From Sinorhizobium psoraleae (lineage in GTDB: Bacteria; Pseudomonadota; Alphaproteobacteria; Rhizobiales; Rhizobiaceae): a stretch of DNA of 64,000 nt. The stretch lies in assembly GCF_013283645.1 (NCBI RefSeq), contig NZ_JABEKV010000004.1, positions 124,001-188,000 of the forward strand, in the 5' to 3' direction. A program made the position numbers and the translations under genes. Positions 1-64,000 of the stretch are shown here, one piece after another (the first letter of the stretch is position 1; every line of letters begins with the position of its first letter). The notes below the pieces were generated by a model that saw only the letters and a program-made list of their open reading frames with translations, was not told where the DNA came from and did not search any database.

Positions 1-140
1 TGAAGAAGGAGCAGTTCAACCTGCGCTTCCAGAAGGCAACAGGCCAGCTCGAGAAGTCTTCGCGTGTTAACGAGGTCCGCAAGGACATCGCACGCATCAA
101 AACAATTGCCCGCCAGAAGGCGGCAGAAGCCAAGGCCTAA
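1..140 (+). CDS. rpmC: 50S ribosomal protein L29, C-terminal part
   Basis: The reading frame enters from the left edge and ends at a TAA at 138-140. The visible 45 or so residues end in a Lys/Arg/Ala-rich helix containing [10 protein letters not shown], typical of the second helix of L29. L29 sits at the peptide exit tunnel of the large subunit and helps dock trigger factor and SRP. The next gene, rpsQ, begins 12 bp later, the usual rpmC-rpsQ order. The start codon lies outside the window. The identification rests on this motif plus synteny. Confidence 0.93.
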
Positions 141-152
141 GGACCAGAAAAT

Positions 153-389
153 ATGCCGAAACGCATTCTGCAGGGCACCGTCGTCAGCGACAAGAACGAC
201 AAGACCATCGTCGTCAGGGTCGAGCGCCGCTTTGCGCACCCGATCCTTCAGAAGACCGTCCGTCGTTCCAAGAAGTACAAGGCCCACGACGAAAACAACC
301 AGTACAAGGTCGGTGATGTCGTTTCCATTGAGGAATGCGCGCCGATCTCGAAGGATAAGCGCTGGACGGTGGTTTCCGCCCAGGCTTGA
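153..389 (+). CDS. rpsQ: 30S ribosomal protein S17
   Basis: This 78-residue protein opens [18 protein letters not shown] and contains the S17 signature [19 protein letters not shown], followed by [20 protein letters not shown]17 is an OB-fold primary binder of 16S rRNA needed early in 30S assembly. Length is normal for alphaproteobacteria. It lies 12 bp after rpmC in the S10/spc supercluster. A 178-nt spacer with two hairpins separates it from rplN, so this may be the end of an S10-type sub-operon. Confidence 0.98.
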
Positions 390-406
390 TTTCTGCAGGT
401 TTTACC

Positions 407-490
407 CCCGAGACCCTTGCGTCTCGGGCAAATATCTGTATGAAGCACGCAATTAAAGCTGAGGAACGCTCGAGTCCGGGCGTTCTTTTG
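407..490 (+). other. two hairpins in the rpsQ-rplN spacer
   Basis: The 178-nt spacer holds no gene. It contains an 8-bp perfect stem, CCCGAGAC (407-414) with GTCTCGGG (421-428), loop CCTTGC. A second stem, GAACGC (464-469) with GCGTTC (480-485), runs straight into TTTT (486-489). The second resembles a weak intrinsic terminator or attenuator at the S10/spc boundary. Whether it terminates cannot be judged from sequence; polymerase must read through in part unless a separate promoter serves rplN. Confidence 0.4.
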
Positions 491-567
491 CTTTGAGATG
501 AGCAAAATAAGCCGGGCGAGGGGGTTTCGACCCAACCGGCCTGGTAACAACAAGAAGGCGACCTGAC

Positions 568-936
568 ATGATTCAGATGCAAACAAACCTCGACGTGGCG
601 GATAATTCCGGCGCACGTCGTGTCATGTGCATCAAGGTGCTGGGCGGCTCCAAGCGCAAGTATGCGTCGATCGGCGACATCATTGTCGTTTCGATCAAGG
701 AAGCCATTCCGCGCGGCCGCGTGAAGAAGGGTGACGTCATGAAGGCTGTTGTCGTTCGCACTGCGAAGGACATCCGCCGTCCGGATGGCAGCGTCATTCG
801 TTTCGACACCAACGCAGCCGTTCTTATCGATAACAAGAAAGAGCCGATCGGCACCCGTATCTTCGGACCGGTTCCGCGCGAACTTCGCGCCAAGAACCAC
901 ATGAAGATCATCTCGCTGGCTCCGGAAGTACTCTAA
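568..936 (+). CDS. rplN: 50S ribosomal protein L14
   Basis: This protein has 122 residues, exactly the family length, opening [18 protein letters not shown] with the L14 signature around [17 protein letters not shown]14 binds 23S rRNA beside L19 and forms intersubunit bridges B5 and B8; it is also the docking site of the silencing factor RsfS. The ATG is preceded by a purine-rich GAAGGCGACCTGAC region. It heads the spc-type gene run, with rplX 14 bp downstream. Confidence 0.98.
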
Positions 937-950
937 GGGAGCGTTGAGAG

Positions 951-1262
951 ATGCAGAAGATTCGCAAAGGCGACAAGGTTGTCGTTCTCACCGGTAAGGA
1001 CAAGGGCCGTACCGGCGAGGTAATTCAGGTCATGCCGAAGGAAGACCGGGCTGTCGTGCGTGGCGTCAACATGGTGAAGCGTCACCAGCGCCAGACCCAG
1101 AGCCAGGAAGCGGGCATCATCAACAAGGAAGCCCCGATCCATCTTTCGAACATCGCGGTCGCCGATCCGAAGGACGGCAAGCCGACCCGCGTCGGCTTCA
1201 AGATCGAAGGTGACAAGAAGGTCCGCGTGGCCAAGCGTTCGGGAGTAGTGATCGATGGCTAA
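951..1262 (+). CDS. rplX: 50S ribosomal protein L24
   Basis: This 103-residue protein starts [19 protein letters not shown], the KOW motif that defines L24, and has the conserved GVNMVKRHQ further on. L24 is one of the two proteins that initiate 50S assembly, binding domain I of 23S rRNA. Its last 8 bp overlap the rplE start (ATG at 1255), so translation is probably coupled. The upstream GGGAGCGTTGAG provides a ribosome-binding site. Confidence 0.98.
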
Positions 1263-1812
1263 GACCGCTTATGAGCCGCGGCTCAAGAAGGAATATGTAG
1301 AGCGCATCCGCAAGGCGATGCAGGAGAAGTTCTCCTACGTCAACGAAATGCAGATCCCGCGTCTCGACAAGATCGTTATCAACATGGGTGTTGGCGAAGC
1401 GACCGGCGATTCCAAGAAGCCGACCGTTGCAGCTGCCGACCTCGCTGCGATTGCTGGCCAGAAGCCGGTGATCACCCGCGCTCGCACTTCCATCGCTGGC
1501 TTCAAGCTGCGCGAAGGCATGCCGATTGGTGCCAAGGTTACCCTGCGCGGCGTTCGGATGTATGAGTTCCTGGATCGTCTCATCAACATCGCTCTTCCGC
1601 GTGTTCGAGACTTTCGTGGCCTCAATCCGAAGTCCTTCGATGGTCGTGGCAATTTCGCCATGGGCATCAAGGAGCACATTGTGTTCCCTGAGATCAACTA
1701 CGACAAGGTTGATCAGATGTGGGGCATGGACATCATCGTTTGCACGACGGCAACTAACGACGACGAAGCTCGCGCTCTGCTCGCAGAGTTCAACTTCCCG
1801 TTCCGTCAGTAG
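1255..1812 (+). CDS. rplE: 50S ribosomal protein L5
   Basis: The product has 185 residues. The L5 signature [17 protein letters not shown] is near residues 34-50, with the RNP-like [15 protein letters not shown] further on. L5 binds 5S rRNA and forms intersubunit bridge B1b. The start overlaps the end of rplX by 8 bp in another frame, a strong coupling arrangement. The N-terminal [14 protein letters not shown] extension is typical of rhizobial L5. Confidence 0.98.
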
Positions 1813-1846
1813 TCCGTAACGACAAGCGTAAAGAAGGATAACTGTT

Positions 1847-2152
1847 ATGGCGAAAACGAGCGCAGTTGAAAAGAACAAGCGCCGCCGCAAACTGGTTGCC
1901 GGACAAGCCGCTAAGCGTGCGGCCCTCAAGGCAATCATCATGAACCAGTCTCTGCCGATCGAAGAGCGGTTCAAGGCAACCCTCAAGCTGGCAGAACTGC
2001 CGCGTGATGGCTCCAAGACCCGCATCCGCAATCGCTGCGAAGTGACCGGCCGCCCGCGTGCCTACTATCGCAAACTTCGTATGTCGCGTATTGCGCTTCG
2101 CGAACTGGGCAACCTCGGCAAGGTGCCGGGCGTCGTCAAGTCGAGCTGGTAA
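1847..2152 (+). CDS. rpsN: 30S ribosomal protein S14
   Basis: This is a 101-residue, very basic protein with the S14 signature [20 protein letters not shown] near the C-terminus. It is the long form that lacks the CxxC pairs of the short zinc-binding paralogue: only one Cys is present in the motif, so it should not need zinc. S14 sits in the 30S head next to S10 and S19. A clear AAGGA precedes the ATG, and rpsH follows 12 bp later. Confidence 0.98.
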
Positions 2153-2164
2153 GGAGACGGGCAC

Positions 2165-2563
2165 ATGGCAATGACTGATCCCTTGGGCGATATGCTCACC
2201 CGTATCCGCAACGGCGCTGCTCGCCGCAAGTCCAGCGTTTCGACGCCGGCTTCCAAGCTTCGCGCACGCGTTCTGGATGTTCTTCAGGCTGAAGGCTACA
2301 TCCGCGGATACTCCGAAGTCGAATTCGGCAACGGCAAGTCCGAGCTGAACATCGAACTGAAATACTACGAAGGCTCGTCCGTGATCCGCGAGATCGCACG
2401 CGTCTCCAAGCCGGGCCGCCGGGTTTATGTCTCGGTCAAGTCCATTCCGCAGGTCGCGAACGGCCTCGGCATCACCATCCTTTCGACCCCGAAGGGCGTG
2501 ATGGCCGATCATCAGGCACGCGAACAGAATGTTGGTGGCGAGGTTCTTTGCTCGGTCTTCTAA
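2165..2563 (+). CDS. rpsH: 30S ribosomal protein S8
   Basis: This 132-residue protein opens [17 protein letters not shown] and carries the C-terminal signature [23 protein letters not shown]8 is a primary 16S rRNA binder of the central domain. In E. coli it represses the spc operon by binding its mRNA near L5; whether that holds here is not visible. AAGGAGACGGGCAC is a good ribosome-binding site before the ATG. Confidence 0.98.
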
Positions 2564-2603
2564 GGCCGAGCAGGATCTCCATGGCGAACAGACAGGTATA
2601 AAA

Positions 2604-3137
2604 ATGTCTCGTATCGGTAAGAAACCCGTTCAAGTTCCGGCAGGCGTCACGGCTAGCGTTGATGGCCAGAAGGTAACGGCGAAGGGTCCGAAGGGCGAAC
2701 TGTTCTTCGTCGCAAACGACGAAGTTTCGGTGAAGCTCGAAAACAATGCGGTTCTCGTTCAGCCGCTCAATGAGAGCAAGGATGCTCGTTCGAAGTGGGG
2801 CATGTCCCGCACGATGATCGAGAACATCTTCAAGGGCGTGAAGGACGGTTACGAGCGCAAGCTCGAGATCAACGGCGTCGGTTACCGCGCGTCCATGCAG
2901 GGCAAGAACCTGCAGTTGGCGCTCGGTTTCAGCCACGACGTGGTCTACCAGACGCCGGAAGGCATCACGATCGCTGTTCCGAAGCCGACGGAAATCGTCG
3001 TCTCCGGCATCAACAAGCAGCAGGTCGGCCAGGTAGCTGCGGAAATCCGCGAATACCGTGGCCCCGAGCCCTACAAGGGCAAGGGTGTCAAGTATGCCGA
3101 AGAGCGGATTGTCCGCAAAGAAGGCAAGAAGAAGTAA
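2604..3137 (+). CDS. rplF: 50S ribosomal protein L6
   Basis: This is a 177-residue protein. An in-frame upstream start at 2529 would lie inside rpsH, so I take the ATG at 2604, which gives the family N-terminus [15 protein letters not shown]. Two L6 repeats are visible, ending with the signature [15 protein letters not shown]6 lies at the base of the L7/L12 stalk near the sarcin-ricin loop. rplR follows 12 bp downstream. Confidence 0.98.
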
Positions 3138-3149
3138 GGATCACGCGAA

Positions 3150-3512
3150 ATGGCTAGCAGGAAAGATACTCTTGTGCGTCGCGCCAGCCGCGTGCGCCGT
3201 CAAATCAAGGCGGTCGCCAACGGCCGTCCGCGCCTGTCGGTTCATCGCTCGTCGAAGAACATCTACGCGCAGATCATCGATGATGTTGCCGGCAAGACCA
3301 TTGCCTCCGCATCGACCCTCGACACGGATCTGCGGTCTTCGCTGAAGACCGGCGCTGATACTGCGGCAGCTACGGCTGTCGGCAAGCTCCTTGCGGAGCG
3401 CGCATCCCAGGCGGGTGTCAAGGACGTTGTCTTTGACCGCGGCGCCTTCATCTACCACGGCCGCATCAAGGCGCTGGCCGAGGCAGCTCGCGAAGGCGGC
3501 CTGAACTTCTAA
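3150..3512 (+). CDS. rplR: 50S ribosomal protein L18
   Basis: This protein has 120 residues, a basic N-terminus ([20 protein letters not shown]) and the L18 core motifs [18 protein letters not shown] and [16 protein letters not shown]18 binds 5S rRNA together with L5 and carries it into the central protuberance. TAAGGA lies 9 bp before the ATG. The 135-nt gap that follows contains alternative hairpins, so expression of rpsE downstream may be uncoupled. Confidence 0.98.
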
Positions 3513-3518
3513 GGTTCA

Positions 3519-3552
3519 TCGCCCGGGCAGTCATGTCCGGGCGAAAGCCCGG
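3519..3552 (+). promoter_or_regulatory. mutually exclusive hairpins between rplR and rpsE
   Basis: The segment CCGGGC at 3537-3542 can pair in two ways. It can pair upstream, in an 8-bp stem 3519-3526 with 3537-3544. Or it can pair downstream with GCCCGG at 3547-3552, closing a GAAA tetraloop (3543-3546). The two structures cannot coexist, the geometry of an attenuator or a protein-responsive leader. No T tract follows either stem, so translational or processing control is more likely than termination. The function is inferred only. Confidence 0.4.
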
Positions 3553-3647
3553 CTTCGCAAATCTACCAGCCGCTTCGATTTCCAAGGAAGTGAGGCGGCT
3601 TTCGTCAATCTGCCGATTGCACCCGGAAAAGAAAAAGGAAGAGGACA

Positions 3648-4217
3648 ATGGCACAAGAAAAAAGAGGTTCTCGCGAAGATCGCCAGAGCCGCGAAGAGCG
3701 CGACAGCGAATTTGTCGATAAGCTCGTCGCAATCAACCGCGTCGCCAAGGTGGTGAAGGGCGGTCGTCGTTTCGGTTTCGCAGCCCTCGTCGTCGTTGGC
3801 GACCAGAAGGGCCGTGTTGGCTTCGGTCATGGCAAGGCGCGTGAAGTGCCGGAAGCCATCCGCAAGGCGACGGAAGCTGCAAAGCGCGACCTGATCTTCG
3901 TGCCCCTTCGTGGTGGCCGCACCCTGCATCACGACGTCCATGGCCGTCACGGCGCCGGCAAGGTGCTGCTGCGTTCGGCCAAGGCCGGTACCGGTATCAT
4001 CGCCGGTGGCCCGATGCGCGCCGTCTTTGAAACGCTCGGCGTTCACGACGTCGTCGCCAAGTCGACCGGTTCGTCGAACCCCTACAACATGGTTCGCGCG
4101 ACTTTCGACGCGCTCAAGAACCAGATGCACCCGAAGGACATCGCGGCACAGCGCGGCATGAAGTACGCCACGCTCCAGTCTCGTCGCGTTGCCGCCGGCG
4201 CTGCTTCCGAAGAATAA
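3648..4217 (+). CDS. rpsE: 30S ribosomal protein S5
   Basis: This 189-residue protein has a charged N-terminal extension, then the S5 double-stranded-RNA-binding signature around [20 protein letters not shown] and the fold-2 motif [16 protein letters not shown]5 binds helix 34/h1 of 16S rRNA and shapes decoding accuracy and mRNA entry. AGGAAGAGGACA precedes the ATG. rpmD follows 12 bp downstream, the standard order. Confidence 0.98.
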
Positions 4218-4229
4218 GGGAGCTGACAG

Positions 4230-4433
4230 ATGGCTAAGAAAGAAGTTGCCAAGAAGACGGTTACCGTCGAGCAGATCGGTAGCCCCATTCGCCGTCCGGC
4301 CGTACAGCGTCAGACGCTCATCGGCCTGGGCCTCAACAAGATGCACCGGGTTCGCACGCTGGAAGACACTCCGGCCGTTCGCGGCATGATCCGGGCCGTC
4401 CAGCACCTCGTTCGCGTTGTCGACGAGAAGTGA
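4230..4433 (+). CDS. rpmD: 50S ribosomal protein L30
   Basis: This 67-residue protein has the L30 core [19 protein letters not shown] then [15 protein letters not shown]. It is slightly longer than the E. coli protein because of a Lys-rich N-terminus ([10 protein letters not shown]), common in rhizobia. L30 binds domain II of 23S rRNA. GGGAGCTGACAG precedes the ATG, and rplO begins 13 bp after the stop. Confidence 0.97.
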
Positions 4434-4446
4434 GGGGGATCCAGAA

Positions 4447-4917
4447 ATGAAACTGAATGAAATCAAGGACAACGAAGGTTCGACGAAGAACCGCAAGCGT
4501 CTTGGTCGCGGTATCGGTTCCGGCTCCGGCAAGACCGGTGGCCGGGGTGTGAAGGGTCAGAAGGCTCGCTCGGGCGTTGCCATCAACGGCTTCGAAGGCG
4601 GCCAGATGCCCATCTACCGTCGCCTGCCGAAGCGCGGCTTCAACAACATCTTCGCTTCGGAGTTCGTCGTTGTGTCGCTCGCTCGCATCCAGGCAGCCGT
4701 CGACGCCAAGAAGCTCGACGCGTCGAAGACGGTCGATGCGGCTGCGCTCAAGGCTGCCGGCGTTATCCGTCGTGCCAAGGACGGCGTCCGCGTTCTGGCT
4801 GATGGTGAACTGAAGGCCAAGGTCTCGCTCGAAGTTGCCGGCGCTTCCAAGTCGGCGATCGAGAAGATCGAAAAGGCCGGTGGTTCGATCAAGCTGCTCG
4901 CAGCAGCCGCGGAATAA
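4447..4917 (+). CDS. rplO: 50S ribosomal protein L15
   Basis: I take the ATG at 4447 ([18 protein letters not shown]), giving 156 residues. A longer frame from 4417 would overlap rpmD without support. The Gly/Arg-rich N-terminal tail ([20 protein letters not shown]) that threads into 23S rRNA is diagnostic, as is [16 protein letters not shown]15 is a late 50S assembly protein. GAGGGGATCCAGAA supplies the ribosome-binding site. A terminator-like hairpin follows 12 bp after the stop. Confidence 0.98.
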
Positions 4918-4928
4918 TATGACTGATG

Positions 4929-4960
4929 AACCGCCCGGGTGCTTCACTCCGGGCGGTTTT
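4929..4960 (+). terminator. terminator-like hairpin between rplO and secY
   Basis: A perfect 10-bp stem, AACCGCCCGG (4929-4938) with CCGGGCGGTT (4949-4958), has a 10-nt loop and ends in TTTT (4957-4960). It has the form of an intrinsic terminator but lies inside the ribosomal gene run, 190 bp before secY. It probably lowers transcription of secY-adk relative to the ribosomal genes, or marks an operon end with a new secY promoter in 4961-5150. Confidence 0.75.
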
Positions 4961-5150
4961 GCTCCCATATGTGAGCCTCACGTTCGAAGCGGCGAATCGC
5001 TCGCCGCGGCGGACATAGCGGAAACCACGGTGAGGCATCCGATTGCAGCGACAATCGCCTCGCGTCCGGTTTTCCAAGACGAAAACTTACTCTTTCCGGA
5101 ACTGACCGGGTTTTCCCGCTGATTCCGAAATTTGGTACGCGGAGAATCGC

Positions 5151-6491
5151 ATGGCTTCTGCAGCGGAACAGCTCGCCTCGAACCTGAATTTTTCGACTTT
5201 CGCCAAGGCGGAAGATCTGAAAAAGCGCCTCTGGTTCACGCTTGGTGCGCTTCTGGTTTACCGTCTCGGCACCTATATCCCGCTGCCCGGCCTCAACCCG
5301 GAAGCGTTTGCGCAGGCCTTCCAGGGGCAGAGCGGCGGCATTCTCGGGCTCTTCAACATGTTTTCGGGCGGTGCAGTAGAGCGCATGGCGATCTTCGCGC
5401 TCGGCATCATGCCCTACATTTCCGCCTCGATCATCGTGCAGCTGATGACGTCGGTAGTTCCGGCGCTCGAGCAATTGAAGAAGGAAGGCGAGCAGGGCCG
5501 CAAGATCATCAACCAGTACACCCGCTACGGCACGGTGCTTCTTGGCGCGATGCAGGCGTATGGCATTGCCATCGGCCTTGAGAGCGGCAGTGGCCTAGTG
5601 GGCGATCCGGGTTGGTTCTTCCGGATCTCCACCGTGATTTCGCTTCTCGGCGGTACGATGTTCCTGATGTGGCTCGGTGAGCAGATCACTTCGCGCGGCA
5701 TCGGCAACGGCATCTCGCTTATCATCTTTGCCGGTATTGTCGCGGCGCTTCCGTCGGCGCTGGCCGGTACGCTCGAACTCGGCCGCACAGGCGCACTCTC
5801 GACCCCGCTCATTCTCGCGATCATCGTCATGGTCGTGGCTGTGATCGCACTGATCGTGTTCGTTGAGCGCGCGCAGCGTCGATTGCTGATCCAGTATCCG
5901 AAGCGTCAGGTGGGCAATCGGATGTTCCAGGGCGATACGTCGCACCTGCCGCTGAAGCTCAACACCTCGGGCGTCATTCCGGCGATCTTTGCTTCCTCGC
6001 TGCTGCTTCTGCCGGCGACGCTGGCTGGTTTCGCCAACACGGCGACGCTGCCCGGCTGGGCGACGGCGATCGTCACCGCGCTTGGCCATGGCCAGCCGCT
6101 CTATATGGTGCTCTACGGCGCGATGATTGCCTTCTTCGCCTTCTTCTACACCGCGATCGTGTTCAATCCGAAGGATACGGCGGACAATCTGAAGAAACAT
6201 GGCGGCTTTATTCCCGGCATTCGCCCGGGTGAGCGCACGGCCGAATACATCGATTTTGTGTTGACGCGCATCACGGTTATCGGTGCGATCTACCTGATCT
6301 TCGTATGCATCCTGCCTGAAATCCTCATCTCGCAGACCGGCGTGCCGTTCTACCTTGGTGGTACGTCGCTTTTGATTGTTGTCAGCGTGACCCTTGATAC
6401 GGTAGCACAGATCCAGGGTCACCTCATTGCTCAGCAATATGAGGGGCTGATCAAGAAGTCGAAGCTGCGCGGAGGAAAGAGGGGACGATGA
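5151..6491 (+). CDS. secY: preprotein translocase subunit SecY
   Basis: This 446-residue, strongly hydrophobic protein has ten predictable membrane segments. It carries SecY signatures: the plug/TM2 region around [17 protein letters not shown] and the TM4-5 region [20 protein letters not shown]. The cytoplasmic loop [19 protein letters not shown] is the ribosome and SecA contact. SecY forms the protein-conducting channel of the inner membrane with SecE and SecG. Its TGA overlaps the adk ATG by 4 bp (ATGA), so the two are translationally coupled. Confidence 0.99.
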
Positions 6492-7066
6492 GACTGATTT
6501 TTTTGGGACCGCCGGGCGCTGGCAAAGGAACACAGGCCAAGCTTCTGACGGAGAGATACGGCATTCCGCAGCTTTCCACAGGCGACATGCTACGGGCGGC
6601 CGTGGCTCAGGCGACTGAAGTAGGCAAGCGGGCAAAGGCGGTCATGGATGCCGGCCAGCTCGTTTCCGACGAAATCGTCAATGAAATCGTCTCTGATCGT
6701 ATCGACGCGCCGGACTGCGCCAAGGGGTTCATCCTCGACGGTTATCCGCGCACCGTGCCGCAGGCCGTGGCGCTGGACCGGATGCTTGAAAGCAAGGGCC
6801 TGAAACTCGATGCCGTCATCGAGCTGAAAGTCGATGAGGCAGCTCTTGTGCGGCGGATGGAGAATCGCGTAGCGGAAACCGTCGCTGCGGGCGGAACCGT
6901 TCGCTCCGACGACAATCCGGAAGCCTTCAAGCGCCGCCTGACGGAATATCGCGAAAAGACGGCTCCGCTGTCGGAATACTATGCCGGTACAGGCCAGTTG
7001 AAGACTGTGGACGGCATGGCGGACGTGAATACCGTAACCGCCGAAATCGAGAAGATTCTGGCTTAG
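6488..7066 (+). CDS. adk: adenylate kinase
   Basis: This 192-residue enzyme catalyses ATP + AMP to 2 ADP in the cytoplasm. The P-loop [11 protein letters not shown] is at residues 7-17, the AMP-binding motif [12 protein letters not shown] follows, and the signature FILDGYPRT is present. The LID is the short form without the four zinc-binding cysteines, usual for alphaproteobacteria. The ATG overlaps the secY stop (ATGA). The secY-adk pair is conserved widely. Confidence 0.98.
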
Positions 7067-7299
7067 ACATTCGTCTTTGCCAAAATGGAACCACCGGGGG
7101 AGTTGACTTTTCCGGCCGATTCCTCCAAAGACAGCGTCAACTCGCGACATGAGAAGCGATCGGCGCGGTCTTCAAAGCAATGAAGTCCGGGTACGGTCGT
7201 TTTTGACGTGTCTCGAACCTCAATTAACGTGCGGCTCTTCGAGGTCGCGTAACGAAGCACCTATTGCCGGATGGCAACTGGAACGCAAGGAGAATAGAC

Positions 7300-7668
7300 G
7301 TGGCACGTATCGCTGGCGTCAACATCCCGACCGCAAAGCGCGTCGTCATCGCGCTGACGTATATTCACGGGATCGGCACGAAATTCGCACAGGAAATCAT
7401 CGAGAAGGTCGGCATTCCGGCTGATCGCCGCGTGCATCAGTTGACGGATGCTGAAGTCCTTCAGATCCGTGAAACGATCGACCGGGACTACCAGGTCGAG
7501 GGCGATCTGCGTCGCGAAACCTCGATGAACATCAAGCGCCTGATGGATCTCGGCTGCTACCGTGGCCTTCGCCATCGTCGCGGTCTGCCGGTGCGCGGTC
7601 AGCGCACGCACACCAACGCCCGCACCCGCAAGGGTCCGGCAAAGGCGATCGCCGGCAAGAAGAAGTAA
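7300..7668 (+). CDS. rpsM: 30S ribosomal protein S13
   Basis: I choose the GTG at 7300, giving 122 residues with the family N-terminus [19 protein letters not shown]. It has AAGGAGAATAGAC upstream, an almost ideal ribosome-binding site. An in-frame ATG at 7264 would add 12 unrelated residues. The C-terminal signature [15 protein letters not shown] is present. S13 contacts the P-site tRNA and bridges to L5. A strong terminator-like hairpin lies 20 bp after the stop. Confidence 0.97.
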
Positions 7669-7688
7669 TTTCCCGAAAAGGGAAGGCG

Positions 7689-7719
7689 GGAGGCTGGCGT
7701 CGTGCGCCGGCCTCCTTTT
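7689..7719 (+). terminator. terminator-like hairpin between rpsM and rpsK
   Basis: An 11-bp stem, GGAGGCTGGCG (7689-7699) with CGCCGGCCTCC (7705-7715), has one G-T pair and a 5-nt loop and is followed by TTTT (7716-7719). It is a good intrinsic-terminator shape inside the alpha operon. The remaining 180 nt before rpsK contain no gene. Partial termination or a separate rpsK promoter is likely; I do not see a clear promoter. Confidence 0.7.
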
Positions 7720-7897
7720 GCAGTTTGGAAGGGCGATCTGCCCGACCGTCGCGGACCGGTATCGGTGTCGCGAAAAATCCGTCGAGCCGGCGCGCCGGTT
7801 CGGCAAGAAGTGAAGATGCAGGGCAGGGGACGAACAATCCTTTTCCCGGTGGAGCCGCTGGAATTACGGCGGTGCAGAGATCTAAGAAAGGGATCCA

Positions 7898-8287
7898 ATG
7901 GCCAAGGAAGCCACCCGCGTTCGCCGCCGCGAGCGCAAGAACATCACGTCTGGCGTCGCACACGTCAATTCGTCGTTCAACAACACGATGATCACCATCA
8001 CCGACGCACAGGGCAATGCAATTGCCTGGTCGTCCGCCGGTGCAAAGGGTTTCAAGGGTTCACGTAAGTCGACCCCGTTTGCCGCCCAGATCGCCGCTGA
8101 AGACTGCGCCAAGAAGGCTCAGGAGCACGGCATGAAGTCGCTGGAAGTGGAAGTTTGCGGTCCGGGTTCGGGTCGTGAGTCTGCACTTCGCGCGCTCCAG
8201 GCTGCGGGCTTCATGATCACGTCGATCCGCGATGTGACCCCGATCCCGCACAACGGCTGCCGCCCGCGCAAGAAGCGCCGCGTCTGA
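7898..8287 (+). CDS. rpsK: 30S ribosomal protein S11
   Basis: This protein has 129 residues. The S11 signatures are [19 protein letters not shown] in the N-terminal half and [18 protein letters not shown] at the C-terminus. S11 forms part of the 30S platform near the anti-Shine-Dalgarno region. The Asn in HNGCRPPK-like contexts is a known isoaspartate-prone site in this family. AGAAAGGGATCCA precedes the ATG. Confidence 0.98.
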
Positions 8288-8393
8288 TCATATGCATTCA
8301 ACATCCCGGTGAGGGCGGCGCTCAGGCGCTCTCCCGGACTTCGGGGCTCGGTTGTCACGATTGGATGGTGGCAACGAACGGAAGGCAGAAAAC

Positions 8394-9404
8394 ATGATCC
8401 AGAAAAATTGGCAGGAATTGATCAAGCCGAACAAGGTGGAGTTCGCCTCCTCCGGCCGCACCAAGGCAACGTTGGTCGCGGAGCCGCTTGAGCGCGGCTT
8501 TGGCCTGACGCTTGGCAACGCGCTTCGCCGCGTGCTTCTGTCGTCGCTGCGCGGTGCTGCTGTTACCGCGGTGCAGATCGACGGCGTGCTGCACGAGTTC
8601 TCCTCGATCCCGGGCGTCCGGGAAGATGTGACCGACATCGTGCTCAACATCAAGGAAATCGCCATCAAGATGGATGGCGACGACGCAAAGCGCATGGTCG
8701 TGCGCAAGCAGGGCCCGGGCGTCGTGACGGCCGGTGATATCCAGACGGTTGGCGACATCGAAATCCTCAACCCGAACCATGTGATCTGCACCCTCGACGA
8801 GGGCGCGGAAATCCGCATGGAGTTCACCGTAAACAACGGCAAGGGCTACGTGCCGGCTGACCGCAACCGCTCGGAAGATGCGCCGATTGGGCTCATTCCG
8901 GTCGACAGCCTGTACTCTCCGGTCAAGAAGGTCTCTTACAAGGTGGAAAACACCCGTGAAGGCCAGGTTCTCGACTATGACAAGCTGACGATGTCCATCG
9001 AAACCGATGGCTCTGTCACCGGTGAAGATGCGATCGCCTTTGCGGCGCGCATCCTTCAGGACCAACTGTCGGTCTTCGTCAACTTCGAAGAGCCGCATAA
9101 GGAAGCAGAGGAAGAGGCAGTCACCGAACTCGCCTTCAACCCGGCGCTTCTCAAGAAGGTCGACGAGCTGGAGCTCTCCGTCCGTTCGGCCAACTGCCTG
9201 AAGAACGACAACATCGTCTATATCGGCGACCTCATTCAGAAGACCGAAGCAGAAATGCTCCGCACACCGAATTTTGGTCGCAAGTCGCTCAACGAAATCA
9301 AGGAAGTTCTCGCTTCCATGGGCCTGCACCTCGGCATGGAAGTGCCGTCCTGGCCGCCTGAGAACATCGAAGATCTCGCCAAGCGTTACGAAGACCAATA
9401 CTAA
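8394..9404 (+). CDS. rpoA: RNA polymerase subunit alpha
   Basis: This 336-residue protein starts at the ATG at 8394 ([17 protein letters not shown]); the longer frame from 8352 lacks support. The N-terminal assembly domain contains [19 protein letters not shown], the beta-binding signature. The C-terminal domain, from about residue 255, has [13 protein letters not shown] and [12 protein letters not shown], the UP-element and activator contact helix-hairpin-helix. It seeds RNA polymerase assembly as a dimer. The stop codon sits inside a stable hairpin (9402-9443). Confidence 0.99.
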
Positions 9405-9443
9405 GGCCGCACGCGTTCGAGAGAACGCGTAAAGCTGGCCTTA
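9402..9443 (+). other. nested hairpin over the rpoA stop codon
   Basis: The outer stem TAAGGCC (9402-9408) pairs with GGCCTTA (9437-9443). The inner stem ACGCGTTC (9411-9418) pairs with GAACGCGT (9423-9430) and is closed by a GAGA tetraloop of the GNRA type. Both stems are perfect. No T tract follows, so it is unlikely to be a terminator. A role in mRNA processing, 3-prime stability or rplQ regulation is possible but unproven. Confidence 0.55.
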
Positions 9444-9550
9444 GAAAGTTAAACTGCGTATATGTCTCATCGCTTCAAGCCTTCGGCTCTCAGCGGAATA
9501 TACGCCCCATTAGACTGCGGGCGGATGCCTGCAAGTAAAGGAGAATAGCC

Positions 9551-9976
9551 ATGCGCCACGGTAAAGCCGGCCGCAAGCTGAATAGAACCGCCAGCCACCG
9601 CAAGGCGATGTTTGCCAACATGGCAGCTTCGCTGATCGAACACGAACAGATCGTCACGACCCTGCCGAAGGCAAAGGAAATCCGTCCGATCGTCGAAAAG
9701 CTTGTCACGCTCGGCAAGCGCGGCGACCTGCATGCCCGCCGTCAGGCGATCTCGCAGATCCGCGACGCTGCCGTCGTCTCGAAGCTGTTCGACACGATCG
9801 CATCGCGTTACGCCACCCGCAACGGCGGCTACCTGCGCATCATGAAGGCAGGCTTCCGTCATGGTGACAACGCCGCTCTCGCCGTCATCGAATTCGTTGA
9901 CCGCGATGTCGATGCCAAGGGCGCGAAGGACCGCGCTCGCGTTGCAGCCGAAGCCGAGGCGGCCGAAGCAGCCTGA
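9551..9976 (+). CDS. rplQ: 50S ribosomal protein L17
   Basis: This 141-residue protein opens [20 protein letters not shown], the L17 signature, with [12 protein letters not shown]-like residues following ([17 protein letters not shown]). The Ala/Glu-rich C-terminal tail is normal in rhizobia. L17 lies next to the tunnel exit of the 50S. AAAGGAGAATAGCC is a strong ribosome-binding site. It is the last ribosomal gene of the cluster, before a palindromic repeat and a strong terminator. Confidence 0.98.
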
Positions 9977-9984
9977 TCGCTACC

Positions 9985-10083
9985 GCATGTTCCTTAAATC
10001 GGAGCCGATATAAGGATAGAAACATGCAGCAGTTCAATGTGCTACAGAGCTATTTGCGCGCCTGATAAAACGCGCGGCGCTGG
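9985..10083 (+). repeat. RIME-type palindromic repeat, copy 1
   Basis: This is a roughly 100-bp mosaic of two nested palindromes. The first is GCATGTTCCTTA ... TAAGGATAGAAACATGC. The second contains GTGCTACAG ... GCGCG ... CGCGCGGCGCTG. The same unit recurs at 15202, 17801, 18698, 25207, 30317, 31964, 35763, 48695 and 51568. The layout agrees with the rhizobium-specific intergenic mosaic elements described in Rhizobium and Sinorhizobium; assignment to that exact family is from memory and structure. All copies are intergenic. Confidence 0.75.
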
Positions 10084-10105
10084 AGGAAGCGATCGAAGGA
10101 ATTGA

Positions 10106-10137
10106 GCGGCCGGGTGACAATCACCCGGCCGCTTTTT
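10106..10137 (+). terminator. intrinsic terminator of the ribosomal cluster
   Basis: A perfect 12-bp stem, GCGGCCGGGTGA (10106-10117) with TCACCCGGCCGC (10121-10132), has the 3-nt loop CAA and is followed by TTTTT (10133-10137). It is the strongest terminator in the window. The msrQ stop codon on the other strand (10121-10123) lies in the right arm, so the convergent transcript also ends in this structure. Confidence 0.93.
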
Positions 10138-10777
10138 CCATTGCGGAACGAGTTGGAACTGCCTGCTGACGCTTCCAGCGAAGGAAGCGCGTTCGGACCG
10201 CGCGCCACCCAAGGAGCAGGGCGACGAGAACGAGATAAAGCACCTGCTCCGGTCCCACCACCTTCACAGCCATGGCGAAATGAAGAGCGCCGGCAGCCGC
10301 TATCACATAGGCCAGTCGATGAAGCTTGTTCCATCGTGGCCCGAGCCTGCGGATCGACCAATTGTTCGACGTGAGCGCAAGTGGAAGCAACATCGCGAGC
10401 GCAGCCATGCCTATGGTTATGAAAGGCCGGCGAGCTATATCGGCGATGATCGGCTGAATTCGCAACGTCTGGTCCAGCACCATATAGGCCAGAAAGTGCA
10501 TCAGAACATAGTAGAAGGCGAGCAGGCCAAGCGCGCGACGGTATCGCAGCCAGTTCATGCCGAAAAGATCACGGATCGGCGTGATCGTCAGCGTCGCGAC
10601 GAGGAAGCGAAGCGCCCAAAGGCCCAGCAGATGTTCGAACTCCTTGACGGCGTTGCCGGGCAGCTGTCCTGTTGCGCCAAGATAGAAGGCCGATATCGCC
10701 GGACAGAAGCCGAGTGCATAAAGCACCCAGACGGAAGGACCATGGAAGCGCTTCGGCAGGGCGGGGAGGATGGCCAT
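10121..10777 (-). CDS. msrQ: MsrQ, heme-binding membrane subunit of the methionine sulfoxide reductase
   Basis: This 218-residue inner-membrane protein starts MAILPALPKRFHGPS. It is a YedZ/ferric-reductase-like transmembrane protein with about six helices. Signature regions include GLWALRFLVATLTITPIRD and WNKLHRLAYVIAAAGALHF, whose histidines are candidate heme ligands. It passes quinone-pool electrons to periplasmic MsrP, which repairs oxidised methionines. The start lies 2 bp after the msrP stop, an msrPQ operon. The stop codon falls within the rplQ terminator. Confidence 0.95.
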   Translation of the reverse strand: MAILPALPKRFHGPSVWVLYALGFCPAISAFYLGATGQLPGNAVKEFEHLLGLWALRFLVATLTITPIRDLFGMNWLRYRRALGLLAFYYVLMHFLAYMVLDQTLRIQPIIADIARRPFITIGMAALAMLLPLALTSNNWSIRRLGPRWNKLHRLAYVIAAAGALHFAMAVKVVGPEQVLYLVLVALLLGWRAVRTRFLRWKRQQAVPTRSAMEKAAG

Positions 10778-10779
10778 CG

Positions 10780-11721
10780 TCAGAAATTCGCTCCTAGATC
10801 CATGCCGGAGTAGAGGCTGGCGACGTCCTCTCCATACCCGTTGAAGGGGAGCGTGTCGCGCCGATTGGCGCCGAAGAAGCCGCCTTCGCCGATGCGATTC
10901 TCCGTCGCCTGGCTCCAGCGCGGGTGATCGACGGCAGGGTTCACATTGGCGTAGAAGCCGTACTCGTTCGGAGCACTGAGATTCCACGTGCAGGGCGGCG
11001 CCGTCTCGGTCAATGAGATTCGAACGATCGACTTGATCCCCTTGAAGCCGTACTTCCACGGCACCACCAGCCGGATCGGCGCGCCATTCTGGTTCGGCAG
11101 GGTCTTGCCGTAGAGTCCGACCGAAAGGATCGTCAGCGGGTGTCGTGCCTCGTCCAGCCTCAAGCCTTCACGATAGGGCCATTCCAGCGGCTGGAAATAG
11201 CCGGCCTGGCCGGGCATTTCCTCCGGCCTTACGACGGTCTCGAAGGCGACGTATTTGGCGCTCCCGAGCGGTTCGACCTTGTCGAGAAGTGCCGCCAGCG
11301 GAAAGCCGATCCACGGGATGACCATCGACCAGGCCTCGACACAGCGCATACGATAGATCCGCTCTTCAAGGGGGAAGGCCAGAAGCTCCTCAAGCCCGAA
11401 TTCCTTCGGCTTGCCGACCATGCCGTCGACTTTCACCGTCCAGGGCGAAGACTTGAACGCCCCGGCATTGGCGGCCGGATCGCCTTTGCCAGTGCCGAAT
11501 TCGTAATAGTTATTGTAGCTCGTCACATCCTCCTCAGGCGTCATGGCCTCATCGACCTGATACGGGCTCGCCGAAGCCTTGAGCGCCGCCGCACCCGCGG
11601 CCGTCGCCCCACCCAGGACCAGCCCGCCGGCTGCGGCCGTAAGAAATGTCCTTCGATTGAGGAAGAAGCGTTCGGGCGTTATCTCTGACGAAGCGATACA
11701 CGGCGGGCGGTAGGCAGGCAT
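10780..11721 (-). CDS. msrP: MsrP, periplasmic molybdopterin methionine sulfoxide reductase
   Basis: This 313-residue protein has a twin-arginine signal ([11 protein letters not shown], Arg23-Arg24) and an Ala/Gly hydrophobic stretch. The sulfite-oxidase-like molybdopterin fold follows, with the expected Mo ligand Cys127 in [10 protein letters not shown]. It reduces R- and S-methionine sulfoxide in periplasmic proteins using electrons from MsrQ just downstream. The 195-bp gap to the divergent protease gene must hold both promoters. E. coli msrPQ responds to hypochlorite; no regulator site is recognisable here. Confidence 0.96.
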
Positions 11722-11916
11722 GGAACTTCCTCGATAACGATAGCTGACATGGGAGATTAGGTCCCGACGTAGATGATCAGAGTTTCAATCACTGGAAAAG
11801 GTGCGCGGAACCACGTTTTCGTGCGTTGGCCGTGAGTGTTACCCCGTTCAGCCGTTTGCCTTTTTTCTCACGAAATCCTATCTGAACGTAGCGGCAACGA
11901 AAGGGAGAAGTGCTAC

Positions 11917-13311
11917 ATGATCTTTGGCCGTCGAGCATTGGTTCCGCTCGTCCTCGCGGTTGCACTGTCCGTTCCGGCGGCGGCGCAGGACGCGAAGGTC
12001 GTGCCCGAATCCCGCGCCGAGATGCAGCTTTCCTTTGCGCCTCTGGTCAAGCAGACGGCGAATGCCGTGGTGAACGTCTATGCCGAACGGGTCGTCGAGC
12101 GGCGATCGGTTTTTGCCGATCCCTTCTTCGAAGAGTTCTTCGGCCAACGCATGCCGAACAGGACCGAAAAACAGTCGTCGCTCGGGTCGGGCGTGATCGT
12201 CGGTCGGAACGGCGTCGTCGTCACGAACAACCACGTTATCGAGGGCGCCGACGACATCAAGGTCGCGCTTGCCGACGGTCGCGAATTCCCCTGCAAGATC
12301 ATGCTCAAGGATGACCGACTCGACCTGGCCGTTCTGAAGATCCAGTCGGACGGGCCGTTCGACATCATTCCCATCGGCGACTCCGATGCCGTCGAGGTGG
12401 GCGATCTGGTCCTCGCGATGGGCAATCCGTTCGGCGTCGGCCAGACGGTCACGAGCGGCATCGTATCGGCGCTCGCCCGTAACCAGATTAGCTCCGGCGA
12501 CTTCGGCTTCTTTATTCAGACGGACGCCGCCATTAATCCAGGCAATTCCGGCGGTGGTCTGATCGACATGAACGGGCAACTGATCGGCATCAATACGGCG
12601 ATCTTTTCAAGGGGCGGTGGCTCCAACGGCGTCGGCTTCGCTATTCCCGCCAATCTGGTCAAGGTCTTTGTCGCGTCCGCGGAGGGCGGCGGCGGCTCCT
12701 TCATCCGTCCCTTCATCGGCGCGACCTTTGAACCTGTCACGTCCGAGGTGGCCGAGGCGCTCGGGCTCGACCGGGCACGCGGCGCTCTGGTCACGGCCGT
12801 CGCCGCGAACGGTCCGGCCGCAGCCGCCGGCATCAAGCCCGGGCAAGTGGTTAGCGCGGTCAACGGCATTGCCGTCGAGCATCCCGACGCGCTCGGTTAT
12901 CGCCTGACGACCGTCGGCATCGGTCACGAAGCGCGCGTGACGATTTCCGACAACGGAGAGACGCGCGACGTCGTCCTGAAGCTCGAGCAGGCACCGGAGA
13001 CCTCGCCGCGTGATGAGCGCTTGATCGAGGGGCGCAATCCTTTCGCTGGTGCAGTGGTGGCAAATCTCTCACCCCGACTGGCGGAAGAGTTGCGCATGCC
13101 GGCTTCCCTGCAAGGTGTCGTCGTGACCGAGATCAACCGTGGCTCACCGGCGGCCCGTATAGGCCTCGAACCGAAGGACATCGTTCGCTCGGTCAACGGA
13201 ACGGCCATCGACAGTTCGGAGACGCTGGAGACCGTGGTGGCTGAGGACGCATCCGTCTGGCGCGTCGAGATTGAGCGCGACGGCCAGATCATCCGACAGT
13301 TCTTCCGATGA
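11917..13311 (+). CDS. DegP/DegQ-family periplasmic serine protease
   Basis: This 464-residue protein starts at the ATG at 11917, behind a GGGAGAAG ribosome-binding site. A Sec signal peptide ends about AAAQD (residue 24). The trypsin-like triad is visible: His106 in VTNNHVIEGA, Asp136 in DDRLDLAVL and Ser211 in NPGNSGGGLID. Two PDZ domains follow, roughly residues 255-350 and 370-464. It degrades or refolds misfolded envelope proteins. The stop overlaps the rarA start by 4 bp. Which paralogue (degP, degQ or degS-like) cannot be settled; two PDZ domains argue against DegS. Confidence 0.94.
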   Translation: MIFGRRALVPLVLAVALSVPAAAQDAKVVPESRAEMQLSFAPLVKQTANAVVNVYAERVVERRSVFADPFFEEFFGQRMPNRTEKQSSLGSGVIVGRNGVVVTNNHVIEGADDIKVALADGREFPCKIMLKDDRLDLAVLKIQSDGPFDIIPIGDSDAVEVGDLVLAMGNPFGVGQTVTSGIVSALARNQISSGDFGFFIQTDAAINPGNSGGGLIDMNGQLIGINTAIFSRGGGSNGVGFAIPANLVKVFVASAEGGGGSFIRPFIGATFEPVTSEVAEALGLDRARGALVTAVAANGPAAAAGIKPGQVVSAVNGIAVEHPDALGYRLTTVGIGHEARVTISDNGETRDVVLKLEQAPETSPRDERLIEGRNPFAGAVVANLSPRLAEELRMPASLQGVVVTEINRGSPAARIGLEPKDIVRSVNGTAIDSSETLETVVAEDASVWRVEIERDGQIIRQFFR

Positions 13312-14618
13312 GCGACCTGTTTTCTCCAGTTGAACCACCGGAAATGGCGTCGGCGAGGCCGCTCGCCGATCGGCTGCGGCCGCGGACGCTTGCCGAAGTC
13401 ACGGGGCAGGAGCACCTGACCGGCGAAGATGGTACCCTTACGCGCATGATAGCATCCGGTTCGCTGGGCTCTATGATCTTTTGGGGGCCGCCGGGCACGG
13501 GCAAGACGACGGTCGCCCGCCTGCTCTCCGGAGAAGCTGGCCTCGCCTTCGAGCAGATTTCGGCGATCTTCTCCGGCGTCGCTGACCTCAAGAAAGTATT
13601 CGAGTCTGCGCGCGCCAGACGGATGTCGGGCCGGCAGACCCTGCTGTTCGTAGACGAGATCCACCGCTTCAACCGGGCCCAGCAGGATAGCTTTCTGCCG
13701 GTGATGGAAGATGGAACGGTGATCCTTGTCGGCGCAACGACGGAGAACCCGTCTTTCGAGCTCAATGCCGCGCTCCTGTCGCGCGCACGCGTCTTGACCT
13801 TCAAGCCGCATGACGAAGCGAGCCTGGAGGAACTCTTGCGGCGCGCCGAGCAGGCGGAGGGCAAGCCGCTGCCGCTCGACGAGGATGCCCGCGCCAGCCT
13901 CCTGCGCATGGCGGACGGCGATGGGCGCGCCGTGCTGACGCTCGCCGAAGAAGTCTGGCGCGCGGCGCGTCGGGATGAAATCTTCGATGCCAATGCTCTG
14001 CAGAACATCGTCCAGCGTCGTGCCCCTGTCTACGACAAGGGCCAGGATGGGCATTACAATCTGATCTCGGCGCTCCACAAGTCCGTTCGTGGCTCCGATC
14101 CCGATGCTGCGCTTTATTATCTCTGCCGCATGTTCGATGCCGGCGAGGACCCGCTTTATCTCGGCAGGCGGCTGGTCCGCATGGCCGTCGAAGACATCGG
14201 TCTCGCGGATCCTCAGGCGCTCGTCATCTGCAACGCCGCCAAGGATGCCTATGACTATCTCGGCTCGCCAGAAGGAGAGCTTGCGCTGGCCGAGGCCTGT
14301 GTCTATCTCGCGACGGCACCGAAGTCGAACGCGGTCTACACGGCCTACAAGGCGGCAATGCGCGCGGCGAAGGAAAACGGCTCGCTGCTTCCGCCGAAAC
14401 ATATTCTGAATGCTCCGACGAAGCTTATGAAGGGCGAGGGCTACGGCGAGGGATATCGTTACGACCATGACGAGCCGGACGCATTTTCGGGGCAGGACTA
14501 TTTTCCGGAGAAGATGGGGCGCAAGACCTTCTACGACCCGCCTGAGCGCGGCTTCGAGCGCGAGCTTCGCAAGCGACTGGAGTGGTGGCAAAAACTTCGG
14601 CGCGAGCGAAACTCTTAG
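13308..14618 (+). CDS. rarA: RarA/MgsA, replication-associated recombination ATPase
   Basis: This 436-residue AAA+ protein is related to clamp loaders and WRNIP1. Walker A GPPGTGKT is at residues 60-67, and Walker B LLFVDEIHRFNRAQQD and sensor 1 TTENPSFELN follow. The C-terminal MgsA tetramerisation region is present, with motif PKSNAVYTAYKAAM. It acts at stalled forks, opening DNA ends near SSB. The start is embedded in the end of the protease gene (ATGA overlap). Confidence 0.96.
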   Translation: MSDLFSPVEPPEMASARPLADRLRPRTLAEVTGQEHLTGEDGTLTRMIASGSLGSMIFWGPPGTGKTTVARLLSGEAGLAFEQISAIFSGVADLKKVFESARARRMSGRQTLLFVDEIHRFNRAQQDSFLPVMEDGTVILVGATTENPSFELNAALLSRARVLTFKPHDEASLEELLRRAEQAEGKPLPLDEDARASLLRMADGDGRAVLTLAEEVWRAARRDEIFDANALQNIVQRRAPVYDKGQDGHYNLISALHKSVRGSDPDAALYYLCRMFDAGEDPLYLGRRLVRMAVEDIGLADPQALVICNAAKDAYDYLGSPEGELALAEACVYLATAPKSNAVYTAYKAAMRAAKENGSLLPPKHILNAPTKLMKGEGYGEGYRYDHDEPDAFSGQDYFPEKMGRKTFYDPPERGFERELRKRLEWWQKLRRERNS

Positions 14619-14620
14619 AG

Positions 14621-14683
14621 CCATCCAGGAAAGCGTGTAACGGTTTTCGTCCAGAATTGCGTAGTCTCAAAGAGTTGGATCAC
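14621..14683 (+). repeat. short rhizobial intergenic repeat, family 2
   Basis: The segment containing AGCGTGTAACGGTTTTCGT, then AGAATTGCGTAGTCTCAAAG, then GAGTTGGATCA recurs in related form at 30398-30455 and 34067-34137. All copies lie just after stop codons. The element has no ORF. It looks like a second small dispersed repeat family of the kind common in rhizobial chromosomes; the name is not certain. Confidence 0.6.
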
Positions 14684-14799
14684 CTTACTGTTTCAATGCA
14701 ACAATGAAACGACCTAAGGCGACATCTGCCCGCCGCGCAGGGCAGGCTTGCCGGGAGGTGCCTTGCTCCCCGCAAGTCGCCGTGGCATAGAGCGCCTAT

Positions 14800-14873
14800 T
14801 GCAGACGGCTGCACGGGTTCGATATCCATCGTCCCGAACATCCGCGGGGACGGCCTCGCTCCAGACAAGGGAG
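14800..14873 (+). promoter_or_regulatory. guanidine-II (mini-ykkC) riboswitch candidate
   Basis: Two short perfect hairpins each close an ACGG tetraloop. P1 is TGCAG-ACGG-CTGCA (14800-14813). P2 is GCGGGG-ACGG-CCTCGC (14844-14859, one G-T pair). They are joined by a 30-nt linker, with the ribosome-binding site AAGGGA at 14868-14873. Twin stem-loops with ACGR loops directly upstream of a SugE/Gdx gene are the defining architecture of the guanidine-II class, in which guanidinium stabilises the pair of hairpins and frees the ribosome-binding site. The gene downstream fits exactly. Confidence 0.88.
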
Positions 14874-14880
14874 TTTGAAA

Positions 14881-15195
14881 ATGGCCTGGTTCACCCTTCT
14901 GCTTGCCGGCATTCTCGAAATCGGCTGGGCGATCGGTCTCAAATACACGGATGGTTTTACGCGGGTCACGCCGACGGTGCTGACGGTCGGATCGATGATC
15001 TTGAGCATCGTGCTTCTCGGGCTTGCTGTCCGTTCGCTACCGCTCGGCACGGCCTACGCCGTTTGGACCGGCATCGGAACCGTGGGCACGGTTGTGCTGG
15101 GAATTTTTCTATTTGCCGAGCCGGCGACACTCATTCGTCTCGGCTGCATAGGCCTGATTGTCGCCGGCATTGCCGGTCTCAAATTTTTCGCCTAA
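14881..15195 (+). CDS. gdx: SMR-family guanidinium exporter (Gdx/SugE)
   Basis: This 104-residue protein has four membrane helices: [20 protein letters not shown] and three more. Glu13 in helix 1 ([10 protein letters not shown]) matches the essential SMR glutamate, and the helix-1 GWAIGLKY pattern is that of the Gdx/SugE subtype, not EmrE. It works as an antiparallel dimer exchanging guanidinium for protons. I take ATG 14881 over an in-frame TTG two codons upstream because AAGGGA is well spaced from it. The upstream guanidine-II riboswitch independently supports the substrate. Confidence 0.93.
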
Positions 15196-15201
15196 CTTTT
15201 T

Positions 15202-15300
15202 GCATGTTTCCGTAAAATAGGAGCCGATTTACGGATAAAACAGCAATTCAAAGTGCTACAGCGTCCTTTCGCGCGTCTGAGAAGACGCGCGGGCGCTGTA
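15202..15300 (+). repeat. RIME-type palindromic repeat, copy 2
   Basis: A full-length forward copy: GCATGTTTCCGTAAAATAGG ... TTTACGG, then CAGCAATTCAAAGTGCTACA and the hairpin GCGCGTCT-GAGA-AGACGCGC. It fills the space between the convergent gdx and ATP12-type genes, so both transcripts may end in it. Confidence 0.8.
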
Positions 15301-15345
15301 GGGTGAGTTGTCTGTCGTAACGGCAGGCAACTCCCGTGCTCGACG

Positions 15346-16131
15346 CTATTTCAAGGCGTCGAGCGCCGTTGCGGCCGCCTTCATTTCCTGCCAGCGGTTC
15401 TCGCGGCGCTGGAAAGCCTCCTCGTCGGTTCCCCAATGTTCGATCTGCCAGTCCTCGTCGATATGGGCGGCGGTCCAGGCTTCCTCCGCTGTCAGCCGCC
15501 CCATGGCAAAGGCGAGCGCGAGCAGTGCTGATCCGGTGAGTGTCGTCAGCGTATGCAGGCAAGCGAGTCCGAGCGGCGTCGCAAAAGCACGCAGGCCTTC
15601 GGCATAGGCCGAGATTGCTTCGGGGGGCTGTTCCTGGTGGATCACGCCCTCAATCAGAATGAAGCGGGCGCCAAGCGATTGCGCTGCCCAGTCGACGACT
15701 GGATTCCAGAGATCGTTCTGTCGTGCGACGAGCCCTTCCGGACCGTCGGCGCGATAGCAGAGAAGATCGCTGCCGGCGAAGCGCAGAATGTCGTCGAACA
15801 CGGCGCGATGATCGACCGCGACGCCGTCGATCGCCGTGTTGACGATGCGCGTGATCGGCATTGCCGTCGGGTCGATGACCTCGGATTGCGCATCCCACTC
15901 GGCCGCCAATAGTTCGGCAAGCTTGCGCGTCGGAACCGCAAGCGGGTGTCTTGCCGGTGTGCGCACCGTGCGGCCGTCAAGAAGCACGGCATGAGCGCCG
16001 TCGTCGGCGGAACCGATGCTAACATCCTTGTAGAAGCGCTTCGCTAGCGGCTTTTGCATCTGGATTTGTGCACGCCGCACCGGGTCTTCATGGCTCAGCG
16101 CGCCGCTCAACTCGTCGCGTATATCAGGCAT
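15346..16131 (-). CDS. ATP12-family F1-ATPase assembly chaperone
   Basis: This 261-residue protein has the ATP12 pattern: KPLAKRFYKDVSIG near residue 27, then VLLDGRTVRTPARHPLAVPT and LAAEWDAQSEVIDPTAMP, the most conserved block. ATP12 binds the F1 alpha subunit before hexamer assembly in mitochondria, and alphaproteobacterial homologues are presumed to act likewise. It is the third gene of a minus-strand operon. Its start overlaps the end of the HAD phosphatase by 8 bp. Confidence 0.9.
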   Translation of the reverse strand: MPDIRDELSGALSHEDPVRRAQIQMQKPLAKRFYKDVSIGSADDGAHAVLLDGRTVRTPARHPLAVPTRKLAELLAAEWDAQSEVIDPTAMPITRIVNTAIDGVAVDHRAVFDDILRFAGSDLLCYRADGPEGLVARQNDLWNPVVDWAAQSLGARFILIEGVIHQEQPPEAISAYAEGLRAFATPLGLACLHTLTTLTGSALLALAFAMGRLTAEEAWTAAHIDEDWQIEHWGTDEEAFQRRENRWQEMKAAATALDALK

Positions 16132-16789
16132 GGTTGCGCTCCATCCATTCGATTATGTCTCCCGGGACGTGGGCAATGTGGTCGGCGCCAGCTTCGATCA
16201 GGTTCGGAACGCTTGCATAGCCCCAGGCGACCCCGAGAGCATCCGCGCCGGCCGCCTTCGCCATCTGCATGTCGAAGATCGCATCACCGATGACGATCGT
16301 GTCCTTCGCATCGATACCCGCCTCCGCACAGCATTCCATGACCATGGCCGGGTGCGGTTTCGACGGGCAATCGTCTGCGGTCCGGGAAACGAAGAAGATC
16401 TTGTCGAGCCCATGGGTGGCCGAGATGTGTGTCAGGCCCCGGCGCGATTTTCCGGTTACGGCTCCGATCAGCAATTCATCGCGCGCGGCGAGCGTCTGCA
16501 ACATTTCGGCAATGCCGGGAAACAGCTGCTCCTGAAAGCCCGCTTCACCCCGCACCGAAGCAAAGATCTCCTTGTAATGTGCCGTCATTATGGTCGCCTG
16601 ATCGTCGACGTGTTGCCGGCCCAACAGTCGGGCGATCGCTATGTCGAGCGTCAGGCCGATGATCGTCTTGGTCGCTTCGGTCGTCGGCCGCGGATGGTCA
16701 AAGGCTTCGAAGGTGCGGGCCATCACTTCGTGGATCAACCCGACGCTGTCGACCAGCGTCCCATCGCAATCGAACAGGACGAGTTTCAT
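16124..16789 (-). CDS. HAD-superfamily hydrolase (phosphoglycolate phosphatase-like)
   Basis: This 221-residue protein starts MKLVLFDCDGTLVDS, which is HAD motif I with nucleophile Asp8 and Asp10. Motif II is the Thr in GAVTGKSRRGL, motif III the Lys in CPSKPHPAM, and motif IV GDAIFDMQMA. A helical cap lies between residues 15 and 90. The substrate is unknown; the subgroup is often annotated phosphoglycolate phosphatase or beta-phosphoglucomutase-like. The start overlaps the stop of the pseudouridine synthase by one base (TGATG), indicating coupled translation. Confidence 0.9.
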   Translation of the reverse strand: MKLVLFDCDGTLVDSVGLIHEVMARTFEAFDHPRPTTEATKTIIGLTLDIAIARLLGRQHVDDQATIMTAHYKEIFASVRGEAGFQEQLFPGIAEMLQTLAARDELLIGAVTGKSRRGLTHISATHGLDKIFFVSRTADDCPSKPHPAMVMECCAEAGIDAKDTIVIGDAIFDMQMAKAAGADALGVAWGYASVPNLIEAGADHIAHVPGDIIEWMERNHA

Positions 16790-17787
16790 CAGTCTTCCCC
16801 GTCGGCCGTGTTTTCGTCGAAGCCGAGCAGGTTCCAGCTCTGCACCATGTGCGGGGGCAGGGGAGCGGTGACCTTCAGCCGCCCGCCGTTCGGATGCGGA
16901 ATATCGATATGCCGGGCGTGCAAATGCAGCCGATTCTGCATCCCGCCCGGGAAGGTCCAGTTGATGTCCGCCTCGAAGTATTTCGGATCCCCTATGATCG
17001 GATGACCGATGTGAGCGGCGTGGACGCGGAGCTGGTGCGTGCGGCCGGTATAGGGTTCCATTTCGAGCCAGGCGAGGTTCTGCCCGGCTTGCTCGACGAT
17101 ACGGTAATAGGAAATCGCATGGTCGGCGCCTTCTTCGCCGTGTTTGGCAATCCGCATGCGGTCCCCGTCCGGCGTCTGCTCCTTGACGAGCCACGTCGAA
17201 ATACGGTCCTCGCGCTTGCGCGGCACACCTTTGACCAGGGCCCAATAGGCCTTCTTGGTGTCACGCTCGCGGAAGGCGGCGGTCAACTGCTGTGCGGCGC
17301 CGCGGGTACGGGCGACGACGAGGACGCCCGACGTGTCGCGGTCGAGACGGTGCACCAGTCGCGGCTTTTCGCCCTTCTGGTTCGTCCACGCTTCAAGCAT
17401 CTTGTCGATATGGCGGCTGACGCCGGAACCGCCCTGCACGGCGAGGCCGGCGGGCTTGTTGAGCACGATCACCTTGGCGTCTTCGTGGAGCACCATGCGC
17501 GACAGCAACTCGCCATCGGGTGAATGGCGCAAGTCACGACCGCCGATCGGACCCGTCTTGGTGTCCTTCGCATCGACGCCGAGAGGCGGAATGCGGATCG
17601 TCTGGCCCGGCTGAACGCGCGTGTCGGATTTCGCGCGGGCGCCGTCCACGCGGATCTGACCGGAGCGCAGCAGCTTCTGCAGCGGTCCGAAGCCGAGTCC
17701 GGGAAAATGCACCTTGAACCAGCGGTCGAGGCGCATTCCCGCCTCGTCACCGTCCACCTGCCTGTGTTCTATGCCTGCCATCTGCAA
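16789..17787 (-). CDS. RluC/RluD-type 23S rRNA pseudouridine synthase
   Basis: This 332-residue protein has an N-terminal S4 RNA-binding domain (residues 18-70; MRLDRWFKVHFPGLG) and an RluA-family catalytic domain. The catalytic Asp lies in RLVHRLDRDTSGVLV, and EPYTGRTHQLRVHAAHIGHP is also diagnostic. It isomerises uridines in large-subunit rRNA; the three-site RluC type is most likely but not certain. An alternative ATG lies two codons in. It leads a tight operon with the HAD phosphatase and the ATP12 gene. Confidence 0.92.
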   Translation of the reverse strand: MQMAGIEHRQVDGDEAGMRLDRWFKVHFPGLGFGPLQKLLRSGQIRVDGARAKSDTRVQPGQTIRIPPLGVDAKDTKTGPIGGRDLRHSPDGELLSRMVLHEDAKVIVLNKPAGLAVQGGSGVSRHIDKMLEAWTNQKGEKPRLVHRLDRDTSGVLVVARTRGAAQQLTAAFRERDTKKAYWALVKGVPRKREDRISTWLVKEQTPDGDRMRIAKHGEEGADHAISYYRIVEQAGQNLAWLEMEPYTGRTHQLRVHAAHIGHPIIGDPKYFEADINWTFPGGMQNRLHLHARHIDIPHPNGGRLKVTAPLPPHMVQSWNLLGFDENTADGED

Positions 17788-17800
17788 AAATCCTGTTCTT

Positions 17801-17859
17801 CTACGGCGCCGCGCGTCTTATCAGACGCGCAAAGGACGCTGTAGCACTTTGAATTGCTG
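17801..17859 (-). repeat. RIME-type palindromic repeat, half copy 3 (reverse)
   Basis: Only the GC-rich half is present, in reverse orientation: CGCCGCGCGTCTTATCAGAC, GCGC, GACGCTGTAGCACTTTGAAT, TGCTGG. The hairpin GCGCGTCT-TATC-AGACGCGC is perfect. It sits between crcB and the pseudouridine synthase gene, with crcB ending 4 bp after it. Confidence 0.7.
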
Positions 17860-17862
17860 GCT

Positions 17863-18240
17863 TTAGACCATTGCGCGCATCAGGGCCAGTCCGGCGAAGA
17901 CGGCAAGGATGGAAAGAGTGACGCTTGCGATAATATAGGCGATACCGAGCGTCTGCTGGCCGTGTTCCAGCAGGGTTATCGCATCCAGCGAGAAGGCGGA
18001 GAAGGTGGTGTAACCCCCAAGCACGCCGGTGATCAGGAACACGCGCATCTCCGCAGACGCCCCCATCTTGCGCATGATGAACTCTGCCAGGAAGCCGATC
18101 AGGAACGAGCCACTGACGTTTACGCACAAGGTGCCCCAGGGAAAGGCGGGGCCGAACCGATGGAGCGTCCAGAGGCCGACGAGATAACGCAGCACGGAGC
18201 CCAGCGCGCCACCGGCGCCGACGAGCAGGATATGGAACAT
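17863..18240 (-). CDS. crcB: CrcB/Fluc fluoride channel
   Basis: This 125-residue membrane protein starts MFHILLVGAGGALGSVLRYL; upstream in-frame starts extend only into unsupported sequence. Fluc signatures include NVSGSFLIGFLAE, which carries the pore Asn, and GVLGGYTTFSAFSLDA, which carries the Phe-box and TTFS motif. It forms a dual-topology dimeric fluoride channel. No fluoride riboswitch is recognisable upstream; there is only a GCACCCC/GGGGTGC hairpin at 18288-18306. The length is normal. Confidence 0.95.
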   Translation of the reverse strand: MFHILLVGAGGALGSVLRYLVGLWTLHRFGPAFPWGTLCVNVSGSFLIGFLAEFIMRKMGASAEMRVFLITGVLGGYTTFSAFSLDAITLLEHGQQTLGIAYIIASVTLSILAVFAGLALMRAMV

Positions 18241-18379
18241 GGAGCCGATTTCCGTTGGGGTAGATGAGGGCGACGATCGCGGGGCGAGCACCCCACAGCG
18301 GGGTGCAAAACCATTCGTTAAGTGGCACTGGCTAGCATTGTGAGAAATTTCGCATGCAGGTTTCCGGTCCAGGTTGGCG

Positions 18380-18691
18380 ATGACAAAGCGAGCAGTGAAC
18401 TATACGCACTACGACCTCAAGGAACAAAGGGCCGGGACAACGATCGAAGTGACGCTGTCCGCCGTTGCCAACGTCCGGCTGATGACCGACGATAACTTCA
18501 CCCGGTACCGGGAGACGTTGAAGCATCAGTTTCTTGGCGGCGTCGCGCGAAAATCGCCGCTGCGCATGACCATTCCCGAGACCGCCCATTGGCACCTCGT
18601 CATCGACATGGAAGGTCACCACGGTCTTGCCGAGTCAAGCGTCCGCCTGGTCGAAACGGCTGGCCAGCCACGTTTTCAATCCATGTCGTGA
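18380..18691 (+). CDS. DUF1883 domain protein
   Basis: This 103-residue protein starts at the ATG at 18380. The pattern VNYTHYDLKEQRAGTTIEVT, NVRLMTDDNFTRYR and HWHLVIDMEGHHGLAESSVR matches DUF1883, a small beta-rich domain of unknown function common in rhizobia, sometimes fused to TIR domains elsewhere. It has no signal peptide or membrane segment. It is monocistronic and divergent from crcB. The function is unknown. Confidence 0.75.
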   Translation: MTKRAVNYTHYDLKEQRAGTTIEVTLSAVANVRLMTDDNFTRYRETLKHQFLGGVARKSPLRMTIPETAHWHLVIDMEGHHGLAESSVRLVETAGQPRFQSMS

Positions 18692-18697
18692 CTAAAT

Positions 18698-18721
18698 CGC
18701 CGCGCGTCTTATCAGACGCGC
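18698..18721. repeat. RIME fragment, copy 4
   Basis: This is a 24-bp remnant, CGCCGCGCGTCTTATCAGAC followed by GCGC. It is only the GC hairpin of the repeat, lying between the convergent DUF1883 and fghA genes, where it may serve as a transcription-end structure. Confidence 0.6.
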
Positions 18722-18735
18722 CCACATGACCCGTC

Positions 18736-19569
18736 TCAGCCGAGCCGCTCGGCGTGCCATTTCAGATGATCGTCCATGAAGGTCGAAATGAAGTAATAGG
18801 AATGGTCGTAACGCTCATGCATCCGGAGCGTCAGCCCTATTCCGGATCCGTTTATCGCTTCCTCGAACAACCAGGGGCGCAAGCCGTTATCGAGAAATCC
18901 GTCCGCCTTACCTTGATCGATCAGGAACTCCGGGAAGCGCGCGCCGTCCCTGACCAATGCGCAGGCATCGTACTGGCGCCAGGTCGCCTTGTCCGAGCCG
19001 AGGTATTTTTCGAAAGCACCGATCGACCAATCGGCGGTCGAGGGTTCCACGATCGGCGCAAAGGCCGAGCAACTCCTGAAACGCTGAGGATTCTTGAGGG
19101 CGATCGTCATTGCGCCATGCCCACCCATCGAATGGCCGAAAATGCCCTGTCGGCCCATGTCCACGCGAAAATGTTGGCTGACGACGGCGGGCAGTTCCTC
19201 CGTGATGTACGTGTACATCTGATAATGCTCGGCCCAGGGCATTTCCGTCGCGTCGAGATAGAAGCCGGCACCCTTGCCCATCTGCCAGTTGGTCACTTCG
19301 TCGGGCACATCGTTGCCGCGCGGACTGGTATCCGGGCAGACGATGATGAGGCCAAGCTCTGAGGCCATGCGCCGATACTCGCCCTTTTCCATCACGTTCG
19401 CGTGGGTACAGGTAAGCCCGGACAGATACCAGAGGACCGGGCGCGGCTCGTTGATCGCCTGCGGCGGCACATAGACGGCAAAGGTCATTTCGCCCTTACA
19501 GGCCGCCGAATCATGGGAAAAGACGCCCTGCATGCCGCCAAAGGCAGTATTTTGCGAGATAACTTTCAT
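18736..19569 (-). CDS. fghA: S-formylglutathione hydrolase
   Basis: This 277-residue esterase-D-type alpha/beta hydrolase has its nucleophile Ser in FGHSMGGHGAM, with FAPIVEPSTADWS-like and HERYDHSYYFISTF regions carrying the acid/His part. LSGLTCTHANVMEKGEYRR near residue 50 is diagnostic. It hydrolyses S-formylglutathione to formate and glutathione, the second step of formaldehyde detoxification. frmA, which makes the substrate, is 1.2 kb upstream on the same strand, with two genes between them. Confidence 0.96.
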   Translation of the reverse strand: MKVISQNTAFGGMQGVFSHDSAACKGEMTFAVYVPPQAINEPRPVLWYLSGLTCTHANVMEKGEYRRMASELGLIIVCPDTSPRGNDVPDEVTNWQMGKGAGFYLDATEMPWAEHYQMYTYITEELPAVVSQHFRVDMGRQGIFGHSMGGHGAMTIALKNPQRFRSCSAFAPIVEPSTADWSIGAFEKYLGSDKATWRQYDACALVRDGARFPEFLIDQGKADGFLDNGLRPWLFEEAINGSGIGLTLRMHERYDHSYYFISTFMDDHLKWHAERLG

Positions 19570-19596
19570 GACTTACTCCTTGAAGTAGGGCAGGCG

Positions 19597-20259
19597 TCAG
19601 CCGGCCAGCTGGACAGCGGCGTTGACCGCCGCGGCGACCAGCACGGTGTTGAAGAAGAACGAAACGACGGCGTGCGCCAGATTGATGCGGCGCATCGCCG
19701 TTGTCGTGATCGCCACGTCCGATGTTTGCGCAGTCATGCCGATGACGAAGGCGAAATAGAGAAAGTCATAGCCGCCGGGCATGTCCGTTTCCGGAAACAT
19801 AAGTCCGCGTGCCGGCTCGATCGGATCACGGCTCTCATCGGTCACCCAATAGACGTGCGCGTAATGCATGGCCGCCATGGTGTGGATCGTCGCCCAGCCG
19901 AGCGCCACGGAGGCAAAAGCAAGGAGAAGCTCGAAGCCATTGCCCTGACCTTGCCGATTGAGCGCCAGGAAAAGTGACAGCAGCGAGACGGCAGCCGCAG
20001 CAAGGGTAACCAGAAAAATGACCGCTTCAGGTTCGTCGGTGCTATGCGCATGGTGTTCGAGATAACCTCCGGTCAAGCGCCTGAGCCGCACGGCCGCCTT
20101 GATGAGATAAACGCAGAAGAATGTGATGGCGGTGATCTCCAGCGCAAAGCGTGGAGCAAGGACCAGGGAGATCGGTAGGCTCACCAAGGCGCAGCCAAGC
20201 GCAGCATAGAATGGCCAATGTCGCAGCCTCGTCGTCCGTTTCATCGCGCGGCCCAGCAT
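19597..20259 (-). CDS. DUF1345 membrane protein
   Basis: This 220-residue protein has about five hydrophobic segments and the DUF1345 hallmark YDFLYFAFVIGMTAQTSDVA near the C-terminal third, with THTMAAMHYAHVYW-like IHTMAAMHYAHVYW before it. The function is unknown. Two in-frame starts are possible (20259 and 20244): GGAAGG lies immediately before the first and 15 nt before the second, so the start is uncertain. It is inserted between frmA-yaiI and fghA on one strand. Confidence 0.85.
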   Translation of the reverse strand: MLGRAMKRTTRLRHWPFYAALGCALVSLPISLVLAPRFALEITAITFFCVYLIKAAVRLRRLTGGYLEHHAHSTDEPEAVIFLVTLAAAAVSLLSLFLALNRQGQGNGFELLLAFASVALGWATIHTMAAMHYAHVYWVTDESRDPIEPARGLMFPETDMPGGYDFLYFAFVIGMTAQTSDVAITTTAMRRINLAHAVVSFFFNTVLVAAAVNAAVQLAG

Positions 20260-20269
20260 CCTTCCGCGT

Positions 20270-20713
20270 TCATCTTTTGGCTTGGCGGCAGAGCCGGTCA
20301 AGTGTCTCCAAGAAGGCCGAGCGGTCCCTTGCCGTGAAGGCTGCATTGTAGCCTTTGCTTTCGCCGGTTTCCCTTAAGTGCGCGCCGAGGTCGCGCATGG
20401 CCGAAGCCATGCCGATATTGCTCTTGTCGAAGAGCCGACCGGACGGTCCGGTGACGAGCGCGCCAGCGGCGACACAGCGTGCGGCGAGCGGGACGTCCGC
20501 CGTAACCACGATGTCGCCTTCTCCTGCGCGTTCGGCAATCCAGTCGTCGGCTGCATCGAAGCCCGCCGATACGATGACGTTGTGCACCATCGGGTCTCGT
20601 GACGGGCGCAGGCCGGAATTGGCGACCAAAGTCACCTCGAAGCCGTGACGCTCCGCCACTTTCAGGATTTCCGCCTTCACGGGACAGGCGTCGGCATCGA
20701 CATAGATGATCAT
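20270..20713 (-). CDS. YaiI/YqxD family protein (DUF188)
   Basis: This 147-residue protein starts MIIYVDADACPVKAEILKV, with VVTADVPLAARC and GPSGRLFDKSNI, the conserved acidic motifs of DUF188. The fold is PIN-like and a nuclease role is suspected but not shown. I take ATG 20713, which has GGAAG 10 nt upstream, over a GTG four codons earlier. It lies 10 bp upstream of the DUF1345 gene and 78 bp after frmA. Confidence 0.9.
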   Translation of the reverse strand: MIIYVDADACPVKAEILKVAERHGFEVTLVANSGLRPSRDPMVHNVIVSAGFDAADDWIAERAGEGDIVVTADVPLAARCVAAGALVTGPSGRLFDKSNIGMASAMRDLGAHLRETGESKGYNAAFTARDRSAFLETLDRLCRQAKR

Positions 20714-20791
20714 GTTTAAGCGCACTTCCGAACAGTCAAGAAGCGCCGAAATACAATCGATTCCGGCGCTCTGTTGATCCAGTTTGACAGC

Positions 20792-21919
20792 TTAGTAGAG
20801 GACGACGCTGCGGATGCTTTCGCCGGAATGCATCAGTTCGAAGCCCTTGTTGATGTCGTCGAGCGGCATCGTGTGGGTGATCATCGGGTCGATCTCGATC
20901 TTGCCCTCCATGTACCAGTCGACGATCTTCGGCACGTCGGTGCGGCCGCGCGCGCCGCCGAAGGCGGTGCCCATCCAGGTGCGGCCGGTGACCAGTTGGA
21001 ACGGCCGGGTGGCAATCTCCTGGCCGGCACCGGCAACGCCGATGATCACCGACTTGCCCCAGCCGCGATGCGAGGCCTCGAGCGCCTGGCGCATCACCTT
21101 GACATTGCCGGTGCAGTCGAAGGTGTAGTCGGCGCCGCCGATCTGGTCGGCGCCGCGTTTCGTCAGGTTGACAAGATGGGGCACGATGTCGTCGCCGACC
21201 TCCTTCGGATTGACGAAGTGGGTCATGCCGAACTTCTCGCCCCAGGGCTTCTTGTCGTTGTTCAGATCGACGCCGATGATCATGTCGGCGCCGGCAAGGC
21301 GAAGCCCCTGGATGACGTTGAGGCCGATGCCGCCAAGCCCGAAGACGATCGCCGTCGCACCGATCTCGACCTTGGCCGTGTTGATCACCGCGCCGATGCC
21401 GGTGGTGACGCCACAGCCGATGTAGCAGATCTTGTCGAACGGCGCGTCCGGGTTGACCTTGGCAACGGCGATCTCCGGCAGCACGGTGAAGTTCGCAAAG
21501 GTCGAGCAGCCCATGTAGTGGTGCAGCTTCTCGCCGTTGATCGAAAACCGCGAGGTGCCGTCGGGCATCAGCCCTTGCCCCTGGGTGGCGCGGATGGCGG
21601 TGCAGAGATTGGTCTTGCGCGACAGGCAGGAGGGGCAGGCGCGGCATTCCGGGGTATAGAGCGGGATGACGTGGTCGCCCTTCCTGACGCTGGTGACGCC
21701 GGGGCCGACATCGACGACGATGCCGGCGCCCTCGTGGCCGAGGATGGCCGGGAACAGCCCTTCCGGATCGGCGCCCGAGAGGGTGAAATCGTCGGTGTGG
21801 CAGATGCCGGTCGCCTTGATCTCGACCAGCACCTCGCCGGCCTTCGGCCCTTCGAGCTGAACCGTCATGATTTCCAGAGGTTTGCCGGCCTCAGTGGCGA
21901 CGGCGGCGCGTACGTCCAT
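20792..21919 (-). CDS. frmA: S-(hydroxymethyl)glutathione dehydrogenase / class III alcohol dehydrogenase
   Basis: This 375-residue zinc alcohol dehydrogenase has the catalytic-zinc Cys in [15 protein letters not shown] and GHEGAGIV. The structural zinc site has four Cys in [17 protein letters not shown]. The NAD fold is in [14 protein letters not shown], and [10 protein letters not shown] is typical of class III. It oxidises S-hydroxymethylglutathione to S-formylglutathione. The start is ATG 21919 behind GGGAGAAGAG. A perfect 11-bp inverted repeat lies 33 bp upstream. Confidence 0.97.
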
Positions 21920-21951
21920 GTCTCTTCTCCCTTGAATGCAAGTGTTTGCAG

Positions 21952-21989
21952 GCAGCGATTGCGATCGTCGATGCCGTGGCAATCGCTGC
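21952..21989. promoter_or_regulatory. 11-bp inverted repeat upstream of frmA
   Basis: GCAGCGATTGC (21952-21962) and GCAATCGCTGC (21979-21989) are perfect inverted arms separated by 16 nt. They lie 33-70 bp before the frmA start. The centre-to-centre distance of 27 bp allows either an operator for a dimeric regulator or an mRNA hairpin in the leader. The function is inferred; no matching regulator is identifiable. Confidence 0.4.
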
Positions 21990-22064
21990 GATAAGCTGGA
22001 ATCGGCTTTAAGCTATTTTACTACGTTAAATGGGAAACGGGCGGAAAACGCGCTTCAGCCTTGT

Positions 22065-22472
22065 TCATCCTTTTGAGCGAATAGTCTGCTGGATACGGTC
22101 GAGTTCCGCTTCCAGCGCCGCGATGGCCTCACCGGTCTGAGCGTGCAGTTTCTTGATGAGATCGAGTTGCTCGCGAAGCGCTTCCCTCGAGGCAACGGCT
22201 GCATCGTCGTCCGGTGCACGACCGATGCCGGCAATCAGCCAGGCCGGAGTGACGCCCAGCACGCCAGCCAACATGAAAAGGCGGTTGGTACGAGGTTCGG
22301 CGCGGTCGCGTTCCCACGCTGCCACGGTTTCGCAGCGTACGCCAAGCTGATCCGCTAGGTCCTTCATCGAGAGGTTCGCGGCGTCACGCGCCCTCCAGAT
22401 GCGTCCCCCAAGCGTGTCGCCGTCTCCTGTTTCGCGAAGACGCGCGATCATGGTTTCGGTCGATAAGCGCAT
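22065..22472 (-). CDS. XRE-family transcriptional regulator
   Basis: This 135-residue protein starts at the ATG at 22472. Its Cro/CI-type helix-turn-helix spans about residues 25-85, with NLSMKDLADQLGVRCETVAA and WERDRAEPRTNRL. The C-terminal 45 residues form a predicted coiled coil (REQLDLIKKLHAQTGEAIAA). It is a DNA-binding regulator with unknown target. It is upstream of frmA on the same strand, 145 bp apart, so it may or may not control it. Confidence 0.88.
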   Translation of the reverse strand: MRLSTETMIARLRETGDGDTLGGRIWRARDAANLSMKDLADQLGVRCETVAAWERDRAEPRTNRLFMLAGVLGVTPAWLIAGIGRAPDDDAAVASREALREQLDLIKKLHAQTGEAIAALEAELDRIQQTIRSKG

Positions 22473-22696
22473 GGCTTTCTCCCTTGGCACTGTTACGTTC
22501 AAAGGTCCCGGATAGTTGCCGGAAGCGCCCCTGGCTTCCCGCTGCGGGGCGAGAATGAAATGAGCTTATAGGCATTCCCCTGTCGACGGACCACCTCGAA
22601 ACGCCAAAAACCCTGTCAAATGCGGCTCACTATCCGTCGCGCGTTGAAACCTCGACGAAACGGGTTAAGTTCGGCCCCGATATTGGAAATCTGCCC

Positions 22697-23635
22697 ATGA
22701 ATGAATATGTGCCAACGGCCGCTGCGCCGCACAATACGGTCATGCGGGGCGTGGCGATCATGCTTTTCGCCATGCTCATCCTGCCCTGCATGGATGCCAT
22801 TGCAAAATATATGGCGGTCTATGAGGGGATGTCGCCCGGCCAAGTGACCTTCTATCGCTTCTTCTTTCAACTCGTATCGACGGCGCCGTTGTTGCTCTCG
22901 GCAGGCGGCGTGCGGGCGTTCTATCCGAAGCGGCTCTGGCCAAATATTCTTCGCGGGGTGCTGCTCGCGGCGGCGGCGCTCTTTTTCTTCGTTTCAGTGA
23001 AATACATGCCACTCGCGGACGTGTTCGCCATCTACTTCGTCGAACCGTTCATTCTGACATGCCTTTCGGCGCTTATCCTGCGCGAGAAGGTGGGATGGCG
23101 CCGGTGGTCGGCGATCGCGGTCGGTTTCTGCGGCGCAATGGTCGTCATCCAGCCGAGCTTTGCCATCTTCGGGCTGACGTCGCTGCTGCCGGTCGCCTGC
23201 GCCTTCCTCTTTGCCTGCTACCTTTTCCTCAACCGCGCGGTCGGCAACGCCGATCCACCGCTGACCATGCAGACCGTTGCCGGAATAGGGGGAACGCTGT
23301 TCATGGCCGCCGTGATCGCCTTCGGCAATGGGATGGGTGCCGTCGATTTCGAACCGTCGCTGCCGCAATCGGCGCTTGGCTGGGTGCTCGTCGTTGCTCT
23401 AGGGGCCATTTCCGGCTGGGGCCATCTTCTCGTCGTCAAGGCATTCCAGGCGGCACCGATATCGCTGCTTGCGCCGTTCCACTATTTCGAGATCGTCTCG
23501 GCGACGGCGCTCGGCTATATCGTCTTTGAAGACTTTCCGACGCCGTCGAAGTGGCTCGGCATTCTCGTGATCGTCGCATCGGGACTGTATATTATCTGGC
23601 GAGAGCGCAAGGCGCAGAGGCGAAAGTCGGCGTGA
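22697..23635 (+). CDS. EamA/DMT-family transporter
   Basis: This 312-residue protein has ten predicted helices in two EamA repeats (about residues 16-148 and 165-300). Characteristic positions include FYRFFFQLVSTAPLLL in repeat 1 and HYFEIVSATALGYIVFEDFP in repeat 2. The C-terminus is basic and cytoplasmic (WRERKAQRRKSA). The substrate is not predictable; family members export metabolites or amino acids. It is monocistronic and divergent from the XRE gene. Confidence 0.92.
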   Translation: MNEYVPTAAAPHNTVMRGVAIMLFAMLILPCMDAIAKYMAVYEGMSPGQVTFYRFFFQLVSTAPLLLSAGGVRAFYPKRLWPNILRGVLLAAAALFFFVSVKYMPLADVFAIYFVEPFILTCLSALILREKVGWRRWSAIAVGFCGAMVVIQPSFAIFGLTSLLPVACAFLFACYLFLNRAVGNADPPLTMQTVAGIGGTLFMAAVIAFGNGMGAVDFEPSLPQSALGWVLVVALGAISGWGHLLVVKAFQAAPISLLAPFHYFEIVSATALGYIVFEDFPTPSKWLGILVIVASGLYIIWRERKAQRRKSA

Positions 23636-23668
23636 GTCTCGCCGGCCGGCGGTCCGGGTTGCTGGTCC

Positions 23669-24400
23669 TCAGATCGAGTGTCCCTCGGTGTCGGCCCGTG
23701 TCGGCCCGAAGATCGTTTCGAATGCCTCTCTCAGTCGAATATCGACGTCCGGCATCATGACGGGCAGACCAAGGTCGACCAGGCTCGTGACCCCATAGCC
23801 GCGGATGCCGCAGGGAACGATACCCCCGAAATGATCGAGGTCGGGATCGACATTCAGCGCGAAGCCATGGAAGCTTACCCACTTGCGCAGCCGGATGCCG
23901 ATGGCGGCGATCTTGTCCTCGGCCTCGGATCCGTCTGGCAGAAGCGGCTTTTCCGGACGACGCACCCAGACGCCGACCCGGTCCTCTCGGCGTTCGCCTT
24001 TGACATTCATCGAATCGAGCGTGGTAATAATGACTGCCTCGAGCGCTGCGACAAAGGCGCGCACATCCTGCCGGCGCCGTTTCAGGTCAAGCATGACATA
24101 GACGACTCTTTGGCCCGGACCGTGATAGGTGTACTCGCCGCCTCGGCCGCTCGCAAAGACGGGGAAGCGGTCGGGCATCACCAGGTCGGAGGCATCGGCG
24201 CTGGTGCCCGCCGTGTAAAGAGGCGGATGCTCGACCAGCCAGACCAATTCGTCCGCGGTGCCGGCCGCGATCGCCGCGGCTTCCCGTTCCATGATTTCGA
24301 CCGCCTGTGGATAATCGACGATGGAGGGGGCGATCCGCCAGCGCACTGCCGGCGAACCCGGCGGTGCGAACATGTTTTGGCTGAGATTGTCGCGCTGCAT
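23669..24400 (-). CDS. lipB: lipoyl(octanoyl) transferase
   Basis: This 243-residue enzyme moves octanoyl groups from acyl carrier protein to lipoyl domains of 2-oxoacid dehydrogenases. The signature [16 protein letters not shown], the Lys in [20 protein letters not shown] and the catalytic Cys in [12 protein letters not shown] are all present. I choose ATG 24400 ([11 protein letters not shown]); a longer frame from 24472 adds an unconserved leader. It is convergent with the EamA transporter gene. Confidence 0.95.
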
Positions 24401-24529
24401 GAGGCCGTATTCCTGGTTTTCCCGGCTCCGTAAATGGGATGGTGCGCGCCAAGAGTCCAGCATTTCCAACACCTCGCGAGGGCGCTGTTGAAATAGTTTC
24501 TTTTCTCGTCAAATTTCTGTCGTCTTGCC

Positions 24530-24558
24530 CTTGTGCACCCCAGATGCTTTTGCTACAT
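24530..24558 (+). promoter_or_regulatory. sigma-70 promoter of tRNA-Leu
   Basis: CTTGTG (24530-24535), 17 nt, then CTACAT (24553-24558) match the Sinorhizobium housekeeping consensus CTTGAC-N17-CTATAT at 9 of 12 positions. The mature tRNA begins 35 bp after the -10 box, leaving a short 5-prime leader for RNase P. Confidence 0.65.
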
Positions 24559-24593
24559 GCACCCCCGCCGACGCAATCGGCACCTACCACGAT

Positions 24594-24678
24594 GCGGTCG
24601 TGGCGGAATTGGTAGACGCGCAGCGTTGAGGTCGCTGTGGGGCAACCCGTGGAAGTTCGAGTCTTCTCGACCGCACCA
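24594..24678 (+). tRNA. tRNA-Leu (anticodon GAG)
   Basis: This is an 85-nt class II tRNA. The acceptor stem GCGGTCG (24594-24600) pairs with CGACCGC (24668-24674). The D arm is GCGGAATTGGTAGACGC, and the anticodon stem CAGCG/CGCTG encloses loop TTGAGGT with GAG. A long variable arm (TGGGGCAACCCGT) and the T loop TTCGAGT are present. Discriminator A and a genome-encoded CCA end it at 24678. It reads CUC/CUU leucine codons. There is no sign of an integrated element at its 3-prime end. Confidence 0.97.
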
Positions 24679-24693
24679 AATTAGACTAAGAAG

Positions 24694-24725
24694 CCCTCGT
24701 AACCGTTCGGTTCTACGGGGTTTTT
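24694..24725 (+). terminator. terminator after tRNA-Leu
   Basis: CCCTCGTAACC (from 24694) pairs imperfectly with GGTTCTACGGGG (to 24720) around the loop GTTC, followed by TTTTT (24721-24725). It has the spacing and form of an intrinsic terminator 15 bp after the CCA end. Confidence 0.75.
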
Positions 24726-25362
24726 CATTTCTGGGGATTGGTTGTCAGTGACGCCACGGCCGGTTGTGCCCGCAGCGCCGCGCAATGCGGGCATGTGCAC
24801 ACGTTACTCGCACTTCGACGCCGGAAACCCCAAACAATTGCCTCCGGTAGCACCCGCGACCAAAATGCCATATTGTGTTGTTAGAAGAGCTATCGAGCGG
24901 TGTCGCCGACGCATGCTGTAACGAGCAAGCGAAATGGAGCCGCCGCCGCACTTGTGCCAGAATCTGGCCGTGGGGTCTCTGCAGAATTTTCGTCCGGCCC
25001 GAATTCGGACTACGGAGACGACGGCGAAGTTGTGCCTCGCCCGCGCAGCGGTTCTTCGGGACCATTTCGCGGGAAGATCAGCCGTCCGTTCAAAAACCGG
25101 AGACGACGGTAGAGCCTGGATGCGATCCCCCATCCTCATCGCGGAATTGTGAAAAGCGGTCAATATGATGGGGTGACAGAGCGGCGAACCTGCTGCATGA
25201 TTTCTTATATCCGATTCGACTTTTAGGATAAGATCTGTAGCAATTCAAAGTATTACGGTGCCCGTTGCGCCTGTGGAAAGCGCCGCGCGCCGTACCGAGA
25301 AGGCGGGTGCTCACCGTTGGCCACTGCTTCGGCATCCGCTGGCTAAACCGCAACGTGTTGAA
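24726..25362. other. gene-poor region between tRNA-Leu and prkA
   Basis: About 640 bp with no coding region I can support. Short frames exist on both strands but have no recognisable product or ribosome-binding site. It contains a degenerate RIME copy at 25207-25294. The upstream promoter of prkA begins at 25363. Confidence 0.5.
25207..25294 (+). repeat. RIME-type repeat, degenerate copy 5
   Basis: Recognisable parts are ATCCGATTCGACTTTTAGGA, GTAGCAATTCAAAGTATTAC and a decayed GC hairpin, TTGCGCC ... CGCCGCGCGCCGTA. Many positions differ from the other copies, so it looks old. Confidence 0.5.
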
Positions 25363-25387
25363 GGAACTTTGGAGGCAGGAAACAGTT
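25363..25387 (+). promoter_or_regulatory. RpoE2/EcfG-type stress promoter of prkA
   Basis: GGAAC (25363-25367) and AGTT (25384-25387) are separated by 16 nt, matching the alphaproteobacterial general-stress sigma consensus GGAAC-N16/18-CGTT at all but the first -10 base. It lies 65 bp before the prkA ATG. It would place the prkA operon under general stress control. Only one base of the short consensus differs, but such short motifs can occur by chance. Confidence 0.6.
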
Positions 25388-25452
25388 CACTGTAAGCAGG
25401 GAGCCAACAGGCAGCGAACCCGTCTCGGTTAACCGGCCTCCCGCGGGAGAGC

Positions 25453-27405
25453 ATGATGACAAGGAGTGAATCTGACGTCTTCGATCTCTTTTCAGAGATC
25501 TATACGAGCGCAGCGCAAGAAGAGATAAGTCTGCAAGAATATCTCCTCGCCTGCCGCGACGATAAGAGTATGTATGCCACCGCGCAGGAGCGGATGGTGG
25601 AAGCTATTGGAGAGCCGACCCTCGTCGACACGAGCGCGGACGAGCGTCTTGGCCGAATCTTCGCCAATCGAACGATCAAGATCTATCCCTCATTCTCCGA
25701 CTTCTATGGCATGGAGGATACGATCGAGCGCATTGTCGGGTATTTCCGCTATGCAGCCCAGGGTTTGGAAGAGCGCAAGCAAATTCTATACCTGCTGGGA
25801 CCGGTCGGCGGAGGCAAGTCTTCGTTGGCTGAGCGCCTCAAGAAGCTGATGGAGCAGCGGCCGATCTATACGTTGATGGTCAACGGCAAGATCAGCCCCG
25901 TGTTCGAATCGCCGCTCGGTCTGTTCCACCCGGAACGCATGGCCGATCTTCTCGAGGACAAGTACGGGATTGCCAGGCGGCGGCTCACCGGGCTGATCTC
26001 GCCCTGGGCGGCCAAGCGGCTGGACGAAGTCGGCGGCGACATCTCGAAATTCAGCGTCGTCAAACTGGTACCGTCCCGCTTGCGCCAGATTGGCATCGCG
26101 AAGACCGAGCCGGGCGACGAGAATAACCAGGACGTCTCCTCGCTCGTCGGCAAGGTCGACATCCGCCAGCTCGAGAACTACAGCCAGGCCGACCCGGACG
26201 CCTATTCGTACAGCGGCGGGCTGAACCGCACCACGCAGGGCTTGCTTGAATTCGTGGAGATGTTCAAGGCGCCGATCAAGGTTCTCCACCCGCTGCTGAC
26301 AGCGACGCAGGAGGGGAACTACAACGGCACCGAGAATTTCGGCGCGTTTCCCTACCAGGGCACCGTGCTGGCGCATTCCAACGAGTCCGAGTGGCTTCAG
26401 TTCAAGAACAACAAGAACAATGAGGCATTCCTCGACCGCATTCTGGTGGTCAAGGTGCCCTATTGCCTGCGCGTCACCGAAGAGAAGCTGATCTACGAGA
26501 AGCTCCTTCGTGAAAGCGAGTTGGTCGACAATCCTTGCGCGCCGGAAGTTCTGGAGTGCCTGAGCCGGTTCACGGTGTCGACCCGCCTCACGCCGCACGA
26601 GAATTCACCGCTTTACACGAAGATGCGGGTCTATGACGGCGAGAACCTGAAGGACACCGATCCGAAGGCCAAATCGGTACAGGAATACCGTGACGCCGCC
26701 GGCGTGGACGAGGGCATGACGGGCGTCAGCACCCGCTTTGCCTTCAAGGTGCTGTCGGAGACGTTCAACTACGACACCAAGGAGGTCGCGGCCGATCCCG
26801 TGCATCTGATGTACATCATGGAGCAGGCGATCAAACGTGAGCAGTTTCCAAAGGAAACCGAGGCAGCCTATCTCGACTTCATCAAGTCGGAATTGGCCTC
26901 GCGCTATGCCGAATTCATAGGCCACGAGATCCAGAAGGCCTATCTGGAATCCTATAGCGAATATGGTCAGAACCTTTTCGACCGGTATATCGCCTATGCT
27001 GACGCATGGCTTGAAGATCAGGACTTCAAGGACCCCGACACCGGACAGATCCTCAATCGGAAGGTTCTCGATAGCGAGCTGTCGCAGATCGAGAAGCCGG
27101 CGGGTATCGCCAATCCGAAGGACTTCCGCAACGAGGTCGTGAAGTTCACATTGCGTGCCCGCGCCAAGAACAGCGGCCGCAATCCCTCCTGGACGAGTTA
27201 TGAAAAGCTGCGCGAAGTCATCGAAAAGCGTATGTTCGGCCAGGTCGAGGATCTGCTGCCAGTCATCAGCTTCGGCTCCAAGAAGGACAGCGCAACCGAG
27301 AAACAGCATGCCGAGTTCGTCCAGCGCATGATTGAACGCGGATATACCGAACGGCAGGTTCGGCGGCTCGTCGACTGGTACATGCGAGTGAACAAGGCGG
27401 GCTGA
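25453..27405 (+). CDS. prkA: PrkA family AAA/serine kinase protein
   Basis: This 650-residue protein has an N-terminal PrkA AAA domain with Walker A LLGPVGGGKSSLAERLKK (about residues 114-131) and a C-terminal domain of the PrkA family. PrkA was reported as a serine kinase in Bacillus; its activity as an AAA+ protease or ATPase is also discussed. ATG codons at 25453 and 25456 are both possible. It leads prkA-yeaH-spoVR, a conserved stress-linked trio, with yeaH 22 bp downstream and a stress-sigma promoter upstream. Confidence 0.95.
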   Translation: MMTRSESDVFDLFSEIYTSAAQEEISLQEYLLACRDDKSMYATAQERMVEAIGEPTLVDTSADERLGRIFANRTIKIYPSFSDFYGMEDTIERIVGYFRYAAQGLEERKQILYLLGPVGGGKSSLAERLKKLMEQRPIYTLMVNGKISPVFESPLGLFHPERMADLLEDKYGIARRRLTGLISPWAAKRLDEVGGDISKFSVVKLVPSRLRQIGIAKTEPGDENNQDVSSLVGKVDIRQLENYSQADPDAYSYSGGLNRTTQGLLEFVEMFKAPIKVLHPLLTATQEGNYNGTENFGAFPYQGTVLAHSNESEWLQFKNNKNNEAFLDRILVVKVPYCLRVTEEKLIYEKLLRESELVDNPCAPEVLECLSRFTVSTRLTPHENSPLYTKMRVYDGENLKDTDPKAKSVQEYRDAAGVDEGMTGVSTRFAFKVLSETFNYDTKEVAADPVHLMYIMEQAIKREQFPKETEAAYLDFIKSELASRYAEFIGHEIQKAYLESYSEYGQNLFDRYIAYADAWLEDQDFKDPDTGQILNRKVLDSELSQIEKPAGIANPKDFRNEVVKFTLRARAKNSGRNPSWTSYEKLREVIEKRMFGQVEDLLPVISFGSKKDSATEKQHAEFVQRMIERGYTERQVRRLVDWYMRVNKAG

Positions 27406-27427
27406 AGATGCGCACGGGGGTTTGCCA

Positions 27428-28744
27428 ATGCCGAATTTCATCGACCGCCGTCTTAACCCGAAGGACAAGAGTCTCGGCAACCGACGGCGTTTCCTGAAAC
27501 GGGCGCGGGAAGAGCTGAAACGGACGATCAAGGAGCAGATCAAAGCAGGCAAGATCGCCGACGTGGATGCCGAGCACCGTGTGCCCATGCCCGAGCGCGG
27601 CGTGGGTGAACCATCCTTCCAGCCTTCGCCAAACAGCGGCGAGAGGCAGTATATCCTGCCCGGCAATCATGAGTTCTCGCCGGGCGATCGCATCCCGAAG
27701 CCAAGTGCGCGCGGCGGTGCCTCGGGCTCCGGCGCGGGAACCGGTGAGAGCGAGGACGATTTCCAGTTCGTGCTGTCGCGCGACGAGGTCCTCGATCTCT
27801 TTTTCGAAGATCTTGAGCTTCCGGACATGGTGAAGCTCAATCTGAAAGAGTCGGTAGCGTTCAAGCGGCGTCGGGCCGGCTTCGCGACATCCGGGTCCCC
27901 CACGAACATCAATGTGGGGCGCACAATGCGCAACAGCTATGGCCGCCGCATCGCGCTGCGGCGGCCGCGACGCGCGGAACTGGCCGCAATCTCCGAAGAG
28001 ATCGCCAAACTGGAGGAGGAACAGAACGCCGGTCGCATCCACCAGAAGCGCATCGAGGCGTTGCGCCAAGAATTGGACAAGCTGGAGCGCCGCCGCCGGC
28101 GCATTGCCTATGTCGATCCCGTCGATATCCGCTTCAATCGCTTCGAACCGCAGCCGCTGCCGAACGCAAGCGCCGTGATGTTTTGCCTGATGGACGTTTC
28201 AGCCTCGATGGGCGAGCGGGAGAAGGACCTGGCCAAGCGCTTCTTCGTCCTGCTGCATCTCTTCCTCAAACGACGTTACGAGCGGATAGATATCGTCTTC
28301 ATTCGTCACACGGATGAGGCAGGGGAGGTTGACGAAAATACCTTTTTCTACAGCAAACAGAGTGGTGGCACCGTTGTTTCCACGGCTCTGGAGGAGATGC
28401 TCCGCATCATTGAGGAGCGTTATCCGGCACGGGAGTGGAACATCTATGCCGCTCAGGCCTCCGACGGCGAGAACAGCGCCGGGGATTCGGATCTTTGCGT
28501 CTCGCTTCTCCACCGGCAGGTGATGCGCCTTTGCCAATATTATGCCTATGTTGAAATCATAGATGAGCGCGAGACGGAGATTTTCGGTACGACCGACAAC
28601 GGTACGTCCCTCTGGCGTGCCTACCGCACGGTCGACAGCGAATGGTCGAATTTCCAGATGACGCGGATAGCGAGACCGTCGGACATCTATCCGGTCTTCC
28701 GGAAGCTTTTCGCCAGACAGCCAACCATGCAACTGCGCAACTGA
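27428..28744 (+). CDS. YeaH/YhbH family protein (DUF444)
   Basis: This 438-residue protein starts MPNFIDRRLNPKDKSLGNRR. A von Willebrand A-like domain occupies the C-terminal half, with the metal-site motif in MDVSASMGEREKDLA. A glycine-rich linker (GGASGSGAGTGESE) and basic region precede it. The role is unknown but it co-occurs with PrkA and SpoVR in most proteobacteria and in Bacillus as YhbH. I use ATG 27428; an in-frame TTG two codons earlier is unlikely. It ends 13 bp before spoVR. Confidence 0.94.
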   Translation: MPNFIDRRLNPKDKSLGNRRRFLKRAREELKRTIKEQIKAGKIADVDAEHRVPMPERGVGEPSFQPSPNSGERQYILPGNHEFSPGDRIPKPSARGGASGSGAGTGESEDDFQFVLSRDEVLDLFFEDLELPDMVKLNLKESVAFKRRRAGFATSGSPTNINVGRTMRNSYGRRIALRRPRRAELAAISEEIAKLEEEQNAGRIHQKRIEALRQELDKLERRRRRIAYVDPVDIRFNRFEPQPLPNASAVMFCLMDVSASMGEREKDLAKRFFVLLHLFLKRRYERIDIVFIRHTDEAGEVDENTFFYSKQSGGTVVSTALEEMLRIIEERYPAREWNIYAAQASDGENSAGDSDLCVSLLHRQVMRLCQYYAYVEIIDERETEIFGTTDNGTSLWRAYRTVDSEWSNFQMTRIARPSDIYPVFRKLFARQPTMQLRN

Positions 28745-28757
28745 AAAGGCGACCGGA

Positions 28758-30308
28758 ATGCCCAAGGGCGCAGCCTCAAACCTTCTGTTTCATGGTTCCG
28801 ATTGGAACTTCGAAACGCTGTCGCGCACTTATGATGCGATCGAAACGATCGCACTCGATGAACTGCAGCTCGACGTCTATCCGAACCAGCTCGAGATCAT
28901 CTCGTCCGAGCAAATGCTCGATGCCTATTCTTCGGTCGGGATGCCGCTGATGTACCAGCACTGGTCCTTCGGCAAGCGTTTCGTTTTCGAAGAACATCTC
29001 TATCGCAAGGGCCGCCGCGGCCTCGCCTATGAGCTGGTCATCAACTCCAATCCCTGCATCACCTATCTGATGGAGGAAAACACCATGGCCATGCAGGCCT
29101 TGGTGACGGCGCACGCGGCCTTCGGCCATAACCACTTTTTCAAGAACAATTACCTGTTCCAGCAATGGACCGACGCCAGCGCCATCCTCAGCTATATGGA
29201 GTTTGCCAAGAAATATATCACCAAATGCGAGGAGCGTTACGGAACGTCCGAAGTCGAGGTCATTCTCGATTCCGCCCACGCGCTCATGGACCAGGGAGTC
29301 TTCCGCTATCGTCGTCCACCGCGTCTTTCGTCCGAGAAGGAGCGGGAGCGAGCCCGGGAGCGGCTGGAATACGAGGAGCAGACCTACAGCGATCTTTGGA
29401 GGACGCTTCCGCCTTCAGCCGATGGCGAAAGCACCAAGGAGGCCGCCGAGCGCGACGCTTCGGAGCGAAAGAAGGCGCTTAACTTGCCGGAAGAAAATCT
29501 GCTCTACTTCCTGGAAAAGACCAGCCTGATCCTTGAACCCTGGCAGCGGGAGCTTTTGCGTATCGTGCGCGTCATCGCGCAGTACTTCTATCCACAGCGG
29601 CAGACGAAGGTGATGAACGAGGGATGCGCGACCTTCGTGCACTACACCATTATGAACAGGCTCTTCGATCAGGGCAGGATCAGTGAAGGCGCCATGTTGG
29701 AAATTCTTCACAGCCACTCCAACGTGGTCTTCCAGCCCTCTTTCGACGATCCGCGCTTTCCCGGCATCAATCCCTATGCGCTGGGATTTGCCATGATGCA
29801 GGACATCCAGCGCATCTGCACCGATCCGACATCGGAAGATCGCGACTGGTTTCCCGAGATCGCCGGCAGCGGCAAATGGCGCGAGACGTTGATCGATGCT
29901 TGGGCGAACCACCGCGACGAATCCTTCATTCTGCAATATCTGAGCCCTGCGTTGATCCGCAAATTCAGGCTGTTCCTGCTGACCGACGAGGCTGGCGACA
30001 ATTACTGCGAGGTTGGCTCGATCCACAATGAACGCGGCTACGAGACCATCCGCACTGCACTTGCCCGCAACTATGATGTCGCGGCGAACCAGTCGGATAT
30101 CCAGGTCGTGGATGTTGACCTCCTGGGCGACCGCCATCTTCGCCTGCAGCACAACGTCAAGAACGGCATTCTCCTTGACGAGGCGAGCCGCGACGCCACG
30201 CTTCGTCACGTGCGCCATCTCTGGGGATACGACGTCAGCCTGGCCGGCATCGACGCGGAAACGGATGACGTGCTCTATGAATGCTCGACGGCGCTGGATC
30301 TCGATTAG
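28758..30308 (+). CDS. SpoVR family protein (YcgB)
   Basis: This 516-residue protein opens with a SpoVR family block: WNFETLSRTYDAIETIALDE, then YQHWSFGKRFVFEE and NPCITYLMEENTMAMQALV. It also has the His/Glu-rich TAHAAFGHNHFFKNN. SpoVR acts in Bacillus spore cortex formation; here its job is unknown and presumably relates to stress or stationary phase. It is third in the prkA operon, followed by two repeat elements. Confidence 0.95.
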   Translation: MPKGAASNLLFHGSDWNFETLSRTYDAIETIALDELQLDVYPNQLEIISSEQMLDAYSSVGMPLMYQHWSFGKRFVFEEHLYRKGRRGLAYELVINSNPCITYLMEENTMAMQALVTAHAAFGHNHFFKNNYLFQQWTDASAILSYMEFAKKYITKCEERYGTSEVEVILDSAHALMDQGVFRYRRPPRLSSEKERERARERLEYEEQTYSDLWRTLPPSADGESTKEAAERDASERKKALNLPEENLLYFLEKTSLILEPWQRELLRIVRVIAQYFYPQRQTKVMNEGCATFVHYTIMNRLFDQGRISEGAMLEILHSHSNVVFQPSFDDPRFPGINPYALGFAMMQDIQRICTDPTSEDRDWFPEIAGSGKWRETLIDAWANHRDESFILQYLSPALIRKFRLFLLTDEAGDNYCEVGSIHNERGYETIRTALARNYDVAANQSDIQVVDVDLLGDRHLRLQHNVKNGILLDEASRDATLRHVRHLWGYDVSLAGIDAETDDVLYECSTALDLD

Positions 30309-30316
30309 ACGCGACT

Positions 30317-30397
30317 GCGTGCTTCCTAAATCCGAGCCGATTCAAGGATCAGACGTACAGCGATCAAAGCGCTACGCGACCGTCGCGCGGCTGTAGC
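30317..30397 (+). repeat. RIME-type repeat, copy 6
   Basis: The segment GTGCTTCCTAAATCCGAGCC, GATTCAAGGATCAGACGTAC, then GCGATCAAAGCGCTACGCGA and CGTCGCGCGGCTGTAGCG is a diverged forward copy just after the spoVR stop. Confidence 0.6.
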
Positions 30398-30455
30398 GTG
30401 TAACGGTTTTCCGGGATTGCGTAGTTTCAACGGGCTCACTGTTACGATGAAACAA
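30398..30455 (+). repeat. short rhizobial intergenic repeat, family 2, second copy
   Basis: GTGTAACGGTTTTCCGGGAT and TTGCGTAGTTTCAACGGGCT match the element at 14621-14683 and follow directly on a RIME copy, a composite arrangement. Confidence 0.55.
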
Positions 30456-30512
30456 TAAGCCTGTTCGCCGTGAAGGAATGATTACCCCGGCATCACGGCA
30501 ACCGACGGCCCG

Positions 30513-30884
30513 TCATTTCTCCGTGCCGTCGGGCGAGATCTGTTGCGATGGTCCACCGGTTCCCGACTCGGCAGTCGGATCTCTGTCGGTCGGGGACGCC
30601 TCTTGGCCGTCGGCGGGGGCGGGTGCCTGGACGCTGCCGGTTTGTTCGGGCGATGGAGCAGGTTGAACTTGCTCCGTTTGCGTTGCCTGATCGTTGTCGT
30701 TGATTTCGCCCCAGAGTTCGACGGCGCCCCACGCCAGCAAGGCGAGAAACAGCCCGCCGGTCAGCACCGCCAGGACACGGACGCCGAGCGAGCCTTGCCT
30801 GGTTTCCTGCGCCGAGAATTTCTCCCTGTCCGCGTCATGCGTCTTCGAGACCGGATCGCCGCGTTCATCGAGGTACTTGGTCAT
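30513..30884 (-). CDS. small membrane-anchored protein, unknown function
   Basis: This 123-residue protein starts MTKYLDERGDPVSK with GGAG 8 nt upstream. One membrane helix lies at about residues 33-57 (VLAVLTGGLFLALLAWGAVE). The 60-residue C-terminal tail is rich in Pro, Gln, Asp and Thr and low in complexity. The charged N-terminus is probably cytoplasmic and the tail periplasmic. I recognise no family. A near-perfect stress-sigma promoter lies 32 bp upstream, so it is likely a general stress gene. Confidence 0.8.
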   Translation of the reverse strand: MTKYLDERGDPVSKTHDADREKFSAQETRQGSLGVRVLAVLTGGLFLALLAWGAVELWGEINDNDQATQTEQVQPAPSPEQTGSVQAPAPADGQEASPTDRDPTAESGTGGPSQQISPDGTEK

Positions 30885-30915
30885 CGAATAATCTCCACTG
30901 ATCCTATCAATGGAA

Positions 30916-30941
30916 AACGAGACGGCGATCACAAATGTTCC
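30916..30941 (-). promoter_or_regulatory. RpoE2/EcfG-type stress promoter
   Basis: On the minus strand GGAAC (30941-30937), 17 nt, then CGTT (30919-30916) match the general-stress ECF sigma consensus at every position. The -10 element lies 31 bp before the ATG at 30884, giving a leader of about 25 nt that contains the ribosome-binding site. This is the best such match I found in the window. Confidence 0.75.
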
Positions 30942-30987
30942 GGGTCGCAAGGACCTCGTGGCCGATTTGTCCTCGAACGCTTCGACC

Positions 30988-31251
30988 TCAGCGAGGGGGC
31001 CAGGTGTCCGCGACGCTGCGGCGAACGAGCTTGTAGGAATGGTCAGCCTGAACCTCGTACGTTTCGAAGACCATGGTCCCCTGATGCAGGAAGCGGTTCT
31101 GGATCATCGTGCCGGGCGCTGCTTGCGTTCTGCGCGATGCCGCCGTCTCGCCATAAGTGAGGCTGCCGGGGAGGGGTTCGAGATCAGGTGAAGCAGCCGT
31201 GCATCCAGCCAACACAAATGCAAAGACGGGTATCAGGCGCAGGACTTTCAT
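30988..31251 (-). CDS. small lipoprotein, unknown function
   Basis: This 87-residue protein starts MKVLRLIPVFAFVLAGCTAA, a lipoprotein signal with lipobox LAGC, so Cys17 would be the lipidated N-terminus. The mature part is about 70 residues with no recognised domain. AGGGATACAAT precedes the ATG. It lies between the deformylase-like gene (62 bp upstream) and the stress-promoter gene (103 bp downstream). Confidence 0.8.
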   Translation of the reverse strand: MKVLRLIPVFAFVLAGCTAASPDLEPLPGSLTYGETAASRRTQAAPGTMIQNRFLHQGTMVFETYEVQADHSYKLVRRSVADTWPPR

Positions 31252-31313
31252 ATTGTATCCCTTGATGAAACGTATTTCGGCGGAAGCAATCATTCAGTTG
31301 ATCGGACTGTGGA

Positions 31314-31817
31314 TCACCGCTCACCTCTGGTCAATTTTTCGAATCGCTTGATGGCGCGCTCGCGTTTTAGCCGCGAAAGGCGCTGCGTCCAGAAGATGCC
31401 GGAAAGCTGGTCGATCTCGTGCTGCAGGCAGATCGCCATCAGTCCTTCGGCATATTCTTCGAGCGTTCCTCCAGACAGCGATTGAAAGCGCACCCGTACA
31501 GCGCGCGGTCGCTCGACTTCCTCCGAAATACCAGGCATCGAGACGCTGCCTTCTGCATGCCGCATCAGATCCTCGGATTGCCAGATAACCTCGGGATTGA
31601 CGAAGGTGCGCGCGCCGCTTTTCTCATCCAGTTCGATCACCATCACCTGTCGCAAAACACCGACGTGGTTCGCGGTAATGCCAATCCCCGGGGCGGCACG
31701 CATCGTCTCGAGAAGGTCGGTTGCGAGTTGCCGAAGATCGTCGTCGAAACGTTCAATGGTTTCAGCCGCCGTAGCGAGTGCCGGATGCGGAAATCGTACG
31801 ATGGGGAGAATAGCCAT
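31314..31817 (-). CDS. peptide deformylase-like protein with altered metal site
   Basis: This 167-residue protein is clearly in the deformylase family, but all three active-site motifs are changed. GIGLAAxQ reads GIGITANH (residues 44-51), EGCLS reads EGSVS (Ser91 for the metal-ligand Cys), and HEIDH reads HEIDQ (Gln137 for the second His ligand). Only His133 and Glu134 remain. Canonical formyl-methionine deformylation needs the Cys and both His, so the protein is probably inactive or has another role. The start is taken at ATG 31817; in-frame ATGs 24 and 26 codons upstream are possible. Confidence 0.9.
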   Translation of the reverse strand: MAILPIVRFPHPALATAAETIERFDDDLRQLATDLLETMRAAPGIGITANHVGVLRQVMVIELDEKSGARTFVNPEVIWQSEDLMRHAEGSVSMPGISEEVERPRAVRVRFQSLSGGTLEEYAEGLMAICLQHEIDQLSGIFWTQRLSRLKRERAIKRFEKLTRGER

Positions 31818-31963
31818 GCGTCGCTCTTCGTCTCGGCTGTCATCTGCCGTTTCGGCTGATTGATCTACGAGTTTCATATGCATTTGCAACAGCTTGAACA
31901 AAACTTTCGCCGGTTCTTCATTCGCACCTTCTGCGCTGTGGACCTCGCTGGAGCTTTGCGCTA

Positions 31964-32062
31964 CTGCATGAGTTCCGGGGTCGGAATCGATCCGAGGATA
32001 AAATCACCCGGTAATTCAAAGTGTTACAGCGGCTTTGCGAGGAGGGAAGCGGGGCGCTGTGG
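31964..32062 (+). repeat. RIME-type repeat, copy 7
   Basis: A diverged forward copy: GCATGAGTTCCGGGGTCGGA, then GGTAATTCAAAGTGTTACAG, then CGAGGAGGGAAGCGGGGCGC with TGTGGCG. It lies 120 bp upstream of mgtE, in its leader region. Confidence 0.6.
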
Positions 32063-32180
32063 CGAGGCAAGACGCCGTTTTGCTCGCGAGGGCACGGCAG
32101 TCAATTGGAATGGCACGCTCGCCTTTCGGGATCTTCGACCCAATTGATTCGGGCGGCTTTGTTTTTTCGAGGGCGGCTCC

Positions 32181-33602
32181 ATGAGCAATATCGGCGACGA
32201 CGACCGCGGTCCGGAAGAAATCACCGCTTATGACGGCTCGGATATCTATGCCGACGACGGCTCCGTGCGTTCCGATTTCCTGATGCATGTAGGCGCCGCG
32301 ATTGCGGACCGTGATACGATCTACCTGCGGCAGCACGTCGCCGGCCTTCACGCCTCCGAGCTCGGCGATCTTCTCGAGGCTATCCAGCCGGAACAACGAT
32401 TGGCGCTCGTCTCGCTGCTCGGCAAGGAGTTCGATCTCTCGGCGCTTACCGAGGTCGACGAGGCCATCCGTCTCGATATCGTCGAACATCTGCCCAACGA
32501 ACAGATTGCCGAGGCGATCGGGGAGATGGACTCCGACGACGCGGTCTACATTCTGGAAGACCTCGATCAGGAGGACCAGGAAGAGATCCTCGCCAAGCTG
32601 CCCTTCACCGAACGCGTTCGCCTGCGCCGTTCGCTCGATTATCCGGAAAGCACCGCCGGCCGGCGCATGCAGACGGAGTTCGTTGCGGTGCCGCCGTTCT
32701 GGACCGTGGGCCAGACGATCGACTACATGCGCGAGGACGAGGATCTTCCCGACAGTTTCACGCAGATCTTCGTCATCGACCCGACCTTCAAGCTCCTCGG
32801 AACCGTCGATCTCGACCGTGTGCTGCGCACCAAGCGTTCGATCAAGGTCGACGCCATCATGCGCGACACCAGCCATGCCGTCCCCGCCGAGATGGACCAG
32901 GAAGAGGCAGCCCAGCTCTTCGAGCAGTACGACCTCCTGTCGGCCGCCGTCGTTGACGACAACGGCCGGCTCGTGGGCGTGCTGACCATCGACGACGTGG
33001 TCGACGTGATTCAGGAGGAGGCAGAAGAGGACCTGCTGCGCCTGAGCGGGGTGGGCGACGAGGAATTGTCCGACTCCGTTGCCGAAGCCTCGCGCTCTCG
33101 GGTGCCGTGGCTTTTCGTCAACTCGATGACGGCCTGCATATCCGCGTCGGTGATCGGTCTTTTCGACGCGACCATCCAGCAGATCGTGGCCTTGGCCATT
33201 CTGATGCCGATCGTAGCCGGCATGGGTGGCAATGCCGGTTCGCAGACCATGACCGTGACCGTGCGGGCGCTTGCCACCCGCGGTCTCGATATTCACAACG
33301 CGCCGAGGATCATCCGCCGCGAAGCCGGAGTTGGTCTTCTGAACGGCATGATCTTCGGGACGCTCATCGGTCTTGTGGCGGGGCTGTGGTTTCAGGACCC
33401 CAATATCGGCGGCATCATCGCGACGGCAATGCTGATCAACATGATGGCCGCGGCCCTCGCTGGCATCATGATTCCGCTTCTTCTGGAAAAATCCGGTGCC
33501 GATCCGGCCGTTTCCTCGGCGGTTTTCGTCACCGCGGTCACGGACATCACCGGCTTCTTCAGCTTTCTCGGTATTGCCACCTGGTGGTTCCACGTCACGT
33601 GA
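32181..33602 (+). CDS. mgtE: MgtE magnesium transporter
   Basis: This 473-residue protein has the MgtE plan. The N-domain of superhelical repeats runs to about residue 150, then two CBS domains (about 150-275) with VDVIQEEAEEDLLRLSG as the plug helix. Five membrane helices follow, with the ion-pore signature MPIVAGMGGNAGSQTMTVTVRA, cut here into IVAGMGGNAGSQTMTV. It is a Mg-gated Mg2+ channel of the inner membrane. No M-box riboswitch is visible upstream. Confidence 0.96.
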   Translation: MSNIGDDDRGPEEITAYDGSDIYADDGSVRSDFLMHVGAAIADRDTIYLRQHVAGLHASELGDLLEAIQPEQRLALVSLLGKEFDLSALTEVDEAIRLDIVEHLPNEQIAEAIGEMDSDDAVYILEDLDQEDQEEILAKLPFTERVRLRRSLDYPESTAGRRMQTEFVAVPPFWTVGQTIDYMREDEDLPDSFTQIFVIDPTFKLLGTVDLDRVLRTKRSIKVDAIMRDTSHAVPAEMDQEEAAQLFEQYDLLSAAVVDDNGRLVGVLTIDDVVDVIQEEAEEDLLRLSGVGDEELSDSVAEASRSRVPWLFVNSMTACISASVIGLFDATIQQIVALAILMPIVAGMGGNAGSQTMTVTVRALATRGLDIHNAPRIIRREAGVGLLNGMIFGTLIGLVAGLWFQDPNIGGIIATAMLINMMAAALAGIMIPLLLEKSGADPAVSSAVFVTAVTDITGFFSFLGIATWWFHVT

Positions 33603-33617
33603 CGGTGACGGCGTTGT

Positions 33618-33639
33618 TTGACTTTTACGTCAAAGTCAA
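33618..33639. promoter_or_regulatory. MerR-type operator, perfect inverted repeat
   Basis: TTGACTTT (33618-33625) and AAAGTCAA (33632-33639) are perfect 8-bp inverted arms around TACGTC. It lies 36 bp before the start of the MerR-type gene, where a promoter of that gene should be. MerR-family regulators bind such repeats in or next to the promoter spacer, so this is probably the autoregulatory operator. The first arm, TTGACT, could also be the -35 box. Confidence 0.7.
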
Positions 33640-33675
33640 CGATAGTGGCGCCTCGGAATTTGATGGGACGGCGGC

Positions 33676-34062
33676 GTGAATAAATACTATAGCATCACTG
33701 AGTTGACACGGGAATTCGGCATCTCGACCCGAACGCTGCGCTTCTACGAGGATGAGGGCCTTATTCATCCGGAGCGTCGCGGCCGCACGCGACTGTTTCG
33801 ACCGGCGGACCGTCACCTCATCAAGGAAATCCTGCGTGGCCGGCGCATTGGCTTCACCATTGCCGAGATCCGGGAGATCATTCAGGTCTACAAGGATCCG
33901 CCGGGCGAGATGGGCCAACTGCAGCTTCTGATGACGCGCGTTGAGGAAAAACGCGAGGAGTTGCGGCAGAAACGCAAGGATATCGACGACACGCTTGCCG
34001 AGCTCGACAACGTCGAGGAAGCCTGCCTGACGCGTCTCGCGGAGATCGGCGTCGGCACTTGA
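33676..34062 (+). CDS. MerR-family transcriptional regulator
   Basis: This 128-residue protein starts with GTG. The winged helix-turn-helix is at residues 5-75: YYSITELTREFGISTRTLRF, YEDEGLIHPERRGRTRLFRP. The coiled coil from residue 85 (REELRQKRKDIDDTLAELDN) is the dimerisation helix. There are no paired Cys for metals. The C-terminal pattern resembles the LiuR-type regulators of branched-chain amino acid or acyl-CoA degradation, but no such genes are adjacent. A perfect inverted repeat lies in its promoter. Confidence 0.9.
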   Translation: MNKYYSITELTREFGISTRTLRFYEDEGLIHPERRGRTRLFRPADRHLIKEILRGRRIGFTIAEIREIIQVYKDPPGEMGQLQLLMTRVEEKREELRQKRKDIDDTLAELDNVEEACLTRLAEIGVGT

Positions 34063-34066
34063 GGCC

Positions 34067-34137
34067 AGAGCAATTCCAGGAAAAGTGTATAACGGTCTGC
34101 CGTCCGGAATTGCGTAGTTTCAAAGAGTTAGATCATT
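34067..34137 (+). repeat. short rhizobial intergenic repeat, family 2, third copy
   Basis: GAGCAATTCCAGGAAAAGTG, TATAACGGTCTGCCGTCCGG and AATTGCGTAGTTTCAAAGAG form the fullest copy of the family, just after the MerR-type stop and before a convergent gene. Confidence 0.6.
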
Positions 34138-34175
34138 CAAGAGATGGCCTCGCGCCACCTTTTTGCTGACCGGTT

Positions 34176-34649
34176 TTAAATCCATCGGGTGGTGTGACGG
34201 CAATACCGTTCGAATTCGAAGCCGAAGCGCGACAGCAAATGCTGCTCTTCATTGCGGATGACAAAAAGGGTCGTCAGCGCCACAGCCGTGATCGCCGCGA
34301 TGAAGAACCATGGATTGGCCGTAACCAGTCCGATGCCGACCATCAGCAGCGTGTAGCCGAGATAAATCGGGTTGCGGGTAAAGCGGAAAGGTCCGCAGGT
34401 GACGAGGCAGGTAGCGCATCGTGTCGGCAGGATGGCAGTGTGCCGGTCGAGCAGCGTCTTGACAGCCCACAGGTCTATGGAGATCGCCGCAAAGATCAAT
34501 GCGCCTCCGACCAGCCATGCGAACCAGCCGGGTCCATTCGCCACCGGGATCGGGAAGAAATGGTTGAAAACCAGTGCAGCCAGAGCAGCCGCACCATAGA
34601 GCACGGGCGGCCATGGGAAACTCAGCGGCTTGGCACGATAGGCATTCAT
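34176..34649 (-). CDS. isoprenylcysteine carboxyl methyltransferase-family membrane protein
   Basis: This 157-residue protein has four hydrophobic segments. The ICMT/PEMT core is seen in GPFRFTRNPIYLGYTLLMVG and EEQHLLSRFGFEFERYCRHT, the residues that bind S-adenosylmethionine in the family. Bacterial members methylate lipids or small molecules and the substrate is not predictable. It lies 3 bp after the stop of the DUF1624-type gene upstream, so the two are one transcription unit. Confidence 0.85.
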   Translation of the reverse strand: MNAYRAKPLSFPWPPVLYGAAALAALVFNHFFPIPVANGPGWFAWLVGGALIFAAISIDLWAVKTLLDRHTAILPTRCATCLVTCGPFRFTRNPIYLGYTLLMVGIGLVTANPWFFIAAITAVALTTLFVIRNEEQHLLSRFGFEFERYCRHTTRWI

Positions 34650-34652
34650 GTC

Positions 34653-35669
34653 CTAGTCCCCTGATTGCACGTCCATTGTGCATTGACTGGCGATTCGCGC
34701 AATGCGTTCATCCGTGTTTACGTCGATCTTGCCCATGTTTAAGTCCTCGAAAAGGCTCTGTTCTTTCAGCCGGTCGAGTGTGCAGCCGCAGAAGGCTTCG
34801 CATGGCGCGGCGGGATCTCCGCGGTTGCATGCCGCCACGCAGTTCGCGCGGTAGGCTTGTGCCGGGTCCGGTGCTGCGGCGGGTGCGATCTGCGCAAAGA
34901 GGTAGACGAGGCCGATAAGCAGCGGCTGGTGTACGAGGTATACGGCCAGACTGTGACGCCCGCCGAAGGCGAGCGGCTTGATCCACAGGCTGCTCCGGCT
35001 TTCCTGCGATCTCGCGGACACCCCGCGGCTCATTAGCAGCGGGTGAAGCAGCTTCGCCGTCCCAAGGCCGACCAGAAAGGGCGCGAGCCAGGGAAGGAGA
35101 GGTACGTAGTCGTTCGAGCGCGGGACCGTCTCGGAAAGTCCAACCCACCAGAGCAGCGGCGCATCGAAGATGGCCGAGCGCAGGTAGAGTGGCGCTGCGA
35201 AGGCGGCGGCAGCGGCCAGAAAGGCGACGACCGCGGGAAGCGGCAGGAACAGGAGGCCGACGAGGCTTGCCGCCGCGATCGAGTGAAGGATGCCGAAGAA
35301 GATGAAAGATTCCGGGATGGCGAACCAGGTCGCAATGCTGATCAGCATCGCCGCGCCGGCGATCTTCACGAAGCGGCGAGCGAAGGCGGCCGGGCGAAAA
35401 TGTGGGCGCTGGCCGAGCACCAGGCTGTAGCCCGCCAGGAACAGGAAACTGCTTGCAATCAGCCGCGCGAAAAGCCGCCAGCCGCCGGTACCCGCGGTGC
35501 CCGCCGCCACATAGCCGAAGAATTCGAGATCCCAGACGAAGTGATAGATCGCCATGGCAACGAGCGCCAAGCCCCGGAGCGCGTCTAAAAGCGTGATCCG
35601 ACGACGCTTGTCCACGCCTGACGAAGAGCGTTGCGTCTCGGTGATCGTCGTTGCTGTGTTCTCGGACAT
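34653..35669 (-). CDS. DUF1624 / heparan-alpha-glucosaminide acetyltransferase-like membrane protein
   Basis: This 338-residue protein starts MSENTATTITETQRSS. Helices begin at RRRITLLDALRGLALVAMAI, with the DALRG motif and the YHFVWDLEFFGY histidine typical of DUF1624. About eight membrane segments follow. The C-terminal 65 residues are an unusual hydrophilic tail with six cysteines (NCVAACNRGDPAAPCEAFCG then a final SQCTM), likely disulfide-bonded in the periplasm. It probably transfers an acyl group across the membrane; the substrate is unknown. Confidence 0.85.
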   Translation of the reverse strand: MSENTATTITETQRSSSGVDKRRRITLLDALRGLALVAMAIYHFVWDLEFFGYVAAGTAGTGGWRLFARLIASSFLFLAGYSLVLGQRPHFRPAAFARRFVKIAGAAMLISIATWFAIPESFIFFGILHSIAAASLVGLLFLPLPAVVAFLAAAAAFAAPLYLRSAIFDAPLLWWVGLSETVPRSNDYVPLLPWLAPFLVGLGTAKLLHPLLMSRGVSARSQESRSSLWIKPLAFGGRHSLAVYLVHQPLLIGLVYLFAQIAPAAAPDPAQAYRANCVAACNRGDPAAPCEAFCGCTLDRLKEQSLFEDLNMGKIDVNTDERIARIASQCTMDVQSGD

Positions 35670-35762
35670 CGGCCCTGGCCATCCTGTTTCGCGATAAGGT
35701 CGCATGTCTGGCTTGCGCCGGCCACGCGAATGCTTTTCGCACAGAGGAGCAGCGCTTGTTTG

Positions 35763-35868
35763 CCTACAGCGCCGCGCGTCTTAATCAAACGCGTAAGGAC
35801 GCTGTAGCACTCTGAATTGCTGCATGTTTTCAATCTTAGATCGGCTACGATTTAAGGAACATGCGGTA
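35763..35868 (-). repeat. RIME-type repeat, copy 8 (reverse)
   Basis: A full reverse copy: CTACAGCGCCGCGCGTCTTA, then GACGCTGTAGCACTCTGAAT, TGCTGCATGTTTTCAATCTT, and TTTAAGGAACATGC. It fills most of the gap between the DUF599 and DUF1624-type genes. Confidence 0.8.
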
Positions 35869-35877
35869 GTGCAGATC

Positions 35878-36582
35878 CTAGTGCTTGAGAGCCTCGTGAG
35901 CATCCTCGATGAGCGCGGTTCTCGCCTCGGAAAAGAACTGCCGGCGCGTTAGTACGAAGATCACGAAGCTGGTGAGAACGATGAACACATAGGGGCTGAT
36001 GAACCAGCCGAGATAACCGATCGACAGAAAGATCGCTCTCAATCCCGCATTGAAATGCTTGGCCGCCAGGATGTTCAGGCGAATTGCACGTTCTGCGGCC
36101 CTCTCGGCCGCCTGCCGGTCGCGCGTCATTTCCGCCGTCATCGGAATGCCGCCCATCAGGATGGAGCAATAGTTGAACAGGCGATAGGACCAGCCGAATT
36201 GGAAGAACGAGTAGCCGAAGAGGCAGGTCAGCCCGCCGACCTTCAGTTCGAAGCCCGTCCGTCCGCCGCGAAAGACCTGCGGAAGGTCGTTGAAGATCAT
36301 CTGCACCTGTTCGGTCGCGCCAAGCAGCGCAAAGCAGCCGCCGAGCGCGAAGATGGTGGTCGAGGCAAAAAAGGCGGTGCCCGCCTGCAACCCGGCGATG
36401 ATCTGCGTGTCGATCATCTTCAGATCGCGGTTGAGCGAGTTGCGGATCCATCGCCGCCGGTTTTCGTTCATCAGCCGGGTCAGGCTGACACGCGTGAAAT
36501 TGCGTCGGCCGTCGGTTGCCCAGCTGAAACCGCCCCATAGCAAGACGAAGATGGCAAGTGCGATGTAATCTTCGAAGGTCAT
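35878..36582 (-). CDS. DUF599 membrane protein
   Basis: This 234-residue protein starts MTFEDYIALAIFVLLWGGFS. It has three to four membrane segments and the DUF599 pattern NENRRRWIRNSLNRDLKMID, then NLPQVFRGG-like sequence (NDLPQVFRGGRTGFELKVGG). The last helices are followed by RRQFFSEARTAL. The function is unknown. It stands alone with a RIME copy downstream and a 295-bp gap upstream. Confidence 0.85.
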   Translation of the reverse strand: MTFEDYIALAIFVLLWGGFSWATDGRRNFTRVSLTRLMNENRRRWIRNSLNRDLKMIDTQIIAGLQAGTAFFASTTIFALGGCFALLGATEQVQMIFNDLPQVFRGGRTGFELKVGGLTCLFGYSFFQFGWSYRLFNYCSILMGGIPMTAEMTRDRQAAERAAERAIRLNILAAKHFNAGLRAIFLSIGYLGWFISPYVFIVLTSFVIFVLTRRQFFSEARTALIEDAHEALKH

Positions 36583-36877
36583 GCATGCGTTTTTGGCACG
36601 GCTGTTCGAAAATGCAAGATCGGCACCCCGGCACACAGTCGCGTGCGAGATTAATCATTGCGCCGCAATTGCGGCGAATTCGCAGGGAAATTGGGTGCAA
36701 GGCGCGCGCCTGGCGCTGGAAAAGCGCCGATGTTCCCGCACTGTCGTGTACTGCGAGTTCGTCTTGACACGATTTTGCCATATTTCGGCGTTGCACATTT
36801 ACCCATTCTTCAGTATGCATGGCGCATGCGCGGGTAGCGAATACGTACTCGCCGACCGCTGAGTACTCGGAGACATC
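36583..36877. other. spacer between the DUF599 gene and the small membrane peptide
   Basis: No gene of ordinary length is supported. It holds a perfect 16-bp palindrome CGCCGCAATTGCGGCG (36661-36676) and a TTGACA at about 36764 that could be a -35 box for the downstream peptide, though I see no convincing -10 partner. Confidence 0.4.
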
Positions 36878-36979
36878 ATGGACAATACAATACAGAAGTC
36901 GTGCTGGGGCGTGACCGTTCGCGCCGTAGCTGGTTTCGCTGGCGTTCTGGTCCTGGCCTATCTTTTCGGCGGCCTTTGA
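36878..36979 (+). CDS. 33-residue single-helix membrane peptide
   Basis: This short ORF encodes MDNTIQKSCWGVTVRAVAGF followed by AGVLVLAYLFGGL. The last 20 residues form one hydrophobic helix and the N-terminus is polar. CGGAGACATC supplies a ribosome-binding site, and an intrinsic terminator begins 22 bp after the stop, so it looks like a self-contained gene. It is too short for most gene finders. The function is unknown; it may belong to the small regulatory membrane proteins. Confidence 0.6.
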   Translation: MDNTIQKSCWGVTVRAVAGFAGVLVLAYLFGGL

Positions 36980-37000
36980 GATCAAAACATTTCGTCAGAG

Positions 37001-37031
37001 CGACGCGGTTTCCCAAGGACCGCGTCGTTTT
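37001..37031 (+). terminator. terminator after the membrane peptide
   Basis: CGACGCGGT (37001-37009) pairs perfectly with ACCGCGTCG (37019-37027) over a 9-nt loop and is followed by TTTT (37028-37031). A 9-bp GC-rich stem with a short T tract is consistent with an intrinsic terminator. Confidence 0.75.
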
Positions 37032-37188
37032 GATTCGATGGCAGCCTTTCTGTAAGCAAGCTTTTGCGTCATGTCGCACGAACAAGATCCGATGTCGGTC
37101 GGTCGCCTGATCGATCGGCATAGGATGGCTTAGGGTTTGATCCTATATCTATGGACAACTGACACCGCAGGCGCTCAAGGAGGAGCCG

Positions 37189-38673
37189 ATGCGGGCGTCG
37201 ACCTTGCAATCATCGGCTGGCGCTTCGGGTGGCGTGCCCGACGGCGTTCCCGTGCTCCAGGACAGGCAGTTTATGTTTCTTTCCGTCTTCGACGTTTTCA
37301 AGATCGGCATCGGCCCTTCGAGTTCGCACACGATGGGACCGATGTCGGCGGCAAACAGGTTCCTCGACCTCATCCTGTCGGATGACTGGCCGCGACCGGC
37401 ACATGCGAGCGTTGCCGCCATCAAGGTCAGCCTGCATGGTTCGCTGGCGCATACGGGCATCGGCCATGGTACCGGCCGCGCGGTTATCCTTGGATTGATG
37501 GGCGAGCGTCCGGATCTCGTAGACCCCGACAGCATGGGCACGATCATCGACACGGTGGAGCGCACGGGCCGCATCACGCCCGCCGGGCATCCGCCCTACG
37601 CATTCCAGCCGAAAACGGATCTCGTCTTCGACAAGAAAGTGCCTTTACCCGGCCATGCCAACGGCATGTCCTTCTCGGCCTTCGATCGCGACGGCCGGCT
37701 GCTTTTGAAGCGAATCTACTATTCGATCGGTGGTGGCTTCGTCGTGACCGATACGGAGCTTGAGGCGATGCGGGCCGCCAAGAATAAGCCGGGGGGCGTA
37801 AAGGTGCCTTATCCCTTCGCGACGGCGCAGCAGATGCTCGATATGGCCGCACGGTCGGGGCTCACCATCGCCCAGATGAAGCGGGCGAATGAGGAATGCA
37901 CCATGTCGAGAGAAGAGCTCGACGCCGGCCTCGATCGCATTTGGGCGGCGATGAAGAGCTGTATCGACCGGGGTTTGAGCCAGGACGGCATCATGCCGGG
38001 CGGCCTGAAGGTTCGCCGGCGGGCCCGTTCGATTCACGACAAGCTTCAGGAGGAGTGGCGCTCCAACAAGACCAACCCGCTGCTCGCAAACGACTGGCTG
38101 AGCGTCTACGCGATGGCGGTCAACGAGGAGAACGCCGCCGGTGGCCGCGTCGTGACGTCGCCGACGAATGGTGCCGCGGGCGTCGTTCCGGCGACCATCC
38201 GCTATTACATGCATTTCCATGACGACGCCGATCAGGAGGGTATCCGCGACTATCTGCTGACGGCTGCTGCGATCGGCGGCATCATCAAGCACAATGCCTC
38301 GATCTCCGGCGCAGAGGTAGGCTGTCAGGGCGAAGTCGGCTCGGCCTCCGCCATGGCGGCCGCCGGCCTGGCCGCGGTCATGGGGGGCACCCCGGAGCAG
38401 ATCGAGAACGCCGCCGAGATCGCCCTCGAGCACCATCTCGGCATGACCTGCGATCCTGTCGCCGGCCTCGTGCAGGTGCCTTGTATAGAGCGCAACGCAC
38501 TTGGTGCCGTCAAAGCAGTCACCGCGGCATCGCTCGCCCTCAAGGGGGATGGCAAACATTTCGTGCCGCTCGATGCCTGTATCGAGACCATGCGGCAGAC
38601 CGGCGTCGACATGAACGAGAAATACAAGGAAACCTCCACAGGCGGTCTCGCGGTGAACGTCGTCGAGTGCTGA
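37189..38673 (+). CDS. sdaA: L-serine ammonia-lyase, single-chain
   Basis: This enzyme deaminates L-serine to pyruvate and ammonia with a 4Fe-4S cluster. The core opens [20 protein letters not shown]. Cluster cysteines sit in [24 protein letters not shown] and VPCIERNAL, matching the E. coli enzymes. The family start is the ATG at 37273 (466 residues) but it has only a weak ribosome-binding site. The in-frame ATG at 37189 has AAGGAGG five bases upstream and would add 28 residues, so I use it. Both are possible. Confidence 0.93.
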
Positions 38674-38835
38674 TGCTTCCGCCTGGGCGTTGCCGGAACG
38701 CGTAAGCCGCGACCAACGCGGTTTTCCGCCCCAATCCCGTCATAGGATGGTGAGTGCCGGACGGGGCGTTGCTATTGTGGACGAACGGGTTCAGCGCGCT
38801 TGACCGTGGCCGGTGGACGGGTGTTCAAGGTTCTC

Positions 38836-39273
38836 ATGGCGTTGCATCTCATAAAGCTCTGCGTCGGAGCAGAATCAGTCGAGGACTTGCGCGAATGGGT
38901 GTCGCGCAAGGCGCTTGCCGCGATTGCGGCCGGGCAGGAGCCTCACTCGTTCCATACGACCCGGATGGTTCCCAAACGCACCGAGGAACTCCTTGCCGGC
39001 GGATCGCTCTACTGGGTGATCAAAGGACATGTGCAGGCGCGGCAGTCGTTGATCGGCGTAGAGACCTTCACCGACAGCGACGGCATAGGCCGTTGCAACC
39101 TTATCCTCGGGCCGGAAGTGGTGGAGACCGAGCTTCAGCCGCGCCGCGCGTTTCAGGGATGGCGCTACCTGCAGGACAAGGAGGCGCCGCGCGATCTCGC
39201 TTCGCTTTCCTCCGGCGAGGCGGATATGCCGCTGGAACTGCGGCGTGAACTGGCGGAACTCGGCCTTCTCTAG
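38836..39273 (+). CDS. DUF1489 family protein
   Basis: This 145-residue protein starts MALHLIKLCVGAESVEDLRE; the in-frame upstream start at 38800 is less likely. The conserved blocks TTRMVPKRTEELLAGGSLYW and GRCNLILGPEVVETELQPRR with AFQGWRYLQ define DUF1489, a family almost restricted to Alphaproteobacteria. The function is unknown. It is soluble with no signal peptide. sdaA lies 160 bp upstream; the link is unproven. Confidence 0.88.
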   Translation: MALHLIKLCVGAESVEDLREWVSRKALAAIAAGQEPHSFHTTRMVPKRTEELLAGGSLYWVIKGHVQARQSLIGVETFTDSDGIGRCNLILGPEVVETELQPRRAFQGWRYLQDKEAPRDLASLSSGEADMPLELRRELAELGLL

Positions 39274-39309
39274 GCGGAAGGGGAGCGCAGCTCCCGGCAA
39301 TTCTCGGTA

Positions 39310-39579
39310 TCAATGGATGCGCAATCGGAGCGGATGACGGCGGCCCGGCGCGGACACGTGAAGGTGAATACCGGCGCGGGGCTGGGTCGAGCGCCATGCG
39401 CGCGCACCATGCGTCAAAAGCATGCCGACGAGATCGCGTGTCTTCGCTTTCGACCGGTTCAGCCCCATGTCGGCGATGCGCATGGCAGCTTCATGCAGCG
39501 GGTGCAGACCAATGCGCGAAGATTTAGTTTTCTTTCCCGGCATCACGGTAACACCGGGAACGTTCTCGTTCACTGCCAT
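39310..39579 (-). CDS. hypothetical protein
   Basis: The ORF encodes 89 residues, beginning MAVNENVPGVTVMPGKKTKS, with a basic central helix (RIADMGLNRSKAKTRDLVGM) and a basic C-terminus. The codon pattern is consistent with the neighbours and it fits neatly between DUF1489 and the carboxypeptidase gene. The ribosome-binding site (ACGAGG) is modest. No family is recognised. Its charge suggests nucleic-acid or membrane-surface binding, but that is speculation. Confidence 0.5.
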   Translation of the reverse strand: MAVNENVPGVTVMPGKKTKSSRIGLHPLHEAAMRIADMGLNRSKAKTRDLVGMLLTHGARAWRSTQPRAGIHLHVSAPGRRHPLRLRIH

Positions 39580-39656
39580 GACCAACCTCGTTACGCTTTA
39601 CAAATCCGAGGAAGACGGCCGGCAAAACACACCCGGCCGTCAGCAAGTCGCGTTTG

Positions 39657-41147
39657 TTACTGCTGGCTCGCCCAGCAAGCGAAACCCTTCTTCTTCAGGG
39701 CCTTGCATGCATTGACGGCCTTGTCCTGATCGTCGAAGCCGCCGAAGCGCGCGCGGTAAAGCTGGCCGCCGCCGTTGCTGAAGGCGACGGTAAACGGCGT
39801 CGCGTTGCGCAGTGCCTTGCCGCCCTTCTCCTTGGCATTGCCGAGAAGCGTCATCGCTTGCGCCTTGTCGGGCGTCGCGCCGATCTGGATCACCCAACCC
39901 TCCGGTTGTGTCTCTGCTTCCGGCTGAGCCTCAGCCTTGGCGGCAACCGAGTTGGTGATCTGGGTATCGACGTCGGCGTCGGCCGGCTGTGCGGCGAGCC
40001 TGGCGCTTTGCGCTTCGAGCGTGTTCGGCGCGATCTTGTCCGAAAGCACCGGATTGTCGGACGCGGGCTTCGTTGCGGCGTAGGCCATTTCCACAGGCCT
40101 TGAATTTTCGCCGTTGTAGCGGAAATCCGGAACAGGGCCGGTGTTGGGCAAATCCATGGCCGCCGAGGCGACGGCGACGGGCGCTGCCGCGGACCGGACC
40201 TTAGCCTGCGCGACGGCCGCGACTGGCGGTTCTGCGATCGGCGCTTGCGCGATCAGATTGCCCCCGCCACGGCGCGAGGCTGCGGGCAGGTATTTGGCGA
40301 CGAGCTTGCGCATCTGGGCGTCGCGGGAACCACCGGACGTTCCGCCGAGGACGACGGCGACAATGCTGCGGCCGTCGAGTTCTGCCGAGGTTGCCAGATT
40401 GAAGCCAGATGCACGGGTATAGCCGGTCTTGATGCCGTCGACACCGCGGACATTGCCAAGCAACCGGTTATGGTTGCCGATCGTCTGCTTGCCGAAACGA
40501 AAGCTTCGCGTTGAGAAATAGTCATAATACTGCGGAAAGTGCTGACGCAGGGCCAGGCCGAGCCGCGCCTGATCGCGCGCCGTCGTCTTCTGCTCGGGGT
40601 TCGGCAGGCCGTTGGCGTTGCGATAGGTCGTGCGCGTCATGCCGAGCGCGCGCGCCTTGTTGGTCATCATCCGGGCAAATCGCTGTTCCGAACCGCCCAG
40701 GAGCTCCCCCAGCGCCGTGGCGGCGTCATTGGCGGAGCGCGTCACGAGAGAGAGGATCGCCTGCTCGACGGTGATAGATCGACCGGCTTTGACGCCCAGT
40801 TTCGACGGGGGCTCTGCTGAAGCGTTCTTGGAGAATGGAACCACCGTGGATTTGCTGATCCGTCCGGCTTCGAGAGCTTCGAACGTCAGATACAGTGTCA
40901 TCATCTTGGTGAGAGAAGCCGGGTAGCGCAACTCGTCGGCATCTTCGCCGTAAAGCACCTTGCCGGTCTTCGCGTCGACGACGATGCCGGCGTATTTCGG
41001 ATTGGCATTTGCCGGAGCGGAGAGGGCCAATACGGCAATGGCGGCGGCGAGGACAATCCGTCCTGCGATTTTTGAAAAGACCCCAAGCGGGCGTTTCGCG
41101 ATATCAAAAAAAACGGATTGAGACACTACGCTGCTCTTCATTCTCAT
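39657..41147 (-). CDS. D-alanyl-D-alanine carboxypeptidase with SPOR domain
   Basis: This 496-residue protein has a signal peptide ending near APANA (residue 48), then a peptidase S11 domain with SLTK (Ser78, Lys81), SAN (138-140) and KTG (240-242), the three active-site motifs of low-molecular-weight PBPs. A Pro/Ala-rich linker (about 290-415) leads to a C-terminal SPOR domain (about 420-496), which targets denuded glycan at the division septum. It trims pentapeptides in the periplasm. ATG 41141 is an alternative start two codons in. Confidence 0.95.
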   Translation of the reverse strand: MRMKSSVVSQSVFFDIAKRPLGVFSKIAGRIVLAAAIAVLALSAPANANPKYAGIVVDAKTGKVLYGEDADELRYPASLTKMMTLYLTFEALEAGRISKSTVVPFSKNASAEPPSKLGVKAGRSITVEQAILSLVTRSANDAATALGELLGGSEQRFARMMTNKARALGMTRTTYRNANGLPNPEQKTTARDQARLGLALRQHFPQYYDYFSTRSFRFGKQTIGNHNRLLGNVRGVDGIKTGYTRASGFNLATSAELDGRSIVAVVLGGTSGGSRDAQMRKLVAKYLPAASRRGGGNLIAQAPIAEPPVAAVAQAKVRSAAAPVAVASAAMDLPNTGPVPDFRYNGENSRPVEMAYAATKPASDNPVLSDKIAPNTLEAQSARLAAQPADADVDTQITNSVAAKAEAQPEAETQPEGWVIQIGATPDKAQAMTLLGNAKEKGGKALRNATPFTVAFSNGGGQLYRARFGGFDDQDKAVNACKALKKKGFACWASQQ

Positions 41148-41329
41148 TTAATGGGTGCCGTCCGGACGCCGTCGCCGGGAACGACCGTTCCTGCGACAGT
41201 ATCGGGATAGCGTTACCAATCGGTTTATGATGAATGATTGGTTTCCCCGGGTGGCCCGTTTTGTTCGGGAACGGCACCCGGTCGACCAAGACGGTCGGCG
41301 CTTCGCTGCACCACGACTCTTGGACAAAA

Positions 41330-42064
41330 TCAGGGCGTGAGCCGGCTGCGAACGAAGGTTTCTACGGAATCGTCGATCAATCGCCATTGCGGCAGCAGCT
41401 TGCTCGAAAAGCGGTAGAGGACGGCGAGGTCCTTGCCGACGTGCACGTCGCGCTGACAATCGGCGCTCGTCGACGCGTCGGCGTCGTCGGGCAGTATGCA
41501 GCGCAGGACGTAGGATGGTCGCCCGTCGCGGTCCGCGGTGAAGAAAACCTCGCCGGCATAACCGGTATTCGATTTGGTGTCATGTCGGGTCAACCCGGCG
41601 GGACCGGGCCGCGTCTCTTCACTGAGGATGTGGCGATAGATAGGCCCGAGCCGACCCGACATGTCCTGCGACATCGTGCTCTGCGAAAGTTGCAGAAAGA
41701 TCAGGTTTTCCGGCCGGTTGATATCGTTGAACAGGTGCCGGGTTTCGTCGCTGTAGCCTTCCAGCGCCGGCCAAGTCAGGTAAAGATCGACGCGCTCGGC
41801 AATGCTGGTCGCGCGCTGGCTTTCGAAGCGGATGATATTGGCCGGCAGCCGCAGGTGATCCTGTCCGATGAAAATATCGTAGGTCTCACGACTGGAGGTG
41901 TGTCCGGCAAGAGCGAGATTTTCTCCAAACCAGTGTCCGGAGAATGAGACCATCGTAGTCAGGACCGCCAGCAGAACGACGACAGCCGTAACCTTGTATA
42001 TGAAGCGCGGCGAGAGGAGCGGCGAAAATTCCGGTTCGGGGCTGCCGCTGGATGGCGCGTTCAT
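41330..42064 (-). CDS. membrane-anchored hypothetical protein
   Basis: This 244-residue protein has one N-terminal membrane helix at about residues 24-44 (YKVTAVVVLLAVLTTMVSFS), so it is probably type II with a periplasmic domain of about 200 residues. The domain holds two Cys (RCILPDDADASTSADCQRDV) that may form a disulfide. I do not recognise the family. It is likely conserved among rhizobia by its ordinary codon use. It stands alone upstream of the carboxypeptidase gene. Confidence 0.82.
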   Translation of the reverse strand: MNAPSSGSPEPEFSPLLSPRFIYKVTAVVVLLAVLTTMVSFSGHWFGENLALAGHTSSRETYDIFIGQDHLRLPANIIRFESQRATSIAERVDLYLTWPALEGYSDETRHLFNDINRPENLIFLQLSQSTMSQDMSGRLGPIYRHILSEETRPGPAGLTRHDTKSNTGYAGEVFFTADRDGRPSYVLRCILPDDADASTSADCQRDVHVGKDLAVLYRFSSKLLPQWRLIDDSVETFVRSRLTP

Positions 42065-42301
42065 GAAGGGTCGTCCGTCGCGGTAGCCTGGTGGTGCGTT
42101 CTATCCGCCCGACGGTCGTTGAAGATGGTTAATTTTCGATGAAGTCCGTTCGTCGCGGCGTGGTTACGGACGGGCGGCGGACCCTTGGAAAAGAGAAAGC
42201 CGGCCCCGGGGACAACGGGAACCGGCGAGGGCTTGGTCTTGCACGGGGACGCGGGACCGCAAGCCCGAAAGGCATTGCAGACGGGGGTGCTTCGATATTC
42301 T

Positions 42302-42910
42302 CTATTGCGTCTTCACGCTGCCGACTGCCACGGCGCGGCCGTCCTGCAATTTCACCCAGCGTCCGGCGTTCTCCGAAGACTGCCTCTTCAGAAAGGTATA
42401 TTCGGTCTCCGACCAGCGGAGCACCTTGCTGCGCATGTTGTCGAGGATGAAGTCGCCGCGGTCGGTGCGGACGGTCAGAACCGCATGGCCGTCGCCGTTT
42501 GGCTGCAGCACGACGGTGATCAAGAGATCGGCGGGAGAGAAACCGCTCTCGATCAGCTTGCGGCGCTTAAGGAGCACATAGTCCTCGCAGTCGCCGACTG
42601 CGTCCGGATAGGACCATTCTTCTTCGACGCCATGGATTTCCATATCCGTCATCGGGGTCACGGCCTGATTGACCTCGTAATTGACCTCGAGAATTTTCTG
42701 CCATCCTTCGCGGGTCAGACCCATCGGGCCGCTATTGGTTTCATTGGCGGTGCATTCGGATGGATTGCTCTTGCAAAATTCGTAGTGACCGATCGGCGGG
42801 TTGGTGGTGCCGCCCACCGTGATGTTCGCCGGAAGGGCGAGGGCTGCCTCGGTCAGGAACCCGACGAAAAGGGCCGCGACGGCTATCGTCTTGGTGATGG
42901 CGTTGTGCAT
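42302..42910 (-). CDS. transglutaminase-like cysteine protease (BTLCP / peptidase C93, LapG family)
   Basis: This 202-residue protein starts at the ATG at 42910. The signal peptide ends near ALALPAN. The catalytic triad is visible: Cys108 in AVGDCEDYVLLKRR, His142 in NGDGHAVLTVRT and Asp157 in FILDNMR. The family includes LapG, which cleaves surface adhesins under c-di-GMP control, but most rhizobial members are uncharacterised. Three phased direct repeats lie 77-132 bp upstream. A PilZ protein is encoded about 600 bp away on the same strand. Confidence 0.92.
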   Translation of the reverse strand: MHNAITKTIAVAALFVGFLTEAALALPANITVGGTTNPPIGHYEFCKSNPSECTANETNSGPMGLTREGWQKILEVNYEVNQAVTPMTDMEIHGVEEEWSYPDAVGDCEDYVLLKRRKLIESGFSPADLLITVVLQPNGDGHAVLTVRTDRGDFILDNMRSKVLRWSETEYTFLKRQSSENAGRWVKLQDGRAVAVGSVKTQ

Positions 42911-42986
42911 TGTTGTCTCCCCGTTACGGTTCGACAATGGCACAGAGTTTTTTATCTGCGGCGAAGACGCGAGGTAAAAACAAGTA

Positions 42987-43042
42987 CAAATAAGAATAGT
43001 ATGCGCGGCAAATAAGAATAAATATCGGCTCAAATAAGAATA
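42987..43042. repeat. three 12-bp direct repeats phased at 22 bp
   Basis: CAAATAAGAATA occurs identically at 42987-42998, 43009-43020 and 43031-43042, so the repeats start exactly 22 bp apart, two helical turns. The spacers differ, so only the 12-bp unit is conserved. On the minus strand, reading toward the LapG-type gene, the motif is TATTCTTATTTG. The array lies 77-132 bp upstream of that start codon, where an activator would bind. The surrounding DNA is markedly AT-rich. The regulator is unknown. Confidence 0.85.
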
Positions 43043-43527
43043 GATTTTGATTCAAATTTTATTGAAATTTCCCGCGCTCGAGAACGCAAGGGAGTACTGG
43101 AGTTTTTCTATCGGCCGGAAAAACAAGGGTTATTTCGAACGGAGCGCTCGGCAAAGCCAAAATGCAGGCGCCATGTATTCAACCTTGTCGCCGGTCCCGA
43201 TGTCGAGCATTCCGGTCGTCAAGACTGCGGTTAATGCGCAATTCTGCGCTGGCAGGGGCGAGGAGCGAGAGACTTTTCCGAAAAAATATTCGAGCAGCGC
43301 GCGCGAATGTCATACGGCATGACGCGCGCCCGTTGGCGCTCTGCGGAGCGCTCAGCGCCCACGCGATGGTGCCTGTCGTTGCAAACGACGGCCACAAGCG
43401 CGTGCACGACGGCGAACGACCGTCATTGGTGCGGCGGGGTGCCTATGCGCGAGATGTCGGTGGGATGTCCGTTATCGAGAATGTTCTTGGATGCTGCTGG
43501 CAGCCCGGCGGGCGCCGCCGGTATCAC
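43043..43527. other. region without a supported gene between the LapG-type and PilZ genes
   Basis: About 485 bp. Short frames on both strands show no family signature. It holds a hairpin GCGCTC-TGCG-GAGCGC at 43336-43351, which has an alternative pairing of GGCGCT (43335-43340) with AGCGCC (43354-43359). It has an AT-rich start, 43043-43075, and a GC-rich remainder. I see no clear promoter or terminator. Confidence 0.45.
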
Positions 43528-44136
43528 TCAAAGGAATTCGGCCAGCGCTTCGCGAGACTGGATGCCGGAGAATTCGATCGCCACGCCTTCCTGGAAGTGG
43601 CGGACGATCTTGCCTTTCATGGTACCGAGTTTGACGGGCGTGCCTATCGCGGGCCGGTTCTCGATGTCGATCGCGGCACCCGAGAGGGAGAGATCGATGA
43701 GGCGGCAGGCGTATTTTTCGCCGTTGCCGAGCGTGAGTTCCGTCAGCACCTTGCGCGGGACGAGACGGTCGTGGCGCCGGTCTTCCGGCAAGCCGAGTTC
43801 ATGCTTGTTTGCGATCCAGGTAAGTTGCGCTGCCAGTTTCTCGCGCTTTCGCTCCGTCGCATTAAGCTGGATGACAAAAGCATGTTCCGCGAGCCGCGAC
43901 ACGGTGCCCTCGAGACGCCCGACGTGCTCGATATAGGCTATGATCCGCTCGCCGGCGCGCGGGCGGGCGGGCGAGGAAAAGAGCACGTCGCCCGGCGACA
44001 TGTCGACGGCGGTGCAATCAAATTCATCGCGATTGGCAAGCATCAGCCGCCCCGAAAGATTTACCGAAACGCGCTGAAAGGCACTTTCCTGGTGCGGCTT
44101 CGGGCCGTTGTTTTGTGCGTGCTGAAACGAGAACAT
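43528..44136 (-). CDS. protein with two PilZ (c-di-GMP-binding) domains
   Basis: This 202-residue protein starts MFSFQHAQNNGPKPHQ. The first PilZ-like domain (about residues 18-105) has a weak site (QRVSV, then DMSPGD). The second (about 117-200) has a canonical c-di-GMP site: RRHDR at 120-124 and DLSLSGA at 148-154. It has no membrane segment or output domain, so it probably works through protein contacts. The target is unknown; motility or surface polysaccharide control is usual in the family. Confidence 0.88.
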   Translation of the reverse strand: MFSFQHAQNNGPKPHQESAFQRVSVNLSGRLMLANRDEFDCTAVDMSPGDVLFSSPARPRAGERIIAYIEHVGRLEGTVSRLAEHAFVIQLNATERKREKLAAQLTWIANKHELGLPEDRRHDRLVPRKVLTELTLGNGEKYACRLIDLSLSGAAIDIENRPAIGTPVKLGTMKGKIVRHFQEGVAIEFSGIQSREALAEFL

Positions 44137-44237
44137 GGTCACTCTGCGATCGAAGCATCCTTGCTTGCAAAAATATAAGTGGTCTCGGTTAATAGAAGGT
44201 TCGCTCAATGCTTGGCTGGACCATCCGCGCCTCCCGA

Positions 44238-44849
44238 TCAGCTTTCCCGTCCGCCTTCGAAGATGCGCAGATGCTGAACCCTGCGGCCGACTTTTCCATG
44301 TCGGCTCGTCGTGTCCGCAGCATGGGGTGTTTCCGCCAAATCCTCAAGACCATGATGCCCGCTGTCGAGGATCCGCAGGCCGTGCGCGACAATGCATTCA
44401 AGCGATATCATGTGGAGCCATGACGGACGCGACAACGGTGCCAACGAACCAAGGATACGGTCGCTGTGGCCCTGCGGCGAGCCGAGTGGCGTGAGCAGCA
44501 ATTCGGTGTCCAGTCGCTCACCGCCTGCCGTCACGCCGCAGGCGGAAAGCACGACCGGAGAGCATTGCATCATCACCTGATCGGCAATCCGAACGGTTTC
44601 ACTCGCATCGCCGGCAGGCCAGAGCGCGGCGAACGGCTGTCTTCGCAGCTCTCGACCGAAAAGAGCGCAGACATGAGTCCCGGCGAGCCGGAAGCGGATG
44701 TCACCGCTTGCCTGCCGTTCAAGGATGAAGAGGTTCGGCAGCAGCGAACAGATTTCTTGAGGTTCGATCTCGTCGCGGCGAGGGAGATCCCGTTCGCCCC
44801 GCAACCTGTTCCAGTATCGCAATAGCTCTATCGTTGTTTTGCTGCGCAT
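44238..44849 (-). CDS. PAS-domain protein (PAS_5 type)
   Basis: This 203-residue protein starts MRSKTTIELLRYWNRLRGER. The blocks LPRRDEIEPQEICSLLPNLF and RFRLAGTHVCALFGRELRRQ are those of the alphaproteobacterial PAS_5 group, ligand-binding PAS proteins with no output domain. The C-terminal 60 residues look disordered. It lies upstream of the PilZ gene on the same strand, about 100 bp apart, so a common signalling role is possible but not shown. Confidence 0.82.
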   Translation of the reverse strand: MRSKTTIELLRYWNRLRGERDLPRRDEIEPQEICSLLPNLFILERQASGDIRFRLAGTHVCALFGRELRRQPFAALWPAGDASETVRIADQVMMQCSPVVLSACGVTAGGERLDTELLLTPLGSPQGHSDRILGSLAPLSRPSWLHMISLECIVAHGLRILDSGHHGLEDLAETPHAADTTSRHGKVGRRVQHLRIFEGGRES

Positions 44850-45106
44850 GATGCCCGTTCATTCCGTCAACCGTGCCCCGACTGTTTCCAATTGGCACAG
44901 CCGCCGCGGTTCCTTGGATTTCAGGAATGGAGGAGCGAATTTCGTGCCACGCCGATATTAAGGTTAATGATCGGTTTCGATTGCGTTCGGCGCCGCCTGC
45001 TGGCACTGAAATGCCATCACTCACGAAGGTTTGCCTTCAGCACGCGATTGGAGCTCGGCTATAAGGGCTCACCGACCGTTCAGTTTTTACTGGACGGTCT
45101 TTTTTT
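44850..45106 (+). ncRNA. candidate small RNA or leader ending in a strong terminator
   Basis: This 257-nt stretch has no convincing gene but ends at a very strong terminator: GACCGTTCAGT (45074-45084), loop TTTT, ACTGGACGGTC (45089-45099), then TTTTTTT from 45100. The stem has 11 pairs with one G-T. No upstream plus-strand gene needs it: the PAS gene runs away on the minus strand. So a short transcript from within 44850-45000 probably ends here, either an independent small RNA or an attenuated leader of the rhomboid gene at 45191. The 5-prime end is unknown. A 63-codon frame (44873-45064) is an alternative. Confidence 0.45.
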
Positions 45107-45190
45107 GTTTGCTTATGCCTTCGCGCTATCCGGCGGCGGCATAGCCGTCGAACCTGATCGCGAACGCGTAAGCGATGGAAGAGAACAGCC

Positions 45191-45916
45191 ATGGAACGAG
45201 ATCAGGCAGCGACGCCAACCGATGCCGAGAACGAAGGGGACCGCAGCCGCGAGCCTGCCTTCAACCTGCCGGCGGGGCTTACTGGTATCCTCTTGCTCCT
45301 GATCGGCGTCCATGCGTTGAGAACCTATCTCTTGTCGGCGGCCGCAGATCAGGAACTGATCCTCAACTTCGCCTTCCTGCCCGTGCGTTACACCCTTCCG
45401 CTGTCGGAGCAAGGACTCGTCTGGCTCTGGACCCCGGTCACCTATTCGTTTCTGCACGGCAGCTGGGATCATCTCATCTTCAATATCTTCTGGATGGTCG
45501 CATTCGGGGCGCCGGTCGTGCGGCGCATCGGCATGGCACGTCTGGCCGTCTTCTGGTGCCTTTCGGCCGCTGCCGCCGTCGCGTTGCACACGGCGTTTCA
45601 CTGGGGGGAAATTGTCGTCGTGGTTGGCGCCTCCGGCGTTGTTTCCGGCTTCATGGGGGCGGCGGCGCGTTTCGTTTTCTCGCCGAGCGGCCGCATCAGC
45701 CGCCAATTCGCCCATCTCAACCGCCGACTTTCGCTAACGGAAACGCTCGCCAACCGCTCGGTTCTGGTCTTCACCGGCATCTGGTTCCTGACCAACTTTC
45801 TGGTGGGACTCGGCATGTTCTCCGTCGGTGGTGCGGGAACCGTGGCCTGGGAAGCGCATATCGGTGGTTTCCTCTTCGGCTTCCTCCTGTTCGGGCTTTT
45901 TGATCCGCGCGACTAA
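45191..45916 (+). CDS. rhomboid-family intramembrane serine protease
   Basis: This 241-residue protein has six membrane helices. The catalytic dyad is Ser148 in VGASGVVSGFMG and His223 in WEAHIGGFLFG. The helix-2 motif FLHGSWDHLIFNIFW with its His and Asn lines the active site. The N-terminal 25 residues are acidic and cytoplasmic. Rhomboids cut membrane proteins within the bilayer; the substrate is unknown. The stop codon overlaps a tandem intergenic repeat. Confidence 0.94.
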   Translation: MERDQAATPTDAENEGDRSREPAFNLPAGLTGILLLLIGVHALRTYLLSAAADQELILNFAFLPVRYTLPLSEQGLVWLWTPVTYSFLHGSWDHLIFNIFWMVAFGAPVVRRIGMARLAVFWCLSAAAAVALHTAFHWGEIVVVVGASGVVSGFMGAAARFVFSPSGRISRQFAHLNRRLSLTETLANRSVLVFTGIWFLTNFLVGLGMFSVGGAGTVAWEAHIGGFLFGFLLFGLFDPRD

Positions 45917-46006
45917 GCGGGATGAGGAAAAGTGGGCACCGGTTTTCCGCCCGCATCCCGCGTCGGATCAAGCGGGATGAGGAAAAGTGGGCACCGGTCT
46001 TTCTCC
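45916..46006 (+). repeat. tandem rhizobial repeat with one half-copy
   Basis: AGCGGGATGAGGAAAAGTGG then GCACCGGT occurs at 45916-45943 and again at 45971-45998. The first copy continues as TTTCCGCCCGCATCCCGC and so can fold end to end (GCGGGAT with ATCCCGC). The second copy lacks the right arm. The unit is a widely dispersed palindromic element in rhizobia. The first copy overlaps the last base of the rhomboid stop. Confidence 0.75.
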
Positions 46007-46034
46007 AACGTCCATTTGTAACCCACGAAAAACG

Positions 46035-46083
46035 ATCACATTTGTGATCCCGGATTGTTTCAATCCGGATTCACAAATGTGAT
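46035..46083. other. long near-perfect hairpin
   Basis: The left arm ATCACATTTGTGATCCCGGATT (46035-46056) pairs with the right arm AATCCGGATTCACAAATGTGAT (46062-46083) around GTTTC, with one bulge on each side. The outer ends, ATCACATTTGTGAT, are themselves palindromic. No T tract follows, so it is not a simple terminator. It could be a small mobile repeat, a regulator site or part of an RNA. Confidence 0.6.
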
Positions 46084-46409
46084 GCCTGGGAGACCCGAGA
46101 GGCCGGGCTACAAGGCTTGATTTCCCAAGATCACTGGAGCACCATTCCCTACGGTCGCCTTGAGGCGAGCGGTGGAAGACCGGATGTCGGGGGCTCGGCG
46201 TTGCGCAGAAGCGTGCGACGGCCAGTGAACGGCATAGGAAATTGGGACGAGTTCCTGCGCCAATACCACTCTGCATAGTTCCTTGATTATGCTGAGGTTC
46301 AGGGTGTTACAGCGACCATCAAGCATCCGAAACGACGCTCGGCGCTGCACACGAGACGGCCAGAAACTCTCCCCGCCGGCCCGGCTTAGTCGTAACGGGA
46401 GATGTGTGC

Positions 46410-46838
46410 ATGTCGGTAAGAGCGATTCTCAACGAAAAAGGCCACAACGTCGTGACCGTCACGCCCCATGTGACAGTTCATCAGGCCGCGACCTTTTTGC
46501 ATGATAACCATATAGGGGCGGTCGTCGTCGTCGATCCGGACGATCAGATCGTCGGCATTCTGACGGAGCGGGATGTCGTGGCCGCGATCGCCAAATATGG
46601 TGCTGCCTGTCTCGACAGCCCGGTTTCTACCGTCATGTGGCAGAACGTCTATTGTTGCCGCGAAGAAATGTCGATCGATACGCTGATGGAAATGATGAGC
46701 AAGCTGCGCGCACGGCATTTGCCGGTAGAGAGGGAAGGCCGCCTGGCCGGCATCGTTTCCATCGGTGACGTCGTGAAGCACCATATCCGCGCAATTGAGC
46801 ACGAGGCCGAACAGATCAAGGCCTATATTGCAGGCTGA
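46410..46838 (+). CDS. CBS-domain protein
   Basis: This 142-residue protein has two CBS motifs in tandem: ILNEKGHNVVTVTPHVTVHQ with GAVVVVDPDDQIVGILTERD at 30-58, and RARHLPVEREGRLAGIVSIG at 98-118 with DVVKHHI. It is a stand-alone Bateman module likely to bind adenine nucleotides. The start is ATG 46410. Its partner is unknown. GGGAGATGTGTGC gives a ribosome-binding site. A GC hairpin without a T tract lies shortly after the stop. Confidence 0.93.
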   Translation: MSVRAILNEKGHNVVTVTPHVTVHQAATFLHDNHIGAVVVVDPDDQIVGILTERDVVAAIAKYGAACLDSPVSTVMWQNVYCCREEMSIDTLMEMMSKLRARHLPVEREGRLAGIVSIGDVVKHHIRAIEHEAEQIKAYIAG

Positions 46839-46967
46839 TAGGAGAGGGGCGGCGCGAGGCCGCCCTCTACAGGGCATAACTTCTTTCGTCCCCCGCCGCC
46901 GTCCTTAAGCCGGAGTGACTTGACGCATTTGAGCTTGTGACGGGTCGCCACTCACACTGGGGTGCGC

Positions 46968-47924
46968 TCAGCGCACCAGCACTTCCTGCATGCGCCGGAT
47001 TTCAGCGAGTTTGGCTTTCGCCTCGTGGTAGCCGCGATCGATTGCCTCGCCGGCCCGATGAAATTCCGAAAGGCCGATATCGTTGAGCTTTGGATGAAGC
47101 GCGAGATCCGGCGGATCGCCGGCAAGCCGGGCGCGTGAAATTCTGTCCTGGATGATATTGAAGGCCTGTACCATGACGCTGGTCATGCCGAGCCGCGCGG
47201 AATAACCATCCTTGATCTGCGAATCCACTGCTTCCATGCCGGCGCTGTGCTTGACGACAGCCGAGCGCCCATAGAGATCGTAGTTGAGGTTGACCGCGAC
47301 CACGAGCTGCTGCTCGTAAGCGCGACAAACCGAAACCGGAACCGGGTTGACCAGAGCGCCGTCGACGAGGAGTCGACCATTGGCGTTGATCGGCTCGAAA
47401 ATTCCGGGGAGCGCATAGGACGCGCGAATAGCGGTTATAAGCGAACCTTTCTCGATCCAGACTTCATGACCGCTGTGAACTTCGGTCGCGACCGCAATGA
47501 AGGGGCGATCGAGATCCTCGATAATGAGACCCTGCAGGTGCTCCTGCATGCGTTTTGTCAGTCGCAGGCCGCCGAACAAGCCCCCGCCACGGATCGCAAA
47601 ATCGAGCAGGCCGGCAATGCGGCGCACGGTGAGGGAGCGGGCGAAGGACTCCAGTTCGTCGAGCTTGCCGGCGAGATAGCAGCCGCCCACAAGGGCGCCG
47701 ATCGACGTGCCGGCAATCATGCCCACTTCGATGCCTTCCTCGTCAAGTGCCCGGAGGACGCCGATATGCGCCCAGCCGCGAGCTGCGCCGCCGCCAAGGG
47801 CTATGGCGATCTTCGGTTTCGAGGGGTAAGGAGCGGGTGCAGGCGGAGCAGTCGTAAGCGAAGATCCATCTGGACCGGATAAATCGGGGACCTGATTGCT
47901 GCGCGTGAATGTCCAATTCAACAT
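46968..47924 (-). CDS. patatin-like phospholipase
   Basis: This 318-residue protein has the oxyanion motif GGGAARG (44-50), the nucleophile elbow GTSIG with Ser74, and the dyad Asp188 in VDGALVNP. A 38-residue Pro-rich N-terminus precedes the fold, with no signal peptide. It is a Ser/Asp lipid acyl hydrolase of the RssA/YchK type; its physiological substrate is not known. It is monocistronic and convergent with the CBS gene. Confidence 0.93.
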   Translation of the reverse strand: MLNWTFTRSNQVPDLSGPDGSSLTTAPPAPAPYPSKPKIAIALGGGAARGWAHIGVLRALDEEGIEVGMIAGTSIGALVGGCYLAGKLDELESFARSLTVRRIAGLLDFAIRGGGLFGGLRLTKRMQEHLQGLIIEDLDRPFIAVATEVHSGHEVWIEKGSLITAIRASYALPGIFEPINANGRLLVDGALVNPVPVSVCRAYEQQLVVAVNLNYDLYGRSAVVKHSAGMEAVDSQIKDGYSARLGMTSVMVQAFNIIQDRISRARLAGDPPDLALHPKLNDIGLSEFHRAGEAIDRGYHEAKAKLAEIRRMQEVLVR

Positions 47925-48226
47925 CCGGCACCTCCAACATCGCCGAATAGATTACTAAGTGCGCGCGTCTTGTAGGAGGCCCCTGCCAAGCCGGCGATGG
48001 TGCCATCTTGTTCGAATTCATTGCTGAAAGACTGGCACCTTATTTGAGATATACCACCGATCCCGCCTTCAATCTTGGCGGGAGCGATAAACATTAGATA
48101 CAGCCTGCAACACTTTCGGCTTGGCCGCTGTTTCGACGGTAACCGCTTCATGAATAATGATTAGGCGCCCTTTTGGTTGCCAAAAAATAAATATAACACC
48201 TAGTTGCACCAAGAAAATGCAGATGT
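47925..48226. other. spacer between hisI and the patatin gene
   Basis: About 300 bp without a supported gene. The part next to hisI (48175-48226) is strikingly AT-rich, with runs such as CAAAAAATAAATATAACACC. It must hold the patatin gene promoter and the end of the hisI transcript; I see no clear terminator or consensus promoter. Confidence 0.45.
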
Positions 48227-48679
48227 TTAATTTTTGCCGTAAACTGCTGCGGGATCGAAATGTCTGTGGTCGTCCGTAATCGTGACCGTGGCTTTGCCGT
48301 CCTCGACGCCCACAGTGCGGTAAAAGCAGGAGCGGCGGCCCGTGTGACACGTGGCGTCGTGGCCGGCGACCGAGACCTTCAGCCAAACGGCGTCCTGGTC
48401 GCAATCGGTTCGGATTTCCTGGACATTTTGCAGGTTTCCCGAACTCTCGCCCTTCTTCCACAGGCCTTTGCGCGAACGGCTGTAATAGTGCGCAATGCCG
48501 GTCTCGATCGTCAGGGCCAGCGCTTCGGCGTTCATATGAGCGACCATCAGCAACTCGCCGTCGCGCGCATCGGTGACGACGGCCGTGACAAGTCCTTTCT
48601 CGTCGAAGCGGGGCGTAAAGCCCGGTCCGATCTCCAGAACGGCCTTGTCTTCTGAGGGGACGTCGAAGGTGAGGGGCAT
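48227..48679 (-). CDS. hisI: phosphoribosyl-AMP cyclohydrolase
   Basis: This 150-residue enzyme performs the third step of histidine synthesis, opening the purine ring of PR-AMP. The catalytic zinc and magnesium sites are visible: [18 protein letters not shown] (Asp-Cys-Asp) and the paired Cys in [18 protein letters not shown]. It is the single-function HisI with no fused HisE. It sits away from the other his genes, as is common in rhizobia, and 180 bp downstream of folE. Confidence 0.96.
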
Positions 48680-48694
48680 GGTGTAGGCTCCGTC

Positions 48695-48799
48695 GCTACA
48701 GCGCCGCGCGTCTTATCAGACGCGCGAAGACGCTGTAGCACTTTGAATTGCTGCATGTTTTTATCCCTAAATCGGCCCACGATCTAAGGAAACATGCAG
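48695..48799 (-). repeat. RIME-type repeat, copy 9 (reverse)
   Basis: A full reverse copy: CTACAGCGCCGCGCGTCTTA, TCAGACGCGCGAAGACGCTG, TAGCACTTTGAATTGCTGCA and TAAATCGGCCCACGATCTAA with GGAAACATGC. It fills the space between folE and hisI. Confidence 0.85.
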
Positions 48800-48805
48800 T
48801 AGAGC

Positions 48806-49423
48806 TTACTTGAAGCCCCGCAGCATGGTCATGAAACGAGCCTGTTCGGCCGGATCGGTTTGGAAACTACCGGTAAATGTCGTCGTCAGCGTTGTCGAGC
48901 CCTGCTTCTGAACGCCGCGCATGGCCATGCACATGTGCTCCGCCTCGATCATGACGGCAACGCCGCGCGGCGCCAGCGTTTCATCGATGGCCTTAGCGAT
49001 CTGCGCCGTCATCGTCTCCTGCGTCTGCAGCCGGCGGGCATAGATGTCAACGACACGGGCGATCTTGGAAAGGCCGAGGACGCGGCCATTCGGCATGTAG
49101 GCGACATGCGCCTTGCCGATGATCGGCACCATGTGATGCTCGCAATGCGAAAAGAACGGAATGTCCTTTACCAGCACCATATCGTCATAACCGGCGACTT
49201 CCTCGAAAGTTCGTCCGAGGACATCCTCTGCCGCGAGGTCGTAGCCGCCGAACAGCTCCTTGTAAGCCTTGACGACACGCGCCGGCGTGTCTTTAAGGCC
49301 CTCGCGTTCCGGATCGTCGCCCGCCCACCTGAGCAGCACGCGAACGGCTTCCTCGGCCTCCTTCTGGGTCGGCCGGCCGCTCGTATCGTCGAGCAAAGGA
49401 AAGTTCTTCACTATGGCGTCCAT
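48806..49423 (-). CDS. folE: GTP cyclohydrolase I
   Basis: This 205-residue enzyme converts GTP to 7,8-dihydroneopterin triphosphate, the first step of folate synthesis. The zinc site and signature are in [20 protein letters not shown] (Cys, His) and [18 protein letters not shown] (Cys). [20 protein letters not shown] is also typical. The start is ATG 49423 with AAAGGGG upstream. It is a type IA enzyme by its Cys/His ligands. It is divergent from the Fe-S scaffold gene. Confidence 0.97.
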
Positions 49424-49763
49424 AATGGCCCCTTTAAGCAATACGGGATTGCTGACGTTTTATCTTTCGGACAACTCGCCACTGGCCATTCGCCTAACCC
49501 TGCAGGCTTGGGTTCCGTTGGCGGGCTCCGGGGCTTTCGGGTCCTGGCTTAGCAGTGCACTGGACCGTCCGGCACGGTTTCCCAAACAACAGGCGACTTG
49601 ATGCTCCCTTGCGGAACTGTCGCCCCAACACGACATAGCATATAGTATGGTGCCACATGGATGAAAGAGGCCGAATGTGCAGCGCCGTGCTTTTTTCCTA
49701 TGTACCGGAGAAAATCATGCGCCAATTACCCAAAACCGCGAAAAATAAGCCGGATCGCGTCAA
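49424..49763. other. divergent spacer between folE and the scaffold gene
   Basis: About 340 bp that should contain both promoters. No gene is supported; short frames lack family features. I find no clear consensus promoter and no repeat element. Confidence 0.45.
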
Positions 49764-50210
49764 ATGATGGATGACATCTACAACAATAGAATTCTCGAGT
49801 TCGCTGGCAACATCCCTCGCATCGGGATGCTGGCGGACGCCGACGCCGAGGCGGCGGCACATTCGAAGCTCTGCGGCTCGAAAGTAAGGATCTGGCTGAA
49901 GATGGATGGTGAGGTCGTGACCGACTTTGCCCATGACGTCAAGGCGTGCGCGCTTGGACAGGCATCGTCCTCGATCATGGCGCGCCATGTCGTCGGCGCG
50001 AACGCCGATGAAATCCGGAGAGCCCGGGAAGATATGCTGGCCATGCTGAAGGCGGACGGCGAGGGCCCGTCGGGTCGCTTCGAGGACATGCGTTTCCTGA
50101 GACCGGTTCGCGATTACAAGGCGCGCCATGCCTCGACCATGCTGACCTTCGATGCGGTGGTTGACGCCATAGGCCAGATCGAGGCGAGGCGGCTTGCGGC
50201 CGCAGTCTGA
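49764..50210 (+). CDS. IscU/NifU-like iron-sulfur cluster scaffold protein
   Basis: This 148-residue protein is of the IscU/SufU fold: NNRILEFAGNIPRIGML near the N-terminus, then Cys37 in SKLCGSKVRIWLKMDGE and Cys61 in DVKACALGQASSSIM. The third scaffold Cys, expected in RxxCxxL near the C-terminus, is replaced (KARHASTMLTFDAV has no Cys). So it keeps only two of three cluster ligands, as in a distinct alphaproteobacterial subgroup. The function is uncertain. yidD starts 3 bp after its stop. Confidence 0.85.
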   Translation: MMDDIYNNRILEFAGNIPRIGMLADADAEAAAHSKLCGSKVRIWLKMDGEVVTDFAHDVKACALGQASSSIMARHVVGANADEIRRAREDMLAMLKADGEGPSGRFEDMRFLRPVRDYKARHASTMLTFDAVVDAIGQIEARRLAAAV

Positions 50211-50213
50211 GCG

Positions 50214-50582
50214 ATGTGCAACAAGCCTCACGATGACCATGCTTTCGCCCCGGTGGCTCGCCGGAGGGGGCGGAATTGGGCCGGCCCGTTTCGCAAGACG
50301 CCGGGGCGGATCGTCGGCATGGCCTTCATCCGAGCCTATCAGCTCACATTGTCGAGTTTCATCGGCAACTCCTGCCGGCATCTGCCCACCTGCTCGGAAT
50401 ACGGTTTCGAGGCGATTGCCCGCCACGGCCTTTGGGCTGGTGGCTGGATGACGTTCTTCCGCGTGGCGCGCTGCGGGCCCGGGGGGACCCATGGTTTCGA
50501 TCCGGTGCCGGAAACGCTGACGTCACGCCAGATCTGGTACAGGCCATGGCGCTATTGGCAATCGCGGCCAAAGGAGGCGTGA
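50214..50582 (+). CDS. yidD: membrane protein insertion efficiency factor YidD
   Basis: This 122-residue protein has the YidD core: FIRAYQLTLSSFIGNSCRHL, PTCSEYGFEAIARHG and GWMTFFRVARCGPGGTHGFD. The three Cys and the basic N-terminal amphipathic region are typical. YidD helps YidC insert inner-membrane proteins. Here it is not next to rpmH-rnpA-yidC but coupled to the scaffold-like gene, a common rhizobial arrangement. It uses ATG 50214. Confidence 0.95.
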   Translation: MCNKPHDDHAFAPVARRRGRNWAGPFRKTPGRIVGMAFIRAYQLTLSSFIGNSCRHLPTCSEYGFEAIARHGLWAGGWMTFFRVARCGPGGTHGFDPVPETLTSRQIWYRPWRYWQSRPKEA

Positions 50583-50587
50583 GCACG

Positions 50588-51007
50588 ATGACAGTGCCGC
50601 TGGAATACCGGCAGGCCTCTGCCGATTTCGACCGGTTCATTCTGGACGTGCGCGATATTGCCGGTCTTCAGACCACCAATCAGGCCTATACCATGGTGCA
50701 GGCGGTTTTGCAGACTTTCCGGCGGCGTCTCGATGTTCCCGACGCGCTGCTTTTCGCAAATGCCTTGCCGCCGGTGCTTCGGGCGATCTTTGTCGCCGAC
50801 TGGGACCTGGAAGAGCCGCAGATGCCCTTCGCCGGCCGCTTTGCGATGACGCGCGAAGTGCAATCGCTCCGCCCCGATCACAACCTTTCTCCGGATACCG
50901 CAATTGCCGATGTTGCGGCAGCGTTGCGTCGAAACGTGGACGAAGCGGTACTTGACCGCGTGCTGGCGCGGCTGCCGGCAGGCGCAGCCGATTTCTGGCG
51001 CGCCTGA
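50588..51007 (+). CDS. DUF2267 protein
   Basis: This 139-residue protein starts MTVPLEYRQASADFDRFILD. Tandem helical units with the pattern AYTMVQAVLQTFRRRLDVPD and ALLFANALPPVLRAIFVADW match DUF2267, a small all-alpha family of unknown function. It lies 5 bp after yidD and 15 bp before the DUF1697 gene, so it belongs to the same transcript. An upstream in-frame extension overlapping yidD is rejected. Confidence 0.85.
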   Translation: MTVPLEYRQASADFDRFILDVRDIAGLQTTNQAYTMVQAVLQTFRRRLDVPDALLFANALPPVLRAIFVADWDLEEPQMPFAGRFAMTREVQSLRPDHNLSPDTAIADVAAALRRNVDEAVLDRVLARLPAGAADFWRA

Positions 51008-51022
51008 GTTCGGGGTCGGCGG

Positions 51023-51562
51023 ATGAAGAATTATGTGGCCTTGCTCTACAGCATCATCCTTGGGGAAAAGCGGCGTGTTGTCATGACCGACCTGCGGGCC
51101 ATGGCCGAGCGTCTCGGCTATCTCGGACCGCGCACCCTTGTCTCCACGGGCAATATCGTGTTCGACGCGCCCGACAAGCCTCTTGCCGACATTGAGGCCG
51201 AACTGGAAGCGGCATTTGCCGCCACGTTCGGGCGGCACGTCGACATTATCGCGCGGGTTGGCGAGGATTGGCGGAAGCTTGCCGCCGGTAACCCGTTTCC
51301 CGCCGAAAGCGAGGCAGATCCGACGCGTGTCCATGTTCGGGTGATGCGCTCACCACTTCGCCCCGAGGTGCTCGAAATGTTCCGCGGCCATTGTTCCCGG
51401 GGTGAGCGTATGGAAATCGTCGGCGGCGACCTCTGGGTGGATTTCGCCGGAAAGGCCAGCGAATCGAAGCTGCTTGGCACCCTGACCACCAAGCGCCTGG
51501 GCGTCGGTACGTTCCGCAACTGGAACACCGTGCGCGGTCTGCGCGAGATGGTGACCGGTTGA
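51023..51562 (+). CDS. DUF1697 protein
   Basis: This 179-residue protein has the DUF1697 pattern MKNYVALLYSIILGEKRRVV, MTDLRAMAERLGYLGPRTLV and STGNIVFD, then GTLTTKRLGVGTFRNWNTV near the end. The fold is ferredoxin-like and the function unknown. It is the last gene of the scaffold-yidD-DUF2267 run, followed directly by a RIME repeat. Confidence 0.9.
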   Translation: MKNYVALLYSIILGEKRRVVMTDLRAMAERLGYLGPRTLVSTGNIVFDAPDKPLADIEAELEAAFAATFGRHVDIIARVGEDWRKLAAGNPFPAESEADPTRVHVRVMRSPLRPEVLEMFRGHCSRGERMEIVGGDLWVDFAGKASESKLLGTLTTKRLGVGTFRNWNTVRGLREMVTG

Positions 51563-51567
51563 CCGCT

Positions 51568-51668
51568 GCATGTTTCCTTAAATCGTATCCGGTTTAAGCA
51601 AAAAACGTGCGGCCATTCAAAGTGCTACAGCGTCCTTTGCGCGTCTGATAAGACGCGCGGCGCTGTAG
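51568..51668 (+). repeat. RIME-type repeat, copy 10
   Basis: The best-preserved forward copy: GCATGTTTCCTTAAATCGTA, TCCGGTTTAAGCAAAAAACG, TTCAAAGTGCTACAGCGTCC and the hairpin GCGCGTCT-GATA-AGACGCGC with GGCGCTGTAG. It lies 5 bp after the DUF1697 stop. Confidence 0.88.
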
Positions 51669-51791
51669 GCCGCTCCTTTACTCGACCGTCAAAAACATTT
51701 ATCAGGCGCGCGTCAATAATCGGCGGCTGCAGTCATGCAGAAGTCGGCAACCACACCACCCGCATTCGTTGGCGGGACTGGATAGGAGATC

Positions 51792-53777
51792 ATGATGTCG
51801 CATACCGTTTCCCTTACATTTCCTGATGGCTCCGTTCGCGAATTTGCTGCCGGAACGACCGGTCGCGATGTGGCGGAGTCGATTTCGAAGTCGCTTGTGA
51901 AGAAGGCTGTCGCGATCGCGCTCGATGGCGAGCTGCGCGACCTTTCGGACGCCGTGACCGATGGACGCATCGAGATCGTCACGCGCGAAGACAAGCGTTC
52001 GCTTGAGCTTATCCGCCACGACGCGGCCCACGTCATGGCCGAGGCCGTCCAGGAACTGTGGCCGGGAACGCAGGTGACCATCGGTCCGGTTATCGACAAC
52101 GGCTTCTACTACGACTTCGCCAAGAACGAGCCCTTCACGCCCGACGACCTGCCGGTCATCGAGAAGAAGATGAAGGAGATCATCGCGCGCAATAAACCCT
52201 TCACCAAGGAGATCTGGGCGCGCGAGAAGGCGAAGGAGGTTTTTGCCGCCAAGGGCGAGAACTACAAGGTCGAACTCGTTGATGCGATCCCTGAAGGCCA
52301 GGACCTGAAGATCTACTATCAGGGTGACTGGTTCGATCTCTGCCGCGGGCCGCACATGGCCTCGACGGGCCAGATTGGCACGGCCTTCAAGCTGATGAAG
52401 GTGGCCGGCGCCTACTGGCGCGGCGACAGCAACAATCCGATGCTAACGCGCATCTACGGCACCGCGTGGCACACGCAGGAAGAACTGGATCAATATCTCC
52501 ATGTGCTTGCCGAAGCCGAAAAACGCGACCATCGCCGTCTCGGCCGCGAGATGGACCTCTTCCATTTCCAGGAGGAGGGCCCTGGCGTCGTCTTCTGGCA
52601 CGGCAAGGGCTGGCGCATGTTCCAGACGCTGGTCGCCTATATGCGCCGGCGACTGGCCAACACCTATCAGGAAGTCAACGCGCCGCAGGTACTGGACAAG
52701 TCGCTCTGGGAAACCTCGGGCCACTGGGGCTGGTATCGCGACAACATGTTCAAGGTGACTGTCGCCGGCGAAGAGACGGATGACGATCGCGTCTTTGCGC
52801 TGAAGCCGATGAACTGCCCGGGTCACATCCAAATCTTCAAGCACGGCCTGAAGTCCTACCGTGAATTGCCGGTTCGGCTCGCCGAGTTCGGCAACGTGCA
52901 CCGTTACGAGCCGTCGGGCGCGCTTCACGGTCTGATGCGCGTGCGCGGCTTCACGCAGGATGACGCGCATGTCTTCTGCACGGATGAGCAGATGGCGGCC
53001 GAATGCCTGCGCATCAACGACCTCATCCTGTCGGTCTACGAGGATTTCGGTTTCAAGGAAATCGTCGTCAAGCTGTCGACGCGGCCGGAGAAGCGCGTCG
53101 GCTCCGACGCGCTCTGGGACCGCGCCGAGGCCGTGATGACGGAGGTGCTGAAGACGATCGAGACGCAGTCCGAAGGCCGCATCAAGACCGGTATCCTGCC
53201 GGGCGAGGGTGCCTTCTACGGTCCGAAGTTCGAATATACGCTGAAGGACGCCATCGGCCGCGAATGGCAGTGCGGTACAACGCAAGTCGATTTCAACCTG
53301 CCGGAGCGCTTCGGCGCCTTCTACATCGACAAGGACTCCGAAAAGCGCCAGCCGGTGATGATCCACCGTGCCATTTGCGGTTCCATGGAACGCTTCCTCG
53401 GCATCCTGATCGAGAACTTTGCCGGTCACATGCCGCTCTGGATCTCGCCGCTGCAGGTGGTAGTCGCCACGATTACCTCCGAGGCCGACGACTACGGTCG
53501 CGAGGTTGCCGCGCTTCTGCGTGAGGCGGGGCTCACCGTCGAAACGGACTTCCGCAACGAGAAGATCAACTACAAGGTCCGCGAACATTCGGTGACGAAG
53601 GTGCCCGTAATCGTCGTGTGCGGCAAGCGCGAGGCGGAGGAGCGTTCGGTCAACATCCGTCGTCTGGGCTCGCAGGCGCAGACGGCGATGTCGCTTGATG
53701 AGGCGATCGCATCGCTCTCGGCAGAGGCGATGGCGCCGGACCTCAAGCGCAAGGCGGAAAAGAAAGCCCGGGGCTAG
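51792..53777 (+). CDS. thrS: threonyl-tRNA synthetase
   Basis: This 661-residue class II synthetase has an N-terminal TGS domain (residues 1-63), an editing domain with [20 protein letters not shown] (zinc-dependent deacylation of Ser-tRNA), the catalytic core with [12 protein letters not shown] and [20 protein letters not shown], and an anticodon-binding domain (from about 545). The zinc Cys in NCPGH is present. ATGs at 51792 and 51795 are both possible behind AGGAG. No T-box or operator hairpin is recognised upstream. Confidence 0.98.
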
Positions 53778-53864
53778 CGCTCCGGGACTTTCGTCCTGTC
53801 AGAAAACTGTAATGTTCCGGGACTATCCGGATCTGAAGGCGCCGCCCAGAACGGGCGGGCAGGT

Positions 53865-54719
53865 GTGAAGCGGTCTTCTGTGCAGTTCAAAGAATTGTCC
53901 TATGCGAACGAGAACGACCGGCGCCTGAAGCGCTGGTTCATTCGCTCCGTTGAGGGCCTGTCCGGCCGCAACCGCTACGCCAAGCTCTATGCCCGCTGGC
54001 GCGCCGACATCGTCGGCAAGAGCGACCGCGTCTTCGGCGAAATGTTGCAATTGATCGACGTGCGCATGCGTGTCCAGGGAGAATGGCCGCCGCGCGATCT
54101 GCCCGAGACACCGCTCGTTATCGTCGCCAATCATCCCTTCGGCATCGGCGATGGCATCGCAATTCTTTCGCTTGCGGAGCAACTCGGCCGTCCGTTCCGG
54201 GTACTGATCCACAACGAGCTCCTCAAGGTGCCGGAGATCGCACCCTATTCGCTTCCCGTTTCCTTCGATGAGACAAAGGAAGCATTGGCGCTCAATATGG
54301 CGACGCGCCACGAGGCGGTGCGGCTTCTGAAGGAGGGGGTCACGATCGTCGTTTTCCCCGCCGGCGGCGTTGCGACGGCGAAAAGAGGCTTCGGCAAGGC
54401 CGAGGATCTGCCATGGAAAATGTTCCCGGCGCGACTGATCCAGTCTGCCCGGGCAAGCGTCATCCCAATCTACTTCGAGGGGCAGAACGGGCCGCTGTTT
54501 CATCTCGCCAGCAAGGTGTCGCTGACGCTGAGGATTTCATTGCTGATCCGCGAATTCCGACGGCTATCAGGCACAACGATTGCCGCTCGCATCGGCCGTG
54601 TTCTTGCCTGGGAAGAATTGCGCGTTCATGGCGACCGCAAGGATCTGCTTGCCCGTATTTATGACGCAGTGTTCTCGATGGCTCCACCGCATCGTCGGCT
54701 TCTCAAGCGTATCCGGTGA
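53865..54719 (+). CDS. PlsC-like acyltransferase
   Basis: This 284-residue protein starts with GTG. Acyltransferase motif I is ANHPFGIGDG (His then Asp five residues apart, a variant of HX4D), motif II lies near FRVLIHNELLKVPEI and motif III is VFPAGGVAT. It is a lysophospholipid or ornithine-lipid-type acyltransferase that acts at the inner membrane, though it has no obvious transmembrane helix. The exact acceptor is not predictable. Confidence 0.88.
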   Translation: MKRSSVQFKELSYANENDRRLKRWFIRSVEGLSGRNRYAKLYARWRADIVGKSDRVFGEMLQLIDVRMRVQGEWPPRDLPETPLVIVANHPFGIGDGIAILSLAEQLGRPFRVLIHNELLKVPEIAPYSLPVSFDETKEALALNMATRHEAVRLLKEGVTIVVFPAGGVATAKRGFGKAEDLPWKMFPARLIQSARASVIPIYFEGQNGPLFHLASKVSLTLRISLLIREFRRLSGTTIAARIGRVLAWEELRVHGDRKDLLARIYDAVFSMAPPHRRLLKRIR

Positions 54720-54767
54720 CGTGACGACAGGAGGCTCCCGTAGGGAGCGGGAGCGCAATCGTTCGCG

Positions 54768-55769
54768 TCAGTCCTGTGCTTCCGCGTTCGCGGCCGTATT
54801 GGCCGCGTCGTTCCCGTTTAGCAGCACTTCCACGTCGGTGTTGACGCCCGCCTTCACGGCAAAATCGCGCTGATAGATCTTGTCCTTGTTGCGCGCCACG
54901 GCCGTATATCCGCCTTCGGCGAGTACGAGCGTCGGGAAGGCACCGACGCTTTCGCTGACGACATCGCCCGAGGAGGTGAGGATCGACCAGGCCGTGTCGG
55001 CGATCGCTTCGCCGCCCGCTTCCGAGACGAGCTTCAAAGTCAGTTTCGCCGCGCGGTGCTGGATCGTCGCTTCGGTCAATTTTCCTGCTTCCACCTGAAT
55101 GTCGGCGCGGATCACGGCGTTGACCGAGCCGTAATCGGAGACGACGTGATAGGTTCCGGCATTGAGCCGGATCACCGTGTTAGGCTTGACGTCGGCGATG
55201 ATCAGGGCGCGCTCGCCATCTTCCTTCACGTCGGAGGAGAAGATCGAAAAACTGAGTTCGTTCGGCGGGATGCGCACGTCGCTGCCGGAAACGGCATTAA
55301 GCGTGACGCCACCGGCATCGAGCACCAGCACCTGCTTGTCGAGGCTGCCTTGCTCGGGCACGCGAATCTTGCGCGTGGCGCCGGCTCGGCCGAACGCGAC
55401 ATTGACGAAGTACTCGCCGGGCACCAGGTTGAAGGCTGTCGAACCACCCTCGGACGTGGCGAGCAACGGCAGCTTTCCGTCGCTGCCGGGGATCGGGCTG
55501 AAGACCCGCCAAGTCAGGCCCGATTCGACCGGCTTTCCCTTTGCCGTCAACAAAGCCTCGAGCTTGACGTCCTTGATTTCTCCGCCCTGGGTCGGATCGG
55601 AAATCAGCGGGTTGAAGCTTGTGAGCTTCGGCATTTTCCGGGTGCCGGAAATCGACGGGAAGCTCTTGAAAGCGTCGGTCGGATCTTCTGCAAGCGCATA
55701 TCCTGCACCGACACTGACGAGCATGATCGCCAAGACGGTACTCGGAAAAATACGAGGACGGATGCGCAT
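54768..55769 (-). CDS. exported protein with repeated beta domains, unknown function
   Basis: This 333-residue protein has a signal peptide (MRIRPRIFPSTVLAIMLVSV, cut near GYALA). The mature part has three or four Ig-like segments of about 80 residues. The repeated phrase pattern is seen in FNLVPGEYFVNVAFGRAG, RLNAGTYHVVSDYGSVNA and LAEGGYTAVARNKDKIYQ. It resembles carboxypeptidase-regulatory-like modules. It is probably periplasmic. It is convergent with the acyltransferase gene. Confidence 0.85.
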   Translation of the reverse strand: MRIRPRIFPSTVLAIMLVSVGAGYALAEDPTDAFKSFPSISGTRKMPKLTSFNPLISDPTQGGEIKDVKLEALLTAKGKPVESGLTWRVFSPIPGSDGKLPLLATSEGGSTAFNLVPGEYFVNVAFGRAGATRKIRVPEQGSLDKQVLVLDAGGVTLNAVSGSDVRIPPNELSFSIFSSDVKEDGERALIIADVKPNTVIRLNAGTYHVVSDYGSVNAVIRADIQVEAGKLTEATIQHRAAKLTLKLVSEAGGEAIADTAWSILTSSGDVVSESVGAFPTLVLAEGGYTAVARNKDKIYQRDFAVKAGVNTDVEVLLNGNDAANTAANAEAQD

Positions 55770-55869
55770 GAGAACAGTTGACTTCCTGACTGGGTGACTC
55801 CACTTGAGACGCCGGTATGGCATTTTCGTGGCTGCCGGTCCGGCGGCAAATTAATGGAATTCAGACAAT

Positions 55870-56454
55870 ATGAAAACCGAAATAAAGCTTGTCGATTATC
55901 TCGCCTCGCGCAGGTCCATTCCCGCCTTCCAGATGGGGCCTCCCGGCCCGAGCAAGGCCGAGGTCGAGGAAATGCTGACGCTCGCGTCGCGCGTGCCGGA
56001 CCACGGCAAGCTCGCACCCTGGCGCTTCATCGTCTATCGCGGCGAGGAGAGGGCGCGCATCAGCACTGAGTTGAAGAAGATGGCCCTTGCCGCGAGACCC
56101 GAGCTTCCTGAGGACCTGATCAAGGTGGAAGAGACGCGTCTGACGCGCGCACCGGTCGTTGTCGCCGTGGTCAGCAAGGCCGCGCCGCACTTCAAGATCC
56201 CCGAGTGGGAACAGGTGATGTCCGCGGGGGCCGTCTGCCTCAACCTGCTGATGGCCGCGAATGCACTTGGCTATGCTTCCAACTGGCTCACCGAATGGTT
56301 CGCCTTCGACGAGAGGGCCTATCCTCTGCTCGGTGTCGGGCCGGGCGAAAGGGTTGCCGGGTTCATTCACATCGGCACTGCCATGGTGCCGCCGACCGAA
56401 CGCCCCCGGCCGGAACTCGCCGAAATCGTCACCTGGGTCGGAGAAGAGACCTGA
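55870..56454 (+). CDS. nitroreductase-family flavoprotein
   Basis: This 194-residue protein has FMN-site regions [18 protein letters not shown] and [20 protein letters not shown], with [20 protein letters not shown] and GFIHIGTA later, matching the YdjA-like nitroreductases. It reduces substrates with NAD(P)H; the natural substrate is unknown. The stop overlaps the flavin-reductase start by ATGA, so the pair is one operon. Confidence 0.93.
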
Positions 56455-57056
56455 TGTTCTACGACACGGCCGCGAACCGGCATGGCCTGCCACACGATCC
56501 CTTCAAGGCCATCGTGTCGCCGCGGCCGATCGGCTGGGTCGGCACGCGGGCCGCAGGTGGCTCGCAAAACCTCGCGCCCTATTCCTTCTTCAACGCGATC
56601 AGCGACCACCCGAAGCTCGTGATGTTCTCCTCGAGCGGCTACAAGGATTCGGTGCGCAATATCGAGGAGACCGGCGAGTTCACCGCAAGCTTTGCCAGCC
56701 GCAACTTGAGTGCCGCCGTCAATTTGACCTCGGTTGCTGCACCACATGGTGAAAGCGAGTTCGAAGTCGCGGGGTTGATGCCGGTCGAAGGCACCCTTGT
56801 CAAGGCACCATTCGTCGGCGAGGCTTTCGCGGCGCTCGAATGCCGCATGACCGAAATATTCCGCCCCAAGGGTCTCGATGGCGTGGTTTCCGAGAGCTAT
56901 GTCGTCTTCGGTGAGGTCGTGGGCATTCATATCCGCGATGAAGCGATCCGCGATGGCCGTTTCGACGCGGCGACCGTCAGACCGCTCGCCCGACTGGGTT
57001 ACATGGACTATTGCGATGGCGGCGACGTCTTCGAGATGGTACGGCCCAGGCGCTGA
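56454..57056 (+). CDS. flavin reductase-family protein
   Basis: This 200-residue FMN-binding split-barrel protein starts [20 protein letters not shown]. Conserved parts are VSPRPIGWVGTRAAGGSQNL, APYSFFNAISDHPKLVMFSS and the LECRMTEIFRPKGLDG region. It has no zinc or oxygenase domain. It is likely an NAD(P)H:flavin or ferric reductase supplying reduced flavin. The overlap with the nitroreductase gene upstream suggests they act together. Confidence 0.92.
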   Translation: MFYDTAANRHGLPHDPFKAIVSPRPIGWVGTRAAGGSQNLAPYSFFNAISDHPKLVMFSSSGYKDSVRNIEETGEFTASFASRNLSAAVNLTSVAAPHGESEFEVAGLMPVEGTLVKAPFVGEAFAALECRMTEIFRPKGLDGVVSESYVVFGEVVGIHIRDEAIRDGRFDAATVRPLARLGYMDYCDGGDVFEMVRPRR

Positions 57057-57071
57057 AGCCGGATTCCGACC

Positions 57072-57809
57072 CTATCGCTGAGCGCCCGCTGTGGGACGAG
57101 ACGATAGCGAAGCCGACGTATCGAGTAGAGCGACCTGTTGCGGCTGCACGACCACCGCCGAAAAGCCGTTCCTCGTGCTCGTCGCGCAATATCGTTTGAC
57201 GGCAGCGTCGTCGAGCGCATGAGCCGGCAGCACGTCATAGGCGGCAATTCCTGCCTCCCGCGCCCTGAGCACGGCCGCTGCACGGCCAACAACAATGACG
57301 GACGCCGTGTCAGTTTCCCCCGTCGGCTCGCGGCAACCGGTCGCTTCGGCAAGTGCTGATGCGCTGAAGATCAATCCCGTCAGGCGCCGCGAAGCGCCCG
57401 CGAGCGAGTGAGGCGACAAAACGCTTTGCGGCGTCGTCGCATATTCCGCAAGAATCGCCGTGCCCTCGGCTGCGATTCCGGCGTTTGCTTCCGCAACTCT
57501 AAGCAACACATCCAGATTCTGGATATCCGCAGGCCCGCGACATCCGGCAAGGACCACACCATCAATCCCCGACGCAAGGAGCGAATCGAGAGCCGCCTCG
57601 GTGATGGTCTCGATCGGCCCGATCCTCGCAAGACGAAGCAAAGATGCACTTTTAGGTGCAGCGGCTCCGGCTACCTGGTGTATTCCGTTGTCGCCTGTCG
57701 CGTCGACAACGATGGCTTGAACCGCGTTCAGGATGCCCGGCTCAGGAAGCGATGCGGTTGCCGGCAGATAGAGGAGCGGCTTGATGGTTTGCTGGCGGTT
57801 AACAGACAT
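57072..57809 (-). CDS. degenerate CitE/HpcH-type aldolase-fold protein
   Basis: This 245-residue protein has the layout of a citrate-lyase beta / HpcH TIM barrel: LYLPATASLPEPG, then IDGVVLAGCRGPADIQNLDV, then GLIFSASALAEATG. The usual catalytic positions are changed: the acidic pair in LDLEDAV-like sequence reads VVDATGD, and the metal Asp in FGxxDL reads FSASALA. It is probably not an active lyase, or uses another chemistry. The assignment to the family is by pattern only. It is divergent from the DUF2336 gene. Confidence 0.6.
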   Translation of the reverse strand: MSVNRQQTIKPLLYLPATASLPEPGILNAVQAIVVDATGDNGIHQVAGAAAPKSASLLRLARIGPIETITEAALDSLLASGIDGVVLAGCRGPADIQNLDVLLRVAEANAGIAAEGTAILAEYATTPQSVLSPHSLAGASRRLTGLIFSASALAEATGCREPTGETDTASVIVVGRAAAVLRAREAGIAAYDVLPAHALDDAAVKRYCATSTRNGFSAVVVQPQQVALLDTSASLSSRPTAGAQR

Positions 57810-57881
57810 GGTGAACCAATCTTAAACCTTTGGCCGCTAGGCTCCGAACATTGGGGCTGTTCGGTGTCTAGTGGGGCATAG

Positions 57882-59021
57882 GTGATCATACAAGCATTTC
57901 TTCGCTGGGTAGAAACGGCGAGAACGAGCGATCGCGTCCGCGCCGCAAGCGCGCTGGGCCGCGCCTATGTCGAAGCGGAGATGAACGGGATCGACCGGCG
58001 CGCCGCCGAAATGGCCATGACCTTTCTGCTCGACGATCCTTCTCCGAAGGTGCGGTGTTCTTTGATCGAGGCGCTAGCGGATTGCTCGACGGTTCCACGC
58101 GCGATCGTCATGGCGCTCGCGGAAGACCAGCCCGAGATCGCCTACGTCGCCATTTCCCGTTCGCCCGTATTGACGGATGAAGACCTCGTCGATCTGGCGG
58201 CGCGGGGAACGGCAGAGACTCGCGCGCTGATCGCGGCCCGCAGCGCGGTGTCCCGCGCGGTCGCGGCAGCCATCGCGGAGATCGGCGGCGAGGACGAGGT
58301 GTTGATCCTGCTCGAGAACGAGGGTGCAACGCTGTCGCGCTGGTCGTTGAAAAGGATCGCCAACCGTCTTGGCAATGCGCCGGCGGTGCGCGATCGGTTG
58401 CTGTCGCGCGATGACCTCCCGAGCGAGGCCCGCCATGAGTTGGTCGAGAAGGTCGGCGCTGCGCTCGCGATTTGCGGACTTGTGCAGGCGGTGATCGGTG
58501 AAGGGCGCGTGCAGCGCGTCGCGCGAGAGGCCTGCGACACGGCTGCCCTTGCAATCATCGAGGCCGCTTCGCAAAAGGAGTTGCCTGACCTTGCCACCCA
58601 TTTGCGCGAGGCAGGCCGCCTGACGCCGGCCTTCCTCCTCAACGCGCTCTGCAGCGGTCGAACAGAATTCTTCTCGGCCGCGATCGTCGATCTCTCAGGT
58701 GTCGCGGAAAAGCGCGTTCGCGCGATCCTTTCAGGTGGCCGCGTCCATCCGATCCGCGCACTGTTCGAAAGTGCCGGGCTCGGTCGCGACGTGAGCGAAG
58801 CCTTTGCGGAGGCCGTGCTTCTCTGGCGAAAGGACATCGGCGCGGGTGCCGATGGTGCGCCGCAATCAGTCGCCGCGGCTCTCCTTGCGCACATTCGCCG
58901 CCAGCCTAAGCCTTCCGAAGCCTTGAGCGCGATGGCGGAGCTCGTGGAACGCCTGGCTTTCGCCGAGCAACGGAAAACTGCTCGAAACTATGCACTGGTG
59001 GCCGCGCGCCAAGCTGCCTGA
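57882..59021 (+). CDS. DUF2336 protein
   Basis: This 379-residue protein starts with GTG (VIIQAFLRWVETARTSDRVR). HEAT-like helical repeats are visible, for example FLLDDPSPKVRCSLIEALAD and VALAEDQPEIAYVAISRSPV, read here as MALAEDQPEIAYVAISRSPV. DUF2336 is an alphaproteobacterial family of scaffold-like proteins with unknown function, some linked to cell-cycle or stress control. There is no membrane segment. Confidence 0.88.
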   Translation: MIIQAFLRWVETARTSDRVRAASALGRAYVEAEMNGIDRRAAEMAMTFLLDDPSPKVRCSLIEALADCSTVPRAIVMALAEDQPEIAYVAISRSPVLTDEDLVDLAARGTAETRALIAARSAVSRAVAAAIAEIGGEDEVLILLENEGATLSRWSLKRIANRLGNAPAVRDRLLSRDDLPSEARHELVEKVGAALAICGLVQAVIGEGRVQRVAREACDTAALAIIEAASQKELPDLATHLREAGRLTPAFLLNALCSGRTEFFSAAIVDLSGVAEKRVRAILSGGRVHPIRALFESAGLGRDVSEAFAEAVLLWRKDIGAGADGAPQSVAAALLAHIRRQPKPSEALSAMAELVERLAFAEQRKTARNYALVAARQAA

Positions 59022-59069
59022 GCAGTTCGTTGCGCTTGTGGCTCGATCCGATGCTGGCAGGGGTACCGG

Positions 59070-59513
59070 TCAGTCGCCGAAACGACGTGCGACCCACGAG
59101 TAGCCATCCTCGATATAGTGGACGGGTGCGCTGACGATCGCCTTTAGCTTCTCCCGATCCGGGACAGCACCGCTGAGCAAGGCCAGGGCTCGCTTCGGCA
59201 TGCCCGGCTTCGCTTCATCCGGTTGCGGCTGCGGTTGCGCTGTTGTTTGCAGCGGCTCTGCTGTCGTCTGCTGCGGAGCGGCGGCGACATTCGGTTGAGG
59301 GGCGGTGGATGCCATCATGTCCGGCCCCGAGGTTTCGCATACGGCAACGACGACAGGATAGTTCTTGTCCGAAAACCTGGGGAGTTCCTGCTCAGATTCC
59401 GCGTCGCAATGGGTAATCGACTGCCAACTGCCATTGACGGTCGAGATATAGTGGCACTGGCTGACATTGTCGTCGCAGCCGAGGATCGTCATGACGATGA
59501 GGGCGGCTTTCAT
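59070..59513 (-). CDS. hypothetical protein with Cys-rich N-terminus
   Basis: This 147-residue protein starts MKAALIVMTILGCDDNVSQC. The first 65 residues hold four Cys (12 or 13, 20, 36 and about 59), probably structural. A Pro/Gln/Thr low-complexity linker follows (TTAEPLQTTAQPQPQPDE), then a helical C-terminus. The hydrophobic start is too short for a standard signal peptide. I recognise no characterised family; the N-terminal Cys pattern is seen in other rhizobial hypothetical proteins. Confidence 0.75.
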   Translation of the reverse strand: MKAALIVMTILGCDDNVSQCHYISTVNGSWQSITHCDAESEQELPRFSDKNYPVVVAVCETSGPDMMASTAPQPNVAAAPQQTTAEPLQTTAQPQPQPDEAKPGMPKRALALLSGAVPDREKLKAIVSAPVHYIEDGYSWVARRFGD

Positions 59514-59741
59514 GGTCTCTCCGGTGTTTGAGCAGGCAGCGGGCGCATAGTCTGGCAGTTGTTATGACGGACCGATTCTTTCGGGAGTAGGGCAAACTTG
59601 TTGCGACGGCAAAAAGAATTGTTTCCGCTTGTTACCCGTTTTGAAATCCGCGATCCGCAATCCTGCGCCATTTGTCGTATTGGTCCGGTTGAAATGCGGC
59701 GCTATCCATTGTGCTGCAAAGCTTCTGTCGAGGAACTGAAA

Positions 59742-60212
59742 TTGAACGCTGTCACCATTGCCGAGGAAAGCCCCCGCCAGCCGGCCGTCGTGCGTCTGCT
59801 CGAATTGTCCGATGCCTACGCGGCGTCGCTTTACCCGGCAGAGAGCAACCACCTTGTCGATCTCTCCACGCTGGAAAAGTCGACCGTTTCCTTTTTCGTC
59901 GCGCGGCGCGACGGTGAAATCGTCGGTTGCTGCGCGCTCGTGGAAGCGGGCGACGGCACGGCGGAAATCAAGCGGATGTTCGTCGACCCCGAGGTGAGGG
60001 GCCTGAAGATCGGCAAGCACCTTCTTGCAGCTCTCGAAGCCAAGGCAGAAACGCGCGGGCTTGCGGCAATCCGGCTGGAAACGGGCATTTATCAGCCGGA
60101 GGCGATCGGCCTCTACAAGGCATTCGGCTATGAGGAGCGCCCGCCCTTCGGGAGCTACCTGCCCGATCCGCTGAGCCTCTTCATGGAAAAGTCGGTCCGG
60201 CAGGCTGCCTGA
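59742..60212 (+). CDS. GNAT-family acetyltransferase
   Basis: This 156-residue protein uses TTG at 59742, which has GAGGA eight bases upstream. In-frame starts at 59598 and ATG 59694 give longer versions whose extra residues look non-conserved. The GNAT core is clear: AEIKRMFVDPEVRGLKIGKH holds motif A (VRGLKIGKHLL binds acetyl-CoA), and YQPEAIGLYKAFGYEER is motif B. The substrate is unknown. It ends 28 bp before the convergent parE gene. Confidence 0.85.
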   Translation: MNAVTIAEESPRQPAVVRLLELSDAYAASLYPAESNHLVDLSTLEKSTVSFFVARRDGEIVGCCALVEAGDGTAEIKRMFVDPEVRGLKIGKHLLAALEAKAETRGLAAIRLETGIYQPEAIGLYKAFGYEERPPFGSYLPDPLSLFMEKSVRQAA

Positions 60213-60240
60213 GCGCGAAAGGCGCGCGTCGCCCTTCCGC

Positions 60241-62304
60241 TCAGATGTCCAGGTTGTCGGCGAAAACCGCGCGTTCCTGGATGAAGCGGAAACGGGCGTC
60301 GGCCTTGGTTCCCATCAGATTGTCGACGGCCTCGCGCGTACCCTCGAAATCGACGTCGTCGATCTCGACCTTGAGCAGCGTCCGGTTTGCCGGATTCATG
60401 GTCGTTTCCTTGAGCTGTGCCGGCAACATCTCGCCGAGACCCTTGAACCGCCCGATTTCAACCTTGCCGCGGCCGTTGAACTCCGTGCGCATCAGCTCCT
60501 CGCGATGCGCATCGTCGCGCGCATAGAACGTCTTCGAGCCTTGACTGAGGCGATAGAGCGGGGGGACCGCGAGGTAGAGATGACCGCCGCGGATGAGTTC
60601 CGGCATCTCCTGATAGAAGAAGGTGATGAGCAGTGACGCGATGTGGGCTCCGTCGACGTCGGCGTCGGTCATGATGATGACGCGCTCGTAGCGCAGGTCC
60701 TCTTCGCGATATTTCGACCGCGTGCCGCAGCCGAGCGCCTGGATCAGATCGGCGATCTGCTGGTTGGCGCTGAGCTTTTCGCGCCCCGCGCTGGCGACGT
60801 TCAGGATCTTGCCGCGCAGCGGCAGGATGGCCTGGTTCGCGCGGTTACGTGCCTGCTTCGCCGACCCGCCTGCCGAGTCGCCCTCGACGATGAAGAGTTC
60901 GGCACCTTCAGCCGTGTTCTGCGAGCAGTCGGCGAGTTTGCCCGGCAGACGCAGCTTGCGCACCGCCGTCTTGCGGTTGACTTCCTTTTCCTTGCGCCGG
61001 CGAACACGCTCTTCGGCGCGCTCGACCACCCAGTCGAGAAGCTTTGCGGCTTCCGCCGGATTGTCGGCGAGGTAGTGGTCGAAAGGATCGCGCAGGGCGT
61101 TTTCGACGATGCGCTGTGCCTCGACGGTCGCCAGCTTGTCCTTGGTCTGGCCGACGAATTCCGGCTCGCGGATGAAGACCGAGAGCATGCCGGCCGCCGA
61201 GATCATCACGTCGTCGGTAGTGATGATCGCCGCGCGCTTGTTCTGGGTCAGCTCCGCATAGTTCTTGAGCCCCTTGGTGAGCGCAATGCGGAAGCCCGCC
61301 TCATGCGTTCCGCCTTCCGGGGTCGGGATCGTGTTGCAATAGGAGTGAACCTGCTGGTCGCCGCCGTACCAGGTGACGGCCCATTCGAGCGATCCGTGGC
61401 CGCCGGACTTTTCCGATTTGCCGGCAAAGATCTCACGCGTGACGGTGAATTCCTTGCCGAGTGTTGCCGCGAGATAGTCCTTGAGGCCGCCCGGGAAATG
61501 GAAGACGGCCCTGTCCGGGATCTCCGAACCTTCCGGCAGCAGCGATGGATCGCAGGACCAGCGGATTTCGACGCCGCCGAAAAGATAGGCCTTCGAGCGG
61601 GCCATGCGGAAAAGCCGTGCCGGCTCGAAATGCGCGTGAGGGCCGAAGATCTGCGGATCCGGATGGAAGCGCACCCTGGTGCCGCGGCGGTTGTGGACAT
61701 CGCCGAGTTCCTCGAGGCCGCCCTGCGGGATCCCGCGCGAAAAGCGCTGGCGGTAGAGTTTCTTGTTGCGCGCGACCTCGACCTCGAGCGAGTCCGACAG
61801 TGCGTTGACGACGGAAACGCCGACGCCGTGCAGACCGCCGGAGGTTTCGTAGGCCTTGCCGTCGAACTTGCCGCCGGCGTGCAGCACCGTCATCACCACT
61901 TCAAGCGTCGACTTGTTGGGGAATTTCGGATGGTTTTCGACCGGGATGCCACGGCCATTGTCCGTTACGGTAAGGAAGCCGTCGGCGTCGAGGCTCACTT
62001 CGATGAAATTCGCATGCCCTGCGACCGCTTCGTCCATCGAGTTGTCGATGACCTCGGCGAAGAGATGATGCAGCGCCTTCTCGTCCGTGCCGCCGATATA
62101 CATGCCCGGACGGCGGCGCACAGGCTCCAGCCCCTCGAGCACTTCGATCGCCGAGGCGTCGTAGTCGCTGCCGTCGCTGGTCTTCGGGGCAGGGCGCGGT
62201 TCTTCGCTGGCCGTGGGCGGTGCCGGCTTGCGCGAAGGCGCGTTGGCTGCCGCCGGCTTCGGCTGCGGGGGCATTGCTGAAAAGAGATCGCTGCTGTCGT
62301 CCAT
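60241..62304 (-). CDS. parE: DNA topoisomerase IV subunit B
   Basis: This 687-residue GHKL ATPase has EVIDNSMDEAVAGHA (Bergerat motif N, ATP binding), VTDNGRGIPVENHPKF and ETSGGLHGVGVSVVNALS. The TOPRIM domain follows with ELFIVEGDSAGGSAKQARNR and IIMTDADVDGAHIAS. The sequence is closer to ParE than GyrB by length and the missing insert. It decatenates sister chromosomes with ParC. The start is ATG 62304; the Pro/Ala-rich N-terminal 50 residues are normal in rhizobia. Confidence 0.95.
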   Translation of the reverse strand: MDDSSDLFSAMPPQPKPAAANAPSRKPAPPTASEEPRPAPKTSDGSDYDASAIEVLEGLEPVRRRPGMYIGGTDEKALHHLFAEVIDNSMDEAVAGHANFIEVSLDADGFLTVTDNGRGIPVENHPKFPNKSTLEVVMTVLHAGGKFDGKAYETSGGLHGVGVSVVNALSDSLEVEVARNKKLYRQRFSRGIPQGGLEELGDVHNRRGTRVRFHPDPQIFGPHAHFEPARLFRMARSKAYLFGGVEIRWSCDPSLLPEGSEIPDRAVFHFPGGLKDYLAATLGKEFTVTREIFAGKSEKSGGHGSLEWAVTWYGGDQQVHSYCNTIPTPEGGTHEAGFRIALTKGLKNYAELTQNKRAAIITTDDVMISAAGMLSVFIREPEFVGQTKDKLATVEAQRIVENALRDPFDHYLADNPAEAAKLLDWVVERAEERVRRRKEKEVNRKTAVRKLRLPGKLADCSQNTAEGAELFIVEGDSAGGSAKQARNRANQAILPLRGKILNVASAGREKLSANQQIADLIQALGCGTRSKYREEDLRYERVIIMTDADVDGAHIASLLITFFYQEMPELIRGGHLYLAVPPLYRLSQGSKTFYARDDAHREELMRTEFNGRGKVEIGRFKGLGEMLPAQLKETTMNPANRTLLKVEIDDVDFEGTREAVDNLMGTKADARFRFIQERAVFADNLDI

Positions 62305-62557
62305 GGGGTCGTTCAGATCGTTCCTGTCGTCTGGCTTAGCAGAGGCCCATAGCAAGAGCTGGACGCTGCCGCCATCGTTGTGTCGCGCGAATCACCCGAA
62401 TTCTGCCAGAGTCTTGCGCCAAGCGCGAACAAAAGGCGAATTTCGGTATCTCGGACAGGCAGAATACCGTAAGAGCTTGGGCTGTCTGCTTCAGTGTTGC
62501 TTTGCCGACATGGCGATGGCAAGGCATGTACCGAACGAGGGAGCCCGTCGGCTGTTC

Positions 62558-63445
62558 ATGTCCACAACTGTTTTTTCCGTCCGGCGCCTGATGGCAGGGC
62601 TTCTCTTCCCGAGCCTTCTTCTTGTCGGTCTCGCCGCCGAGGCAGCGCCCCTGAAGCCATACAGGGACGAACTGTTCGGTTATCGCAATGTGCTCGAAGA
62701 GACCGACGGTGGTGATTTCCGCGTCGTCGACTACCAGGAACTGCGCGATATCAACGAGCGCGACCAGATTCCGGAAAGGCGTGTCAAGCGGGCCTACGTT
62801 TCCCTTGGGGTCAAAAGCGCGCAGGTCAACGAGACACTCAACCTTGGCGGACGCTCGCTCAATGTCATGCGCGTCGGTCCGGATCGCGGTGCCGCATTTA
62901 CGGTGATCTTCATCCATGGTCGCGGCGGCGACCGGCGTCTCGGTGCAAACGATTTTTCCTTCGGCGGCAATTTCAACCGCCTCAAGAATCTCGCCTTTGC
63001 CAATGGCGGCACCTATTATGCTCCAAGCGTGCGGTCCTTCGATGCGGCGGGCGTCGACGATATCTCGGCATTGATCCGCTTCGCCGCCGAGCGCTCCGGC
63101 GGCCGGCCCGTCGTGCTTTCCTGTGCTTCGATGGGGAGCTTCATCTGCTGGGGCGTCGCTCGCGAACAGACGGCAGTGGCGGCGCTCGGCGGCATGATGG
63201 TCATGGGTGGCGCGACCGATCCGGAATTTGTGGGAAGCGCCGCCTATAGGGCCAGGCTGCCGGTGTTTTTCAGCCACGGCAGCCGCGACAGTGTCTATCG
63301 CGCCGAGGATCAGGTGGCGCTCTATCGCACACTCAGAGCCAGAGATTATCCGGCGCGTTTCGTGCTGTTCGAGACAGGTTCGCATGGTACACCGGTTCGG
63401 ATGACCGACTGGCGAGACGCCCTGAATTGGATTGCCAGCCGGTAG
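62558..63445 (+). CDS. exported alpha/beta-hydrolase (serine esterase)
   Basis: This 295-residue protein starts at ATG 62558, giving a signal peptide (VRRLMAGLLFPSLLLVGLAA) cut near AEAAP. Upstream in-frame starts at 62510 and 62516 are possible. The fold has the oxyanion loop in FIHGRGGDRRLG, the nucleophile in VVLSCASMGSFIC, the acid in FSHGSRDSVYRAED and the His in ETGSHGTPV. It is probably a periplasmic esterase or lipase; the substrate is unknown. The FAD oxidoreductase follows 29 bp later. Confidence 0.85.
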   Translation: MSTTVFSVRRLMAGLLFPSLLLVGLAAEAAPLKPYRDELFGYRNVLEETDGGDFRVVDYQELRDINERDQIPERRVKRAYVSLGVKSAQVNETLNLGGRSLNVMRVGPDRGAAFTVIFIHGRGGDRRLGANDFSFGGNFNRLKNLAFANGGTYYAPSVRSFDAAGVDDISALIRFAAERSGGRPVVLSCASMGSFICWGVAREQTAVAALGGMMVMGGATDPEFVGSAAYRARLPVFFSHGSRDSVYRAEDQVALYRTLRARDYPARFVLFETGSHGTPVRMTDWRDALNWIASR

Positions 63446-63474
63446 AGGACGTCTTGAAGCGGACCGCAACAAAG

Positions 63475-64000
63475 ATGAACGCGTTCGAACGTTCGGGACG
63501 TATCGAGGACTGGCCGCGCCGGGCCGTGTCTCCGGACGACTATGAGGATCAGGTTGGCTCGATTGAACCGATGGCATACCTGCCGTTCGGCAACGGCCTC
63601 AGCTACGGTGACTGCTGCCGCAACAATCGCGGAACTCTTATCGACAGCGCGAGGCACAACCGCATCCTGGCATTCGATCCGGGAACGGGCCTGATCTCCT
63701 GCGAAGGCGGCGTCACGCTCCACGACATCCTTCTTCGGGCGATCCCCCACCGCTTCTTCCCGCCAGTCACGCCCGGCACCGCATTTGCGACGGTCGCCGG
63801 TGCCGTCGCCACGGACGTGCATGGCAAGAATCATCATGCCCGCGGCACCTTCGGCAATCACGTCCAACGCCTGACCCTGTTGCGGTCCAACGGCGAGCGT
63901 TTGGTTTGTTCAGTGAACGAAAACGCCGAACTCTTTGCCGCCACGATTGGCGGCATGGGGCTGACGGGACTGATCCTAACCGTCGATCTTCGGCTGATGA
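63475..64000 (+). CDS. DprE1-like FAD-binding oxidoreductase, N-terminal part
   Basis: The open frame runs off the right edge (175 codons visible). An FAD-binding PCMH-type domain is clear: LPFGNGLSYGDCCRNNRGTL, PPVTPGTAFATVAGAVATDV, HGKNHHARGTFGNHV and IGGMGLTGLI. These blocks closely match DprE1, decaprenylphosphoryl-ribose 2-oxidase, which with DprE2 makes the D-arabinose donor in mycobacteria. TTG 63454, behind GAGGA, is an alternative start. The catalytic C-terminal half is not in the window. Confidence 0.85.
   Translation, partial: MNAFERSGRIEDWPRRAVSPDDYEDQVGSIEPMAYLPFGNGLSYGDCCRNNRGTLIDSARHNRILAFDPGTGLISCEGGVTLHDILLRAIPHRFFPPVTPGTAFATVAGAVATDVHGKNHHARGTFGNHVQRLTLLRSNGERLVCSVNENAELFAATIGGMGLTGLILTVDLRLM

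Follow-up and report, generated by a model that had tools for sequence, protein, structure and literature searches.

The DNA analyzed here, a 64,000-nucleotide stretch of Sinorhizobium psoraleae (referred to as the window), holds a tandem repeat array in a 617-bp intergenic gap. The genes on either side, encoding a PilZ domain protein and a Peptidase_C93 protein, are on the minus strand. The relevant features, in order of position, are as follows.

42302 to 42910, minus strand: Peptidase_C93 (BTLCP) gene, 202 aa, HvyA-like (Pfam PF06035, E 1.7e-69).
42911 to 42950, minus strand: 5' leader with ACGGGGAGACA (Shine-Dalgarno region) and CATTGTC.
42951 to 42956, minus strand: putative -10 element GATAAA, a tentative assignment.
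42974 to 42979, minus strand: putative -35 element TTTTAC, predicted from sequence, 17 bp from the -10 element.
42977 to 42987, minus strand: proximal 11-mer GTACTTGTTTT, which abuts or overlaps the -35 element and is strongly conserved in the genus.
42988 to 43064, minus strand: seven tandem 11-mers, CAATAAAATTT GAATCAAAATC TATTCTTATTT GAGCCGATATT TATTCTTATTT GCCGCGCATAC TATTCTTATTT.
43528 to 44142, minus strand: upstream PilZ domain gene (Pfam PF07238, E 5.5e-16).

The C93 protein scored 233.2 bits against PF06035 (family cut-off 27) and exhibits an apparent signal peptide and, by eye, the Cys-His-Asp residues of the family (GDCED, GHAV, LDN). A reading made earlier from the sequence alone had called it a LapG-type protease; membership in the Peptidase_C93 family stands, but the LapG designation does not, the protein reaching 20.3 bits against the NCBIfam LapG model NF045674, below the cut-off of 320. 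Matches to the C93 gene were found in 106 of 111 family genomes, and at 75–100% identity in 31 of 33 genomes of the genus. By position, the gene is the ortholog of S. meliloti SMc00998 and S. fredii NGR_c12490, both HvyA relatives, the assignment to SMc00998 being based on position and not on sequence compared under that name. Genome G303, which we take to be NGR234 or a near relative, carries three C93 genes on one 3,925,702-bp contig (at 1.288, 2.039, and 3.832 Mb), while a second contig has a partial match; the order of the three fits NGR_c12490, c19800, and c36180 with ours first, and our gene therefore corresponds to NGR_c12490. The PilZ-C93 gene order is the same in the annotation of S. 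meliloti Ak57, where PilZ and PAS genes (43528–44849 in the window) hold the same place upstream of C93; by eye, PilZ/PAS genes apparently also adjoin the C93 gene of G336 (L107), a genome of another family.

Upstream regions were compared for 30 of the 31 close genus matches, anchored at the start codon with one best C93 match per genome, and for the best 28 loci outside the genus, one per genus, the less similar matches (55–65% identity) being candidate orthologs. The putative -35 element begins a conserved core, TTTTTACCTCG, and a TTTTAC-like element was present in all 30 genus regions and 20 of the 28 others, while GATAAAA, GATCAAA, or AATAAAA occurred in 28/30 and 14/28, ACGGGGA in 30/30 and 19/28, and CATTGTC in 22/30 and 10/28, respectively (each counted anywhere in 400 bp). 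Within the genus, the C93 leader (42911–42950, minus strand) is strongly conserved, reading CTCTGTGCCATTGTCGAACC..ACGGGGAGACA. It may matter for translational control, since Caulobacter hvyA is under translational control that is unexplained in the passages of PMC4241560 dealing with it.

Exact copies of CAAATAAGAATA lie on the plus strand at 42987–42998, 43009–43020, and 43031–43042. The three identical 12-bp repeats with an exact period of 22 bp are thus as the sequence-only reading described them, and 76 nt separate the ATG at 42910 (minus strand) from the closest repeat, in agreement with the distance it gave. Among 2000 dinucleotide shuffles of 42911–43110, an exact 12-mer was doubled in three and tripled in none. 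When up to two mismatches were allowed, the window yielded four matches to CAAATAAGAATA (shuffle mean 1.19), namely the triplet and a site at 24677 that is accounted for by chance. The genome-wide search for the spaced pair that the same reading had proposed was run on the 7.43-Mb genome and returned a single locus for 12-mer, N10, 12-mer, which is this array; with the spacer relaxed to 9–11, the pair was found in one of 297 family genomes, again this one. A three-unit pattern allowing up to three mismatches matched this array and one other site in the genome, and the reversed control pattern matched one. The triplet is therefore real and local. The expectation that it would be conserved in relatives held for the array but not for the exact 12-mer triplet, which was present in 2 of 30 genus loci (our own, L003, and L004), with two exact copies in six further loci. 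A coding origin of the repeats was rejected, because neither 11 nor 22 is divisible by 3; a minus-strand open reading frame with a TTG start at 43033 spans them, but the conserved start is ATG 42910. No RNA family in Rfam matched within 42850–43560 at E up to 1.

The 22-bp period, previously taken as the basic unit, is a harmonic (2 × 11) of a conserved 11-bp unit with the gene-strand consensus TANTCNAATTT, as both the lag and the anchor-distance tests described below indicate, and the triplet of this strain reflects identity of every second 11-bp unit. The array extends further upstream than the triplet, to 43064. Its spacers had been considered unrelated; both are in register with the repeats, GAGCCGATATT scoring as a degenerate unit and GCCGCGCATAC falling below the cut-off. 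A chain of five units scored 40.5 at 43064 as compared to 4.1 for the next best position in the window. A unit matrix was built from 253 sites in 42 promoters, with 14 near-duplicate Sinorhizobium promoters excluded and L046 and L061 lacking an anchor. Its consensus closely resembles TANTCNAATTT; position 5 is C in 72% of sites and G in 0%, and TC at positions 4–5 is conserved in these score-selected sites; the letter percentages are partly selected because the sites were picked by score. The unit is passably legible on the opposite strand because AAATTT is palindromic, and its orientation is not absolute, since L107 (G336), L148, and L144, all from other families, score higher on that strand.

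AT tracts (AATTT) recur every 11 bp within the array, and no other 100-bp interval of the window is as rich in AT as 42978–43077, at 70% (reached by 1 of 2557 scanned windows). The same interval contains a TA count of 20 over both strands, or 10 steps (reached by 2 of 2557), as well as four AAATA and three AAATAA, each of these counts being likewise reached by 2 of 2557. In the 550 bp upstream of the S. meliloti Ak57 gene, the 50-bp blocks holding the array and the core are 74% and 68% AT, and the other nine range from 26 to 50%.

Across the genus, variants of the repeat occupy -132, -110, and -88, with an additional copy at -99 in several species, and most upstream columns, when split into 11-mers, are variants of one unit. 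Self-match at lags 11 and 22 exceeded that of shuffled sequence in most of 11 genus loci (1000 shuffles each). At lag 11, L018 gave 0.578 against 0.355 and L022 gave 0.470 against 0.298, values reached by 0 of 1000 shuffles in either case. The observed value of our own sequence (L003) was reached by 20 of 1000 shuffles at lag 11 and by none at lag 22; L031 was weak (65 at lag 22) and L032 unremarkable (110 at lag 11, 200 at lag 22). Over the 30 genus loci, the distance from the anchor TAAAATTT to the core TTTGT was 6.0 units in 18 of the 26 that could be measured, 5.0 units in 7, and 10.0 units in one (L016, probably a misplaced anchor). With this distance at 6.0 or 5.0 units, the difference between lineages is one whole unit; it does not represent independent events, since many of the loci come from close relatives.

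The same periodicity was observed outside the genus. Among the 28 other genera, lag 11 gave a mean z of 2.8, with z above 2 in 18, and lag 22 gave a mean z of 2.1, with z above 2 in 14, while each remaining lag from 5 to 23 exceeded 2 in zero to three loci; this lag test relies on the first placement of the core. Phase relative to the core promoter was assessed with a unit matrix derived from Sinorhizobium only and with the unit adjoining the core omitted, the core itself being located independently, from its sequence, from a -10-like element, and from how far it lies from the Shine-Dalgarno region. Of 27 promoters, 21 had array and core in phase; the proportion was 20 of 23 at a core score of at least 5.5 and 16 of 17 at a score of at least 6.5, as compared to a chance expectation of about 1 in 11. 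Out of phase were L041, L049, L054, L058, L059, and L062, some with doubtful cores, and L046 had no anchor. An earlier version of the test gave 19/28, and 18/21 at a core score of at least 6.5, under a rule favoring TTT that may couple core and units and with some cores misplaced. The number of units is thus variable, five or six in the genus and higher in certain other genera, but the array stays in helical register with the core promoter, and the proposal of a helically phased tandem array in the protease promoter is supported. This is very likely a functional, conserved operator array.

Recurrence elsewhere was examined with a sequence-only model of five units (R1) built from 31 windows hand-picked from 63 (29 loci, all of the same family), so that matches at C93 within this family are partly by construction. 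In the S. psoraleae genome, the sole site below E 0.2 was this array (E 3.7e-4, its sequence being included in the model); the next sites, at E 1.08 and 2.38, are leads at most. Among 40 relatives, 22 of 24 genus genomes matched at E ≤0.5, all at the C93 locus, and the two without an R1 match (G314 and G322) are also without a close C93 match. Only three genus matches lay away from C93, one at a DUF5330 gene (E 0.47) and two, weak and in two congeners (E 0.03 and 0.10), between fliF and a gene of LuxR type, apparently visN. Across 150 genomes of the order, with stricter filters and E ≤0.002, 17 distinct places were found in 15 genomes, and none in the other 135, at least three of which belong to the same family as S. 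psoraleae. Six places are upstream of C93 (L068, L141, L145, L146, L147, and L148), with C93 homology beginning only about 0.9 kb further on at a seventh (L153); four precede a DUF5330-like gene, as judged by tblastn with the S. psoraleae DUF5330 protein (L082, L143, L144, and L150); and six are elsewhere (L089 at a Tad-domain protein, L140 upstream of a YbjQ_1 gene, L142, L149, L151, and L154). When L068 and L146 are set aside as promoters of the same family within the model, the remaining 15 include four (or five) at C93 and four at DUF5330. In G338, two arrays (L089 and L108) lie upstream of Tad-domain proteins, and no ROS_MUCR gene was found in that genome.

The second recurrent gene family, DUF5330, was also represented in S. 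psoraleae itself. The E 1.08 site is located between a PAS/HisKA kinase gene and the divergent DUF5330 gene, approximately 1.7 kb from the best mucR-family gene. Best NCBIfam matches of this kinase were DivJ and PdhS, far under cut-off, and it is called DivJ-like from the family match and its place near mucR rather than from a name. A two-unit core, TAA(A/G)ATT(T/C)GAnnC(A/G)AA, preceded DUF5330 in 25 of 30 genus loci (among the matches listed) and started exactly 40 bp before CTTG(T/C)GATTC in 22 of the 23 loci with both, the exception, L114, having a second match at 40 bp. Elsewhere, the only occurrence of this core within the 64-kb window was the one in the array, and 13/30 genus and 2/28 other C93 promoters contained it. 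The element can be followed at L109:2120–2200 (G000:C12, about 351.6–351.7 kb) and through L110–L139, at a fixed 40 bp from CTTGTGATTC and upstream of DUF5330, and in other families longer arrays precede the DUF5330-like genes (L082, L143, L144, and L150). A weak, AT-rich, array-like site (E 2.4; L072:1490–1545, G000:C2, 68677–68711) separates a 303-aa LapG-like C93 paralog from a divergent gene for a large VCBS/cadherin-type adhesin, an arrangement reminiscent of LapA/LapG.

With regard to the reader of the units, the sequence-only reading matched the motif to no characterized regulator. Candidates do exist: AAATAA contains the Ros/MucR core described in passages of PMC5693944, where Ml1 and Ml2 bind AAATAA and the AAATA site is also recognized by Brucella MucR. 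Ts spaced 10–11 bp apart are known for MucR1, whose ChIP-seq motifs show that periodicity, and Ros87 requires an internal G together with a pair of Ts at 11-bp spacing, according to parts of PMC8857273. The orthologous promoter is moreover repressed by MucR. In the sections of Ardissone et al. 2014 (PMC4241560) concerned, Caulobacter hvyA, which belongs to the C93 family, has a promoter that MucR1/2 bind and repress and that CtrA activates; the SMc00998 promoter reaches 314% in mucR::Tn and 568% in Caulobacter delta-mucR1/2; and CtrA ChIP association is given for NGR_c12490 in S. fredii. That literature bears on MucR repression of the orthologous promoter and not on binding at this array. The visN promoter is an EMSA-verified MucR1 target in S. 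fredii. Four PF05443 (mucR-family) genes were found in the S. psoraleae genome (G000), and the MucR family was detected in 15 of 17 genomes tested, among them every one of the 12 tested genomes whose array lies at C93 or DUF5330; in G326 and G340, both among these 12, the array is weak.

With about equal weight for and against, Ros/MucR silencing is regarded as the best explanation of the array, and we infer both MucR as the protein reading the units and the place of CtrA. In the proposed mechanism, tandem 11-bp units (TANTCNAATTT, gene strand) extending from about -154 to the -35 element of an HvyA-type C93 promoter would constitute a phased operator, in which units may be gained, lost, or diverge while their phase relative to the core promoter is retained. 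Ros/MucR oligomers on the AT-rich units, with their AAATA core and T-A step, would most likely silence the C93 promoter. Relief would come from an activator, for which phosphorylated CtrA is plausible by analogy with Caulobacter hvyA, and the protease would then be made at one cell-cycle stage.

Several results count against MucR. The four mucR-family loci of the genome, intended as positive controls, have no array, and no MucR gene was detected in G338 and G426, in which array matches occur at other genes. MucR of S. meliloti reportedly does not depend on a consensus (PMC10572780), yet the units have one (C 72%, G 0% at position 5). S. fredii MucR1 has more than 1000 ChIP peaks, whereas the array is nearly unique in the genome, and phase-locking to the -35 element is not obviously needed by a silencer. 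The class A flexible MucR pattern TTxxxGxxxTxxxxxxxxxxTT had no strict match and six loose matches in 200 bp, a number reached by 46 of 1277 windows. A separate comparison of the Ros box with two units, for which the center of the box was placed where we presume it to lie, was not significant, 245 of 2000 shuffles reaching its score.

A different reader was also considered. The sequence-only reading had suspected tandem binding by an OmpR-type regulator; the suspicion of a tandem-binding regulator stands, and the OmpR type remains a live candidate, to which we assign a minority share of our belief. The units would here be direct-repeat half-sites for a head-to-tail OmpR/PhoB-type response regulator contacting RNA polymerase beside the poor -35 element (TTTTAC). 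This regulator could be CtrA, if TCAA half-sites are tolerated, or else another protein, and repression by MucR would be separate or overlapping. The 11-bp tandem period, the phase-locking to the core in 21 of 27 promoters, the weak core elements, and a conserved non-AT base are all consistent with such a regulator. So is TCAA-N7-TCAA, which 52 of 59 promoters contain, as compared to 17.8 on average in shuffles (up to one mismatch, both strands, last 200 bp). Direct repeats of 11 bp have been published for FeuP (candidate TTCA-N7-TTCA) and CenR (TGA-N8-TGA), and CtrA has been reported at two array loci, divJ in S. meliloti, where it binds according to passages of Pini et al. 2015 (PMC4433202), and NGR_c12490 in S. 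fredii (likewise from parts of PMC4241560). Against such a regulator, the FeuP, CenR, and ChvI motifs described so far appear to be a poor fit, and the CtrA box TTAA-N7-TTAA (up to one mismatch) occurred in 4 of 59 promoters, below the shuffle mean of 14.6, and is absent from the 350 bp of this promoter; over the 59 promoters (L003–L032, L035–L062, and L063) it is depleted, as though the array shunned strong CtrA boxes. FeuP-type TTCA-N7-TTCA was mildly enriched at up to one mismatch (29/59 against a mean of 18.1 and a maximum of 26), the three copies in this window reading TTCT. CenR sites are mostly GC-containing TGAC-like pairs or AGTCAC-N6-GTGACT, dissimilar by eye; when the unit is set beside the published table, also by eye, NGA-N8-NGA proves inherent in the unit but the C after it is absent. 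ChvI GCC-N8-GCC misfits the unit, its proxy GCCG-N7-GCCG occurring in 8/59 promoters against a mean of 4.1 and a maximum of 10, and the higher opposite-strand scores at several loci of other families (L107, L148, and L144) also speak against this reading. The MucR and OmpR/PhoB readings are compatible, since both proteins act on the Caulobacter promoter.

Two explanations dispense with a dedicated reader. Phased AT tracts may bend the DNA or serve as an extended UP element, in keeping with AATTT every 11 bp, near the helical repeat, and with the position of the array immediately upstream of the -35 element. This appears improbable in view of the conserved TC at positions 4–5 and the absence of G at position 5 (in selected sites), and of a run of at least five units, which exceeds what a UP element needs. 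Least credible is that the 22-bp triplet is a functionless lineage accident, arising from recent local duplication or chance. Restriction of the exact triplet to 2 of 30 congeners is what such an accident would give; against it stand the absence of a tripled 12-mer from 2000 shuffles, the retention of array position and phase across genera, and similar elements at a second gene family (DUF5330). Chance or isolated duplication was accordingly rejected for the array; an accident may account only for the three copies being exactly alike.

These observations suggest, tentatively and with somewhat less than even confidence, that a phase-locked, sequence-specific 11-bp operator defines a small Hyphomicrobiales cell-cycle/envelope regulon, with HvyA-like C93 and DUF5330 as its conserved members and either MucR bound in register or an OmpR-type protein as its reader. 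MucR would, in such a regulon, act in a sequence-specific, in-register mode that has been unsuspected so far. MucR is described as an H-NS-like silencer without a consensus, and the array provides a concrete substrate on which reading of sequence and phase can be tested; the alternative to MucR reading the sequence is a second regulator on the same DNA. The shared operator sequence further ties the hvyA-type protease to the locus of DUF5330 and the DivJ-like kinase, as a testable regulon. No published description of the array was found in the passages of open-licence full texts that were searched.

Among known systems, Caulobacter PhvyA and S. meliloti PSMc00998 share with the array promoter the gene family and, by position, the same ortholog, and no array is mentioned for them in the relevant passages of PMC4241560. 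With the S. fredii MucR1 ChIP-seq class (Ros/MucR, H-NS-like), the array has in common its AT-richness, T-A steps, AAATA cores, and T periodicity of 10–11 bp. It differs from that class in a consensus with a conserved C, exact 11-bp spacing, at least five copies, and phase relative to the core promoter, and the strict published pattern is missing. With OmpR/PhoB operators (PHO box, CtrA box, FeuP, and CenR) it shares the 11-bp period, the tandem arrangement, and a position beside a poor -35 element. Its half-site, TC-N-A-A-T-T-T, is unlike the published motifs, as counted for CtrA and FeuP and as judged mostly by eye for CenR and ChvI, and whereas those operators have two copies, the array reported here has more.
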